Shown here: positions 1-40,718 of the stretch, one piece after another | Layout of the letters: every line of letters begins with the position of its first letter | Numbering within the stretch: position 1 is the stretch's first letter | Source: a virus | IMG/VR virus record: IMGVR_UViG_3300047321_000073 | Location: 1-40,718 of that record | DNA: 40,718 bases | Reading direction: 5' to 3' (one strand) | Made by a program: the position numbers and the translations under genes | Notes under the pieces: generated by a model | Databases searched by the model: none | Seen by the model: the letters and a program-made list of their open reading frames with translations, nothing else | Told to the model about the DNA's origin: nothing

Positions 1-2
1 AG

Positions 3-353
3 GCTCCGCAGACGCTGCCGCTGACGGGGGACAACCCCATTGAGGCACGGTTCCTGAACGAGCCGGAGCATGCGGCAGCAAGCTGGAAGCAGCGTGTCTT
101 GGAAGACCACCGAGGAGAGCTGGACGAGTGGCTTGCTGACGAGAACAGCGACGCTGAGCTGACCGTGACACACGACGCGGATCTAGTCGACGTTGAGCCC
201 GCACCGCGCATGTCCCGTAAGGAAGCGAACGAGATTATCGAGAAGGGTTGGCGGCACAAGCTGAACCCGATCGAAGTTGCTTCCGCGGCTGGTCGCCACC
301 CGGCAACCGTGCGCCGGAAGTACAAGGAGCTGGACGCGGCACTGACCGCATGA
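3..353 (+). CDS. DUF2637-type membrane protein, C-terminal half (5' end lies at the other end of the window)
   Basis: The frame is open from the first complete codon and ends at TGA 351-353. The visible 116 residues are an acidic linker followed by a helix-turn-helix-like tail (about the last 45 residues, with NPIEVASAAGRHPATVRR at its core). The first bases (AGGCTCCG) repeat the last eight bases of the window. Merging the two copies continues the reading frame of the four-helix membrane protein that starts at 40278, giving about 261 residues. DUF2637 proteins of actinomycete plasmids and phages often pair a membrane domain with a C-terminal DNA-binding-like tail. The role is unknown. A terminator follows directly. 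Confidence 0.6.
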   Translation, partial: APQTLPLTGDNPIEARFLNEPEHAAASWKQRVLEDHRGELDEWLADENSDAELTVTHDADLVDVEPAPRMSRKEANEIIEKGWRHKLNPIEVASAAGRHPATVRRKYKELDAALTA

Positions 354-357
354 AAGA

Positions 358-403
358 AGCCCCGTACTGACTGCCCTAGCCGGCGGCCGGTACGGGGCTT
401 TCT
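358..403 (+). terminator. Rho-independent terminator after the DUF2637-type gene
   Basis: Perfect 10 bp arms AGCCCCGTAC (358-367) and GTACGGGGCT (390-399), with a T-rich end. It lies 5 bases after the stop codon. Confidence 0.8.
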
Positions 404-419
404 GCGTGGCCATGAAAGA

Positions 420-447
420 AGCCCTGTACGTGTCGGCGTACAGGGCT
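420..447 (-). terminator. Terminator hairpin for the minus-strand operon
   Basis: Perfect 10 bp arms AGCCCTGTAC and GTACAGGGCT around an 8-base loop. On the minus strand the stem is followed by TTCTTTC, and it lies just beyond the stop codon of the minus-strand gene ending at 461. It resembles the + strand terminator at 358-403, forming a convergent pair. Confidence 0.65.
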
Positions 448-460
448 CCGGTATCGGGGG

Positions 461-610
461 TCAGCGGGCAGTGCGGTACTTCTGCCACAGCTTCTGACCG
501 TAGGGGCAACCGCTGGTCGCCTTCGGGGCGTGCGCGCACATGTGGCAGTCGTCAGCGTGCCTCAGCCACGAGGCGTAAGCCGTCTGGACGTACTTCAGCG
601 CGGCGCTCAT
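461..610 (-). CDS. Small hypothetical protein with Cys/His pairs (49 aa)
   Basis: I do not recognise a named family. It reads from ATG (608-610) to TGA (461-463). The sequence is MSAALKYVQTAYASWLRHAD, then a cluster of C and H residues (DDCHMCAH...GCPYGQ), suggesting a small metal-binding fold. Its ATG overlaps the stop codon of the upstream minus-strand gene (ATGA), a sign of translational coupling. A terminator-like hairpin follows at 420-447. The coupling, coding-like sequence and terminator make it a credible gene despite its size. Confidence 0.6.
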   Translation of the reverse strand: MSAALKYVQTAYASWLRHADDCHMCAHAPKATSGCPYGQKLWQKYRTAR

Positions 611-774
611 CGCGTCGTCCCGTGCGGGTGGCGGCGGATCTCAACGTTGCAGTCCGATACCGCGGACATGTCGCGCAGCTCTCGCGCGTCTTCACGCTGC
701 TGGGCAAGGGCGCTACACACTTTGCAACCCGCGGTGGGCTGTGCTTCGGCGAGTACCTGACTAGGCTGTGTCAC
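607..774 (-). CDS. Small conserved-looking hypothetical protein (55 aa)
   Basis: GTG start at 772-774 is preceded on the minus strand by GGAG with a 9-base spacer. Upstream in-frame starts (to 849) exist but lack a ribosome site. The protein starts MTQPSQVLAEAQPTAGCKVC and ends with a DCNVEIRRHPHG stretch. That CxxC plus DCNxEIRRHP pattern is familiar from small Streptomyces plasmid and phage proteins, but I cannot assign a function. It is the first gene of a two-gene minus-strand operon that diverges from the GntR-type gene. Confidence 0.65.
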   Translation of the reverse strand: MTQPSQVLAEAQPTAGCKVCSALAQQREDARELRDMSAVSDCNVEIRRHPHGTTR

Positions 775-926
775 GGCGGCGCGCTCCAATCGTGTCGTCC
801 ATGCCCCCGGACCGGTCGCACGGTTGCGGGGGTTTCGTCGTTTCGTCACAGTAGCGCGGTCCGCCGTAGCGCGCCATAGATAGCTATCGGTCGACTGGCA
901 CGCAATAGCTACCTACGGTGGTGAGC
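775..926. promoter_or_regulatory. Divergent intergenic region with candidate operator
   Basis: 152 bp between the divergent minus-strand operon and the GntR-type gene. It contains the palindrome GATAGCTATC near 880-890 and a second, similar ATAGCTA box near 904. Both could bind the adjacent GntR-type regulator. No certain -10 or -35 box can be picked by eye. Confidence 0.35.
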
Positions 927-1160
927 ATGGGTGATCTTGACGACACACGCCCGAAGTGGGTACAGATCTTCGAAATTCTCAGCGCCCGAATCGGTGACGG
1001 AACGTACCCGCCGGACACGCGCATTCCGACGTCGCTACAGCTGCAAGCGGAGTTCGGCGTAGCCAACGCGACGGCTCAGAAGGTGTACAGGCGGTTGCGC
1101 GAAGACGGGCTGATCAGGACCGAACCCGGTATGGGCTCGTACGTGAAGCGGCCGGCATAG
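927..1160 (+). CDS. GntR-family winged-helix regulator, DNA-binding domain only (77 aa)
   Basis: The whole protein is a GntR winged helix: W-V-Q-I-F-E-I-L at the start, the family signature of the type YPPDTRIPTSLQLQAEFGV, then NATAQKVYRRLREDGLI and the wing GMGSYVKR. There is no effector domain, as in the short YtrA/plasmid Kor-type members. ATG 927 has GGTGG five bases upstream; GTG codons at 918 and 921 are alternatives. It lies between a divergent operon and attP-int, so control of lysogeny or of its own region is plausible. It is the only stand-alone repressor candidate in the window. Confidence 0.75.
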   Translation: MGDLDDTRPKWVQIFEILSARIGDGTYPPDTRIPTSLQLQAEFGVANATAQKVYRRLREDGLIRTEPGMGSYVKRPA

Positions 1161-1201
1161 TGGCGTTTCCGCTGGTCAGACGGCATGTGCTGGCAAGTTC
1201 C

Positions 1202-1240
1202 CCCCAACTGAGCTAACCTCAAAGTTGACTCAGTTTGGGG
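1202..1240 (+). other. attP: attP, phage attachment site (phiC31 type)
   Basis: Ungapped alignment by eye to my memory of the minimal 39 bp phiC31 attP gives about 31 identities. The outer arms CCCCAACTG and CTCAGTT...GGGG and the inner TAACCT are kept. The two bases aligned to the phiC31 central TT are CA (1220-1221). The site lies 12 bp before the integrase start. It is uninterrupted, so the molecule is not integrated. Confidence 0.85.
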
Positions 1241-1252
1241 TAACGTAGCGGC

Positions 1253-3022
1253 ATGACACACGGGGTGGTTACCGGGATGACGATTCACGCGGCAGGCTAT
1301 GACAGACAGTCGTACGCGAAGGAAAATCAAAGCGTAGCGTCACCAGCCTCACAGCGGGCAGCGAACGAGAAAGCCGCATCGGACCTTCGTCAGCGCGGCG
1401 AGGACGTCACATGGGTGGGCCACTTCTCCGAAGCCCCCGGTACGTCCGCCTTCGGTTCCGCTGAACGCCCGGAGTTCAACCGGCTGTTGGACGAGTGCCG
1501 CCGCGGACACGTCAACATGATTTTCGTCATGTACGTGAGCCGCTTCTCGCGCCTTGACCCGCTCGAAGCAATTCCTATCGTCTCCGAATTGCTCAATATC
1601 GGAGTGACGATTGTGTCCGTTACGGAAGGCACTTTCCGTAAGGGCAACATCATGGATTTGATTCACATCATCATGCGCCTTGACGCCGCGCATAACGAAA
1701 GCAAGAACAAATCCGACGCCATCCAAGGGGCTAAAGAAACGGCAAAGTCGCTTGGTGGGTATTTGGGTGGGCGACCCCCTTACGGCTTTATGATGGTGCC
1801 TCAGAATGTGCAATTGGGTAACGGGCAACACGTCACAATCCAGACCCTTCAGCATTCGACTGAGAAGCTTTCCGGGCCGCTCAAGAATGAGCCGGACGTG
1901 ATCCGCGAAATGTGGGCGCGCATTCGAAAGCACCGCGATAAACCGTTCGTCCCCGCTGGTCCCGGAGTAGGCCACCCAGGCTCCATTAGCGGCATTTGCG
2001 CATCGTTCGAGACCACGGGCGTACCGACACGAGGTAGCGCCGTAGGCAAGCTCACAGCGGGCAGCGCATGGGACCCGGCAGTTGTGAAGCGCATTCTTCG
2101 TGACCCGCGCGTTGCTGGCTTTCAGGCTGACCCCGTGTACAAGACGGACGCTGCTGGTAAGAAGACGTACACAATCACGGAGTACCGCATTAGGCGCGAC
2201 CCGGTCACCATGGCGCCGCTGACGCTCGAATGCGGAGCCATCATCCCGCCGGACGAGTGGCACGACTTGCAAGGGTGGTTGGACGGCAGGGGGCGCGGCA
2301 AGGGGCTGAGCCGGGGGCAGGCGCTGCTGTCCGCTATGGGGCGGCTGTACTGCGAGTGCGGGGCGAACGGCTCAGGACACAAGGCCGGCAGCGTCGGAGC
2401 AACCTACAGGTGTATGCGGCGAAAGAAGCTTCCCGGACGGCACGAAGGCGGCAACACGATCGGCATGGCGGCGCTGGATCAGTACGTTGCCGGCCGCATC
2501 ATGGCGCGCATCGGTGCCGCGGACCACGAGGACGAAGCCACCCTAGCCATGCTGTGGGAAGCCACACGGCGCTTCGGCAAGCTCACAGAAGCCCCTGAGA
2601 CGACGGGTGAGCGCGCGTCCCTCCTGTCTGAACGGCACGACGCACTAGGCGCGTTGGAAGACCTGTACGAGGACCGTGCGGCCGGCGGGTATGGCGGGGC
2701 GATCGGGCGTAAGCACTTCCTGAAGGCTGAGGCAGCGGCAACGCTCCGGCTACAGGGTGCGGAAGAACGGCTAGCGGAGTTGGACGAAGCGCAAAACCCG
2801 GTCATGCCGATCGGTGAGTGGCTGGGTGAGCCTGGCACCGACCCGACCGGGCCCGACTCGTGGTGGGGGCGCAGCGGCATCCCGGAGCGACGGGCGTTCG
2901 TGGCGATCTTCGTTGACCGCATAGAAATCATGCGGAACCCGGCGGCAGGGGCGCAGACACCCGTGGAGAAGCGCGTCAGGATCACGTGGGCGACGCCGGA
3001 AGAGGACGAAGCGGCGGCGTAG
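1253..3022 (+). CDS. int: Large serine integrase, phiC31 type (589 aa)
   Basis: It recombines attP with a host attB to integrate the phage, and with the RDF catalyses excision. The start MT-GVVTG matches the N-terminus of phiC31 Int, which fixes ATG 1253. The resolvase domain (about residues 12-170) carries the catalytic serine in YDRQS (Ser20) and SRFSRL. The recombinase domain follows with GRPPYGF and WDPAVVKRILRDPR. A zinc ribbon begins near residue 365 (CECG, then a later C) and a coiled-coil region lies at about 440-520. The length is close to phiC31 Int (about 605). attP is immediately upstream and a terminator follows. Confidence 0.97.
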   Translation: MTHGVVTGMTIHAAGYDRQSYAKENQSVASPASQRAANEKAASDLRQRGEDVTWVGHFSEAPGTSAFGSAERPEFNRLLDECRRGHVNMIFVMYVSRFSRLDPLEAIPIVSELLNIGVTIVSVTEGTFRKGNIMDLIHIIMRLDAAHNESKNKSDAIQGAKETAKSLGGYLGGRPPYGFMMVPQNVQLGNGQHVTIQTLQHSTEKLSGPLKNEPDVIREMWARIRKHRDKPFVPAGPGVGHPGSISGICASFETTGVPTRGSAVGKLTAGSAWDPAVVKRILRDPRVAGFQADPVYKTDAAGKKTYTITEYRIRRDPVTMAPLTLECGAIIPPDEWHDLQGWLDGRGRGKGLSRGQALLSAMGRLYCECGANGSGHKAGSVGATYRCMRRKKLPGRHEGGNTIGMAALDQYVAGRIMARIGAADHEDEATLAMLWEATRRFGKLTEAPETTGERASLLSERHDALGALEDLYEDRAAGGYGGAIGRKHFLKAEAAATLRLQGAEERLAELDEAQNPVMPIGEWLGEPGTDPTGPDSWWGRSGIPERRAFVAIFVDRIEIMRNPAAGAQTPVEKRVRITWATPEEDEAAA

Positions 3023-3030
3023 GCACAGCG

Positions 3031-3066
3031 AAGGGGCGCCGGTCAACGCGACTGAGCGCCCTTTTT
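3031..3066 (+). terminator. Terminator after int
   Basis: GGGCGC / GCGCCC stem followed by TTTTT, starting about 10 bases after the int stop codon. Confidence 0.75.
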
Positions 3067-3136
3067 GCCTGACTTCAGATCGTTAGTTTGCCTAACTACA
3101 TGTTCCTGCGTCACCACAGCGGGAAGGGGCACCCCG

Positions 3137-3244
3137 TCTGACCTGCACTTAGTGATGCTGTGACGCTGTGACTTATTTTTTGAATTCACATCAACACATA
3201 TAGAGAGCAATCCAGATTTTGAGCACGTTCGTCACAGCGTCACC
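3137..3244 (+). repeat. Duplicated 108 bp AT-rich element, copy 1 (iteron-like, inverted-repeat bounded)
   Basis: Matches 25543-25650 with 7 mismatches and no gaps by my count. The core 3160-3243 is bounded by perfect 13 bp inverted repeats, GTGACGCTGTGAC and GTCACAGCGTCAC. The left arm continues outward as a third GTGAT box with an 8 bp period. The 58 bp centre is only about one third G+C, in a strongly GC-rich genome. It lies in a gene-free stretch, 48 bp ahead of an early-promoter-like motif. It could be a replication origin, or a regulator-binding element. Confidence 0.85.
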
Positions 3245-3291
3245 GCCCGGCTTCTGTCGCGACGAACCCGCCGGCTACCCGCTGACCCCTA

Positions 3292-3307
3292 GTCACCGAC
3301 TCCCTTC
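3292..3307 (+). promoter_or_regulatory. Early-promoter-like motif, copy 1
   Basis: GTCACCGACTCCCTTC, preceded by A. It lies about 48 bp after the AT-rich repeat and upstream of the tRNA cluster, so it would drive the tRNA/HNH segment. This is the only copy with no protein gene shortly downstream. Confidence 0.6.
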
Positions 3308-3418
3308 ATATAGGTAGCAGGGAAACGCGCCGCGCATACAGCACCTATCAGGTTCGGCGGACAGAGCGCGTGCCCCCTGTTGTCGGTTGCTCCCCACGGG
3401 TTGAGCGGCCGGCACTTG

Positions 3419-3507
3419 CGTACGCGGTGTGGTGGCTATTGGTGTGGCCAACCCGGGATAGCGTCCCGCGCGTGGAGACATGACCGGTTCGATTCCGGCC
3501 CGTACGC
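3419..3507 (+). tRNA. tRNA-like sequence with long variable arm, probably degenerate
   Basis: The ends CGTACGC and CCGTACG can form an acceptor stem with a mismatch. There is a T arm around TTCGATT with CCGG/CCGG pairing, a class II-like variable arm (CGTG-GAGA-CATG) and a D-like hairpin (TGGC...GCCA). The anticodon stem CGGG/CCCG closes the loop ATAGCGT. Too many bases lie between acceptor and D arm, and the anticodon does not fit a class II tRNA. It is either a decayed tRNA or one I fold incorrectly. Confidence 0.35.
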
Positions 3508-3543
3508 CTAGCGGCCCCTTGCGCGCATTGGGGCTGCACTGCG

Positions 3544-3581
3544 GCGCTTCGCCTAGGTCATTGACCACTTCAGCGAAGCGC
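3544..3581 (+). other. Hairpin between tRNA-like sequence and tRNA-Leu
   Basis: Perfect 9 bp arms GCGCTTCGC and GCGAAGCGC around a 20-base loop, ending five bases before tRNA-Leu. It may be a processing signal in the tRNA transcript. No T-run follows, so it is not a typical terminator. Confidence 0.4.
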
Positions 3582-3585
3582 CTGC

Positions 3586-3664
3586 CCGCTGTTGGTGGAA
3601 TGGTAGACACGTCCGGCTTAGGCCCGGATGCTTCGGCATGGGGGTTCGAATCCCTCACAGCGGA
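3586..3664 (+). tRNA. tRNA-Leu(UAG)
   Basis: Acceptor CCGCTGT/ACAGCGG pairs perfectly, with A73. The anticodon arm is TCCGG-CTTAGGC-CCGGA, giving anticodon TAG, which reads CTA. There is a long variable arm TGC-TTCG-GCA as expected for Leu, and T arm GGGGG-TTCGAAT-CCCTC. CCA is not encoded. CTA is rare in Streptomyces but common in this phage's late genes. Confidence 0.93.
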
Positions 3665-3726
3665 CGAGCGCAAGCGCGGACAGGACGAGCCTTCACACGG
3701 CTGGTGACCTACGCGTGAGCGCGAAT

Positions 3727-3801
3727 GTGGGTATGGCGCAGGTTGGTCAGCGCGCTCCGTTTGGGACGGAGAGGACGTGGGTTCGAATCCCGCTGCCCGC
3801 A
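3727..3801 (+). tRNA. tRNA-Pro(UGG)
   Basis: Acceptor GTGGGTA/TGCCCGC with two G-T pairs, D arm GCGC...GCGC with GG in the loop, anticodon arm CTCCG-TTTGGGA-CGGAG (anticodon TGG, reading CCA and possibly other CCN), and T arm GTGGG-TTCGAAT-CCCGC. CCA is not encoded. A palindromic operator starts seven bases downstream. Confidence 0.92.
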
Positions 3802-3807
3802 CAACCT

Positions 3808-3820
3808 ACTCACGGTGAGC
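3808..3820. promoter_or_regulatory. Palindromic operator-like site 1
   Basis: ACTCACGGTGAGC, one mismatch from the ACTCAC-N-GTGAGT consensus, between tRNA-Pro and the first HNH gene. Confidence 0.6.
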
Positions 3821-3835
3821 ACCTTCGGAGGCAGC

Positions 3836-4177
3836 ATGCGCACACGGTGCATTGACTGCCGTCTGCCGGCGACTCACAGGGGCCGTTGCGCGGCTCATCA
3901 CAGCGCGTTCGGGGAGCGCCGCTCAGTGCGGGCTCATCGTGCTCAGCGAATTGCCTTGTTTCGTGGCCAAAATGCCGCCGCTAGCTTGCGTTTTTCGTTG
4001 CGTGAAGCTGAATTTGGCGTGTGCGCGGCCTGTTTTGGCACCTTTCCGCTGGGCGCTGTCGACGTTGATCACATCGTGCCCCTGTCGAAGGGTGGCGCTG
4101 ACGTGGCCGGCAATGTGCAGGTGCTGTGCAAGGCGTGTCACCGGGTGAAGACGCGGGAGGACATGAGGCGTGGCTAG
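3836..4177 (+). CDS. HNH endonuclease 1 (113 aa)
   Basis: HNH nicking or cleaving endonuclease. The catalytic core is DVDHIVPLSKGGADVAGN (about residues 79-96) followed by VLCKACH. An N-terminal CxxC (CIDC) and a CAAC pair suggest two zinc sites. ATG 3836 has GGAGG four bases upstream; longer readings would run into tRNA-Pro. It lies upstream of the terminase with two further HNH genes. In many cos phages an HNH protein near the terminase helps cut cos, so this one could be packaging-related or a homing enzyme. Confidence 0.88.
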   Translation: MRTRCIDCRLPATHRGRCAAHHSAFGERRSVRAHRAQRIALFRGQNAAASLRFSLREAEFGVCAACFGTFPLGAVDVDHIVPLSKGGADVAGNVQVLCKACHRVKTREDMRRG

Positions 4178-4535
4178 GCGTGCGATGAGCGTGTGCCCTA
4201 CCCCAGGTTGCCCCGTGCTGACCCCTGGTGGGCGCTGTGGTGAGTGTGTGGCTAAGGCTCAGGCTCGCCGGCGTGGCCCTAAGAGGAATGGCTATGGCAC
4301 GTCATGGCAGCGCACTAGGCGAGCGTTCCTGAGGGAGCATCCATGGTGTGAGTGTGCTGAGTGCATGGCGCTGTCACCCATGCTGAGACCTGTTGCCACT
4401 GAGGTGAACCACATTGACGGGCTCGGGCCACTAGGTCCGCGCGGTCATGACTGGTCGAACCTTCAGGCTATGACGAAGGCTCATCACTCGCGTCTCACTG
4501 CGCGCGAACAACCGGGCGGCTGGAACGACCGCTAG
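4170..4535 (+). CDS. HNH endonuclease 2 (121 aa)
   Basis: HNH-type endonuclease. The N-terminus carries a CxxxxC...CxxC zinc motif (VCPTPGCP, GRCGEC). The middle has the RNGYGTSWQRTRRAFLREHP pattern typical of phage HNH proteins near terminase, and the core is VNHIDGLGP...NLQAMTKAHHSRLT. GTG 4170 overlaps the end of the preceding HNH gene by 8 bases. The YGTSWQR...HP...C..C layout is the form usually found beside terminase small subunits, so it is my preferred candidate for the packaging-linked HNH. Confidence 0.88.
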   Translation: MARRAMSVCPTPGCPVLTPGGRCGECVAKAQARRRGPKRNGYGTSWQRTRRAFLREHPWCECAECMALSPMLRPVATEVNHIDGLGPLGPRGHDWSNLQAMTKAHHSRLTAREQPGGWNDR

Positions 4536-4550
4536 TCACCGACTCCCTTC
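4535..4550 (+). promoter_or_regulatory. Early-promoter-like motif, copy 2
   Basis: GTCACCGACTCCCTTC. Its first base is the last base of the stop codon of HNH gene 2. It is followed by a GTAGTC/GACTAC hairpin (4551-4569) and then HNH gene 3. Confidence 0.65.
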
Positions 4551-4582
4551 GTAGTCCTCAAAAGACTACTTAGGGGGCCGCT

Positions 4583-5230
4583 GTGCGTCTGTGTTCGGTT
4601 GACGGCTGTGAGGGTACGCACCGCGCTCGCGGGCTGTGCTCCAAGCATTGGAAGCAGGAATACGGCACGGCTACCCGCTATGCGATCACGTGCGAGTGGT
4701 GCGGCGCTGAGCACATGTCGGCACGCAAGACAGGCTATGCGTGTAGCACTGAGCATCGCGGGTGGTTGGACACGTACCGCAGCGGCAAGCCCGCGTCATG
4801 TGGGTTGTCTACTGATCACCCCGCTAGGAAGCTCCAGTACCTGCGCGAGCGTTGGCCGGTATGCAAGGTGTCATTCAAGGCGTGTGTGGTGTGCGGTAAG
4901 GCGTACCGGGTACAGGGTCGCGCATTGACGTGCCCTGGTGTGTGCCGTGACACGCTGGATAGGGATATCCGTAGAGACGCTGAGCACAGGCGAAGGGCGC
5001 GAGAGCGTGCGGCGTTCGTTGCCCCTGTGCGACGCAGTGAGATCTACAAGCGTGACGGTTACATGTGCCGGCTGTGTGGTGATCCGATGATGATGGGTCA
5101 GGCTGTGCCGCATCCCAAGGCCCCGACGATTGACCACGTGATACCGCTTGCCAAAGGCGGAACGCATGAGCCGGCCAACGTACAGGCTGCGCACTTCCTG
5201 TGCAACTCGATCAAGGGCGACAGGCACTGA
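4583..5230 (+). CDS. HNH endonuclease 3 (215 aa)
   Basis: GTG start with AGGGGG five bases upstream. The protein is a string of zinc-binding modules: CSVDGC...CSKH at the N-terminus, CEWC, CVVC...CPGVC, then a C-terminal HNH domain with YKRDGYMCRLCGDPM and TIDHVIPLAKGGTHEPANVQ, LCN and KGDR. It has its own early-promoter-like motif, unlike HNH 1 and 2, which fits an independently acquired homing-type gene. It is the last gene before the terminase. Confidence 0.9.
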   Translation: MRLCSVDGCEGTHRARGLCSKHWKQEYGTATRYAITCEWCGAEHMSARKTGYACSTEHRGWLDTYRSGKPASCGLSTDHPARKLQYLRERWPVCKVSFKACVVCGKAYRVQGRALTCPGVCRDTLDRDIRRDAEHRRRARERAAFVAPVRRSEIYKRDGYMCRLCGDPMMMGQAVPHPKAPTIDHVIPLAKGGTHEPANVQAAHFLCNSIKGDRH

Positions 5231-5398
5231 GTTTGCACATGTGACGCACCCCCCCAGGGGCATGACCCCTGCCGGCCCCGGGGGTGAAGAGCGCGGGGGA
5301 GGTCGCTCGGGGGTCTGCCCGGTTCAAAGACTGCTACAAGCCATGGTACAAAGCGCCGGCGCTTTGCACTGCAAACAAGCGAATGGAGGTGACGACCC
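5231..5398 (+). other. Gene-free gap before terminase: candidate cos and late promoter region
   Basis: 168 bp between HNH 3 and the terminase small subunit. It holds G/C-rich inverted repeats (near 5246-5285), and a perfect 18 bp palindrome CAAAGCGCCGGCGCTTTG (5349-5366) overlapping a second one, TTTGCACTGCAAA (5363-5375). phiC31-type phages have cos ends and a major late promoter near the terminase, so both are plausible here. I cannot identify the nick sites. Confidence 0.4.
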
Positions 5399-5860
5399 AT
5401 GTCACGAGGCGGAGCACGCGCACGGTCCGGGCCGGCGCCGACGTCGCAGGAGCGCAGCCACAAGGCAGATGCGGCCGGCTGGGTGACCCTTCCCGCGGAC
5501 GGACGAGACGGCTACGAGCCGGCGTTCCCTCTGGCTGACCCGTCACCGCGCGAGATGGACCTATGGGCGCGCCTGTGGGAGACACCCCAGGCCACCATGT
5601 GGGAGCAACTTCACCAAGAGTTCGAAGTCGCGTCGTATGTGCGCTTGCTCGTCCGCGCTGAATCGCCGCGCTCCTCTTCGATCATCTGGTCTACGGTCAA
5701 GCAATTTGCCGAATCGCTGGGGCTGAGTGTCAGCGGTATGCAGCGCAACAAGTGGACCATTGCGCCGGCGGGTCAGGATGATGACGAGTCGTCAACCCTG
5801 CCCGCTGCCTCTCCTGTCGCTTCCCTGACTGCCCGTCTGAAGGCGGTTGCGGATGGGTGA
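5399..5860 (+). CDS. terS: Terminase small subunit (153 aa)
   Basis: DNA-recognition subunit of the packaging motor. It follows the pattern of actinophage small terminases: basic Gly/Arg N-terminus (SRGGARARSGPAP), W-V-TLPADGR, then WARLWETPQATMWEQ, EVASYVRLLVRAE, and a C-terminal LGLS...RNKW motif. ATG 5399 is preceded by GGAGGTGA. Its stop codon overlaps the large subunit start, so the two are translationally coupled. Confidence 0.88.
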   Translation: MSRGGARARSGPAPTSQERSHKADAAGWVTLPADGRDGYEPAFPLADPSPREMDLWARLWETPQATMWEQLHQEFEVASYVRLLVRAESPRSSSIIWSTVKQFAESLGLSVSGMQRNKWTIAPAGQDDDESSTLPAASPVASLTARLKAVADG

Positions 5861-7463
5861 CGGCCGCGTCATGGTGGTCACGCTCGCATGGATTGAAGCT
5901 CACGCTGTCATCCCGGACGGCTTTCGTCAAGGTGAGACGTTTGAGCTTCTGCCCTGGCAACTGAAGGTCGTCAGCAACCTGTACACGGTGCGTGACGGAG
6001 CCGAGGTAGGGCAGCGCAGTACGGCGTTCGTTTACCGGCGAGCCCAGGTGATCATGTCGCAGAAGAGCGGCAAGGGTCCGTTTGCGGCGGCTGTGGTCTT
6101 GGCTGAGGCTGCCGGACCAACCGTGTTCGCCGGCTTCGCTGAGGGTGGCGAGCGGTACAGGTGCCGGGACCATGGGTGCCCCTGTGGGTGGTTTTACGAC
6201 TATGCCCCAGGCGAGCCCATGGCGGTGCCGCAGCCGACGCCGCTGATTCAGCTACTGGCGACATCCGAAGATCAGGTAGCGAACGTGTACCGGCCGCTGA
6301 CTGCCATGGTTAAGCACGGTTCCCTAGGCGCGATCATGAGCGTGCGCGAAGGGTTCATACGGGTTGGTGACGAAGGGCGCATTGACGTCGTGACTTCGTC
6401 GGCCCAATCGCGACTGGGTAACCCCATTACGTTCGCGATTCAGGACGAGACGGGTACGTATTCCGCAACGAACAAGATGATCAAAGTTGCTGAGACTATG
6501 CGCCGTGGTCTGGCCGGCATGTCCGGGCGCAGCATGGAGACGACGAACGCGTATGACCCGTCGGAGGGTTCGACCGCGCAGCGTACGCATGAGGGCAGCG
6601 CCGAAGACGTTTACCGGTACTTCCCGCAGGCGCCTGCCACGCTGTCCTACCGCAACAAGGTTGAGCGCCGGCGCATTCACAAGATTGTTTATGGGGATTG
6701 CCCGCATATTGACCTTGACGCCATTGAGGCGGAGGCAGCGGAGCTACTTGAGTCGGACCCTGCCCAGGCTGAGCGCTTTTTCGGCAACCGCCTAGTTGCG
6801 GGTGACGGTGCGTGGGTTGAGTCGGCGCAGTGGTTGTCTCGTGCGCGCGATCGTGAGAAGCCTGCCCCGTCTGCGTTCAAGCTTATGAAGGCGCCTATCG
6901 TGCTCGGGTTCGACGGGTCGGATAGCGACGACTGGACCGGCATTCGCGCTGAGACGATGGACGGTTTCCAGTTCACGCCGACATACGGGCCTAGTGGCCG
7001 GCTGACGGTATGGAATCCGAAAGAGTGGGGCGGGCAGGTTCCGCGGCTTGAAGTTGACGCCGCTGTGGCTGAGCTCTTCGCCAAATACGACGTGAAACTC
7101 ATGTACTGCGACCCGCCGTATTGGGAAACAGAAATCGACCAGTGGGCGGAACGGTACGGCGAACGGCGCGTTATCCGTTGGCACACTCGCCGCGTGGTGC
7201 AGATGCACGCTGCGTGCGAGCGCCTGAAGACGGACGTCATTAAACAGGATTCGTCGTTCACGCATGACGGTTGCGATGTGACAGCGCGCCACGTGTTCAA
7301 CACGCGTATGGCCGCGCGCCCTAGTGACCGTTATGTGCTGACGAAGCCTGAGCACACTCGAAAAATTGACATGGCTGTTGTGAGCGTGCTGACGCATGAA
7401 GCAATGTGCGACGCGCTCGCCGCTGGGCTAGTGAAGAAGCGGCCACTTTACGTGGGCGGATAG
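5853..7463 (+). CDS. terL: Terminase large subunit (536 aa)
   Basis: ATPase and nuclease of the packaging motor. The Walker A-like segment QKSGKGPFAAAVVLAEAAG is at about residues 70-90. The Walker B is FAIQDETG near 193. The RNase H-type nuclease residues are in LGFDGSDSDDWTG (about 350), MYCDPPYW (about 416) and KIDMAVVSVLTHEA (about 503). ATG 5853 overlaps the small subunit end and has AAGGCGG upstream; a TTG at 5847 and ATG 5871 are alternatives. The length is normal for the family. Confidence 0.93.
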   Translation: MGDGRVMVVTLAWIEAHAVIPDGFRQGETFELLPWQLKVVSNLYTVRDGAEVGQRSTAFVYRRAQVIMSQKSGKGPFAAAVVLAEAAGPTVFAGFAEGGERYRCRDHGCPCGWFYDYAPGEPMAVPQPTPLIQLLATSEDQVANVYRPLTAMVKHGSLGAIMSVREGFIRVGDEGRIDVVTSSAQSRLGNPITFAIQDETGTYSATNKMIKVAETMRRGLAGMSGRSMETTNAYDPSEGSTAQRTHEGSAEDVYRYFPQAPATLSYRNKVERRRIHKIVYGDCPHIDLDAIEAEAAELLESDPAQAERFFGNRLVAGDGAWVESAQWLSRARDREKPAPSAFKLMKAPIVLGFDGSDSDDWTGIRAETMDGFQFTPTYGPSGRLTVWNPKEWGGQVPRLEVDAAVAELFAKYDVKLMYCDPPYWETEIDQWAERYGERRVIRWHTRRVVQMHAACERLKTDVIKQDSSFTHDGCDVTARHVFNTRMAARPSDRYVLTKPEHTRKIDMAVVSVLTHEAMCDALAAGLVKKRPLYVGG

Positions 7464-7475
7464 AAGGGGGTACGG

Positions 7476-8951
7476 GTGGCAACGATTGGGCAAGCCTCTG
7501 CGCTTGTTGAGCGTTTGGAGAGCGAACTACTGCGGCGCCGCCCGTACGTCCAGCGGAATACGGATTACTACCGCGGCAACCAAAAGCTTGCGTTTGCGTC
7601 TGACCAGTTTCGGAAGTATCACGGCGACCGGTACCGCGATTTTGCGGACAACTGGGTGCAGGTGGTTTCGGACTCGCCCATTGAGCGGCTGACGGTTAAC
7701 GGTATTCAGCCGGCGAATGCGGAGCGCGCTGACGTTGAGTCGTCGCGCGTGTGGCAGGCGAACGGGTTGGACGCTGACAGTCAGCTTGGCTTCCTGGGTG
7801 CTGTCACCGCGGGCCGCTCGTTCGTCCTTGTGTGGGGCAACCCGGATGACGAAGAGACGCCGGAAGTGACGTTCGAGGATGCATCCCAGTGCATCGTTGC
7901 CTATCAGCCGGGTTCGCGTCGTCGTCGTCGCGCTGCCCTTAAGCGGTGGGTTGACGGTACGAGTGAGTACGCCACGCTGTACCTGCCGCACGAAGTGTGG
8001 AAGTTTGAGCGCCCCGTGCTGGCAGTCAGCAGCAAGTCACCGCAGATGCAGGCGGTTGACGAAGAGCTGAACAAGTGGCTGCCGCGGGAGTTTGCGGACG
8101 AGCCGAACCCACAGCCGAACCCCATGGGTGTCGTGCCTATGGTCGAGTTGCCTAACCGTCCGATGCTGACGGAAGAGCCCATTAGCGACGTGGCCGGCGT
8201 GACGGCTATGCAGGATGCGGTAAACCTCCTGTGGGCGCAGCTTTTCACTGCCGCTGATTACGCGTCGTTCCCGCAGCGGATTGTGCTGGGTGCTGAGGTA
8301 CCTGAGATTCCGATCATGGACGAGACGGGCCAGATTGTTGGTTCGCGTCCGGTCGATATTGAGCGTTTCGCGGTTGACCGTGTGATGTTCTTTACCGGTG
8401 AAGACGTGAAGGTTACCGAGTGGACAGCGGCGAACCTTGAAGCGTACACGGCGGTTATTGAGGTGGCGGTCGGACACATTGCCGCGCAGACTCGTACGCC
8501 GCAGCATTACCTGATTGGCAAGATGGCGAATCTATCGGGTGATGCTCTGCTGGCTGCCGAGACTGGCCTTATCAAGCGGGTTGAAGAGAAGCAGATTTGG
8601 TTTGGGCAGGCGTTGCGCGAAATGTTCCGCCTGATCGCGCTGGCACAGGGTAACGACACGAAGGCTGCTGCGGTGGCCGGCGGACGGATTCTGTGGAAGG
8701 ACGCTGAATCGCGCTCGCATGCGCAGTTGGCTGACGCGCTGTTGAAGCTTCGGCAGATTGGTTTTCCGTTCGAGTGGATTGCCCTTAAGTACGGGCTGAC
8801 TCCTACGGAGATTGTTGAAATGTTGGACATGCGCGAGCGTGAGGCGCAGCTAGACCCTGTGGGCGCAATGACCGCGCTCATGGCCCACGATCCTGCACAG
8901 GGTGCGGTAGCCGCGGATGGTGGTGCGGGTGTGGACTCCACGGGCGCGTAA
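7476..8951 (+). CDS. Portal protein (491 aa)
   Basis: SPP1 gp6-type portal that forms the dodecameric ring at the capsid vertex. Supporting features are YYRGNQKL near residue 29, the DNWVQVVSDSPIERL segment, the long acidic and proline-rich middle with NPMGVVPMVELPNRP, the GKMANLSGDAL region near 350, and the helical C-terminus. GTG 7476 has GAAGGGGG upstream. It lies directly after the large terminase and before the MuF-like protein, the usual order. Confidence 0.92.
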   Translation: MATIGQASALVERLESELLRRRPYVQRNTDYYRGNQKLAFASDQFRKYHGDRYRDFADNWVQVVSDSPIERLTVNGIQPANAERADVESSRVWQANGLDADSQLGFLGAVTAGRSFVLVWGNPDDEETPEVTFEDASQCIVAYQPGSRRRRRAALKRWVDGTSEYATLYLPHEVWKFERPVLAVSSKSPQMQAVDEELNKWLPREFADEPNPQPNPMGVVPMVELPNRPMLTEEPISDVAGVTAMQDAVNLLWAQLFTAADYASFPQRIVLGAEVPEIPIMDETGQIVGSRPVDIERFAVDRVMFFTGEDVKVTEWTAANLEAYTAVIEVAVGHIAAQTRTPQHYLIGKMANLSGDALLAAETGLIKRVEEKQIWFGQALREMFRLIALAQGNDTKAAAVAGGRILWKDAESRSHAQLADALLKLRQIGFPFEWIALKYGLTPTEIVEMLDMREREAQLDPVGAMTALMAHDPAQGAVAADGGAGVDSTGA

Positions 8952-9834
8952 GCACCAAGAGGACCGGGCAGCACTGGCGGATACGACGGCTCGTGCTGTC
9001 TTGGCTGAGTGGGCGAAGGTGAGCCCGGATAATGTGGCGCGCGATTGGGCGCGGCTACTGCCACGGGTTACCGCGTATGTGCAGGCTGGTCAGCTTCACG
9101 CTGCCGAAGGCTCGCACACATTCATGCGCGAGCTGTTGGGCAAGGACGCGGATTTGGGTCCGCAGATTGTGCCGGAACAGTTCGCATCGCAGACGCCGGA
9201 CGGGCGAGACGCTATGGGGTTGCTCGCAAGGGCAGCGCCGAATGCGATCAGTGCCCGACGCAAGGGTTTCAGTCCGCGTGCCGCAATGGCTCGTGCCGCT
9301 GGGTTCCTTGACATGGTGGTTCGCACTGTGGTCGCTGACACTGGCCGGCAGGCTGATCAGGTGGCAATGGTCGCCAACCCTGGCGTGACTGGCTATGTGC
9401 GCGTGGTGGAGCTGCCCGCGTGTTCGCGTTGCATCATTCTGGCTAGCCGCATTTACCCAACGTCAGCCGGGTTTCTGCGGCATCCTCGCTGCGATTGCAC
9501 CATGGCGCCCGTCACGAAGAAGCACCTTCCGAACCCGCCTACGCCGGCTGAGATCTTTAGCGGCATGCCCCCCGCCCAACGGCGCAAAGTCTTCGGTGAA
9601 GCGGGGGCTAAGGCCATTGAGGATGGGGCGCGGATTTCCAGCGTGGTCAACGCGCGAAAGTCCATGGACAAGGTTGCAATGTTCGGTAAGACGGTGCAGG
9701 TGACGCACGTTGGTACCGGCAGTCGGAAGAACCCGCGCCCCCCGCGTTTGATGCCGGAAGAGATTTACCGGCTGGCAGGCGACGACCGCAATCACGCCGT
9801 TCGACTTCTCTACAAGAACGGTTATCTCCGCTAG
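8917..9834 (+). CDS. MuF-like minor capsid/head morphogenesis protein (up to 305 aa)
   Basis: Position after the portal and the segment CSRCIILASRIYPTSAGFLR, HPRCDCTMAP identify a VG15/MuF-like capsid protein. These are packaged through the portal in many actinophages. The Cys cluster (CSRC...CDC) may bind a metal. The first half is a helical capsid-joining domain. The start is uncertain: ATG 8917 and GTG codons to 8929 all overlap the portal end, and no start has a clear ribosome site. The last 50 residues are basic with no known domain. Confidence 0.75.
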   Translation: MVVRVWTPRARKHQEDRAALADTTARAVLAEWAKVSPDNVARDWARLLPRVTAYVQAGQLHAAEGSHTFMRELLGKDADLGPQIVPEQFASQTPDGRDAMGLLARAAPNAISARRKGFSPRAAMARAAGFLDMVVRTVVADTGRQADQVAMVANPGVTGYVRVVELPACSRCIILASRIYPTSAGFLRHPRCDCTMAPVTKKHLPNPPTPAEIFSGMPPAQRRKVFGEAGAKAIEDGARISSVVNARKSMDKVAMFGKTVQVTHVGTGSRKNPRPPRLMPEEIYRLAGDDRNHAVRLLYKNGYLR

Positions 9835-9855
9835 CGCGCAATGCGCAGCGATTCC

Positions 9856-9878
9856 AACGCACTCACGGTGAGTGCGTT
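9856..9878. promoter_or_regulatory. Palindromic operator-like site 2, within the late operon
   Basis: Core ACTCACGGTGAGT at 9861-9873, extended to 11 bp arms (AACGC on the left, GCGTT on the right). It lies between the MuF-like gene and the scaffold gene. It is the only copy in the structural operon. Confidence 0.7.
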
Positions 9879-9906
9879 ACAACCCCCGCAATGGAGGAAA
9901 TCCCGC

Positions 9907-10557
9907 ATGCCCGAAAACATCGAGACCGAGACCGAGACCGAGACCGACGCTACCGCTGAGGGTGTCACCGACGAAACTTCGTCGACTGGCACGGATGACG
10001 ACACCACTCCGGAGGGTGCCGACTCCCTAGGCGACGCTGGTAAGCGCGCTCTCGATTCGATGAAGTCGAAGTGGAAGGCGGAGCGGACCCAGCGGCAGGC
10101 GCTTGAGCGTCAGATTGCTGAGGCGAGCGCGGCCCCCGCGGAGGGTTCCGAGACTCCCGACCTTGACGCAATCAAGCGGCAGGCGGCGAGTGAGGCAACG
10201 GCGAAGGCTAATGCCCGCATTCTGCGTTCGGAGGTTAAGGCGGCTGCCGCTGGAAAGTTCGCTGACGTTTCCGACGCGATTCTGAATCTGGATCTCACAG
10301 CCTTTGAGGTTGACGAAAACGGTGACGTTGACGCCGACGAAATTGCTGAGGCGATTCAGGAAGTTCTGACCCGTAAGCCCCATCTTGCTGCCGCAACGGC
10401 TAAGCGATTCCAGGGGACCGGCGACGGTGGTGCAGCGCGCAAGGCGTCTGGACCCGTTCAGCTCACCAAGTCTGATCTAGACCGGATGAGCCCCGAACAG
10501 ATTCACAAGGCAAAGCGTGAGGGGCGCCTAAACCAGGTGCTCGGCATCACTAAGTAA
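9907..10557 (+). CDS. Capsid scaffolding protein (216 aa)
   Basis: ATG 9907 has an excellent GGAGGAAA ribosome site six bases upstream, so the longer open frame from 9841 is rejected. The N-terminus is an acidic Glu-Thr repeat (ETETETET). The centre is a coiled coil (SKWKAERTQRQALERQIAEA), and the C-terminus is basic and short. This charge pattern, and the position just before the capsid gene, are typical of scaffolds that guide procapsid assembly and then leave. Confidence 0.85.
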   Translation: MPENIETETETETDATAEGVTDETSSTGTDDDTTPEGADSLGDAGKRALDSMKSKWKAERTQRQALERQIAEASAAPAEGSETPDLDAIKRQAASEATAKANARILRSEVKAAAAGKFADVSDAILNLDLTAFEVDENGDVDADEIAEAIQEVLTRKPHLAAATAKRFQGTGDGGAARKASGPVQLTKSDLDRMSPEQIHKAKREGRLNQVLGITK

Positions 10558-10578
10558 CCAACACACTCAGGAGCGTAA

Positions 10579-11448
10579 ATGGCTGTTGACACTTTTATCC
10601 CAAAGGTTTGGTCCGCTGATCTACTGGTGGCCCTGCGTGGTTCCACCGTGTTTGGTCAGCCGGGGGTTATCAACCGTGACTATGAGGGCGAGATTGCGCA
10701 GTTCGGCGATACCGTCCACATCGGTTCGCTGACCCGTCCAACCATCAGCACGTACACCAAGAATGTTACTGCGATTGACCCGCAGACTCTGGCCACCACT
10801 GATCAGACGCTGGTCATTGACCAGGCTAAGTATTTCGCGTTCGAGGTTGACGACGTTGATGCTCGCCAGGCGCGCGACGGTGGCGCTCTGCTGAACAAGG
10901 CGGCTGACGACGCTGCGTTCGGTCTGGCTGACGTCACTGACCTTTACATTGCTGGTCTCATGACTACGGGCGCGGGTAACGTCATTGCGCCCGGTGACGC
11001 GCTGGTTGCTACCGACGCTTACAAGATTCTGATCGGTCTGAAGCTGCGGCTGGACAAGGCGAAGATTCCGTCTGAGGGTCGCTTTGCGATCGTCTCGCCT
11101 GACTTCCACGCGCTGCTGCTGCAGGATAACCGGTTCATTGACGCGTCGTCCTACGGTTCGACCACGCCGATTCTCAACGGTGAGGTTGGCCGCGCGGCCG
11201 GTATGCAGATTTTCGTGTCGCTGAATCTGCCGGCCGGTACTGCGGGTACGGGTACTGAGGTCACCAACTTCGCGGTTGCGGGTCACCCGATGGCGGTTAC
11301 GTTCGCCGATCAGATCAGCAAGACCGAGGCTTACCGTCCGCAGAATTCGTTCAGCGACGCGATTAAGGGTCTGCACCTGTACGGCGCGAAGGTTGTCCGT
11401 CCCGAGGCCCTAGCGGTCATGGATGTGGACGTTACCCCGGTTCTCTGA
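10579..11448 (+). CDS. Major capsid protein (289 aa)
   Basis: The capsid shell subunit. ATG 10579 has CAGGAG upstream. It contains FIPKVWSADLLVALRGSTVF at the N-terminus, a Thr-rich E-loop-like segment, FAFEVDDVDARQARDG, and VSPDFHALLLQDNRF, followed by a C-terminal P-domain-like part. This is the P22-coat-like group of actinophage capsid proteins with the HK97 fold. The scaffold gene precedes it and a hairpin follows, as expected for a highly expressed gene. No protease gene is visible, which fits a separate scaffold. Confidence 0.9.
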   Translation: MAVDTFIPKVWSADLLVALRGSTVFGQPGVINRDYEGEIAQFGDTVHIGSLTRPTISTYTKNVTAIDPQTLATTDQTLVIDQAKYFAFEVDDVDARQARDGGALLNKAADDAAFGLADVTDLYIAGLMTTGAGNVIAPGDALVATDAYKILIGLKLRLDKAKIPSEGRFAIVSPDFHALLLQDNRFIDASSYGSTTPILNGEVGRAAGMQIFVSLNLPAGTAGTGTEVTNFAVAGHPMAVTFADQISKTEAYRPQNSFSDAIKGLHLYGAKVVRPEALAVMDVDVTPVL

Positions 11449-11462
11449 TTGACCCCGTAGGT

Positions 11463-11503
11463 GTGCCGCCGTTGCTAGGTAATTGAGCCTGGCACGGCGG
11501 CAC
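11463..11503 (+). terminator. Hairpin after the capsid gene, possible attenuator or mRNA stabiliser
   Basis: Perfect 10 bp arms GTGCCGCCGT and ACGGCGGCAC around a 21-base loop, with no T-run. It probably limits read-through or protects the 3' end of the capsid message. Confidence 0.5.
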
Positions 11504-11533
11504 CCTGCCCCACCGACTGAAGGATTTGAACGT

Positions 11534-11704
11534 ATGGCAATTGTTGAAATCGTTAACGGCAGTAAGCAGACTGTCCGCCTTGACCTTGACCCCGAGGGCG
11601 ACCAGTTCGCCTATTTCCGCAAGCTGGTCCAGCGCGGTGACCTTGTGTCGGTTGAGGTTGTCAAGTCGGCGCCTGCGCGTAAGCCTGCCACGTCCACCAA
11701 GTAA
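11534..11704 (+). CDS. Small hypothetical protein between capsid and connector genes (56 aa)
   Basis: ATG 11534 has AAGGA upstream. The protein begins MAIVEIVNGSKQTVRLDLDP and ends in a basic Ala/Pro/Lys tail. No family is recognised. Small beta-rich proteins with basic tails occur at this position in many actinophages and may decorate the head or bind DNA, but that is only inference from position. Confidence 0.7.
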   Translation: MAIVEIVNGSKQTVRLDLDPEGDQFAYFRKLVQRGDLVSVEVVKSAPARKPATSTK

Positions 11705-11716
11705 GGGGGTCGGACG

Positions 11717-12292
11717 ATGGTGCTCGCCCCTCTTGCGACTGTCGCTGACCTAGAAGCGCGTGGCGTGACCGTTGACGCGGCTGAAGTCGCCATCGTCGGG
11801 ACGTACCTAGACGTTGCGTCCACCATCGTTCGTGATGCCGCGGGTTGCCCGATCAGCGAAGCGGTGAGCACGGTGACGCTTGAAGGCGTGGCCGCTACTC
11901 GCCTGCACCTGCCTGGGCAGCCCGTGACGGCCGTCTCCGGCGTTTCCGTGGATGGGGTGGCAGTCACGGACTACCGGCTCACGAACGGCGCTCTATGGCG
12001 CTCTCAGGGCTGGTCTGGCTGTGAGCCGGCGGTTGTTGAGCTGACTATGACTCATGGCTTGCCGACTGTCCCCGCTGACATTGTCGACATGGTCTGTCGT
12101 ATGGCGGCTCAGGCGCTTGTAGCTTTCCGCGGCGGTGACCCTGCCCCGCGTCAGGTGACCAGCGAACGCATCGGTGACTACGCCGTGACGTACGCGGACA
12201 CCGATACCGGCACCATGTCGCTGTCCGACTTTCAGCGCAACCGTCTCGCCGCCCGTTTCGGCGCCGGCACGGCAATGGTGAGGGTCAGTTGA
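11717..12292 (+). CDS. Head-tail connector/adaptor protein (191 aa)
   Basis: ATG 11717 has AAGGGGGT upstream. The pattern TVADLEARGV, then an alpha-helical segment VASTIVRDAAGCPI, a beta-rich middle (LHLPGQPVTAVSGVSVDGV) and DMVCRMAAQALV matches gp6/gp15-like connectors that attach to the portal. Its stop codon overlaps the start of the next gene. Confidence 0.8.
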   Translation: MVLAPLATVADLEARGVTVDAAEVAIVGTYLDVASTIVRDAAGCPISEAVSTVTLEGVAATRLHLPGQPVTAVSGVSVDGVAVTDYRLTNGALWRSQGWSGCEPAVVELTMTHGLPTVPADIVDMVCRMAAQALVAFRGGDPAPRQVTSERIGDYAVTYADTDTGTMSLSDFQRNRLAARFGAGTAMVRVS

Positions 12293-12609
12293 TAACGCCG
12301 CTGTTGAACACGTCGGTTGAGGTTTGGCGGCACAGCCGTACGGCTGACGGTATGGGCGGCTGGGCTGAGGTTTGGGCACAGGTTGGCACGGTGCGGGCCA
12401 GGTTTTCCCAGCCGTCTGCCGCGGAACGTGTTGCCGCTGACCGATCGGAAGCGAAGTTGTCGCATGTGGTTTACCTACCTCCTAGCGCTGACGTACGGCG
12501 TGGCGATCAGTTGCGTCTGCCTGGGCGCTCATTCGATGTGCTCGCAGTGTTCGAGCCGTCCAAGCCAGGAACCTATTTGCGCGCCGACTGTGACGCGCAC
12601 CAACCCTAA
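12289..12609 (+). CDS. Head closure / head-tail joining protein (106 aa)
   Basis: TTG 12289 overlaps the upstream TGA (TTGA). The protein starts MITPLLNTSVEVWRHSRTAD and has the GMGGWAEVW...RARFSQPSAAER pattern and an all-beta profile of SPP1 gp16/HK97 gp7-type head closure proteins. Its position between the connector and the HK97 gp10-like gene supports this. Confidence 0.75.
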   Translation: MITPLLNTSVEVWRHSRTADGMGGWAEVWAQVGTVRARFSQPSAAERVAADRSEAKLSHVVYLPPSADVRRGDQLRLPGRSFDVLAVFEPSKPGTYLRADCDAHQP

Positions 12610-12617
12610 GGACTCTA

Positions 12618-12944
12618 ATGGCGCTTATTGCCGTTCAGCCGCTGACGACTAGCGGTCTCGCCCCTACCTTTGCTGCCGCGTCTGCCGGCGGTGACACTGC
12701 CCCGATTGGCTCCGACTTTTATCTGGTCGTTCGCAATGGTGGCGGTGCCCCTATCACGGTGACTGTTGTCACGCCCGGCACGATTAAGGGGCTGGCTATC
12801 GCTGACACTGCGCTGTCCGTGCCGGCGGCTGGCGAAGGCTTTATTCCGCTGGATTCCATTTACCGCAACCCGAATACGGGCCGCGCGGATATCACTTACA
12901 GCGCTGTCACTTCGGTAACTGTCGGCGTGCTAGCGACTGGCTGA
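12618..12944 (+). CDS. Structural protein, probable head decoration or neck component (108 aa)
   Basis: ATG 12618 has AAGGA upstream. The sequence is rich in Ala, Thr and Gly with a beta-sandwich profile (FYLVVRNGGGAPITVTVVTP, RNPNTGRADITYSAV). No family is certain. Similar small beta proteins sit among head-tail genes in actinophages and are usually virion parts. It is not a known tail terminator or connector. Confidence 0.7.
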   Translation: MALIAVQPLTTSGLAPTFAAASAGGDTAPIGSDFYLVVRNGGGAPITVTVVTPGTIKGLAIADTALSVPAAGEGFIPLDSIYRNPNTGRADITYSAVTSVTVGVLATG

Positions 12945-12945
12945 T

Positions 12946-13314
12946 ATGGCTAGGGGCTTTCTACACGGGCTAGAACGGGCGTTGCGCCGTATCCGTCTCC
13001 TGCCCCGTGAAGTGAATGATGCCCGTAACGAGGCGCTTCGTGAGTGGGCTGCCGATTTGGAGAAGACGGCGAAGGACCTAGCCCCTAAGCGTACGGGCAG
13101 GCTTGAGCGCTCCATTGAGGCGGACGTCAGTCATAACGCCGGCGTTGCGTTCGTGCGCGTTGTCGGCAAGGCGACTCAGTACGCCTATTACGTGGAGAAG
13201 GGAACGAGCAAGATGAAGGCGCAACCGTTCCTGGGTCCGGCCGCTCAGATTCACAGGCGTACGGGCGAGCGCGCGCTACAGCGGATTGTGCCCCGGCATG
13301 TTGGGCGCGGCTAA
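12946..13314 (+). CDS. HK97 gp10-like neck protein (122 aa)
   Basis: The motif LAPKRTGRLERSI, followed by VVGKATQYAYYVEKGTSKMK and QPFLGPA, is the hallmark of HK97 gp10-like proteins that sit at the head-tail junction. ATG 12946 is one base past the previous stop codon and TAATG overlaps the next gene, so the neck genes are tightly coupled. Confidence 0.87.
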   Translation: MARGFLHGLERALRRIRLLPREVNDARNEALREWAADLEKTAKDLAPKRTGRLERSIEADVSHNAGVAFVRVVGKATQYAYYVEKGTSKMKAQPFLGPAAQIHRRTGERALQRIVPRHVGRG

Positions 13315-13718
13315 TGGCTACTGCTATTCGCCCCCTTCAGACTGCTGTGTTCGCCAAGCTGACAGCGCACGCCCCTCTCATGGCGTTGGTGTCCGGCGTG
13401 TTCGACGAAGTGCCTGAGGGTGCCGCGTATCCGTATGTCTCGTTCGGTGCGATCACTGAAGTAGTCGACGACGCGCACGACCGGCAGGGGCTGGACACGA
13501 CGGTTGTGATTCACGTGTGGTCTGACTATCCGGGTAACGCTCAGGTGGCGGACATTTTCGCTGCTGTTGACGCTGCCCTAGATCGCGCGCCCCTCGTGGT
13601 GGCCGGCTTCGCTGACGTGACGATCAAACACGAGAGTCACGAAGTGGTTGCCGACCCTGATCCGGATATCCGGCACATCAACGCGCAGTATCGCGTCAGG
13701 CTCACACGGGCCGCGTGA
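13314..13718 (+). CDS. Tail terminator protein (134 aa)
   Basis: DUF3168-type tail terminator, which caps the growing tail tube. Features are RPLQTAVFAKLTA, YPYVSFGAI near residue 40, the HVWSDYPGNAQVADI segment and a C-terminal YRVRL strand. The start shares one base with the previous stop codon. The order neck protein, terminator, tail tube is standard. Confidence 0.85.
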   Translation: MATAIRPLQTAVFAKLTAHAPLMALVSGVFDEVPEGAAYPYVSFGAITEVVDDAHDRQGLDTTVVIHVWSDYPGNAQVADIFAAVDAALDRAPLVVAGFADVTIKHESHEVVADPDPDIRHINAQYRVRLTRAA

Positions 13719-13758
13719 ACACACTGCCTCAACTGGGGCTTTCACTTAGGGAGTTTGC

Positions 13759-14181
13759 ATGGCTGGACTAGATGCGTACGGCATTGCGCTTAAGCGTGGT
13801 GACGGTGGTACGCCTACTGAGGTTTTTGCCACTATCGCGAACGTGACCAGCGTCAAGGGTCCGGAGATTGAGCGCGAGGCGTATGACGTTACTGCGCACG
13901 ATTCGCCGGACGGGTGGCGCGAGTTCATCGGTGGGCTGAAGGACGGTGGCGAAGTTTCGATTGAGGTCAATTACGACCCGCGGATTCACGATTCGCTCGT
14001 GTCCGATTTTGATGACCCGTCGCCGCGGAATTACAAGATGGTGTTTCCGGGCACCCTGGGGCAGTGGGCGCTGAAGCTTCTGCTTACCGGGTTCTCTCAG
14101 GAATCGCCGGTTGACGACAAGCTCGCCGCTGAACTGACTTTCAAGGTGTCGGGCAAGCCGACCATTACCGCAGGAGTGTAA
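13759..14181 (+). CDS. Major tail tube protein (140 aa)
   Basis: ATG 13759 has AGGGAG upstream. It has the tail tube signature: YGIALKRGDG, VTSVKGPEIEREAYDVTAHD, and GGEVSIEVNYDP, with a beta-rich body ending in LTFKVSGKPTI. Family members polymerise as hexameric rings around the tape measure. It is short, as in other phiC31-like phages. Confidence 0.88.
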   Translation: MAGLDAYGIALKRGDGGTPTEVFATIANVTSVKGPEIEREAYDVTAHDSPDGWREFIGGLKDGGEVSIEVNYDPRIHDSLVSDFDDPSPRNYKMVFPGTLGQWALKLLLTGFSQESPVDDKLAAELTFKVSGKPTITAGV

Positions 14182-14185
14182 CCGC

Positions 14186-14551
14186 ATGTACCTTTCCGCT
14201 GATCAGATTCTGGCCGCTGACGACCTTAAGGCCGAGGACGTTGAGGTTCCGGAGTGGGGTGGCGTGGTCCGGGTGCAGGGTATGACCGGCGCCGCGCGAG
14301 ACAAGTTCGAGTCTTCGCTGATGAAGGACAACCTGTCGGGTGTGTCTAAGGACAAGGCGCTAGACAATTACCGTGCTCGCCTAGCTGCGTTCACCATGGT
14401 TGACGGAGAGGGAAAGCGGCTGTTCCGCTCGGACGCTGAGGTGCGGCGCCTGGGGGAGAAGTCGGCTGACGCGCTCTCGCGGGTGGTTGACGTTGCGTCT
14501 CGCCTTGCTGGGCTGTCCGCGGGGGACGTTGAGGAGCTGACGGGAAACTGA
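14186..14551 (+). CDS. Tail assembly chaperone, short form (121 aa)
   Basis: The gpG-like chaperone that coats the tape measure protein during tail assembly. It starts MYLSADQILAADDLKAEDVE with GGAG upstream, and has VPEWGGVVRVQGMTG, typical of this family. The zero frame ends at TGA 14549-14551, directly after a slippery heptamer. Position between tail tube and tape measure is diagnostic. Confidence 0.88.
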   Translation: MYLSADQILAADDLKAEDVEVPEWGGVVRVQGMTGAARDKFESSLMKDNLSGVSKDKALDNYRARLAAFTMVDGEGKRLFRSDAEVRRLGEKSADALSRVVDVASRLAGLSAGDVEELTGN

Positions 14552-14883
14552 CGGACCGGCCAGAGCGGCAATTCTATTTCCGCCTGGCCGGCTTCCTCGG
14601 TATGCCCGTGGCCGAGATGTTGCGCCGTACGTCGTCCCACGAGCTGACTGAGTGGGCGGCGTACGAGCGGCTAACCGGCCCCCTTGATACGCGTCTGCGC
14701 GGCGATATCAGCGCCGGAATTGTGGCTGCCACGGTGGCGAATTCACAGGGCGCTAAGCGCAAGCTGAAGCCGGCCGACTTTATCCCAACGTGGTTCAAGC
14801 GCAAGAAAACGGTTGAAGAGATTTGGGCTGAAGTCATGAAGGCAAATTCTGCGCTGGGTGGCAGCGTGGTGGGGAACGAGTAG
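14186..14883 (+). CDS. Tail assembly chaperone, frameshifted long form (232 aa)
   Basis: The gpGT-like product made by a -1 frameshift at 14542-14548. After the 121 shared residues it continues LTDRPERQFYFRLAGFLGMP and ends NSALGGSVVGNE. The second frame is open from 14533 to 14883 and has no good start of its own: the first internal ATG at 14602 lacks a ribosome site and would lose the conserved first helices. The extension carries the WAAYERLTGP segment common to actinophage long chaperones. Confidence 0.83.
14542..14548 (+). other. -1 programmed frameshift site GGGAAAC
   Basis: The zero-frame codons are G-GGA-AAC and the next codon is the stop TGA. Slipping back one base on GGGAAAC enters the open frame that starts CTG ACG GAC at 14548. 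This is a canonical X-XXY-YYZ heptamer in the expected place for a tail chaperone. Confidence 0.85.
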
Positions 14884-14896
14884 AAGGGGGTGGGGA

Positions 14897-16741
14897 ATGG
14901 CCACGCTTGCGTCACTTACCGTCGCGCTGGGCATTGACACCGACCGGCTACAGCGGGGAGTGCGGTCCGCGGGTCGCCGGCTAGTAATCCTCGGGATTGA
15001 AGCGGACCGGGTTGGGCGGCAGGTCGGTTCGGCTTTCCGCCGGATGGGAAACGATGCGCTGAACTCAGCGGCCCGTATTGGTGACCGGCTAGGCGGTGCG
15101 TTTCGGTCCCTTGGTCCAGCCGCGCAGAAGAGTGTGAAGCCTGCACTGTGGGGGCTGGCGGGCATTGCGGGTGGTGCCGCGGGTGCCGCGGGTGCACTCG
15201 CCGCTGTGCCGGTTGCGATGCTCGGTATTGGTGTTGCGGCTGCCGCGCAGAATAAGCAAGTGCAGGCGGCGTTCAGTGGTCTGAAGGATCACGTCGTTAA
15301 GACGATGCAGTCTCTTGCTCAGCCGCTCGTTAAGCCGCTACAGGATGCGGCCGGACAGCTACGGGGAATCTTCGACGATATCGCCCCCGCGCTGGGCGAC
15401 ATGTTCAAGCAAGCTGCGCCGATGATTAAGCCGCTGGTCGCTGGGCTGGGCGACTTGGTCAAGGGCATCATGCCTGGCTTTCAGGCTGTGATGAAGGGTG
15501 CTCAGCCGCTAGTTGAGGGTCTGGCGTCGGGGCTGGGCAAGCTTGGTGCGGGTGTTGGTGGTCTGTTCAGCGGACTAGCGACGGGACTAGGCCAGGCTGG
15601 CGGTGTGCTGGATTCGCTATTCGGCGCAATTGGGTCCATTCTGCCGGTACTAGGTCAGCTACTCGGGCAGATTCTGAAGTTCGCCGGTCCGATTCTGGCC
15701 AAGCTTTTGAACGCGCTGGGCCCGATCATCGCTCAGCTAGGCGCCGCGCTCATGCCGGTAATTGCCGCGCTGGGTCCGGTTCTTGACGGCGTGGTGACGG
15801 CGTTCCTAGCGTTGGTGCAGGCTGTCATGCCGCTGATTCCGCCCATCATGCAACTTGTGGTGGCGCTACTGCCGGCGCTTACGCCGATTCTCGCCGCGCT
15901 CGTTCCGCTGTTTGACGCGCTGGGGCAGGTAATCACTGCGCTCGTCCCGATTCTGACGCCGATCATTGCGCTTGTGGCGCAGCTTGCAACGATTCTCGCG
16001 AATGAACTAGCCGGGTTCATTACGACCGTTGTTGTTCCCGCTGTTCAGGCTATCGCTGCGCTGTTGAGCGGTGACTTTTCCGGGGCGTGGGCGCTAGCAA
16101 AGACGGCAGTCTCCGGTGCCCTTCAGTTTATGAAGGACCTAGTTACGAAGTTCCCTGGGCAGGTTCTTGCCGCGCTCGCCCCGCTGGGTAGCAAGCTGTG
16201 GGACCTTATGAAGAAGGCGGGCAATCGGTTCCTTGACGCTGCTGGGGAGTGGATTGGCAAGGCCGTTGCGAAGGTCAAGGAACTTCCGGGCAAGGCAAAG
16301 ACGGCGCTCGGCAACCTGGGAAGCTCGCTGAAAAACGCCGGTATTCAGCTAATCAAGGGCTTCATTGGCGGCATTACGTCGATGTTCGGTTCTGTGAAGA
16401 ACAAGCTTGGTGACCTGACTTCGAAGCTGACTAGTTGGAAGGGTCCCGAGAGTCTAGACAAAAAGATCCTAACTCCCGCTGGTCAGTTGGTCATTGGCGG
16501 CTTCATGGACGGCATTGACAAGTCGGTGCCTGCCCTTCGCTCGCAGCTACAGGGGCTTACCAGCGATATGCCGGGCATGGCAATGGACGTCAACCCGCGG
16601 GGCGTTTTCCGGTCGGCGACGCGTACCGATCAGCGAATGGTGGTGGACGTCACCGGTACGGACGAAGACATGAAGCGGCTTATCCGTCGCATCGTTAAGA
16701 CGCAGGGGCGCGGCAGCGTTCAGACTGCGTTCGGCTACTAA
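14897..16741 (+). CDS. Tape measure protein (614 aa)
   Basis: Sets tail length and later helps DNA enter the cell. ATG 14897 has AAGGGGGT upstream; the longer open frame from 14858 overlaps the chaperone and is rejected. The first 90 residues are basic and helical. A Gly/Ala-rich hydrophobic segment lies near residues 95-130. A long stretch from about 190 to 400 repeats proline-bounded hydrophobic helices (LGPIIAQLG, LMPVIAALGP, LVPILTPIIA), the usual membrane-interacting part. At 614 residues it is short and implies a tail of roughly 90 nm. CTA leucine codons are frequent. Confidence 0.92.
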   Translation: MATLASLTVALGIDTDRLQRGVRSAGRRLVILGIEADRVGRQVGSAFRRMGNDALNSAARIGDRLGGAFRSLGPAAQKSVKPALWGLAGIAGGAAGAAGALAAVPVAMLGIGVAAAAQNKQVQAAFSGLKDHVVKTMQSLAQPLVKPLQDAAGQLRGIFDDIAPALGDMFKQAAPMIKPLVAGLGDLVKGIMPGFQAVMKGAQPLVEGLASGLGKLGAGVGGLFSGLATGLGQAGGVLDSLFGAIGSILPVLGQLLGQILKFAGPILAKLLNALGPIIAQLGAALMPVIAALGPVLDGVVTAFLALVQAVMPLIPPIMQLVVALLPALTPILAALVPLFDALGQVITALVPILTPIIALVAQLATILANELAGFITTVVVPAVQAIAALLSGDFSGAWALAKTAVSGALQFMKDLVTKFPGQVLAALAPLGSKLWDLMKKAGNRFLDAAGEWIGKAVAKVKELPGKAKTALGNLGSSLKNAGIQLIKGFIGGITSMFGSVKNKLGDLTSKLTSWKGPESLDKKILTPAGQLVIGGFMDGIDKSVPALRSQLQGLTSDMPGMAMDVNPRGVFRSATRTDQRMVVDVTGTDEDMKRLIRRIVKTQGRGSVQTAFGY

Positions 16742-16756
16742 CAAGAGGGTGGGTCA

Positions 16757-19700
16757 GTGGGTTTTCCGCTGGATATTCGTACTGAGCTTTTGCTAAGCGG
16801 CGTGTGGTCGGACATTAGTCCTGACGTTTATGTGCGCGACGCTAAGCAGATTACGCGCGGACGGCGAGACCAGGGGCAGACCGCTGACCCTTCCCGCTTG
16901 ACGCTGACGCTGAACAACAAGTCGGGGAAGTATTCGCCGCGTAATGCCATGTCTCCGCTGTATGGGCAGATTGGCCGGAACACTCAGCTGCGGGTTTCTG
17001 TGCCTGCGGCTGACAAGTATCTGAACCTAGTTGGTGACCCCAACTCTTACGTGTCGACACCCGATACCGCGGCGCTGGATATCACGGGGGATATCGACAT
17101 TCGCGCTGAGATCCAGCCCAATTGGTATGGCCCGGATAATCAGATGATCATCGGCAAGTGGGAAACCGTGGGCGCTCAGTGCGCGTGGTTCCTGAAGGTC
17201 TATCAGGGTGTTCTGAATTTCCAGCACAGCGTTACGGGTTCGCCGACTAACGCATGGTCGTATACCCGTTCGTTGCAGGAGATTCCGGCGCGTGGCGCTG
17301 TGCGTGTGACCCTGGACGTCGACAACGGGGCGGGGGGTCGTACGGTCCGTTGGTACACGGCTCCGAGCATCGCCGGCCCGTGGACGCAGCTTGGTCCGGA
17401 CACTGTGCTGCCTGGCACGGTGGCGCTGGTCAATACGTCCGCCCCGCTGAAGATCGGCCCGACCGACCTAACCACGGCGAAGCCGGCGCGTAAGCCGTTC
17501 ATCGGGCGTGGCTTCAAGTTCGAGGTACGAGCCGGCATCAACGGCACGGTCGTGGCTTCGCCTGACTTCACCGCTCAGTCCGCGGGTGCATCCTCTTTCA
17601 CTGACAGCGCGGGGCGTGTGTGGACCATGGCCGGCGGTGCTGAGATCCGGGACCGTGAAGACAGGTTCGTCGGTGAGGTTTCCTCGTGGCCCGCGAAGTG
17701 GACGCCGGACGAGAGTGACGTCTATGTGCCCGTTGAGGCGAACGGCATCCTTCGCCGGCTGGGGCAGGGGCTGAAGGCGCTTGATTCCACGCTGCGCCGG
17801 CGTATCCCGTCGGGCGACCCCATTGCGTACTGGCCTATGGAGGAATCGCAGTACGCCACCCGCGCCTACTCGCCGCTGCCGGGTGTCGACTCTGCGGCGC
17901 TCAGTGGCGTTGAGTGGGCTTCCGCGGATGACTTGCCGTCGTCGCTGCCTCTCCCCCGTATCAAGGCGCCTGGGGCTCTCTCAGCGCCTGTGCCTGTGGC
18001 AGCGTCGGGTGAGTGGCACGTTGAGTTCGTCTACAACGCAGACGGTAAGGCACCTGAGTTCGACCAGCCGCACGCTGAGGTAATCCGGTTCTCGTCCCCG
18101 AATGGCACTGTCCGTAACTGGGTGCTGGGTGTCCATAAGGGTTCGGCCATGTGGCGTGTCTGGGGGTACAACGCGAACGGCGACGACTTGGTGTTCCACA
18201 CGTTCACCCCTGGCGATGTGCTGAACGGCTGGGTGCGCCTGCGGTTCTGGGCGAAGGACAACGGTGACGGTACGTTCAACTTCCGCATTGGTTGGCAGGA
18301 CGTCAGCGGCGAAACGTACGGGTACACGCAGACGATCACGGGTACATGCGGGCGGCTGAACAACATTGCTGCCGCATGGGGCGCCGGCGTGGATGGTTGG
18401 AGCATCGGCCATCTGTCGGTGCTGCCTGTCGCTGGGTCCACCATCTATGACTACTCCGACGATGCGTTCGTCGGCGATACCGCGTGGAACCGAATTCTGC
18501 GCCTGGGCACTGAGGAGAATGTGCCGGTTGAGCGCATTCACGGGCAGGACATTACCTCTGCGCTTGTTGGTCCTCAGCGGCCGGATACGCTGATCAATTT
18601 GCTTGAGTCTGCGGCTGAGGCGGACGGCGGGTTCATCCTCGAAACTAAGGACCGGGTGGGGCTCGCCTTCCGCGACCGGGCGAGCATGTACACCCAGGCG
18701 CCGGCGCTGACGCTGTCTTACAACTCCCCGGGGCTCGCCCCTGATTTGGAGCCGATTGATGATGACAGCGCGGTGCGGAATGACATCGTCGTTCAGCGTG
18801 ATGGTGGCAGCGCCGCGCGCGCATTCCTGGCTGATGGTGCGCTGTCGGTGCAGGCTCCGCCGCTGGGCATTGGTGTCTATGACGAACAGGTGACGCTGTC
18901 GCTGGGCAATGACGGGCAGCCGGAGCCCATGGCGAATTGGTTGTTGCACCTCGGGACGTTCGATGGTGCGCGGTATCCGACGGTTACGGTCATGCTGCAC
19001 AAGCCTGGGGCTGAGGTGCTGATACCTCAGATTCTCGCGCTGCGTGAAGGCGACAAGATCCGGCTGACTGACCTGCCGGCCTGGCTGTCCCATGAGGACG
19101 TTGACCTGATCGTTGAAGGCTACGCCGAAACACTGGACCTTTACCGCTGGGAGATCACTTTCAATTGCTCGCCGGGCGGTCCGTGGGAGGTTGCGCAGGT
19201 AGGGAGCGCGAAGGCGAACACTGACGGCACGATCCTGGCTACGGCGGTGAACGCCACTGCTACGTCCCTCGTGACGCAGGTGACGGCCGGCCCGCAGTGG
19301 GTTACGAACCCGGCTGAGTTCCCGTTCGACGTGACGGCCGGCGGGGAGCGCATGACGGTTACCTCCGTCACTAGCGCGCTTGCCGACACGTTCACTCGCA
19401 CTGCGACGAACGGATGGGGCACCGCGGACACGGGGCAGCCCTGGGTGATAAAGAGTGGCGCTGCCGCTGACTTTGATGTGACGGCGAACGCCGGACGTCA
19501 TCTGATGAACACGCGGAACCTGTACCGGATCACAGCGCTGGACAGCGTCAGCATTCGGGACGTCGAAACGCTCGTTAAGGTCACGTGCCCCGTTGTGCCG
19601 ACCGGCGACGGGCTGTACCTGTACTCACTCGCTCGCACCGATTCGGCCGTGGCCAATTTCTACTTCGCGCGGATCTTCGTCGGTACGAACAATGTGGCGA

Positions 19701-20092
19701 CGCTGAGCCTTCGGAAGCGCACGCCGGCTGAGACTGTGCTCGCTACCGCCTCCGCCACCATGCCCAATGTTGCCGGGCAGGCGTACAAGATCCGACTACG
19801 GGTCGAAGGCAACGCCATTATGGCGCGCGCGTGGCGTACCCAGGACGCGGAACCTGGCGGGTGGCAGGTGACAGCGACGGATACCGATCTGCCTGCCGCG
19901 GGGGGTGTTGGTGTCCGGACGTTTATCAGCACCACGAACACGAACACGCTGCCTGTGGCTGTGCCGTGGGATGACTTTCAAATTACGAACGCTCAGAAAT
20001 TCAATGTGACGCGCAGCGCTAACGGTGTCGTCAAGTCCCATGCGGCCGGCGAATCCGTTGCCCTTGCTCGTCCCGCTATCGTCTCTCTCTAA
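16757..20092 (+). CDS. Large tail-tip/minor tail protein with lectin-like domains (1111 aa)
   Basis: GTG 16757 has GAGGGTGGG upstream. The N-terminus (IRTELLLSGVWSDISPDVYV, RLTLTLNNKSGKYSPRN) is like distal tail hub proteins of Streptomyces phages. A LamG/concanavalin-like domain covers about residues 90-290 (YVSTPDTAALDITGDIDIRA, MIIGKW, AWFLKVYQG). A second beta domain lies near 350-560 around IAYWPMEES. A tail-associated hub-like region spans about 570-820. A further lectin-like domain near 880-1085 begins ADTFTRTATNGWGTADTGQ. It probably fuses hub and cell-surface binding functions. Confidence 0.82.
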   Translation: MGFPLDIRTELLLSGVWSDISPDVYVRDAKQITRGRRDQGQTADPSRLTLTLNNKSGKYSPRNAMSPLYGQIGRNTQLRVSVPAADKYLNLVGDPNSYVSTPDTAALDITGDIDIRAEIQPNWYGPDNQMIIGKWETVGAQCAWFLKVYQGVLNFQHSVTGSPTNAWSYTRSLQEIPARGAVRVTLDVDNGAGGRTVRWYTAPSIAGPWTQLGPDTVLPGTVALVNTSAPLKIGPTDLTTAKPARKPFIGRGFKFEVRAGINGTVVASPDFTAQSAGASSFTDSAGRVWTMAGGAEIRDREDRFVGEVSSWPAKWTPDESDVYVPVEANGILRRLGQGLKALDSTLRRRIPSGDPIAYWPMEESQYATRAYSPLPGVDSAALSGVEWASADDLPSSLPLPRIKAPGALSAPVPVAASGEWHVEFVYNADGKAPEFDQPHAEVIRFSSPNGTVRNWVLGVHKGSAMWRVWGYNANGDDLVFHTFTPGDVLNGWVRLRFWAKDNGDGTFNFRIGWQDVSGETYGYTQTITGTCGRLNNIAAAWGAGVDGWSIGHLSVLPVAGSTIYDYSDDAFVGDTAWNRILRLGTEENVPVERIHGQDITSALVGPQRPDTLINLLESAAEADGGFILETKDRVGLAFRDRASMYTQAPALTLSYNSPGLAPDLEPIDDDSAVRNDIVVQRDGGSAARAFLADGALSVQAPPLGIGVYDEQVTLSLGNDGQPEPMANWLLHLGTFDGARYPTVTVMLHKPGAEVLIPQILALREGDKIRLTDLPAWLSHEDVDLIVEGYAETLDLYRWEITFNCSPGGPWEVAQVGSAKANTDGTILATAVNATATSLVTQVTAGPQWVTNPAEFPFDVTAGGERMTVTSVTSALADTFTRTATNGWGTADTGQPWVIKSGAAADFDVTANAGRHLMNTRNLYRITALDSVSIRDVETLVKVTCPVVPTGDGLYLYSLARTDSAVANFYFARIFVGTNNVATLSLRKRTPAETVLATASATMPNVAGQAYKIRLRVEGNAIMARAWRTQDAEPGGWQVTATDTDLPAAGGVGVRTFISTTNTNTLPVAVPWDDFQITNAQKFNVTRSANGVVKSHAAGESVALARPAIVSL

Positions 20093-20101
20093 GGGGTCAT
20101 T

Positions 20102-21733
20102 TTGGTTGCGCTGCCTGTTGAACAGTGGCTGCCCGGTATGGACATTACGGCCGGTCGGCTGGAATCCATGAATCAGCGGGCTTGGCTCATGGTGACGAAC
20201 TACGGTGCCGACCCGTCCGGCCTGGCAAACAGTGATCAGGCTATTCAGTTGGCGCTCAATGACGCGCGTGACCGTGGTGGCGCATGGGTGCTCGTCCCAC
20301 CCGGCACGTATCTGCTGGGTGCGATGCTGAAGATCTACGGCAATACGCGACTGACGCTCATGCAAGGTACGGAGTTCCGGCGCGTACACAGCGGGACGAT
20401 GCTGCTGAACGGCGATAACGGGCAGTCGTATCCCGGCTACACGGGGCATTCCCGCATCACGGTCGAAGGTGGCCTATGGAACATGCAAGGCACCACGCCG
20501 GGCATGACTGGCAACGCCATGTGCATGTCCTTCGGTCACTGCACTGACATTGTGGTTCGGGACCTTGAAGTTCGGGACGTGCCGGGGCATCACGCCGTTG
20601 AGTTCAACAGCACCGACCACGGCACCATTACGAACTGTAAGTTCCGCGGGTTCATTGATCCTGGTGGCCGTGATTTCTCTGAGGCTGTTCAGCTGGACAT
20701 TGCCAAGGGTGTTGACCAGTTCGGCAACTTCGGCCCGTACGACAACACTCCGACTCAGGACGTGTCTGTCAGCGGGTGCTATTTCGGTGCGTCGGGTACT
20801 GCCGGCACCACGGCATGGCCGCGCGGTATCGGCTCGCACGCTGCGACTATCAACCGTTGGCATCGGCGTATCCGGATTTCCGATTGTGCGTTTGAAGGCG
20901 TGTTGCAGTACGGAGTCAGCGCGTACAACTGGGAAGACGTGACGATCACCGGTAATACGTTCGTCTCGTGCGGTTCGAGTGTGCGTATCCGGACGGTTAT
21001 CAAGACTGACGTTAATGACACGGTTGACGACACTGGCGTGCAGACAAGCGCGTCTCAGAACATGCGGAACATCACCGTTACAGGCAACACCATGCGCGCG
21101 GGTGGCGGGTACGACAACGCGATTGTTGCGCTGGGTGAGACGTCGGGAACGATTCTTAACCTGTCGATTGTCGGCAACACTATCGACGGTACGACTGGCG
21201 GTGAGGCTGGTATTCGTCTCCAGTACGTTTCGCGCGCAACGGTCGGCGACAACGTTGTTGCGAACGCTGCGGGTTCGGGCATTAGCACTGAGAATCAGGA
21301 CAACACTGTTATCAACGACAACGTCATTTTCGCTGCCGCGGATCACGGCGTGACGATGGTGTCTAGCTTCAACTCGAACATTCTCAACAACCAGATTCGT
21401 GACCCTGGGAAGACCGGCATTCTTGTGCAGACCGGCCAGGATGTGCAGATCCGCAACAACTTCATTCAAGGTGCAAACAAGGGTGGCGGTACGAACTACG
21501 GCATCCGAATTTCGACTAACTCTGTCAGCGTGACGACGTCGGGCAACAAGGTCCGGCCGAATGGCACGGGTACCAACGCGCTTTGGGCCTACTCTTCGAC
21601 CAATACGAACACCAATATGCATCGGTACGGGAACGACTTTCGGCCCCTCGGTGGTGCATGGGCGGTCGGTGGTGGACCCATTGATCCCGGTGAGGCCAGC
21701 ACCAACACAGCAGCAACCGACATTACTACGTAA
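20102..21733 (+). CDS. Beta-helix tail spike-like protein (543 aa)
   Basis: TTG 20102 has AAGGGG upstream. After a short N-terminal attachment part, NYGADPSGLANSDQAIQLAL is the pectate-lyase-type opening of right-handed parallel beta-helix proteins. About ten imperfect rungs follow, with repeated ITVTGNTF, ISDCAF and LSIVGNTIDG-type strands, and NNQIRD, NNFIQG near 430. These proteins bind or cut surface polysaccharide. No specific catalytic residues can be named by eye. The Ala/Thr-rich tail ends at TTAATDITT. Confidence 0.85.
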   Translation: MVALPVEQWLPGMDITAGRLESMNQRAWLMVTNYGADPSGLANSDQAIQLALNDARDRGGAWVLVPPGTYLLGAMLKIYGNTRLTLMQGTEFRRVHSGTMLLNGDNGQSYPGYTGHSRITVEGGLWNMQGTTPGMTGNAMCMSFGHCTDIVVRDLEVRDVPGHHAVEFNSTDHGTITNCKFRGFIDPGGRDFSEAVQLDIAKGVDQFGNFGPYDNTPTQDVSVSGCYFGASGTAGTTAWPRGIGSHAATINRWHRRIRISDCAFEGVLQYGVSAYNWEDVTITGNTFVSCGSSVRIRTVIKTDVNDTVDDTGVQTSASQNMRNITVTGNTMRAGGGYDNAIVALGETSGTILNLSIVGNTIDGTTGGEAGIRLQYVSRATVGDNVVANAAGSGISTENQDNTVINDNVIFAAADHGVTMVSSFNSNILNNQIRDPGKTGILVQTGQDVQIRNNFIQGANKGGGTNYGIRISTNSVSVTTSGNKVRPNGTGTNALWAYSSTNTNTNMHRYGNDFRPLGGAWAVGGGPIDPGEASTNTAATDITT

Positions 21734-21744
21734 GGATCAAATCC

Positions 21745-21987
21745 GTGACTTTCCCCTATTCAGCCCCTGCCCCTAGCGGCTATAAGTCGTATTTCATCTC
21801 AGTGCAGAAGCCTGACCCTAATGACCCCGAGTCCTTGCTCGTTGGCTTTAACGCCACGCTAGCCGAGGGGCAGGTACTACCGGACCTGTTCATCGAGGAT
21901 CTATGCGCGGCCGGTTACCGAGTGTTCGTAACCGTGGACCAGGCCTACGAGCAGACCCTAGACACCGGTACACCGTCCATGGTGTAA
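21745..21987 (+). CDS. Small tail-region hypothetical protein (80 aa)
   Basis: GTG 21745 has AAGGATC upstream. The protein begins MTFPYSAPAPSGYKSYFISV and is otherwise unrecognised. It is the last gene before the lysis cassette and co-transcribed with the spike-like gene, so it may be a virion or spike accessory protein. Confidence 0.65.
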   Translation: MTFPYSAPAPSGYKSYFISVQKPDPNDPESLLVGFNATLAEGQVLPDLFIEDLCAAGYRVFVTVDQAYEQTLDTGTPSMV

Positions 21988-22011
21988 GCACGTACGAAAA
22001 AAATTCGTAGT

Positions 22012-22051
22012 GGGCCAGGCATTGACACAGCGTCAGCGCCTGGCCCTCTTC
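22012..22051 (+). terminator. Hairpin between tail and lysis genes
   Basis: Perfect 9 bp arms GGGCCAGGC and GCCTGGCCC followed by TCTTCATT. A smaller hairpin ACGAA-AAAAA-TTCGT precedes it at about 21994-22008. It probably terminates part of the late transcript, or sets the level of lysin. Confidence 0.6.
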
Positions 22052-22066
22052 ATTGAAAGGCTTCAC

Positions 22067-22876
22067 ATGTCCCGTATGAGCGGCGCTACTTGGCGCCCGA
22101 TTCCCGTCAACTTCACTGCGGGCGGGCAGGATTCGGTGCGCGGCGTGGTCATCCACATCATGGCCGGCACCCTGGCCGGTACCGATTCTTGGTTCCGCAA
22201 CTCCAAGGCACAGGCGTCCAGCCACTTTGGTACTGGCAAGGCTGGCGCGCTGTATCAGTGGGTTGACACCAAGGACCGGGCCTGGGCTCAGTCCAGCGGT
22301 AACCGCGATTGGCTCAGCGTCGAGAACGAGGGGCAGGGGGGCGAGGCGCTGACGTCCGCTCAGATGGACAAGTGCGCGGCTGTCCTGGCCTGGGCTCACA
22401 AGGTGCACGGCGTGCCGCTACAGCTTGCCTCTGGCGTCAGCGGTAAGGGTCTGGGGTACCACGCCATGGGCGGCGCTGCATGGGGCGGTCACACCTCCTG
22501 CCCCGGTTCGAAGATTGTTGCCCAGCTACCGGAGATTCTTAAGCGGGCAAAGGCACTTGCTGGCGTCAAGCCTGCGCCGGCCAAGCCCAAGGTTGACCTG
22601 TCGAACGTCGCTGCTGCGGCCAAGCATGACCCTAAGGCGGCTCAGGGCAAGGGGCTTCACGAGTCGGACACCAAGCTTGTTGAGAGCGCGCTACGCGCTG
22701 AAGGTCTGCTGTCCGCCACGTATGCGAAGGATGGTGCGTTCGGCACTGTCACTGTCAGCGCGTACAAGGCATGGCAGCGCAAGCTTGGCTACAAGGGGGG
22801 CGACGCTGACGGAATTCCGGGCATGTCGTCGCTGACAGCGCTGGGTAAGAAGCACGGGTTCACGGTGAAGGCGTGA
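22067..22876 (+). CDS. Endolysin: N-acetylmuramoyl-L-alanine amidase with peptidoglycan-binding domain (269 aa)
   Basis: Cuts the cell wall to release phage. The Amidase_2 domain spans about residues 10-160, with zinc ligands His in VVIHIMAG, His in GLGYHAMGG, and Cys in HTSCPG. WLSVENEG and SSHFGTGKAG are also family segments. A PG_binding_1 domain lies at about 200-265 (AYKAWQRKLGY, DGIPGMSSLTAL). ATG 22067 has GAAAGG six bases upstream; a longer frame from 22010 would include the hairpin and is rejected. GTGA overlaps the next gene. Confidence 0.93.
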   Translation: MSRMSGATWRPIPVNFTAGGQDSVRGVVIHIMAGTLAGTDSWFRNSKAQASSHFGTGKAGALYQWVDTKDRAWAQSSGNRDWLSVENEGQGGEALTSAQMDKCAAVLAWAHKVHGVPLQLASGVSGKGLGYHAMGGAAWGGHTSCPGSKIVAQLPEILKRAKALAGVKPAPAKPKVDLSNVAAAAKHDPKAAQGKGLHESDTKLVESALRAEGLLSATYAKDGAFGTVTVSAYKAWQRKLGYKGGDADGIPGMSSLTALGKKHGFTVKA

Positions 22877-23112
22877 CCGAACAAGACCCGCTAGGAGTCA
22901 CCATTAGCGCGCGTGAGATCTATGACCAAATCGTTGGTCTACGGGATGACGTGCGCTCACTCGTTCAGTCGAACGCGGAGGTAGGCAAGGTGCTGGACGA
23001 TCACGAAAGCCGCCTCCGCGCTGTTGAACGTTGGAAGTACGCCGTACCCACGGCAACAGTCGGCGCAATTGTCAGCGCCGGAATCACTATCGCGAAAGCA
23101 CTGGGAGCGTAA
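22873..23112 (+). CDS. Holin-like membrane protein (79 aa)
   Basis: GTG 22873 overlaps the lysin stop codon. The first 55 residues form a charged helix (REIYDQIVGLRDDVRSLVQS, AEVGKVLDDHESRLRAVERW). One C-terminal membrane helix follows (VPTATVGAIVSAGITIAKAL). This coiled coil plus single helix is common next to endolysins in Streptomyces phages. It is either a holin or an anti-holin/anchor partner of the next protein. Confidence 0.65.
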   Translation: MTEQDPLGVTISAREIYDQIVGLRDDVRSLVQSNAEVGKVLDDHESRLRAVERWKYAVPTATVGAIVSAGITIAKALGA

Positions 23113-23292
23113 ATGGGAATACACAGCGTGGGCGCCAAGGCACTAGCGCGGGATGCCGCGGCGTTCGTCTGGGCGCATAGGCGGAAGGCGGCTTCGGTCG
23201 TACTGGTCGCGCTGCCGTTCGTCTCCCGGTACTTCCCTGGGTTCCCCACTGATGAAGTAGTCCGGGTGGTGCGGCTCTTCCTGGGCGCGTAG
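23113..23292 (+). CDS. Small membrane protein, holin candidate (59 aa)
   Basis: ATG 23113 abuts the previous stop codon (TAAATG), with GGGAGCG upstream. It has a basic N-terminal half (FVWAHRRKAAS), one hydrophobic helix (VVLVALPFVSRYFPGF) and an amphipathic tail. It completes a lysin plus two small membrane proteins cassette, so it is a second holin candidate. Assignment rests on position and topology only. Confidence 0.6.
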   Translation: MGIHSVGAKALARDAAAFVWAHRRKAASVVLVALPFVSRYFPGFPTDEVVRVVRLFLGA

Positions 23293-23308
23293 GTTCCCGA
23301 CTCCCTTC
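23293..23308 (+). promoter_or_regulatory. Early-promoter-like motif, copy 3
   Basis: GTTCCCGACTCCCTTC, with two changes in the left half. It stands 38 bp before the dNMP kinase start. GAAGGGAGT (23330-23338), the ribosome site, is the reverse complement of the right half. Confidence 0.65.
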
Positions 23309-23345
23309 CTGGGTGGTGACACACTCAGCGAAGGGAGTTCGTACC

Positions 23346-23945
23346 GTGCTCAGGTATCGGAACGTGGGGCTTATCGGGCGTGCGCGGGTCGGGAAGGATT
23401 CCGTGGCGGCTCGTCTGTCGGAGCGTCATGGGTATCAGCGGGTGGCGTTCGCGGACCGGCTGAAGGAAGCGGCGCTGAAGGTTGACCCGATCATCTATCA
23501 GTTCACGGAGCGCGACGAAGACAACGAAGAGCTTCGGCACAACGTTGGGCTTAGCTGGGTTGTGGGTGACCACGGCTGGGAGCGCGCGAAGACCGAGTAT
23601 CCGGAGGTTCGGCGCTTCCTTCAGCAGTACGGGCAGACGGCGCGTGACCTTGACCCGGACTTCTGGGTTCGTGCCGCGCTCCCCTCTATCGCTGCCGCGG
23701 AGGCGCTGAACCTGCCCGTCGTTGTGACTGACGTCCGGTACGAGAACGAAGCGTGTTGGCTTCTAAACCGGGGCTTCACGCTGGTCCGGGTGACTCGTCC
23801 CAACGTCACGTTGGCCGGCGAAGCGGGCAGGCACAAGAGTGAGACGGAGCTAGCCGACTTCATCACGGACATGACCATTGCCAACGCGGGGACGCTGAGC
23901 GATCTGAACGGGATCGTTGACAGTCTCCTTCTCCCCCGGACCTAG
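23346..23945 (+). CDS. Deoxynucleoside monophosphate kinase-like protein (199 aa)
   Basis: Phosphorylates dNMPs to feed phage DNA synthesis. The P-loop is GRARVGKDSVA (about residues 10-20). FADRLKEAAL, the RRFLQQYGQTARD segment, the VVTDVRYENEACWL motif with the DVR...NE signature, and a VTRPN strand match T4 gp1-type/AAA_33-like dNMP kinases of phages. GTG 23346 has AAGGGAG seven bases upstream. It is the first gene after the lysis cassette and has its own early motif and terminator. Confidence 0.85.
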   Translation: MLRYRNVGLIGRARVGKDSVAARLSERHGYQRVAFADRLKEAALKVDPIIYQFTERDEDNEELRHNVGLSWVVGDHGWERAKTEYPEVRRFLQQYGQTARDLDPDFWVRAALPSIAAAEALNLPVVVTDVRYENEACWLLNRGFTLVRVTRPNVTLAGEAGRHKSETELADFITDMTIANAGTLSDLNGIVDSLLLPRT

Positions 23946-23951
23946 CAACTA

Positions 23952-23996
23952 GCCCCGCACTGACTGGCCTTCGGGTTGGTTGGTGCGGGGCATTTT
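23952..23996 (+). terminator. Terminator after dNMP kinase gene
   Basis: Arms GCCCCGCAC and GTGCGGGGC followed by ATTTTG. Confidence 0.85.
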
Positions 23997-24019
23997 GCGT
24001 TTCGGCTTGTGCGTACACC

Positions 24020-24030
24020 CTCACGTGAGT
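24020..24030. promoter_or_regulatory. Palindromic operator-like site 3 (no-spacer form)
   Basis: CTCACGTGAGT, missing the outermost left base of the consensus. It lies 20 bp from site 4. Confidence 0.5.
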
Positions 24031-24049
24031 AGCCTTCAAGTCTCGTCCC

Positions 24050-24062
24050 ACTCACGGTGAGT
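24050..24062. promoter_or_regulatory. Palindromic operator-like site 4
   Basis: ACTCACGGTGAGT, a consensus copy. It pairs with site 3 upstream of the 445-residue early gene. That gene has no early-promoter-like motif, so a different, directly repressed promoter may lie here. Confidence 0.65.
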
Positions 24063-24124
24063 GCGTTGGACGTTACAAGATCACTAGGCTAGTGTCGGTA
24101 ATACGGCAGCGAAGGGGCGGGGCA

Positions 24125-25462
24125 ATGGCGGCTGTGCGTGCACCTAAGGGATATCGGACGTTCTATCTGGGCGCCGGCAAGGTTGTTCACGCCGCTCAGG
24201 ACAGCGACACGACGACGCTGTGTAAGAAGCCGATTACGACTGTCCGACTGTCGCACTACCCCTTCGCCAATTGCACACAGTGCGCAAAGGTTGCGCTGAC
24301 GCTCACCGACGGAGAGAAGGAAGCCATGCCCCCGAAGAAGAAGGCAGCACCCGCACCCGCGGACGTTGACGCGCTGATCAGCGACGTACACGCCACAATC
24401 GACCAGTTGAAGGCCATTGACCCGTCCGGCGACGACGCGGCGACCCAGGCTGACGCGCTGAAGAAGGAAGCCGAAGACAAGATCCTGACGCTTCCGACCA
24501 ACAAGCGCACGGCACTTCGGAAGGCGGCGCGCGAAGCGTACGAGACAGCGACCACGAAGCCGGAGCCTGCCGCTACGCCTGCCGCTGAGGTAGCCACGAC
24601 CAGCGACGACCCCATGACATGGGACAACGTGCCCGAACTCATCGCTACGGGCGTTGAGAAGATGCGCGAAGGCACCGAAGCCGGCATGAAGCTGACTTCC
24701 GCGGGTGAAGTCGTGGCTAACGTGCTCCTGACGATCCGTCAGAACATGGTGGACACGGAAACCGGTCTGCCGGATCTCCCGTGGCGCATGAAGGCGACCC
24801 GCAACGCTGCTTCGAAGGTGTACGACGACGCGTTGAAGGGGGTCAGCGAAGACGACGTTGAGCGCCGCGCCGCACACGGTTCGCTCATCAAGGCGACTCA
24901 GAACAAGGCGTCGGACGTCCTTGTTGCGTGGCTCCGCGGCTACACCCGCGACGACATTGCTCTTCTCCGGGAGATCTTCCCCGCTGCCGCTGACGCCGTT
25001 GAGGCTGACGAAGAGCTGTCGCCGGAAGCCGCTATCCGGAAGCTGTACGCGGCCAAGGGCGTTGAACTTCCGCTTCGTGGCCGCACTGAGCAGATGCGCA
25101 TCAACCGGCGCGTCGAGAAGATTCAGACGCACGCGAAGGAGCTTGAAGCCGCCGAGGATGCGGGCAATGCCGCTCGGGTGGAAGAGCTGAAGGCCGCGAT
25201 CAGCGACTTGAAGGCGGATCTTCCCGCGGACGCGTTGCCGGCGCTGGACGTCAAAGAGAAGACCGACGCTGAGCGCACGACTGAGGCAGTGGCCAAGCTG
25301 CGCAAGGATCTTGAGTCAGCCGGCAAGCGCTTCGCGAAGGTCAAGAGCACAGCGCAGAAGCGCAAGGTGAAGGCGGACCTGTACAACCTGATCCGTGAAG
25401 CGGCAAGCGCGTTCGAGCTTGACTTGAGCGCCCTCGTGCCGGCGGAAGAGAACGGCGAGTAG
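24125..25462 (+). CDS. Large early protein of unknown function with N-terminal zinc motif (445 aa)
   Basis: ATG 24125 has GAAGGGGCGGGG upstream. Residues 1-60 hold a His/Cys motif (VVHAAQDSD, TLCKKP, NCTQCAK), as in small Streptomyces zinc proteins. Residues 70-150 are Lys/Ala-rich. The middle (about 160-300) is helical, with DPMTWDNVPELIATGVEKM. The C-terminal 140 residues are coiled coil (RRVEKIQTHAKELEAAEDAG). I recognise no enzyme. It is one of the largest early genes and is preceded by two operator palindromes and followed by the AT-rich repeat, so a replication or DNA-binding role is possible. Confidence 0.75.
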   Translation: MAAVRAPKGYRTFYLGAGKVVHAAQDSDTTTLCKKPITTVRLSHYPFANCTQCAKVALTLTDGEKEAMPPKKKAAPAPADVDALISDVHATIDQLKAIDPSGDDAATQADALKKEAEDKILTLPTNKRTALRKAAREAYETATTKPEPAATPAAEVATTSDDPMTWDNVPELIATGVEKMREGTEAGMKLTSAGEVVANVLLTIRQNMVDTETGLPDLPWRMKATRNAASKVYDDALKGVSEDDVERRAAHGSLIKATQNKASDVLVAWLRGYTRDDIALLREIFPAAADAVEADEELSPEAAIRKLYAAKGVELPLRGRTEQMRINRRVEKIQTHAKELEAAEDAGNAARVEELKAAISDLKADLPADALPALDVKEKTDAERTTEAVAKLRKDLESAGKRFAKVKSTAQKRKVKADLYNLIREAASAFELDLSALVPAEENGE

Positions 25463-25482
25463 GCGCGCCCCCACCACTGCGG

Positions 25483-25513
25483 AGCCCCGTTGGTCACCAT
25501 GGCCGGCGGGGCT
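25483..25513 (+). terminator. Terminator after the 445-residue gene
   Basis: Stem AGCCCCG...CGGGGCT with further internal pairing (GGTC...GGCC). It is followed by TCG only, so strength is uncertain. Confidence 0.6.
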
Positions 25514-25542
25514 TCGTCACGTTCAGGCTCAGCGGGCAGGGC

Positions 25543-25650
25543 TCTGACCTGGCCTTAGTGACGTAGTGACGCTGTGACTCTTTTTTTGAATTCACATCAA
25601 CACATATAGAGAGCAATCCAGATTTTGAGCACGTTCGTCACAGCGTCACC
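25543..25650 (+). repeat. Duplicated 108 bp AT-rich element, copy 2
   Basis: Near-copy of 3137-3244, with the same perfect 13 bp inverted repeats (25566-25578 and 25637-25649) and the same AT-rich centre, including the ACATCAACACATATAGAGAG segment. The left side again carries GTGAC boxes with an 8-9 bp period. It ends 14 bp before an early-promoter-like motif and lies between a terminator and the nuclease gene, outside any gene. Confidence 0.85.
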
Positions 25651-25664
25651 CGCCCCGCTGTGTA

Positions 25665-25680
25665 GTGACCGACTCCCTTC
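25665..25680 (+). promoter_or_regulatory. Early-promoter-like motif, copy 4
   Basis: GTGACCGACTCCCTTC. The downstream ribosome site GAAGGGAGTC (25699-25708) is a 10-base reverse complement of its right half. Confidence 0.68.
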
Positions 25681-25711
25681 AGTACAGGTGACACCTATGA
25701 AGGGAGTCACC

Positions 25712-26557
25712 TTGCCGAAGGTGCGCACCATCTTTCGCGGCGGAAGCCGCTTCTACGTCCACCCTGAGAACCGGGAACTCATTCATCCCGGCGTGACCAG
25801 CATCCTGGGCATGATCGCTAAGCAGAACTTCCTTGCCCCGTGGCAGGCGAAGCTTACGGCCGAACTTGCCGTCGACAGTATCGACTTCATTTCGGAGATG
25901 GCGGAGCGCGACAAGGCCGGAGCCGTCGACTATCTGAAGGGTGCCGCCCGCCGCTACACGAAGGTGCGCGCGGACATTGGCAGCGAAGCCCACGACTTGT
26001 TTGAGCGCCTGATTAGGGGCGAGTATGTGGGGCGGGTTCGCGCTGATCTTGAGCCGTACGTTGCCAACTTCCGTGAGTTCATGGAGGCGGTTAACCCGGA
26101 GTTCGTCCGCGCTGAAGACGTGGCATGGTCGGACACCTACGGGTATGCCGGAAGCTTCGACGTGTGGCTGTACGTGTGGCTGGACGAGAACGGCAACCCG
26201 ACTCCGGACCGTTCCGGGAAGCGCCACCTGATCATGGGCGATTGGAAGACGGGTAAGAACACGTACCCGGACGTTGCGCTTCAACTTGCCGCGTACGAGC
26301 GTGCCGACTACGTCATTGACCCGGACGGCAACCGTGAACCGATGCCGGAGTTTGACGGTGCCGCGGTGCTCCACATCACGGACGAGGACTGGGCGTTCAA
26401 GCCCGTTGACACGGGTGACGAAGTCTTCGCTGAGTTCCTTCGTCTGCGGGGCACGTTCGATTGGGACCGTGAGCTTTCGCGGACCGTGATCGGTAAGCCC
26501 ATTGCGCGTAAGAAGCGTCAGCGGCTCGTGAGCGGTACCCAGCGGAGGGCGCGCTAG
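25712..26557 (+). CDS. Cas4/RecB-like PD-(D/E)XK exonuclease (281 aa)
   Basis: A predicted DNA exonuclease for phage recombination or replication. It has HPGVTSILGMIAKQNFLAPW near the N-terminus, GSEAHDLFERLIRGEY around residue 90, then the nuclease core: GYAGSFD, HLIMGDWKTGK (Asp plus Asp-x-Lys) and DVALQLAAYERADY. TTG 25712 is chosen because GAAGGGAG lies five bases upstream; ATG 25697 is an in-frame alternative without a ribosome site. It is the first gene after the AT-rich repeat and an early motif, and near the RDF and replication genes. Confidence 0.85.
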   Translation: MPKVRTIFRGGSRFYVHPENRELIHPGVTSILGMIAKQNFLAPWQAKLTAELAVDSIDFISEMAERDKAGAVDYLKGAARRYTKVRADIGSEAHDLFERLIRGEYVGRVRADLEPYVANFREFMEAVNPEFVRAEDVAWSDTYGYAGSFDVWLYVWLDENGNPTPDRSGKRHLIMGDWKTGKNTYPDVALQLAAYERADYVIDPDGNREPMPEFDGAAVLHITDEDWAFKPVDTGDEVFAEFLRLRGTFDWDRELSRTVIGKPIARKKRQRLVSGTQRRAR

Positions 26558-26559
26558 CC

Positions 26560-26757
26560 GTGAAGGCGTACCGGAAGACGTCCACGCGTGATCCGTACTG
26601 TGTGTACTTCACTGCGGACGAAACGGCGGAAGTCATGAACGAAGCGGCTGACGCGTGCAACATCGGGTACCCGCTGGGCGTTGAGTTCCCCGCGCTAAGA
26701 AACCTGCTGGTCAAGTTGAACGCCGTGTACGGCAGCAAGGAAGGGAAGCGCGCATGA
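26560..26757 (+). CDS. Small hypothetical early protein (65 aa)
   Basis: GTG 26560 starts two bases past the nuclease stop codon. The protein begins MKAYRKTSTRDPYCVYFTAD and has an amphipathic helix (ETAEVMNEAADACNI). No family is recognised. Its stop codon overlaps the start of a 21-residue cysteine-rich reading frame. Confidence 0.65.
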   Translation: MKAYRKTSTRDPYCVYFTADETAEVMNEAADACNIGYPLGVEFPALRNLLVKLNAVYGSKEGKRA

Positions 26758-26819
26758 AGGGTCCCAACTGCCTCTGCAACCCCCAGAAGTCCGGTCTGTG
26801 CGGTAGCTGCGGGGGCTGA
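26754..26819 (+). CDS. Cysteine-rich microprotein (21 aa)
   Basis: ATG 26754 overlaps the upstream TGA (ATGA) and has AAGGAAGGG upstream. The product is MKGPNCLCNPQKSGLCGSCG plus a final G, with four cysteines as CxC...CxxC, enough to hold one zinc or iron ion. Coupled start, strong ribosome site and a terminator 20 bases later support translation. The function is unknown and the size means coding cannot be proven from one sequence. Confidence 0.45.
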   Translation: MKGPNCLCNPQKSGLCGSCGG

Positions 26820-26839
26820 CCTCCCAACTCCCCACACGA

Positions 26840-26875
26840 AGCCCCTCAGTGCCTTACACGGGCGCTGGGGGGCTT
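26840..26875 (+). terminator. Terminator after the nuclease operon
   Basis: AGCCCC...GGGGCT stem extended by CAG/CTG pairing, followed by TTTC. Confidence 0.8.
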
Positions 26876-26893
26876 TCTGCGTTGCCGCGGCAA

Positions 26894-26909
26894 GTCACCG
26901 ACTCCCTTC
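26894..26909 (+). promoter_or_regulatory. Early-promoter-like motif, copy 5
   Basis: GTCACCGACTCCCTTC ahead of the RDF gene. The gap to the start codon is about 80 bp, longer than for other copies, and includes a hairpin (26935-26965, arms GCGCCGGA and TCCGGCGC). The ribosome site is AAGGGAG (26974-26980). Confidence 0.68.
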
Positions 26910-26988
26910 CTGACAGTAGACAGCTACAGCGGACGCGCCGGAGGCGGCATCAACCCTTCCGGCGCGCCCTACAAAGGGAGCACCATCT

Positions 26989-27735
26989 ATGGCGCGGCAG
27001 AGTATTTGGGCGAAGGACGAAGAGAACAAGCCGAAGGAGCGGGTGACCTACTCCGACGACACCGTTGGCCGGCTGCACTCCGGCTATATGGACGAGTCGA
27101 ACCCGAAGAAGCCCGTTCCCGTGGCGCTGAGTGAGTGGCGTTTCTCGACCGGTGACAAGGTCGTTGCTGACGCCGTTGCCGCACTGTTCGGCGGCACTCC
27201 CGCTGAGAACGATGAGAGCACGAACGAGAACTTCATTGACGTCTTCACGGGCGCGGCGAAGATCCCGGTAATCATCGAACAGGCCGGCATCTATTGGGAC
27301 ATGAAGCAGTGGATCAACGGCAAGCTTGTCCACCACTGCGACGGCTTCAACTTCCTTAGCCACCCGAAGGACGAAGAGCTTATCGGCACTGAGTGCGGCT
27401 GCCCCGTCCTCTTCGCTGAGCGGAAGCAGGCGGCGAAGGACTATCAGGGGCCGAACCCTTCCATCAAGGTGGCTTTCCGCCTCGCCGACGACCCGGAGCT
27501 TGGTCTGTTCTCGTTCCAGACGGGCGCGTGGACGCTCTTCAAGGTGCTTCACGAGTCGGAAGGCGCGCTTGAGGATCTGGGTGTTACGGCGCTGGGTGAT
27601 CTTGAGCTTGAGTACGTGGAGTACACGCCTAAGAAGGGTCCGATGCGGAACAAGCTTGTTTCGTACACGAAGCCGAACATCATCATTCGCCGGCCGTACG
27701 TTGCGGCTGTTGCCGACAGTGAGCCGGTCTACTAG
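26989..27735 (+). CDS. Recombination directionality factor, phiC31 gp3 type (248 aa)
   Basis: Binds the serine integrase and switches it from integration to excision. The start [19 protein letters not shown], then [21 protein letters not shown], the DVFT segment, [20 protein letters not shown] with its Cys pair, [20 protein letters not shown], and a C-terminal [13 protein letters not shown] strand match the actinophage RDF family. The length is close to phiC31 gp3 (about 244). It sits in the early region away from int, as in phiC31. A hairpin in its long leader could modulate translation. Confidence 0.85.
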
Positions 27736-27738
27736 CCC

Positions 27739-27918
27739 ATGGCGCGCGTAATTCAGCGCGGGAGGTACGCGGGGGCAGACCTGAGCGTGGCGCATGACGG
27801 AGTGATCCGCTCGCCACTCTGGGAGTTTGCCCCCGCTGACCGACCCGCCGTAATCCATGAGCGGCGCCGGCGCTTCGGTGTCCCTAGCGCTGACGATTTT
27901 GATCCGGAGTACCACTAG
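27739..27918 (+). CDS. Small hypothetical protein (59 aa)
   Basis: ATG 27739 starts three bases past the RDF stop codon, and its TAG shares one base with the next GTG. The product begins MARVIQRGRYAGADLSVAHD and ends FGVPSADDFDPEYH. It is basic in the middle (HERRRRF) and acidic at the end. No family is recognised. The tight packing between the RDF and the next gene is the main support. Confidence 0.65.
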   Translation: MARVIQRGRYAGADLSVAHDGVIRSPLWEFAPADRPAVIHERRRRFGVPSADDFDPEYH

Positions 27919-28196
27919 TGGGCAGGCGCGGAACGGTCACCGACTACGCCGGCGAAGCACTGTATGTCGGTGACCTGATCAACTATGCGACGCGTTGCGG
28001 GAACGGGACGCGCGCCACGGACGCGATCATTCGCAAGATTGAGATTCGCTACGCGTACGGCAAGCGCATTCCGTTCCTGAAGGTTCAGCCGACCGGCGTG
28101 GAGTCGCGCAGCGGGTTGGACGAGCGCAAGACGCTGCGCAAGGAATGGATAGGCACGGAACACGTACGGCTCTTGCGTAGCGGCGTGGCCGGCTAA
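27918..28196 (+). CDS. Hypothetical early protein (92 aa)
   Basis: GTG 27918 shares a base with the previous stop codon. It begins MGRRGTVTDYAGEALYVGDL and is beta-rich and basic (YAYGKRIPFLKVQPTGVES). No family is recognised. It is the last gene of the RDF transcription unit, followed by a hairpin. Confidence 0.72.
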   Translation: MGRRGTVTDYAGEALYVGDLINYATRCGNGTRATDAIIRKIEIRYAYGKRIPFLKVQPTGVESRSGLDERKTLRKEWIGTEHVRLLRSGVAG

Positions 28197-28212
28197 CGAC
28201 AGATGACGACGA

Positions 28213-28248
28213 AGCCCCGGACGGAGCACTGCGCTTCGTACCGGGGCT
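28213..28248 (+). terminator. Terminator-like hairpin after the RDF operon
   Basis: AGCCCCGG and CCGGGGCT arms, 8 bp perfect, without a clear T-run. Confidence 0.6.
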
Positions 28249-28262
28249 AGTCGCGTTAAGGC

Positions 28263-28275
28263 ACTCACGGTGAGT
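28263..28275. promoter_or_regulatory. Palindromic operator-like site 5
   Basis: ACTCACGGTGAGT, ending nine bases before ATG 28285 and abutting its ribosome site, so a bound protein would block this gene's expression. Confidence 0.65.
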
Positions 28276-28284
28276 AGGTGGGGG

Positions 28285-28464
28285 ATGGCTGAAGTTTTGA
28301 TCACTACGAAGAGCGCGCCGGCATTGGGCGACGTTCGCACGCTGGGCACGGGCGACACCGTGTACATGGTGACCGGCTGGACGGCGCGGAAGGATGCACC
28401 GCGGTACCTAGATGCTGTTTCCGCTGCTGTGACACGAGGGGCGGACGTTCGCCATGTCTCATGA
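28285..28464 (+). CDS. Small hypothetical protein (59 aa)
   Basis: ATG 28285 has GGTGGGGG upstream. The product begins MAEVLITTKSAPALGDVRTL and continues GTGDTVYMVTGWTARKDAPR. It has no recognised family. The HNH gene begins inside its last codons. The operator palindrome just upstream suggests direct repression. Confidence 0.65.
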   Translation: MAEVLITTKSAPALGDVRTLGTGDTVYMVTGWTARKDAPRYLDAVSAAVTRGADVRHVS

Positions 28465-28870
28465 GCCGAAATGCCCGTGCAAGGCGTGCCGAGACAAGCG
28501 GCGGAAGGCGCACATCAAGCGCTATTACTCGAACCTGCCGACTGACAAGCGCCACGAACTCAGTCAGAAGCGGCGCGCGACGGCGTACGGCGTGGAACAC
28601 AAGGCGTATTCCCGCACTGCGATCATGCGCCGTTGGGCTTACCGCTGCGCCTACTGCAACGCAAGGGCTGAGCATCTTGACCACGTCCACCCGCTGAGCA
28701 AGGGGGGCGCGGACGCTGAGCACAACATGTTGCCCGCGTGCGCGAAGTGCAATCTCTCGAAGGGTGCGAAGACTCTTGCTGACTGGGCACTCACCTTCGG
28801 GCCGGCAAGTCACCGACTCCCTTCTGACCCCCCGAAGGACGAGAGAAGGGAACCCCCGTGGAGTTCGTAG
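28454..28870 (+). CDS. HNH endonuclease 4 (138 aa)
   Basis: N-terminal CPCKACRDKRRKAHIKRYY zinc and basic segment, then YRCAYCNARAEHLDHVHPLS, KGGADAEHNMLPACAKCNLS and KGAKTLADWAL. This is the same HNH subtype as the protein at 34951-35511. ATG 28454 overlaps the previous gene. The last 23 codons run through an early-promoter-like motif and past the primase start (28858), so the C-terminus has a non-conserved look (GPASHRLPSDPPKDER) and may be a side effect of insertion next to the promoter. Confidence 0.85.
   Translation: MSHEPKCPCKACRDKRRKAHIKRYYSNLPTDKRHELSQKRRATAYGVEHKAYSRTAIMRRWAYRCAYCNARAEHLDHVHPLSKGGADAEHNMLPACAKCNLSKGAKTLADWALTFGPASHRLPSDPPKDERREPPWSS
28809..28824 (+). promoter_or_regulatory. 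Early-promoter-like motif, copy 6, inside HNH gene 4
   Basis: GTCACCGACTCCCTTC, within the coding 3' end of HNH gene 4 and 34 bp before the primase-helicase GTG. Ribosome site GAAGGGA at 28845-28851. Confidence 0.68.
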
Positions 28871-31323
28871 ACCTGTTGGGCCGCTTCAAGGACGTCAGCG
28901 AAGAGGCGGACGGCGGGTATCTGGCCGTGTGTCCGGCGCACAATGACTCGCGTCCGTCGCTGCGCATTTGGCGTGGTGACGACAACAAGGTGCGGCTTAC
29001 GTGCCGTGCCGGCTGTGACACGAACCTTGTGCGCGTCGCTGCGGGGCTTGCCTGGGCCGACCTGTTCGACGCGACCGGTGAGGGCAGTACGGTGCCGCGT
29101 GAAGCCCCGAAGTTGGTGACGGGTGCCCCGGTGACGCGGCTCCGCATGTGGCTGGACTCGCTGCCTGTTGGTGACGGCACGTACGCCGAAGACCGATTCG
29201 GTATCGACCCTGAGACGGCTGAACGCCTGGGGCTTCGCTGGGCTGACGCTACGCCGTTCCCGTCCGCTGAGGCGTATGAAGCCGCCGTTGCCGCTGGGGT
29301 GCTGCCCGCATTTCTGTCGCGTAGCTTCGTGCGCTTCCCGCGTCTCGTGGTTCCGCTGGACGGGTTCGACGGGGTGACCCGTGGCGCTCAGGGGCGAGAC
29401 TTGAGCGGCAAGTGTCCTGGGCGGTGGCTGAGCCTGAGCAACCCGGAGGGGCAGCGCTGGGCACCGTACGGCGTGTTCCGCGGTGAGTCGGGATACGGAG
29501 TCGTTCTCATCACTGAGGGGCCGGGCGACGCGCTTACCGCGGTGTCTGTCGGCTATGACGCTGTTGCCGTCCGGGGCGCTTCGCTGGTCAACAACCCTGA
29601 GCTTGTTGCGGAGTTGGCCGCTGGGCTGAAGGGCTTTCAGGTAGTGGTAGCCGGCGACAATGACACGGCGGGCAACGGCTTCACGCTCCGTCTGTCTGAG
29701 GGGCTTGCCGCGCACGGAATCGACGTGTACGCGCTGACGATTCCGGGCGAAGGTTGGGACCTTACTGACTGGCGTGACGCCACCATTACGCGCTTCCCGG
29801 ATGTTGACGCGTTCCCGGCACTGCTGCACTCCGCTGTCAAGTCTGCGCGTCCCGTGCGCGACCGTGCCATTGTGGAGGCTGAGCACCGTAAGGCGGAAGT
29901 GGCGCACCGCACGGGCGCAACGGTTATCAGCAGCGATCAGGGTACGGACGCTGCGCGCATCATGGGTGAGCTTGCGTCCACGTACGGCGAAGAGGCTGAC
30001 GCAATGAACGCGTATGCCCTTGTTGCGTGGACGGAAGGGCGCATTAAGCACGCGAACGGGCTGGGCTACTTCGTGTGGGACGGCGTGACATGGGTGAAGA
30101 GTGCAACTCGTGTCCGGCAGGAAATTCACGCCATGGGTGCGGCGCTCGTCCTTGCCGGCTACGTGAAGGAGGCGCGCGGCTTCACGAACACGAGCAAGAT
30201 CAACAACTTGTTGGAAGAGCTTCGCAGCGTGCCGAGCGTGTATGTCGACGCTGAAGAGTTCGACGCGAAGCCGCATCTGCTGAGTTTCGCGAACGGCGTG
30301 GTTGACCTTCGTACGGGCAAGATCCGCCCGCACGACAAGGCTGACATGCTGACTGTGTCGCTGCCCGTGGAGTATGACCCGGACGCGCAAGCCCCGCGGT
30401 GGGAACAGTTCGTGTCTGAGATCTTCCCGAACAACCCGGATCTTGTGGACTACATGCGCCGGCTGACCGGGTACGGGATCACGGGCAACACGTCGGAGCA
30501 GTGTTTCGCTGTGCTGTGGGGCAAGGGCGCTAACGGCAAGTCGGTCTTCACGGAGACGCTGACTGACGTGTTCGGCCGGATCACGTCGACGACCCCGTTC
30601 GCCACGTTCGAAGACAAGGGCAGCGGCGGGGGCATCCCGAACGACCTTGCTGCGCTTCGTGGTGCGCGCCTTGTCATGGCGTCCGAAGGCGAGTCGGGCA
30701 AGCCCATGAGCGAGGCGGTGCTTAAGCGCGTCACTGGCAAGGACAAGGTTACGGCGCGCTTTCTGCGGCAAGAGTTCTTCACGTTCGCGCCCACGTTCCT
30801 GATCATGCTTGCGACGAACCACAAGCCGCGCTTCCGTTCGCAGGATGAGGGGCTTTGGCGGCGTGTGAAGTTGATTCCGTTCACGCGGTATTTCGCGCCC
30901 AATGAGCGTGACTATGACCTTGACAAAAAGCTGCGGGGCGAAGCCGCGGGAATTATCGCATGGGCTGTCCGCGGCGCTGTGGAGTGGTATGCAAACGGGC
31001 TGAGCGACCCGGAGTCAATCAGCACCGCCACGCGTGAATATCGCGCAACGTCCGATGCTCTCGCCGGCTTTTATCCGGGGGTGCTCGAAGAGGACGAGTC
31101 GGCCACGCTGCCGGGTGCTGACGCGTACAACGCTTACCGCGATTGGTGCGAAGCCGAAGGGCTGAAGGCTACTGAGGTTTGGTCACGGAAGGTATTTTAC
31201 AGCGCCATGGAAGAGCGCAACGTGACAAAGAAGAAGACCAACAAGGGTATTTCTCTGGTCGGCGTGCGGGTGGCTGACGCGCCCACGGCTGTTGGTCCGG
31301 GAATCTTCGGCAAGGACGCGTAG
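28858..31323 (+). CDS. Primase-helicase fusion (821 aa)
   Basis: Makes primers and unwinds DNA at the phage replication fork. A CHC2-type zinc site is formed by C25, H28, C49 and C53 (VCPAHND; TCRAGC). A Toprim-like domain lies at about 215-295 (LITEGPGDALTAV; VVAGDNDTAGN). A D5_N-like linker precedes the SF3 helicase: Walker A GKGANGKS near 555, Walker B LVMASEGE near 602, and sensor/motif C IMLATNHKPRF near 647. A C-terminal winged-helix-like part follows. GTG 28858 has GAAGGG upstream. Confidence 0.92.
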   Translation: MEFVDLLGRFKDVSEEADGGYLAVCPAHNDSRPSLRIWRGDDNKVRLTCRAGCDTNLVRVAAGLAWADLFDATGEGSTVPREAPKLVTGAPVTRLRMWLDSLPVGDGTYAEDRFGIDPETAERLGLRWADATPFPSAEAYEAAVAAGVLPAFLSRSFVRFPRLVVPLDGFDGVTRGAQGRDLSGKCPGRWLSLSNPEGQRWAPYGVFRGESGYGVVLITEGPGDALTAVSVGYDAVAVRGASLVNNPELVAELAAGLKGFQVVVAGDNDTAGNGFTLRLSEGLAAHGIDVYALTIPGEGWDLTDWRDATITRFPDVDAFPALLHSAVKSARPVRDRAIVEAEHRKAEVAHRTGATVISSDQGTDAARIMGELASTYGEEADAMNAYALVAWTEGRIKHANGLGYFVWDGVTWVKSATRVRQEIHAMGAALVLAGYVKEARGFTNTSKINNLLEELRSVPSVYVDAEEFDAKPHLLSFANGVVDLRTGKIRPHDKADMLTVSLPVEYDPDAQAPRWEQFVSEIFPNNPDLVDYMRRLTGYGITGNTSEQCFAVLWGKGANGKSVFTETLTDVFGRITSTTPFATFEDKGSGGGIPNDLAALRGARLVMASEGESGKPMSEAVLKRVTGKDKVTARFLRQEFFTFAPTFLIMLATNHKPRFRSQDEGLWRRVKLIPFTRYFAPNERDYDLDKKLRGEAAGIIAWAVRGAVEWYANGLSDPESISTATREYRATSDALAGFYPGVLEEDESATLPGADAYNAYRDWCEAEGLKATEVWSRKVFYSAMEERNVTKKKTNKGISLVGVRVADAPTAVGPGIFGKDA

Positions 31324-31330
31324 CACACGG

Positions 31331-31368
31331 AGCCCCAACCTACTCATCGTGAGTGGGTTGGGGCTTCT
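31331..31368 (+). terminator. Terminator containing an operator palindrome (primase gene end)
   Basis: AGCCCCAACC...GGTTGGGGCTTC with T-run. The top of the stem is the palindrome ACTCATCGTGAGT, so one sequence can act as both RNA terminator and DNA operator. Confidence 0.85.
31342..31354. promoter_or_regulatory. Palindromic operator-like site 6
   Basis: ACTCATCGTGAGT at the apex of the terminator 31331-31368, about 26 bp ahead of an early-promoter-like motif. Confidence 0.6.
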
Positions 31369-31379
31369 TTGCGTAGCAA

Positions 31380-31395
31380 GTTACCGACTCCCTTC
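31380..31395 (+). promoter_or_regulatory. Early-promoter-like motif, copy 7
   Basis: GTTACCGACTCCCTTC ahead of the DNA polymerase gene. The ribosome site AGGGGAGT follows at 31411-31418. Confidence 0.68.
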
Positions 31396-31424
31396 CTGGC
31401 ACTTGTCACGAGGGGAGTTTTTTC

Positions 31425-33299
31425 ATGATTCATTACCGCCATGGCGTCAACGGCGAACCGGTAACCGTGTTCGTCCCTGAGACGGACGGCGACCTTCGCA
31501 CCTTCATGGACTGGGCGCGCACGAAGCCTGAGCTTGCCGTTGACTCCGAGACAACCGGGTTGGACATTTACTCGCCCGGCTACCGCTTGCGCACAGTGCA
31601 ATTCGGCACAGCGGACGAAGCCTGGGTCATCCATTACGAACTGGGCGGCAGGTTCGTTGAGGCAGCGGAGTACGTGCTCCGGCACTGCCCGCGCATGCTC
31701 ATTCACAACGCGCCGTTTGACTGGCTTGTGTTCGACGCGCATACATCCGTGTCGCTGGAATCGCTTGCCCCGCGCACGACGGATACGAAGATCAAAGCAA
31801 CTCTGATTGACCCGCGGCAGCCTCAAGAGGGCGGCATAGGGACCGGCCTTAAGCCGCTGAGCGCCTTCTACGTTGACCCCACGGCGCCGGACACTCAGGG
31901 CGACCTGACGGCAGTCTTCCGTTCGCTGGGACTGACGAAGGCAACGGGCTGGGCGGGTATCGACCTTCGGCACCCAACTTACAACTTGTACGCGGGACTT
32001 GACGTCATACTCACGGCGCGTCTGAATCCGAAGCTTGACGCCGAGCATGAGCGGCTGGGTGTCCGGCCGGCGCTTGTCCAGTATGAACACGAGATAGCCC
32101 ACATGTGCGCCCACATGCAACGCGCTGGGCTTGTGCTGGATCTTGACTACGTCGACACGCTTCGTCGGATGCTGCGCGACGAAGAGGAGAAGTACCTCAC
32201 CATTGCCGCCCGGTGGGGGGTGGATGCGGTCAACTCCGCCGCTCAGGTGTCGGAAGCGTTGCTTGCCATGGGTGAGACGCTGACGCACACGACTGACGGC
32301 GGGGCACTGAAGGTTGACAAAACCGTCTTGCTGCCGTTGGCCGACCTTGACCGGGAATGGCAGCGCGTTGGGGCACGAGCGCCTAACCCGTTGGCTGAGG
32401 CGGTACTCCGCAGCAAGCGCGCCGGCAAGTGGGTTACGACGTACGCCGACCGGTTCGCCTCGAACGTTGACCCGTCCGGACGAATCCACGCGACGATAAA
32501 CACCCTTCAGGCGCGCACGGGTCGCATGTCCATTTCGGGAGACTTCGCCGCGCAAACGCTGCCTTCGTCCGATTGGATGATCCGCCGCGCTGTGCTGTCT
32601 GACGAACCCGATCACATCGTTGGGTCCGTCGACTTTCAGGCGATCGAGATGCGCGTGTTGGCAGCGCTTGCCGACGTGAAGCGCATGAAGGCAGGCTTCA
32701 GCGACCCGCACCCGGACCCGACCATTTATCCGGACGGGTTCGACATTCACATGTACACGGCGCGGCTCATCAAGGGTCCGAACGCCACGAAGCGTGACCG
32801 GAAGGTGTTCAAGGGCGCTGGGTTCGGCAAGGTGTACGGCGGTGGCGTGGCGACGATTGCGCGGCAAACCGGAGCGACTGAGTCTGAGATTGCCCGCGCT
32901 GTCACGGAGTACGACCGGGTGTTCCCTGAGATCAAACGCGCGTCTTCGCGGTGGCAGCGGGAAGCGCGCAACACGGGGCTTGTGACTGTGTCGGTGACTG
33001 GTCGCCGGCTGCCGCTTGACCGTGATCGGACTTACGCCGTTGTGAACTACCAGTGCCAGAGCGCCGCCCGTGACGTGCTGGGGCAGGCCATGCTGAACAT
33101 GCGTGACGCTGGGCTTCTGGAGTACATGAAGCTTCCGATTCACGACGAAATCGTCTTCAGTGCCCCGAAGTCGGATGCAAAGGACATTGCGCGTGAGTTT
33201 GAGCGTTGCATGACCATGGACCTGTACGGCGTGCCGGTCGTTGCTGCCGCGGATCTGGGTGGGCGCTCGTGGGGTTCGCTGTACGGCGCTGACGTCTAA
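31425..33299 (+). CDS. Family A DNA polymerase with 3'-5' exonuclease (624 aa)
   Basis: The phage replicative polymerase. Exonuclease motifs: LAVDSETTGLD (Exo I, about 37), LIHNAPFDWLVFD (Exo II, about 92) and YNLYAGLDVILTARL (Exo III, about 186). Polymerase motifs: GSVDFQAIEMRVLAAL (A, about 400), RDRKVFKGAGFGKVYGGG (B, about 458) and IHDEIVF (C, about 571). There is no 5'-3' nuclease domain, as usual in phages. ATG 31425 has GGGGAG upstream. Confidence 0.96.
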   Translation: MIHYRHGVNGEPVTVFVPETDGDLRTFMDWARTKPELAVDSETTGLDIYSPGYRLRTVQFGTADEAWVIHYELGGRFVEAAEYVLRHCPRMLIHNAPFDWLVFDAHTSVSLESLAPRTTDTKIKATLIDPRQPQEGGIGTGLKPLSAFYVDPTAPDTQGDLTAVFRSLGLTKATGWAGIDLRHPTYNLYAGLDVILTARLNPKLDAEHERLGVRPALVQYEHEIAHMCAHMQRAGLVLDLDYVDTLRRMLRDEEEKYLTIAARWGVDAVNSAAQVSEALLAMGETLTHTTDGGALKVDKTVLLPLADLDREWQRVGARAPNPLAEAVLRSKRAGKWVTTYADRFASNVDPSGRIHATINTLQARTGRMSISGDFAAQTLPSSDWMIRRAVLSDEPDHIVGSVDFQAIEMRVLAALADVKRMKAGFSDPHPDPTIYPDGFDIHMYTARLIKGPNATKRDRKVFKGAGFGKVYGGGVATIARQTGATESEIARAVTEYDRVFPEIKRASSRWQREARNTGLVTVSVTGRRLPLDRDRTYAVVNYQCQSAARDVLGQAMLNMRDAGLLEYMKLPIHDEIVFSAPKSDAKDIAREFERCMTMDLYGVPVVAAADLGGRSWGSLYGADV

Positions 33300-33370
33300 G
33301 CGGAACCGTCCGGCCACGTTCCGGAGTTCTGACGCTGCCTCAAGATCACGCGCGGATAACGATCGAAGGT

Positions 33371-33383
33371 ACTCACGGTGAGT
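33371..33383. promoter_or_regulatory. Palindromic operator-like site 7
   Basis: ACTCACGGTGAGT, extended to GTACTCAC...GTGAGTAC (33369-33385), between the polymerase stop codon and its terminator. Confidence 0.68.
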
Positions 33384-33401
33384 ACGTCAGAACAAGATCA
33401 A

Positions 33402-33439
33402 AGCCCCGTTACCTGTAAAGGACAGGTAACGGGGCTTCT
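33402..33439 (+). terminator. Strong terminator after the DNA polymerase gene
   Basis: Perfect 15 bp arms AGCCCCGTTACCTGT and ACAGGTAACGGGGCT, loop AAAGG, then TCTG. Confidence 0.88.
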
Positions 33440-33716
33440 GTCATATGCCAAATCCGTACATCCAAAGGATGAGACGGCATCACGCCTTCGAATCCTCAAC
33501 AACCCCAGGCCGGCCCACCCGGTCATCACGTGTGTTCCGGACGAAAACGAACCTACTCACGTGAGTGCGTTCGGGTTATGTTCGAGCTGCACGACGGACC
33601 GGAAGTGATCAGCCTCCGTCGGCAAGAGTCGGTGACCGTATCGGTTGCCCTCACCTGCCCAAACGTGGGGTGAGCCTTGCCGTGAGCAGGCTGTGACGTC
33701 CTTCGTCGCTCCCTAA
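33440..33716. other. Gene-poor gap between polymerase terminator and sigma-like gene
   Basis: Together with the preceding bases this forms a stretch of about 460 bp without a convincing gene. It contains operator palindrome 8 and a weak CTCACC...GGTGAG hairpin near 33650-33673. Short open frames exist but have no ribosome site. A small RNA or a regulatory leader is possible; I see no further signal. Confidence 0.5.
33555..33566. promoter_or_regulatory. Palindromic operator-like site 8 (no-spacer form)
   Basis: ACTCACGTGAGT inside a longer imperfect hairpin (CGAACCT...GCGTTCG). Confidence 0.62.
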
Positions 33717-33732
33717 GTCACCGACTCCCTTC
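33717..33732 (+). promoter_or_regulatory. Early-promoter-like motif, copy 8
   Basis: GTCACCGACTCCCTTC ahead of the sigma-like gene, so that gene may activate its own promoter. Ribosome site AGGGAGTC at 33751-33758. Confidence 0.7.
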
Positions 33733-33763
33733 AGCGGATTCAAACGACCTAGGGAGTCACCAA

Positions 33764-34954
33764 ATGCTGTCCTTCGACACCATCAAGGCCGCTCAGTCCG
33801 CGGACAAGCTTGCCGCCACCACTGCCGCCGCAACCATCGTCGAAGCCATGGCGGGACGCATCAAGACTCACGCCGACCGGGCAGCGCGCCGTATGGCTCC
33901 GCACGGGGGTGCACGCCTCGCCGAATACAAGGATGAGTTTGCGCAGGTTGGTCGTGTGGCTGTGTTCGATGCGCTGAGCCGCTTCACGGACACGACGGTT
34001 GACGCGTTTGAGCGCTTCGTTTACTCGACCGTGGAAAACGCCATGAAGGATGCTGTCCGCACTGAGCGCAACGGCGGGGCGGGGGCGGACGAGACGGCTG
34101 TGAAGGTCTTCGCCTCCATGATTGAAGCCGCGGACGGCGACCTTTACGCGGCAGCGAAGATGTGCCAGACCTTGCCGCCGGCCGGTCGTCGCCTGAGCGT
34201 TGAGCGCGCTAACGCCGCCCGTCTTGCGTGGCAGGGTGCTCTGTCGCTGGACAAGGCCACTACCAACCATCAGAAGGCTGGTGAGGGTTCGTGGTCGCTC
34301 GGGGACATGCTTCCCGTTTACGACGAAGAGCTTGACGGCGAGATTCGCCCGAAGGTTGGTCGGGGCGCTGTGATCGAAGCCGCCATGGTTCTTGAGCGGT
34401 ACGTGGCTACGCCGAAGAACGACAAGGACCGTATCCGGCTCACTGACGCGCTTGTAGCCATGCGCCACGGGTTCGCCAACCCTGAGCACGTTGAGACGGT
34501 TGAGGACGTTGTCAGCGTGCCGCGCAACCCGCAGACGCGCCGCTACGTACTGGACGCAATGGCTGTTCTTCGCTCCGCTGTGTCGACGGTGGCGGACGGG
34601 GCGCTTGCCGCGGACCTTCGTGACGCCAGTGATGACCGCATGGCCGATTCGCGGGAGAAGCGCAACCGCGTAAATGACGTTCTTGACTCGATGGGGAAGG
34701 CACAGCGTGACGTACTGCGCCACTCGTTCGGCATCAATGACGTCATGGACTTCGGGTGGGGCGACGGGTGCGACATGGAAGGGCTGTGCGCGGCACTGGG
34801 CATGACGTACGTCAACGCGAAGGCTCACCGCGCTAAGGGTCGGAAGGCGTTCGCGAAGCGCTACGTGGCGGCTATCGCCATTGAGCGCCCCGCCTTTGCC
34901 GCTGTGCTCGAAGCCGCCGCTGCCGCGAACCTGAAGAACGGTGGGCGCAAGTGA
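33764..34954 (+). CDS. Divergent sigma-70-like protein (396 aa)
   Basis: A predicted phage RNA polymerase sigma factor, from pattern recognition only. Residues about 31-105 resemble sigma region 2: EYKDEFAQVGRVAVFDALSR, then F-T-D, FERFVYSTVENAMKDAVR. Residues about 305-366 resemble region 4: VLDSMGKAQRDVLRHSFG, then an HTH GLCAALGMTYVNAKAHRAKG. The middle 200 residues are unlike known sigma factors. ATG 33764 has AGGGAGT seven bases upstream. phiC31 early promoters are known to need a phage function, and this protein would fit. It could instead be an anti-sigma or other HTH protein. Confidence 0.55.
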   Translation: MLSFDTIKAAQSADKLAATTAAATIVEAMAGRIKTHADRAARRMAPHGGARLAEYKDEFAQVGRVAVFDALSRFTDTTVDAFERFVYSTVENAMKDAVRTERNGGAGADETAVKVFASMIEAADGDLYAAAKMCQTLPPAGRRLSVERANAARLAWQGALSLDKATTNHQKAGEGSWSLGDMLPVYDEELDGEIRPKVGRGAVIEAAMVLERYVATPKNDKDRIRLTDALVAMRHGFANPEHVETVEDVVSVPRNPQTRRYVLDAMAVLRSAVSTVADGALAADLRDASDDRMADSREKRNRVNDVLDSMGKAQRDVLRHSFGINDVMDFGWGDGCDMEGLCAALGMTYVNAKAHRAKGRKAFAKRYVAAIAIERPAFAAVLEAAAAANLKNGGRK

Positions 34955-35511
34955 GCGCGGGCACGGAGCAGAAGACGTGCACGAAGTGCGGCGAGACGAA
35001 GGCGCTTGACGCGTTCGCAGCCGAAAAGAAGGGAAAGTTCGGGCGCAGAGCGTCATGTAAAGCGTGCTGTAACGCGCACTCCGCAAAGTACTACGCCACC
35101 AATAGAGCTCAATGCGTCGAAGCGCGCCGCAGATGGGCAGAGAACAACCCGGACAGAGTTCGAGATAACAACCGCGCATGGCGTGAAAACAACGCGGAGC
35201 ACCTCAGCGAGTACTACCGAGCATGGTACGCAGCCAACCCGGACGCCGTGCAGCTTGCTCGTGCCCGTCGCCGTGCGCGCGTAGCCAACGCCCCGCATGA
35301 GCCGTACTCGCGTACCGACATATTCGCCGCCTACGGCGACACCTGCACCTACTGCGACGCACCCGCTGAGCATCTTGACCACGTGGTTCCCATCAGCAAG
35401 GGCGGAGCTGACGCAGCGCACAACCTCCTGCCGGCATGCGCCCCCTGCAACCTCTCCAAGAGCGATAAGAGCCTGGCCGATTGGGCCCTGAGCTGGGTCG
35501 CGAAGCCCTAG
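34951..35511 (+). CDS. HNH endonuclease 5 (186 aa)
   Basis: N-terminal zinc ribbon KTCTKCGETKALDAF...RRASCKACCN, then three short repeats of the YY/W-A-x-NPD type (YYATNRAQCVEARRRWAENN; AWRENNAEHLSEYYRAW), and a C-terminal HNH domain CTYCDAPAEHLDHVVPISKG, ADAAHNLLPACAPCNLSKSD. The C-terminal half is close to HNH 4. GTG 34951 overlaps the sigma-like gene end. Its codon use is less GC-rich in the N-terminal repeats, and its stop codon abuts an early-promoter motif, suggesting a mobile homing-type gene. Confidence 0.9.
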   Translation: MSAGTEQKTCTKCGETKALDAFAAEKKGKFGRRASCKACCNAHSAKYYATNRAQCVEARRRWAENNPDRVRDNNRAWRENNAEHLSEYYRAWYAANPDAVQLARARRRARVANAPHEPYSRTDIFAAYGDTCTYCDAPAEHLDHVVPISKGGADAAHNLLPACAPCNLSKSDKSLADWALSWVAKP

Positions 35512-35526
35512 TCACCGACTCCCTTC
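35511..35526 (+). promoter_or_regulatory. Early-promoter-like motif, copy 9
   Basis: GTCACCGACTCCCTTC, overlapping by one base the stop codon of HNH 5. It would drive the small-gene and nucleotide-metabolism block. Confidence 0.68.
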
Positions 35527-35562
35527 TAGGCCCACGAAGACGACGAACGAGGAGACAGACCA

Positions 35563-35766
35563 ATGGTTTTCAAGCTGAGCAACGGCTACCGCGTACGCAC
35601 CACCCGCGTAGACGACGGCGTTGAGTTCGAGACGCGCAACGCGAAGGGCGAAACGATCAGCAGCGTTCGCCACACGCACGCCGAAGCCGTCCCGCTGGTT
35701 CAGCGCCTGTCGGTACTGGACTCGTGCCGCTTCGTCCGACAGTACGGCGGCAAGATCCGCGCCTAG
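35563..35766 (+). CDS. Small hypothetical protein (67 aa)
   Basis: ATG 35563 has GAGGAGACAG upstream. It begins MVFKLSNGYRVRTTRVDDGV and has alternating beta strands (VEFETRNAKGETISSVRHTH) and a helical end. No family is recognised. It is the first gene after motif copy 9 and is followed by a tRNA-like sequence. Confidence 0.72.
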   Translation: MVFKLSNGYRVRTTRVDDGVEFETRNAKGETISSVRHTHAEAVPLVQRLSVLDSCRFVRQYGGKIRA

Positions 35767-35772
35767 CAAGCC

Positions 35773-35842
35773 GCCCCGGTAGCTCAACTGAGCAGAGCGC
35801 CGACCTAATCGGAAGATGCGGGTTCAAATCCCGTCCGGGGCA
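35773..35842 (+). tRNA. tRNA-like gene with shortened anticodon arm (70 nt)
   Basis: Acceptor GCCCCGG/CCGGGGC is perfect with A73. The D stem GCTC/GAGC and T arm GCGGG-TTCAAAT-CCCGT are sound. The anticodon arm is only CCGA-CCTAA-TCGG, 13 instead of 17 bases, so no normal seven-base loop or certain anticodon exists, and the D loop lacks GG. It is a tRNA relic or a non-canonical tRNA-like RNA. Confidence 0.6.
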
Positions 35843-35872
35843 CTCCAACCACTTCAACAGACAGGAAACACC

Positions 35873-36007
35873 ATGTCTGACTTTGCACGCAGCGTGTGCC
35901 GCCTAATGTCCGATCTGTGGGACGCCGCGGAGTGTGAGTTCTGGGCTTGCCCGTTGTCGGGTGACCAGCCGCATCATGACGGCTGCCTTACCGGCGCAGA
36001 CAGCTAG
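35873..36007 (+). CDS. Small hypothetical protein (44 aa)
   Basis: ATG 35873 has CAGGAAA upstream; longer readings run into the tRNA-like gene. The product begins MSDFARSVCRLMSDLWDAAE and continues CEFWACPLSGDQPHHDGCLT, with C, H and C residues that could bind a metal. No family is recognised. Confidence 0.6.
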   Translation: MSDFARSVCRLMSDLWDAAECEFWACPLSGDQPHHDGCLTGADS

Positions 36008-36017
36008 GGGGCGCGCA

Positions 36018-36425
36018 GTGCGCGTGTGGAGAGTTGCCCACGAGTCAGCCCGGTACGAAGGCTTTCCCGCCGGCCCGTACGCCTGTAGCGACACGTTGCC
36101 GAACGAAGTGAACCTCACCCTTTCCCGCATGTTCGAAGAGCACTGCAACGTTGAGCACCCTTCGCCGTACGCCGACGCTGACCTTCGCGGTATCAGTGCG
36201 CACGAGCGCTGTGGGTTCGACTCGCGGGAAGCGTTGGACGAGTGGTTCAGCGGGTTCGCACGGGTGCTTTCGGAGTGCGGGTTCCGCGTGTACACGTACG
36301 ACGTTCCCGACTTCGTATCCCGTGTGGGGCGGGCCGGCCAGACCGTTTTCGACCAGTACGAAGCGATTGAGCTGGACGTTGAGCCCCTTTCGCTGAAGCC
36401 GCAACAAACCGCACTGTTCGCATAA
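36018..36425 (+). CDS. Hypothetical protein (135 aa)
   Basis: GTG 36018 has TAGGGGG upstream. It begins MRVWRVAHESARYEGFPAGP and continues YACSDTLPNEV, with HPSPYADADLRGISAHERCG and FDSREALDEWFSGF. This pattern of short motifs recurs in Streptomyces phage hypothetical proteins. A helical EALDEWF segment precedes a beta-rich C-terminus (FRVYTYDVPDF). The function is unknown. Confidence 0.75.
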   Translation: MRVWRVAHESARYEGFPAGPYACSDTLPNEVNLTLSRMFEEHCNVEHPSPYADADLRGISAHERCGFDSREALDEWFSGFARVLSECGFRVYTYDVPDFVSRVGRAGQTVFDQYEAIELDVEPLSLKPQQTALFA

Positions 36426-36438
36426 GGAGAGAACCACC

Positions 36439-36738
36439 ATGCTGAGTGTCACGAACGAAACGAAGGCTGTACTGGTCGCGGAGAAGGGGCGGGTGGTCGG
36501 CTTCATCAAGTCTTCGGAGCCCGGCAAGATCAGCATTGCCGTTCCGGGTGAGCGAGCCGTGATGACTCCCGCTCAGGCGCGTCAGCTCGCCGCATGGCTG
36601 GTCGAAGAGGCCAACACGGGCGCAACGGCTACGCGGGAAGGTCGCGCTGACGCCGCCGTGCGTGCCGCTGAGGCGAAGCGACAGGATGAGGTCCGCGCAG
36701 CACTGGGAGGGCGCCCGGTCTACCGCCGTGGCTTCTGA
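36439..36738 (+). CDS. Hypothetical protein (99 aa)
   Basis: ATG 36439 has AAGGAGAG upstream. It begins MLSVTNETKAVLVAEKGRVV. The first half is beta-rich. The second half is a charged helix (EARRAEAKRQ-like, from about residue 62). No family is recognised. The next gene starts inside its last codons. Confidence 0.75.
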   Translation: MLSVTNETKAVLVAEKGRVVGFIKSSEPGKISIAVPGERAVMTPAQARQLAAWLVEEANTGATATREGRADAAVRAAEAKRQDEVRAALGGRPVYRRGF

Positions 36739-36910
36739 GGTAAAGCCCCCGCGGGCTACCGCTTCCCAGCGCCGCGCCGAACGGACCGCTGAGCGTGTGG
36801 ACGCATGGAAGATCGCACGGACCCTGATAGGCCCGGAATCTGACTGGCTTGACGGCTACACGTCCGAAGACGTTCTTGCCCTTGCCCGCTGGATTGACGG
36901 CACCGAATGA
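36728..36910 (+). CDS. Small hypothetical protein (60 aa)
   Basis: GTG 36728 lies inside the end of the previous gene, so the two are coupled. The product begins [20 protein letters not shown] and has a basic helix followed by [19 protein letters not shown]. No family is recognised. A terminator with an embedded operator follows. Confidence 0.68.
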
Positions 36911-36914
36911 CGAT

Positions 36915-36952
36915 GGGGCGAACCTACTCACAGTGAGTGGGTTCGCCCCTTT
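36915..36952 (+). terminator. Terminator-like hairpin containing an operator palindrome, upstream of thyX
   Basis: GGGGCGAACC...GGTTCGCCCC stem (one unpaired base at the junction) followed by TTT. ACTCACAGTGAGT forms the apex. The thyX ribosome site follows within ten bases, so the hairpin may also influence thyX expression. Confidence 0.75.
36926..36938. promoter_or_regulatory. Palindromic operator-like site 9
   Basis: ACTCACAGTGAGT in the hairpin 36915-36952. Confidence 0.62.
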
Positions 36953-36962
36953 GGGAGAGACC

Positions 36963-37667
36963 TTGAACGTTGAAATCCTCGCAGCGACGACGCTAAACGA
37001 AGACACTCTTGCCGACGCATACGGCTATGACGTGTGGGGGGAGAAGGGGGCGAACGGCTTTTTCTCGGCAGATGCCGACGCGATTGCTGAGGCCGCCGGC
37101 CGCATCTGCTACAAGTCCTTCAGCCGTCCGAACCCGAAGACGGCAAGCAATGACGCGTATCTCGCGAACATCCTTGCCCAGGGGCATTACAGCGTGCTGG
37201 AACACTCCTCCGTAACGTTCCTTGTCCGCGGCGTGTCCCGCGCACTGCTGACGGAGCTGACGCGGCACCGGCACCTGTCGTTCAGCGTTGTCTCACAGCG
37301 CTACGTCGACTACTCGAAGACGGAGCCGGTCATTCCCCCCGCCATGCGTGGCACGGAGCTTGAGAAGCCGTTCAGGGAGGATTACGCGGAAGCGCTTCAG
37401 GCGTATGACGCTGGGGTGAAGCTTCTCCGCGCACGTGGCCTGAGCCGGAAGGAAGCCCGCGAAGCCGCACGCGCTGTACTCCCGAACGCCGCCCCCGTCG
37501 ACATGGTGGTTACCGGCAACCTGCGCGCATGGCGTGACGTGTTGGGCAAGCGTTGGCACGTGGCCGCTGACGCTGAGATTCGCGAGTTCGCCGGCCTTGT
37601 GCTAACGCATCTTCGCGACGTTGCGCCGAACTCTGTTCAGGATGTGCCGGCGGTGCCGTATGAGTGA
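36963..37667 (+). CDS. thyX: Flavin-dependent thymidylate synthase ThyX (234 aa)
   Basis: Makes dTMP from dUMP using FAD and methylene-tetrahydrofolate. The ThyX motif appears as [14 protein letters not shown] (about residues 99-112). [25 protein letters not shown] and VVTGNLRAW are other family blocks. TTG 36963 has GGGAGAG six bases upstream; the longer open frame would cross the terminator. It forms an operon with a small gene, the thioredoxin-like gene and dCMP deaminase. Confidence 0.95.
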
Positions 37668-37887
37668 TGCCGAAGGCAATCCGTTCCTGACCCTGTCCCC
37701 CGCTGCCGTTGACGTCCTTGACGACATGGCTGACGCATGGCTTGACCGTGATCGGCACGGCGAGTTGGTCAACGAACTGGGCTACGGACCCGCGAAGACA
37801 GCGGCGTTCAGTGAGATTCACGCGCTTGTCCGCGAAGCGTGGAAGGTGCGCGTCAACTACCGCAACGTTGAGGAGACGGACGAGTGA
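37660..37887 (+). CDS. Hypothetical protein (75 aa)
   Basis: ATG 37660 overlaps the end of thyX by 8 bases. It begins [20 protein letters not shown] and continues [20 protein letters not shown], a helical, acidic protein. No family is recognised. It sits inside the nucleotide metabolism operon. Confidence 0.72.
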
Positions 37888-38156
37888 TTAACGCCGTTCT
37901 GATCGGGCTTCCCGGTCACCGCTGGTCCCCGCGCATCATGGGCGCGTTCCGCCTCGTGTGCTGGGACATGGACGTTGAGCCGGAGTTCGTTGACGCCACG
38001 TTGTACGATCCGCGCGGCGAAGGCGTTGAGGTAGCGCCGACCATTCGCGTATACGCCGACGATGACCCTTACGGCGACGTGTTGGCCGAGCATCGGGGCG
38101 CAGCGACGGACGAAGAGATTCGCGCGCTACTTGAGCGGGGGCGCGCGCTTGTCTGA
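37884..38156 (+). CDS. Thioredoxin-like fold protein without CxxC (90 aa)
   Basis: GTG 37884 overlaps the previous stop codon (GTGA). The C-terminal half fits a thioredoxin fold: V-A-PTIRVYADD with the cis-proline, then AEHRGAATDEEIRALLERG. At the place of the CxxC active site it has GLPGHRWSPR, so it cannot do dithiol chemistry. The position between thyX and dCMP deaminase may reflect an ancestral glutaredoxin for nucleotide metabolism, or a structural partner of another protein. Fold assignment is by eye. Confidence 0.5.
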   Translation: MINAVLIGLPGHRWSPRIMGAFRLVCWDMDVEPEFVDATLYDPRGEGVEVAPTIRVYADDDPYGDVLAEHRGAATDEEIRALLERGRALV

Positions 38157-38553
38157 ACGACCTTCATGGGACGCGTACTTTCTGGCGGGTGCTGCCTGGG
38201 CGGCAAGCCGTGCGGACTGTACGCGCTCTCAGGTGGGCGCTGTGCTCGTGAACGCCTCCAACGAAGTGCGCGGCACTGGCTACAACGGCGCGCCGGCCGG
38301 AGTGCCAGGATGTGCTAGCGCGGGTGCGTGTCCGCGGGGTCAGCTCACGTACGCGCAGTGTGCGGCGAACACGGACTACAGCAACTGTGTGGCCGACCAC
38401 GCCGAACGCAACGCGATTCGTCACGCGCCTGCCGCTGAGCTTCCTGGGGCGACGCTGTATGTGACTCGTGAGCCGTGCCCGTCGTGCTGGACGCTGATAC
38501 GGGCTTCTGGTATTCGTCGCGTCGTGACCCCGGAATGTGACGTTCTCACGTGA
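38149..38553 (+). CDS. dCMP deaminase (134 aa)
   Basis: Converts dCMP to dUMP for ThyX. Zinc ligands are His in ADHAERNAI, with the catalytic Glu, and the two Cys in EPCPSCW. GTGYNGAPAG and the SKxxC-like DCTRSQVGAVLV segment are also family blocks. TTG 38149 is chosen from spacing to GCGGGGG; no in-frame ATG is better placed. GTGA links it to the next gene. Confidence 0.92.
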   Translation: MSERPSWDAYFLAGAAWAASRADCTRSQVGAVLVNASNEVRGTGYNGAPAGVPGCASAGACPRGQLTYAQCAANTDYSNCVADHAERNAIRHAPAAELPGATLYVTREPCPSCWTLIRASGIRRVVTPECDVLT

Positions 38554-38720
38554 GCCGCTACGGCGTCGGAGCTGACAAACGCGCGTGGTTCGTGACGCGG
38601 GATAACGTTCGGGTGCGGGGCATAGGAGTGTTCAGGCACAGGGCTGACGCTGAGCACGTTGCGGCACGGCGGAACGAGGGTAAGCGCACGTACGGCACTC
38701 TCCCTTCCGCGTCGTGTTGA
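38550..38720 (+). CDS. Small hypothetical protein (56 aa)
   Basis: GTG 38550 overlaps the dCMP deaminase stop codon. The product begins MSRYGVGADKRAWFVTRDNV and is basic (RHRADAEHVAARRNEGKRTY). The pattern suggests a small nucleic-acid-binding beta-alpha protein, but no family is recognised. It ends just before operator palindrome 10. Confidence 0.65.
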   Translation: MSRYGVGADKRAWFVTRDNVRVRGIGVFRHRADAEHVAARRNEGKRTYGTLPSASC

Positions 38721-38739
38721 CGTACTCACGTGAGTACGT
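38720..38739. promoter_or_regulatory. Palindromic operator-like site 10, longest perfect form
   Basis: ACGTACTCACGTGAGTACGT, a perfect 20 bp palindrome, 43 bp before the zinc-ribbon gene, which has no early-promoter-like motif. Confidence 0.7.
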
Positions 38740-38782
38740 TAGATTGTTCCTTGTCAGCAGGAAACGACGAAGGGCAGAAACC

Positions 38783-38959
38783 ATGTTCCGGTATCAGTGT
38801 CGTGAGTGCGGCAAGACCGACTATCGACTGATCAGCGGCAACCTGTACGGGTGCCCCGCGTGCAACAAGCGGGTCAAGCCCAGTGACTTTGACCTTGAAG
38901 ACGGCGAGAGAATCGCGACCGATGAAGCCGGGTACATGGTGATCATGCTCCCCGCCTAA
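38783..38959 (+). CDS. Small zinc-ribbon protein (58 aa)
   Basis: ATG 38783 has GAAGGGC upstream; a longer frame from 38714 would cross the operator. CRECGKTDYRL and GCPACNKRVKP form a four-Cys zinc ribbon, followed by an acidic C-terminus (DFDLEDGERIATDEAG). Such ribbons occur in nucleic-acid or RNA polymerase binding proteins; the role is unknown. Confidence 0.78.
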   Translation: MFRYQCRECGKTDYRLISGNLYGCPACNKRVKPSDFDLEDGERIATDEAGYMVIMLPA

Positions 38960-38970
38960 ACCAGCCGAAA

Positions 38971-39008
38971 ACCCCCCAACCTACTCATCGTGAGTGGGTT
39001 GGGGGATT
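38971..39008 (+). terminator. Terminator containing an operator palindrome (zinc-ribbon gene end)
   Basis: ACCCCCCAACC...GGTTGGGGGAT with T-rich end. The apex is ACTCATCGTGAGT, the same arrangement as at 31331-31368. Confidence 0.82.
38983..38995. promoter_or_regulatory. Palindromic operator-like site 11
   Basis: ACTCATCGTGAGT at the apex of the terminator 38971-39008. Confidence 0.6.
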
Positions 39009-39281
39009 TGTTCGTTTTGCGGCTTTGTCGGTTTAGTTGATACTCCTTCAACTTTCCTCTTAGGCAAGGAACTTTTTCGTTCTGGCGTGTGTCAGTGGTC
39101 GGGCGTAGAGTCGGCCGAACGTTCGAGCGGCACACGAAACCTTCACGAATACTTCGGGTTGATGACACATGCCGCCTGACGTACGCCTCAGGTATTGGAG
39201 GCATCAAGACTGTGGAACGACTCACATGAGCGGTTGAAGGCTCAACATGGGAAGCACACATTCCGCCTTTGGGGGGCGAAC
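39009..39281 (+). promoter_or_regulatory. Intergenic region, possible promoter
   Basis: 273 bp without a confident gene, AT-richer than its surroundings at 39009-39080. It holds hairpins GTTGA...TCAAC (39036-39053) and CCTGACGTACGCCTCAGG (39176-39193), and a weak operator-like ACTCACATGAGC near 39220. No early-promoter-like motif is present, so the next gene may use a host promoter. Confidence 0.35.
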
Positions 39282-39620
39282 ATGCATACTGCACCTTTCA
39301 CCCTTGCGCTGTCTGCCTGGGTACCGTCTGACGCCGCTCACGCGTGGCTTCCGTGCACCCTGCTGGGCTCGTCCATGGGAGAAGAACCCATCAAGGCGTG
39401 CACGGAACTGCGGGCAGTGCTGGGGGCGCATTCCCGGCTTGTGGCACGCATCCTGAGCGGCCCGCCGGCACCCCGATACGCCGGATTCCGGATCATCGGA
39501 CGACGCAAGGACACGGGAGTTTTGGTTGCCGGGGTCGAGTGGAAGCGCTCAGCGGAAACGGGCCAACTCATCCCGGTTGACGACGTGTTCACGGCGTGCG
39601 AGTGGGTTCACGGGACCTAG
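39282..39620 (+). CDS. Hypothetical protein (112 aa)
   Basis: ATG 39282 has GGGGGG six bases upstream; a longer frame from TTG 39195 lacks a ribosome site. It begins MHTAPFTLALSAWVPSDAAH and has the helical ACTELRAVLGAHSRLVARIL segment and a beta-rich C-terminus ending CEWVHGT. No family is recognised. It is isolated between a terminator and a secreted-protein gene, in a region that may be expressed in the lysogen. Confidence 0.6.
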   Translation: MHTAPFTLALSAWVPSDAAHAWLPCTLLGSSMGEEPIKACTELRAVLGAHSRLVARILSGPPAPRYAGFRIIGRRKDTGVLVAGVEWKRSAETGQLIPVDDVFTACEWVHGT

Positions 39621-39695
39621 CGGAAGCCGCCGTTCCGCATAGTGTATGGTCGCGAGATACTTGAGAGTTGGACAATAGTCATTGTGGGGGGTTTC

Positions 39696-40229
39696 ATGAG
39701 TCGGCTAGTGCTGTCCGCTGCCGCATCTGCTGCTGTCTTCGCTGCCACGTTGGGGGCAGTCGCATACAACGCTGACGCCGAACCCCGACAGGGTCATGAC
39801 AGCGTTCCTGACGTGCTCCCGGAGCCGGACACGTCCCCAGTGAAGCCGTACCACGAGACGCCGCCCCAGGGTGTCCTAGGCCCCATGACTGCCGTTGCGT
39901 CGCCCGTTCCGCTGCCTACCAAGCCCCGGCACGCTAAGCCGTCTCCTGCGACCCCTGAGCCGGCCAAAACGCACCACGCGGAGCCCCGGCATGCGAAGCC
40001 TAAGCACCGTGCGACGCCCGCCCCGGACGCTGGTGACGAAGGTCCCTTCAGGGATGCGGAAGGCGACGGAAAGATTTTGGATGACATGTTTGGCGCTGTA
40101 GTGCCCGACGGCGTACTGCCCATGGGCGGACATGGTGACAAGCCCGTGGACGTCAGCGGCGGCAACGAGCCGGTACGCGACAACGGCGGCAGACGCGGGC
40201 ACCACCACAGACACCACCATTGGCGTTAG
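39696..40229 (+). CDS. Secreted repeat-rich protein (177 aa)
   Basis: ATG 39696 has GTGGGGGG upstream. Residues 1-28 form a signal peptide (SRLVLSAAASAAVFAATLGA, then AYNADA). The mature part is a Pro-rich, low-complexity chain with repeated HAKP/HAEP units (TKPRHAKPSPATPEPAKTHH). The C-terminus is Gly/His-rich (GHHHRHHHW). It is likely exported or cell-wall associated. In a temperate phage this could be a lysogenic conversion or superinfection exclusion factor, but that is only inference. Confidence 0.65.
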   Translation: MSRLVLSAAASAAVFAATLGAVAYNADAEPRQGHDSVPDVLPEPDTSPVKPYHETPPQGVLGPMTAVASPVPLPTKPRHAKPSPATPEPAKTHHAEPRHAKPKHRATPAPDAGDEGPFRDAEGDGKILDDMFGAVVPDGVLPMGGHGDKPVDVSGGNEPVRDNGGRRGHHHRHHHWR

Positions 40230-40234
40230 GCACG

Positions 40235-40250
40235 TCACCGACTCCCTTCA
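40235..40250 (+). promoter_or_regulatory. Early-promoter-like motif, copy 10
   Basis: GTCACCGACTCCCTTC ahead of the DUF2637-type gene; GGGAGT and GGGAG follow at 40280-40292. Confidence 0.66.
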
Positions 40251-40277
40251 TGGCCCGTGACTAAGACTCAACTAGCC

Positions 40278-40718
40278 ATGGGAGTACGGGAGTTGGACAC
40301 GAGAACGATCGTGAGAACGCGCAAGGTGCTCGTTGGCGGACGGTGGTTCCTGATCCTGGGGCTTGTGTTCTACAGCCTCATGACCACGACCCCGTTCGTC
40401 AGCGCGCACAGCGAGTGGGAATGGTCCGGCTGGGTGCTGGGGCTGATCGTCGACGCGGCCTTCATCATGGCGCTGTCAGCGGAAAGCACGCTCGCGAAGT
40501 ACGGCGTCACGCAGCTCGGGAAGTGGCCGGTTGCCTTCCGCTGGATCACCGGGCTTGCGTCCGTCTTCCTGAACGTGTGGCTGAGCGTCAGCGAACATGA
40601 CTGGGTGGGCGTGGCCGTTCACCTGATCGCTCCGGCGCTCGTCATGCTTCTGGCGGAAGTCGGGCCCGTGTACATGAAGGCGCTTGCCGACGCTGAGCGG
40701 GATGCGCTGAAGGCTCCG
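40278..40718 (+). CDS. DUF2637-type membrane protein, N-terminal half (3' end lies at window start)
   Basis: The frame is open to the window end. It has four predicted membrane helices: FLILGLVFYSLMTTTPFV, WVLGLIVDAAFIMALSA, WITGLASVFLNVWLSV and VAVHLIAPALVMLLAEVGP, the layout of DUF2637 proteins known from actinomycete plasmids and phages. Possible starts are ATG 40278, TTG 40293 (GGGAG eight bases upstream) and GTG 40311. The last eight bases recur at positions 1-8 and merge in frame with the C-terminal part. Confidence 0.65.
   Translation, partial: MGVRELDTRTIVRTRKVLVGGRWFLILGLVFYSLMTTTPFVSAHSEWEWSGWVLGLIVDAAFIMALSAESTLAKYGVTQLGKWPVAFRWITGLASVFLNVWLSVSEHDWVGVAVHLIAPALVMLLAEVGPVYMKALADAERDALKAP

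Follow-up and report, generated by a model that had tools for sequence, protein, structure and literature searches.

The gp12 locus and its leader

The stretch of DNA analysed here (the window) is a 40,718-base IMG/VR virus record with a phiC31-like but permuted gene map. Relative to phiC31, positions 1-40718 are circularly permuted, and an ORF of 589 residues at 1253-3022, probably the integrase, lies near the left end. The gene of interest is the orthologue of phiC31 gp12 and occupies the equivalent genome position. Features at and upstream of this gene are as follows:

33401-33437, + strand: terminator-like inverted repeat between the DNA polymerase gene and the gp12 leader, from reading of the sequence
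33555-33566, + strand: palindrome ACTCACGTGAGT, about 150 nt upstream of the gp12 box, its place conserved in relatives
33578-33583, + strand: host-type -10-like element TATGTT just downstream of the operator-like palindrome, likewise read from the sequence
33589-33623, + strand: near-invariant leader hairpin GCACGACGGACCGGAAGTGATCAGCCTCCGTCGGC, the first stem, one copy per genome
33708-33758, + strand: last leader hairpin, in which CTCCCTAAGTC pairs with GACCTAGGGAG and sequesters the SD sequence AGGGAG (33751-33756)
33717-33731, + strand: promoter-like box GTCACCGACTCCCTT, 47 nt before the ATG, a proposed autoregulatory promoter
33764-34954, + strand: gp12-family sigma factor gene, an intact ORF of 396 residues with an ATG start

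By tblastn, the window protein is 62-70% identical to gp12 of Lilbooboo, Vash, phiC31, phiBT1, TG1, Samora and Shawty and 58.5% identical to that of Euratis, with weaker relatives in Rowa, Shady, Attoomi, AbbeyMikolon and Heather. PHROG 15865 (RNA polymerase sigma factor) matches it over the full length with 511.8 bits. The sigma label as such is not new, because RefSeq already gives the product name 'RNA polymerase sigma factor' to the phiC31, phiBT1, TG1 and other entries; the GenBank originals of those phages read 'hypothetical' or 'gp12'.

The ORF that follows (34951-35511) overlaps the gp12 stop and contains an HNH core resembling IscB/Cas9d models, with a match below the cut-off, and HNH/endonuclease VII genes come after gp12 in Rowa and Heather as well. 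Gp12 relatives of 334-337 residues (L012 20600-21196 in Heather, L070 and L072) carry a CxxC zinc-ribbon-like C-terminal tail and are adjoined by an endonuclease VII gene, an arrangement that possibly reflects a fusion.

The gp12 leader is a conserved, structured segment of about 175 nt (33589-33763) with several conserved stems. The terminator-like repeat that precedes it is also seen in several relatives, as is the order of an operator-like palindrome followed by a -10-like element. From its resemblance, we take the palindrome to be a phiC31-type repressor operator (CIR), and TATGTT is a candidate for the first promoter of gp12. The first leader hairpin is near-invariant over 24 loci, and loci possessing it show one exact match per genome, always in the gp12 leader; a match of this hairpin to Rfam MIR8032 lay below the cut-off and was taken as chance. 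The gp12 box sits in the 5' arm and loop of the last hairpin, which covers the ribosome-binding site and covaries, four pairs being changed on both sides as against 0.9 in shuffles (1/500). Gp12 leaders fold much more stably than control leaders: the mean z is -3.16 versus -0.76 (p 8e-14), and 72% versus 20% fall below -2. RNAalifold gave no structure for 39 divergent gp12 leaders, since sequence alignment cannot align the hairpin arms, and leader structure and covariation were computed within the clade instead.

Sigma-70-family regions in gp12

Gp12 is a sigma-70-family factor with regions 2, 3, 3.2 and 4 and an insertion before region 4, which are distributed along the gene as follows:

33911-34081, + strand: sigma region 2, residues 50-106 (PF04542 match, detection in 54 of 56 relatives, helical AF2 model)
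34082-34333, + strand: sigma region 3 (residues 107-163) and a region 3.2-like linker (164-190), by alignment
34334-34618, + strand: helical insertion specific to the clade, about 95 residues long (191-285), by alignment and AF2 helices
34619-34882, + strand: sigma region 4, residues 286-373, by profile alignment with region 4 of RpoD/SigA/HrdB

The window protein matches Pfam Sigma70_r2 (PF04542) at residues 54-102 with 25.8 bits against a gathering score of 24, and TIGR02937 at residues 40-362 with 43.3 bits against a cut-off of 42.9. Among 56 gp12 relatives, Pfam detects region 2 in 54, region 4 in seven and region 3 in four, the last with weak Sigma70_r3 matches. Sigma70_r4 was not reached in Pfam by the window sequence taken singly, and phmmer with the single protein against the PDB gave nothing informative. 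Searching the PDB with a profile of the 56 relatives gave 62 distinct sequences, and among the matches listed 60 of 60 are sigma factors; some alignments run from region 2 to region 4, as with full-length RpoS, and the family profile aligns with region 4 of RpoD, SigA and HrdB (E about 1e-7 for RpoD/SigA). The recognition helix within region 4 comprises residues of about 349-362.

Structural models are in agreement with these assignments. The AF2 model of the window protein consists of confident helical domains (pLDDT 87.5), and its region 2 is helical with pLDDT mostly above 90. The arrangement of the domains is uncertain, because pTM is low both for this model (0.43) and for that of a 266-residue relative (0.45). 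The best 50 Foldseek matches of the window model fall on sigma subunits or on models annotated as RNA polymerase/sigma complexes, with probabilities near 1; the best E-value is 4e-3, and 3e-4 for the 266-residue relative, which likewise matches sigma factors. Low TM values in these comparisons are explained by the flexible linkage of sigma domains.

The preliminary description had read the gene as a phage sigma factor with a region 2-like segment near the N-terminus, a region 4-like helix-turn-helix near the C-terminus and an unusual middle of about 200 residues, and had named structural comparison with sigma2 and sigma4 folds as a check. Pfam region 2, TIGR02937, the PDB profile and Foldseek agree on a phage sigma factor, both terminal segments are borne out, and the structural searches returned sigma factors. 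The middle has to be divided: about 190-285 is indeed an insertion, missing from shorter relatives (266-311 residues), whereas 107-163 is region 3 and 160-183 resembles the region 3.2 linker, with the pattern 'SLDxP...GSLxDxL'. On reading the alignment, this region 3/3.2 stretch is the most conserved part of the family.

The repeated box and its probable reader

With one mismatch allowed, the motif GTNRCCGACTCCCTT occurs in exactly ten copies in the window, all on the + strand, as against 0.01 expected in shuffles, and most copies lie 45-60 nt upstream of an ORF. One is the copy before gp12 given above, in keeping with the earlier remark that the gene has its own motif copy; the other nine are:

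3292-3306, + strand: upstream of tRNA genes (3586-3802), with no CDS close by
4535-4549, + strand: 48 nt before a GTG ORF of 215 residues
23293-23307, + strand: one mismatch, before the gene in the dNMP kinase position (by synteny)
25665-25679, + strand: before the gene 1 (exonuclease) position (by synteny)
26894-26908, + strand: before the gene 3 (RDF) position (by synteny)
28809-28823, + strand: before the primase gene
31380-31394, + strand: before the DNA polymerase gene
35511-35525, + strand: downstream of the gp12/HNH gene pair
40234-40248, + strand: near the end of the early block

The motif had been called early, which is right for most copies, standing as they do before early or replication genes; the copy at 3292 precedes tRNAs, however, and the early block does not include those at 4535 and 23293. 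Gp12 could be imagined as mainly a late-gene sigma factor, for which the copies before tRNA, late and tail genes are the important ones, and copies in relatives do precede a minor tail gene and tRNAs. We regard this as improbable, given that most copies stand before early and replication genes, gp12 itself included.

We compared the box over 74 viral loci retrieved by means of the family alignment. When each leader served as seed for an iterative PWM search, the matrices shifted towards codon patterns of coding sequence, and a 13-mer test was used instead: the 13-mer with the best recurrence on the + strand is taken from each gp12 leader and scored against random-window controls. In nearly all well-resolved gp12 relatives among these loci, a box of their own, present in several copies, lies about 50 nt before gp12, and the great majority of its other copies share one strand; the 13-mer score exceeds all random-window controls in many loci, not in all, and for the most distant relatives (e.g. 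L071, L076-L088) the test did not find a clear box family. The box diverges along with gp12, appearing as GGTAACCGACTCGCTAG, GGCATTCGACTCACTAG, GGCAATCGACTCGCTAG, TGCGTTCGAACCGCTAG and other versions, and its hexamer is GTTGCC in phiC31, GTCGCC in TG1 and GTCACC in phiBT1, Lilbooboo and the window. Among viral contigs of 24.5 kb or longer, 12 hold at least two exact copies of the box and all 12 of them carry gp12, a count limited to that length since shorter fragments cannot be judged. As a separate observation, the copies before tRNA and late genes (3292-3306; in relatives, e.g. L001 30516) share an extra CATATAGGTAG just downstream which sets them apart from early copies, and possibly form a separate promoter class.

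Natural exchanges of domains tie parts of the box to parts of the protein. L042 and L044 share region 2 (86%), region 3 (96%) and the block CGAACCGCTAG, while their regions 4 are only 35-45% identical and their hexamers are GTAATC and GCGTTC. Similarly, L041 combines an L039-like region 4 (78-88%) and the hexamer of L039, GTAACC, with an L045-like region 2 and an L045-like ACAG ending of the box. After correction for divergence of the DNA polymerase, hexamer distance tracks sigma4.2 (partial r 0.32, p 0.002) and also sigma4.1, but not sigma2 (partial r 0.07, p 0.16), and the distance of the downstream block tracks regions 3 and 2 most closely. By mutual information, 24 of the 40 strongest hexamer couplings fall in sigma4 against 12.2 expected, in a test whose effective sample is about 28 sequences, with few independent events; recognition-helix residues 353, 355 and 360 are prominent among them. 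GC-type hexamers occur with '(D/P)AR' in this helix, and with GT-type hexamers the same R is preceded by a polar residue.

These couplings also bear on the proposal that the box is an mRNA element controlling translation, its CTCCCTT pairing with a downstream AAGGGAG, and that gp12, though a sigma factor, has other targets. Copies at 23293, 25665, 31380 and 33717 do form hairpins covering the ribosome-binding site, and the gp12 leaders are unusually structured in comparison with control leaders. The 5' hexamer, however, is retained before tRNA genes and in copies lacking a matching hairpin; within the GTAACC clade, the pairing is preserved at the gp12 copy and other copies retain the hexamer without it; and hexamers switch with sigma4, so that this proposal is, in our estimate, marginally less probable still than a mainly late-gene role.

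A natural swap is seen between L043 and L045, compared over about 17 kb. Outside gp12 their identity is 92.8%, and in gp12 it is 59.5%. Each of the five homologous boxes has changed (44-62% identity) with flanks mostly well kept, each pair falling in the lowest 1.4-4.7% of 16-nt windows by identity. The only large replaced unit in these 17 kb is gp12 with its leader; two other replaced patches (L043 14250-14750 and 16250-16750) hold part of thymidylate synthase, thioredoxin and small ORFs, and no evident regulator was found in the divergent patches of the 17 kb other than gp12. That a different phage or host protein reads the box, with gp12 merely co-travelling by linkage, is the least probable of the alternatives: boxes and gp12 do have a common phylogeny and the comparison spans only about 17 kb, but boxes distant from gp12 have switched too, which physical linkage does not explain. 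Since relatives that change gp12 also change the box at each homologous site compared, the evidence points to gp12 as the reader, although the four arguments (swap, domain exchanges, coupling and co-occurrence) share alignments and are not fully independent.

Proposed mechanism and comparison with known systems

Judged from sequence comparison, gp12 is very probably a phage-encoded sigma factor that brings the host's core RNA polymerase to the ten boxes GTCACCGACTCCCTT, its own included. The computed support comprises homology to sigma factors, the number of box copies, the divergence and switching of box and gp12 together, the coupling of domains to parts of the box, and leader structure. The preliminary description had already paired this protein with a ten-copy regulon in a positive loop and had suggested examining whether motif and gene co-occur. 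Co-divergence, the L043/L045 swap, the coupling of hexamer and sigma4 and the 12 of 12 long contigs all speak for the regulon, and the loop is consistent with the box located 47 nt before gp12, whose position the family conserves; gp12 probably activates its own gene.

We infer core binding, promoter activity of the boxes, a first promoter and an order of events that would run as follows. In the absence of repressor, host polymerase would make the first gp12 mRNA from the operator-overlapped promoter near 33555-33583; this mRNA would carry a long, folded leader in which the last hairpin masks the ribosome-binding site, and would be poorly translated. Gp12 would then initiate at its own box and at the nine others, closing a positive loop and switching on units for replication and recombination and some late or tRNA genes. 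Region 4 would read the variable 5' hexamer (GTCACC) and regions 3/2 the downstream part of the box.

The geometry of such a promoter may be unusual. A weak second element, YGARRG (TTCGAAG in Rowa-type phages), lies at a fixed spacing of 18 nt after the hexamer. On a canonical reading (hexamer as -35, YGARRG as -10) transcription would start near +36, and the ribosome-binding site begins earlier than this in 38% of checked copies. The genes concerned may be expressed from longer mRNAs only; alternatively, the box is closer to the start than canonical geometry permits, in which case region 4 would not be expected to reach it. A combined reading, which we consider rather unlikely, is that of a compact contiguous 15-bp promoter of non-standard geometry, with region 4 on the hexamer and regions 3/2 on the adjoining block, together with an own promoter inside an RBS-sequestering hairpin that would silence read-through and first-round mRNA, only self-initiated mRNA being translated. 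If true, it would place a transcription-translation gate on the lytic switch.

A phage sigma factor with a regulon is a known kind of system. SPO1 gp28 and gp34 are phage sigma factors that redirect the host core to phage promoters, and the proposed role of gp12 is alike. Unlike in SPO1, the gp12 boxes include early/replication genes and its own leader, the protein has an insertion between regions 3.2 and 4, and the lineage is unrelated. The SPO1 proteins are named as phage middle/late sigma factors (PMC9429907). Compared with bacterial group 3, FliA/WhiG and ECF sigma factors, gp12 has the region order 2-3-3.2-4 in common, whereas its box is a contiguous 15-bp element, and its matches to FliA/WhiG and SigB/F/G models are weak, far below all subfamily cut-offs. 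In the leader, the nearest likeness is with T4 genes e, soc and 49, where a promoter lies inside a hairpin that sequesters the ribosome-binding site. The gp12 ribosome-binding site similarly pairs with an upstream strand at or before an internal candidate promoter; here, unlike in T4, the controlled gene is the sigma factor itself and the promoter is a candidate from sequence.

The early promoters of phiC31 have long been known to need an unidentified phage function, and in the accessible literature outside subscription journals we found no paper assigning their reader. Within the literature that could be searched, gp12 as the assigned reader of the box appears to be new, as do the switching of promoters in concert, the exchange of domains in nature and the proposed gate in the leader. 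Gp12 offers a specific, testable protein for this function in a much-used actinophage, and its relatives an uncommon opportunity to see the promoters of a regulon switched in concert with their sigma factor; the natural domain swaps amount to a ready-made sigma/promoter recognition code that could be used in orthogonal Streptomyces expression. The closest known counterpart is gp12 of phiC31 itself and of the other members of PHROG 15865 (phiBT1, TG1, Lilbooboo), with which the window shares the orthologue, its place in the genome, the box position and the leader, and the window differs from phiC31 and TG1 in the hexamer that its boxes carry.
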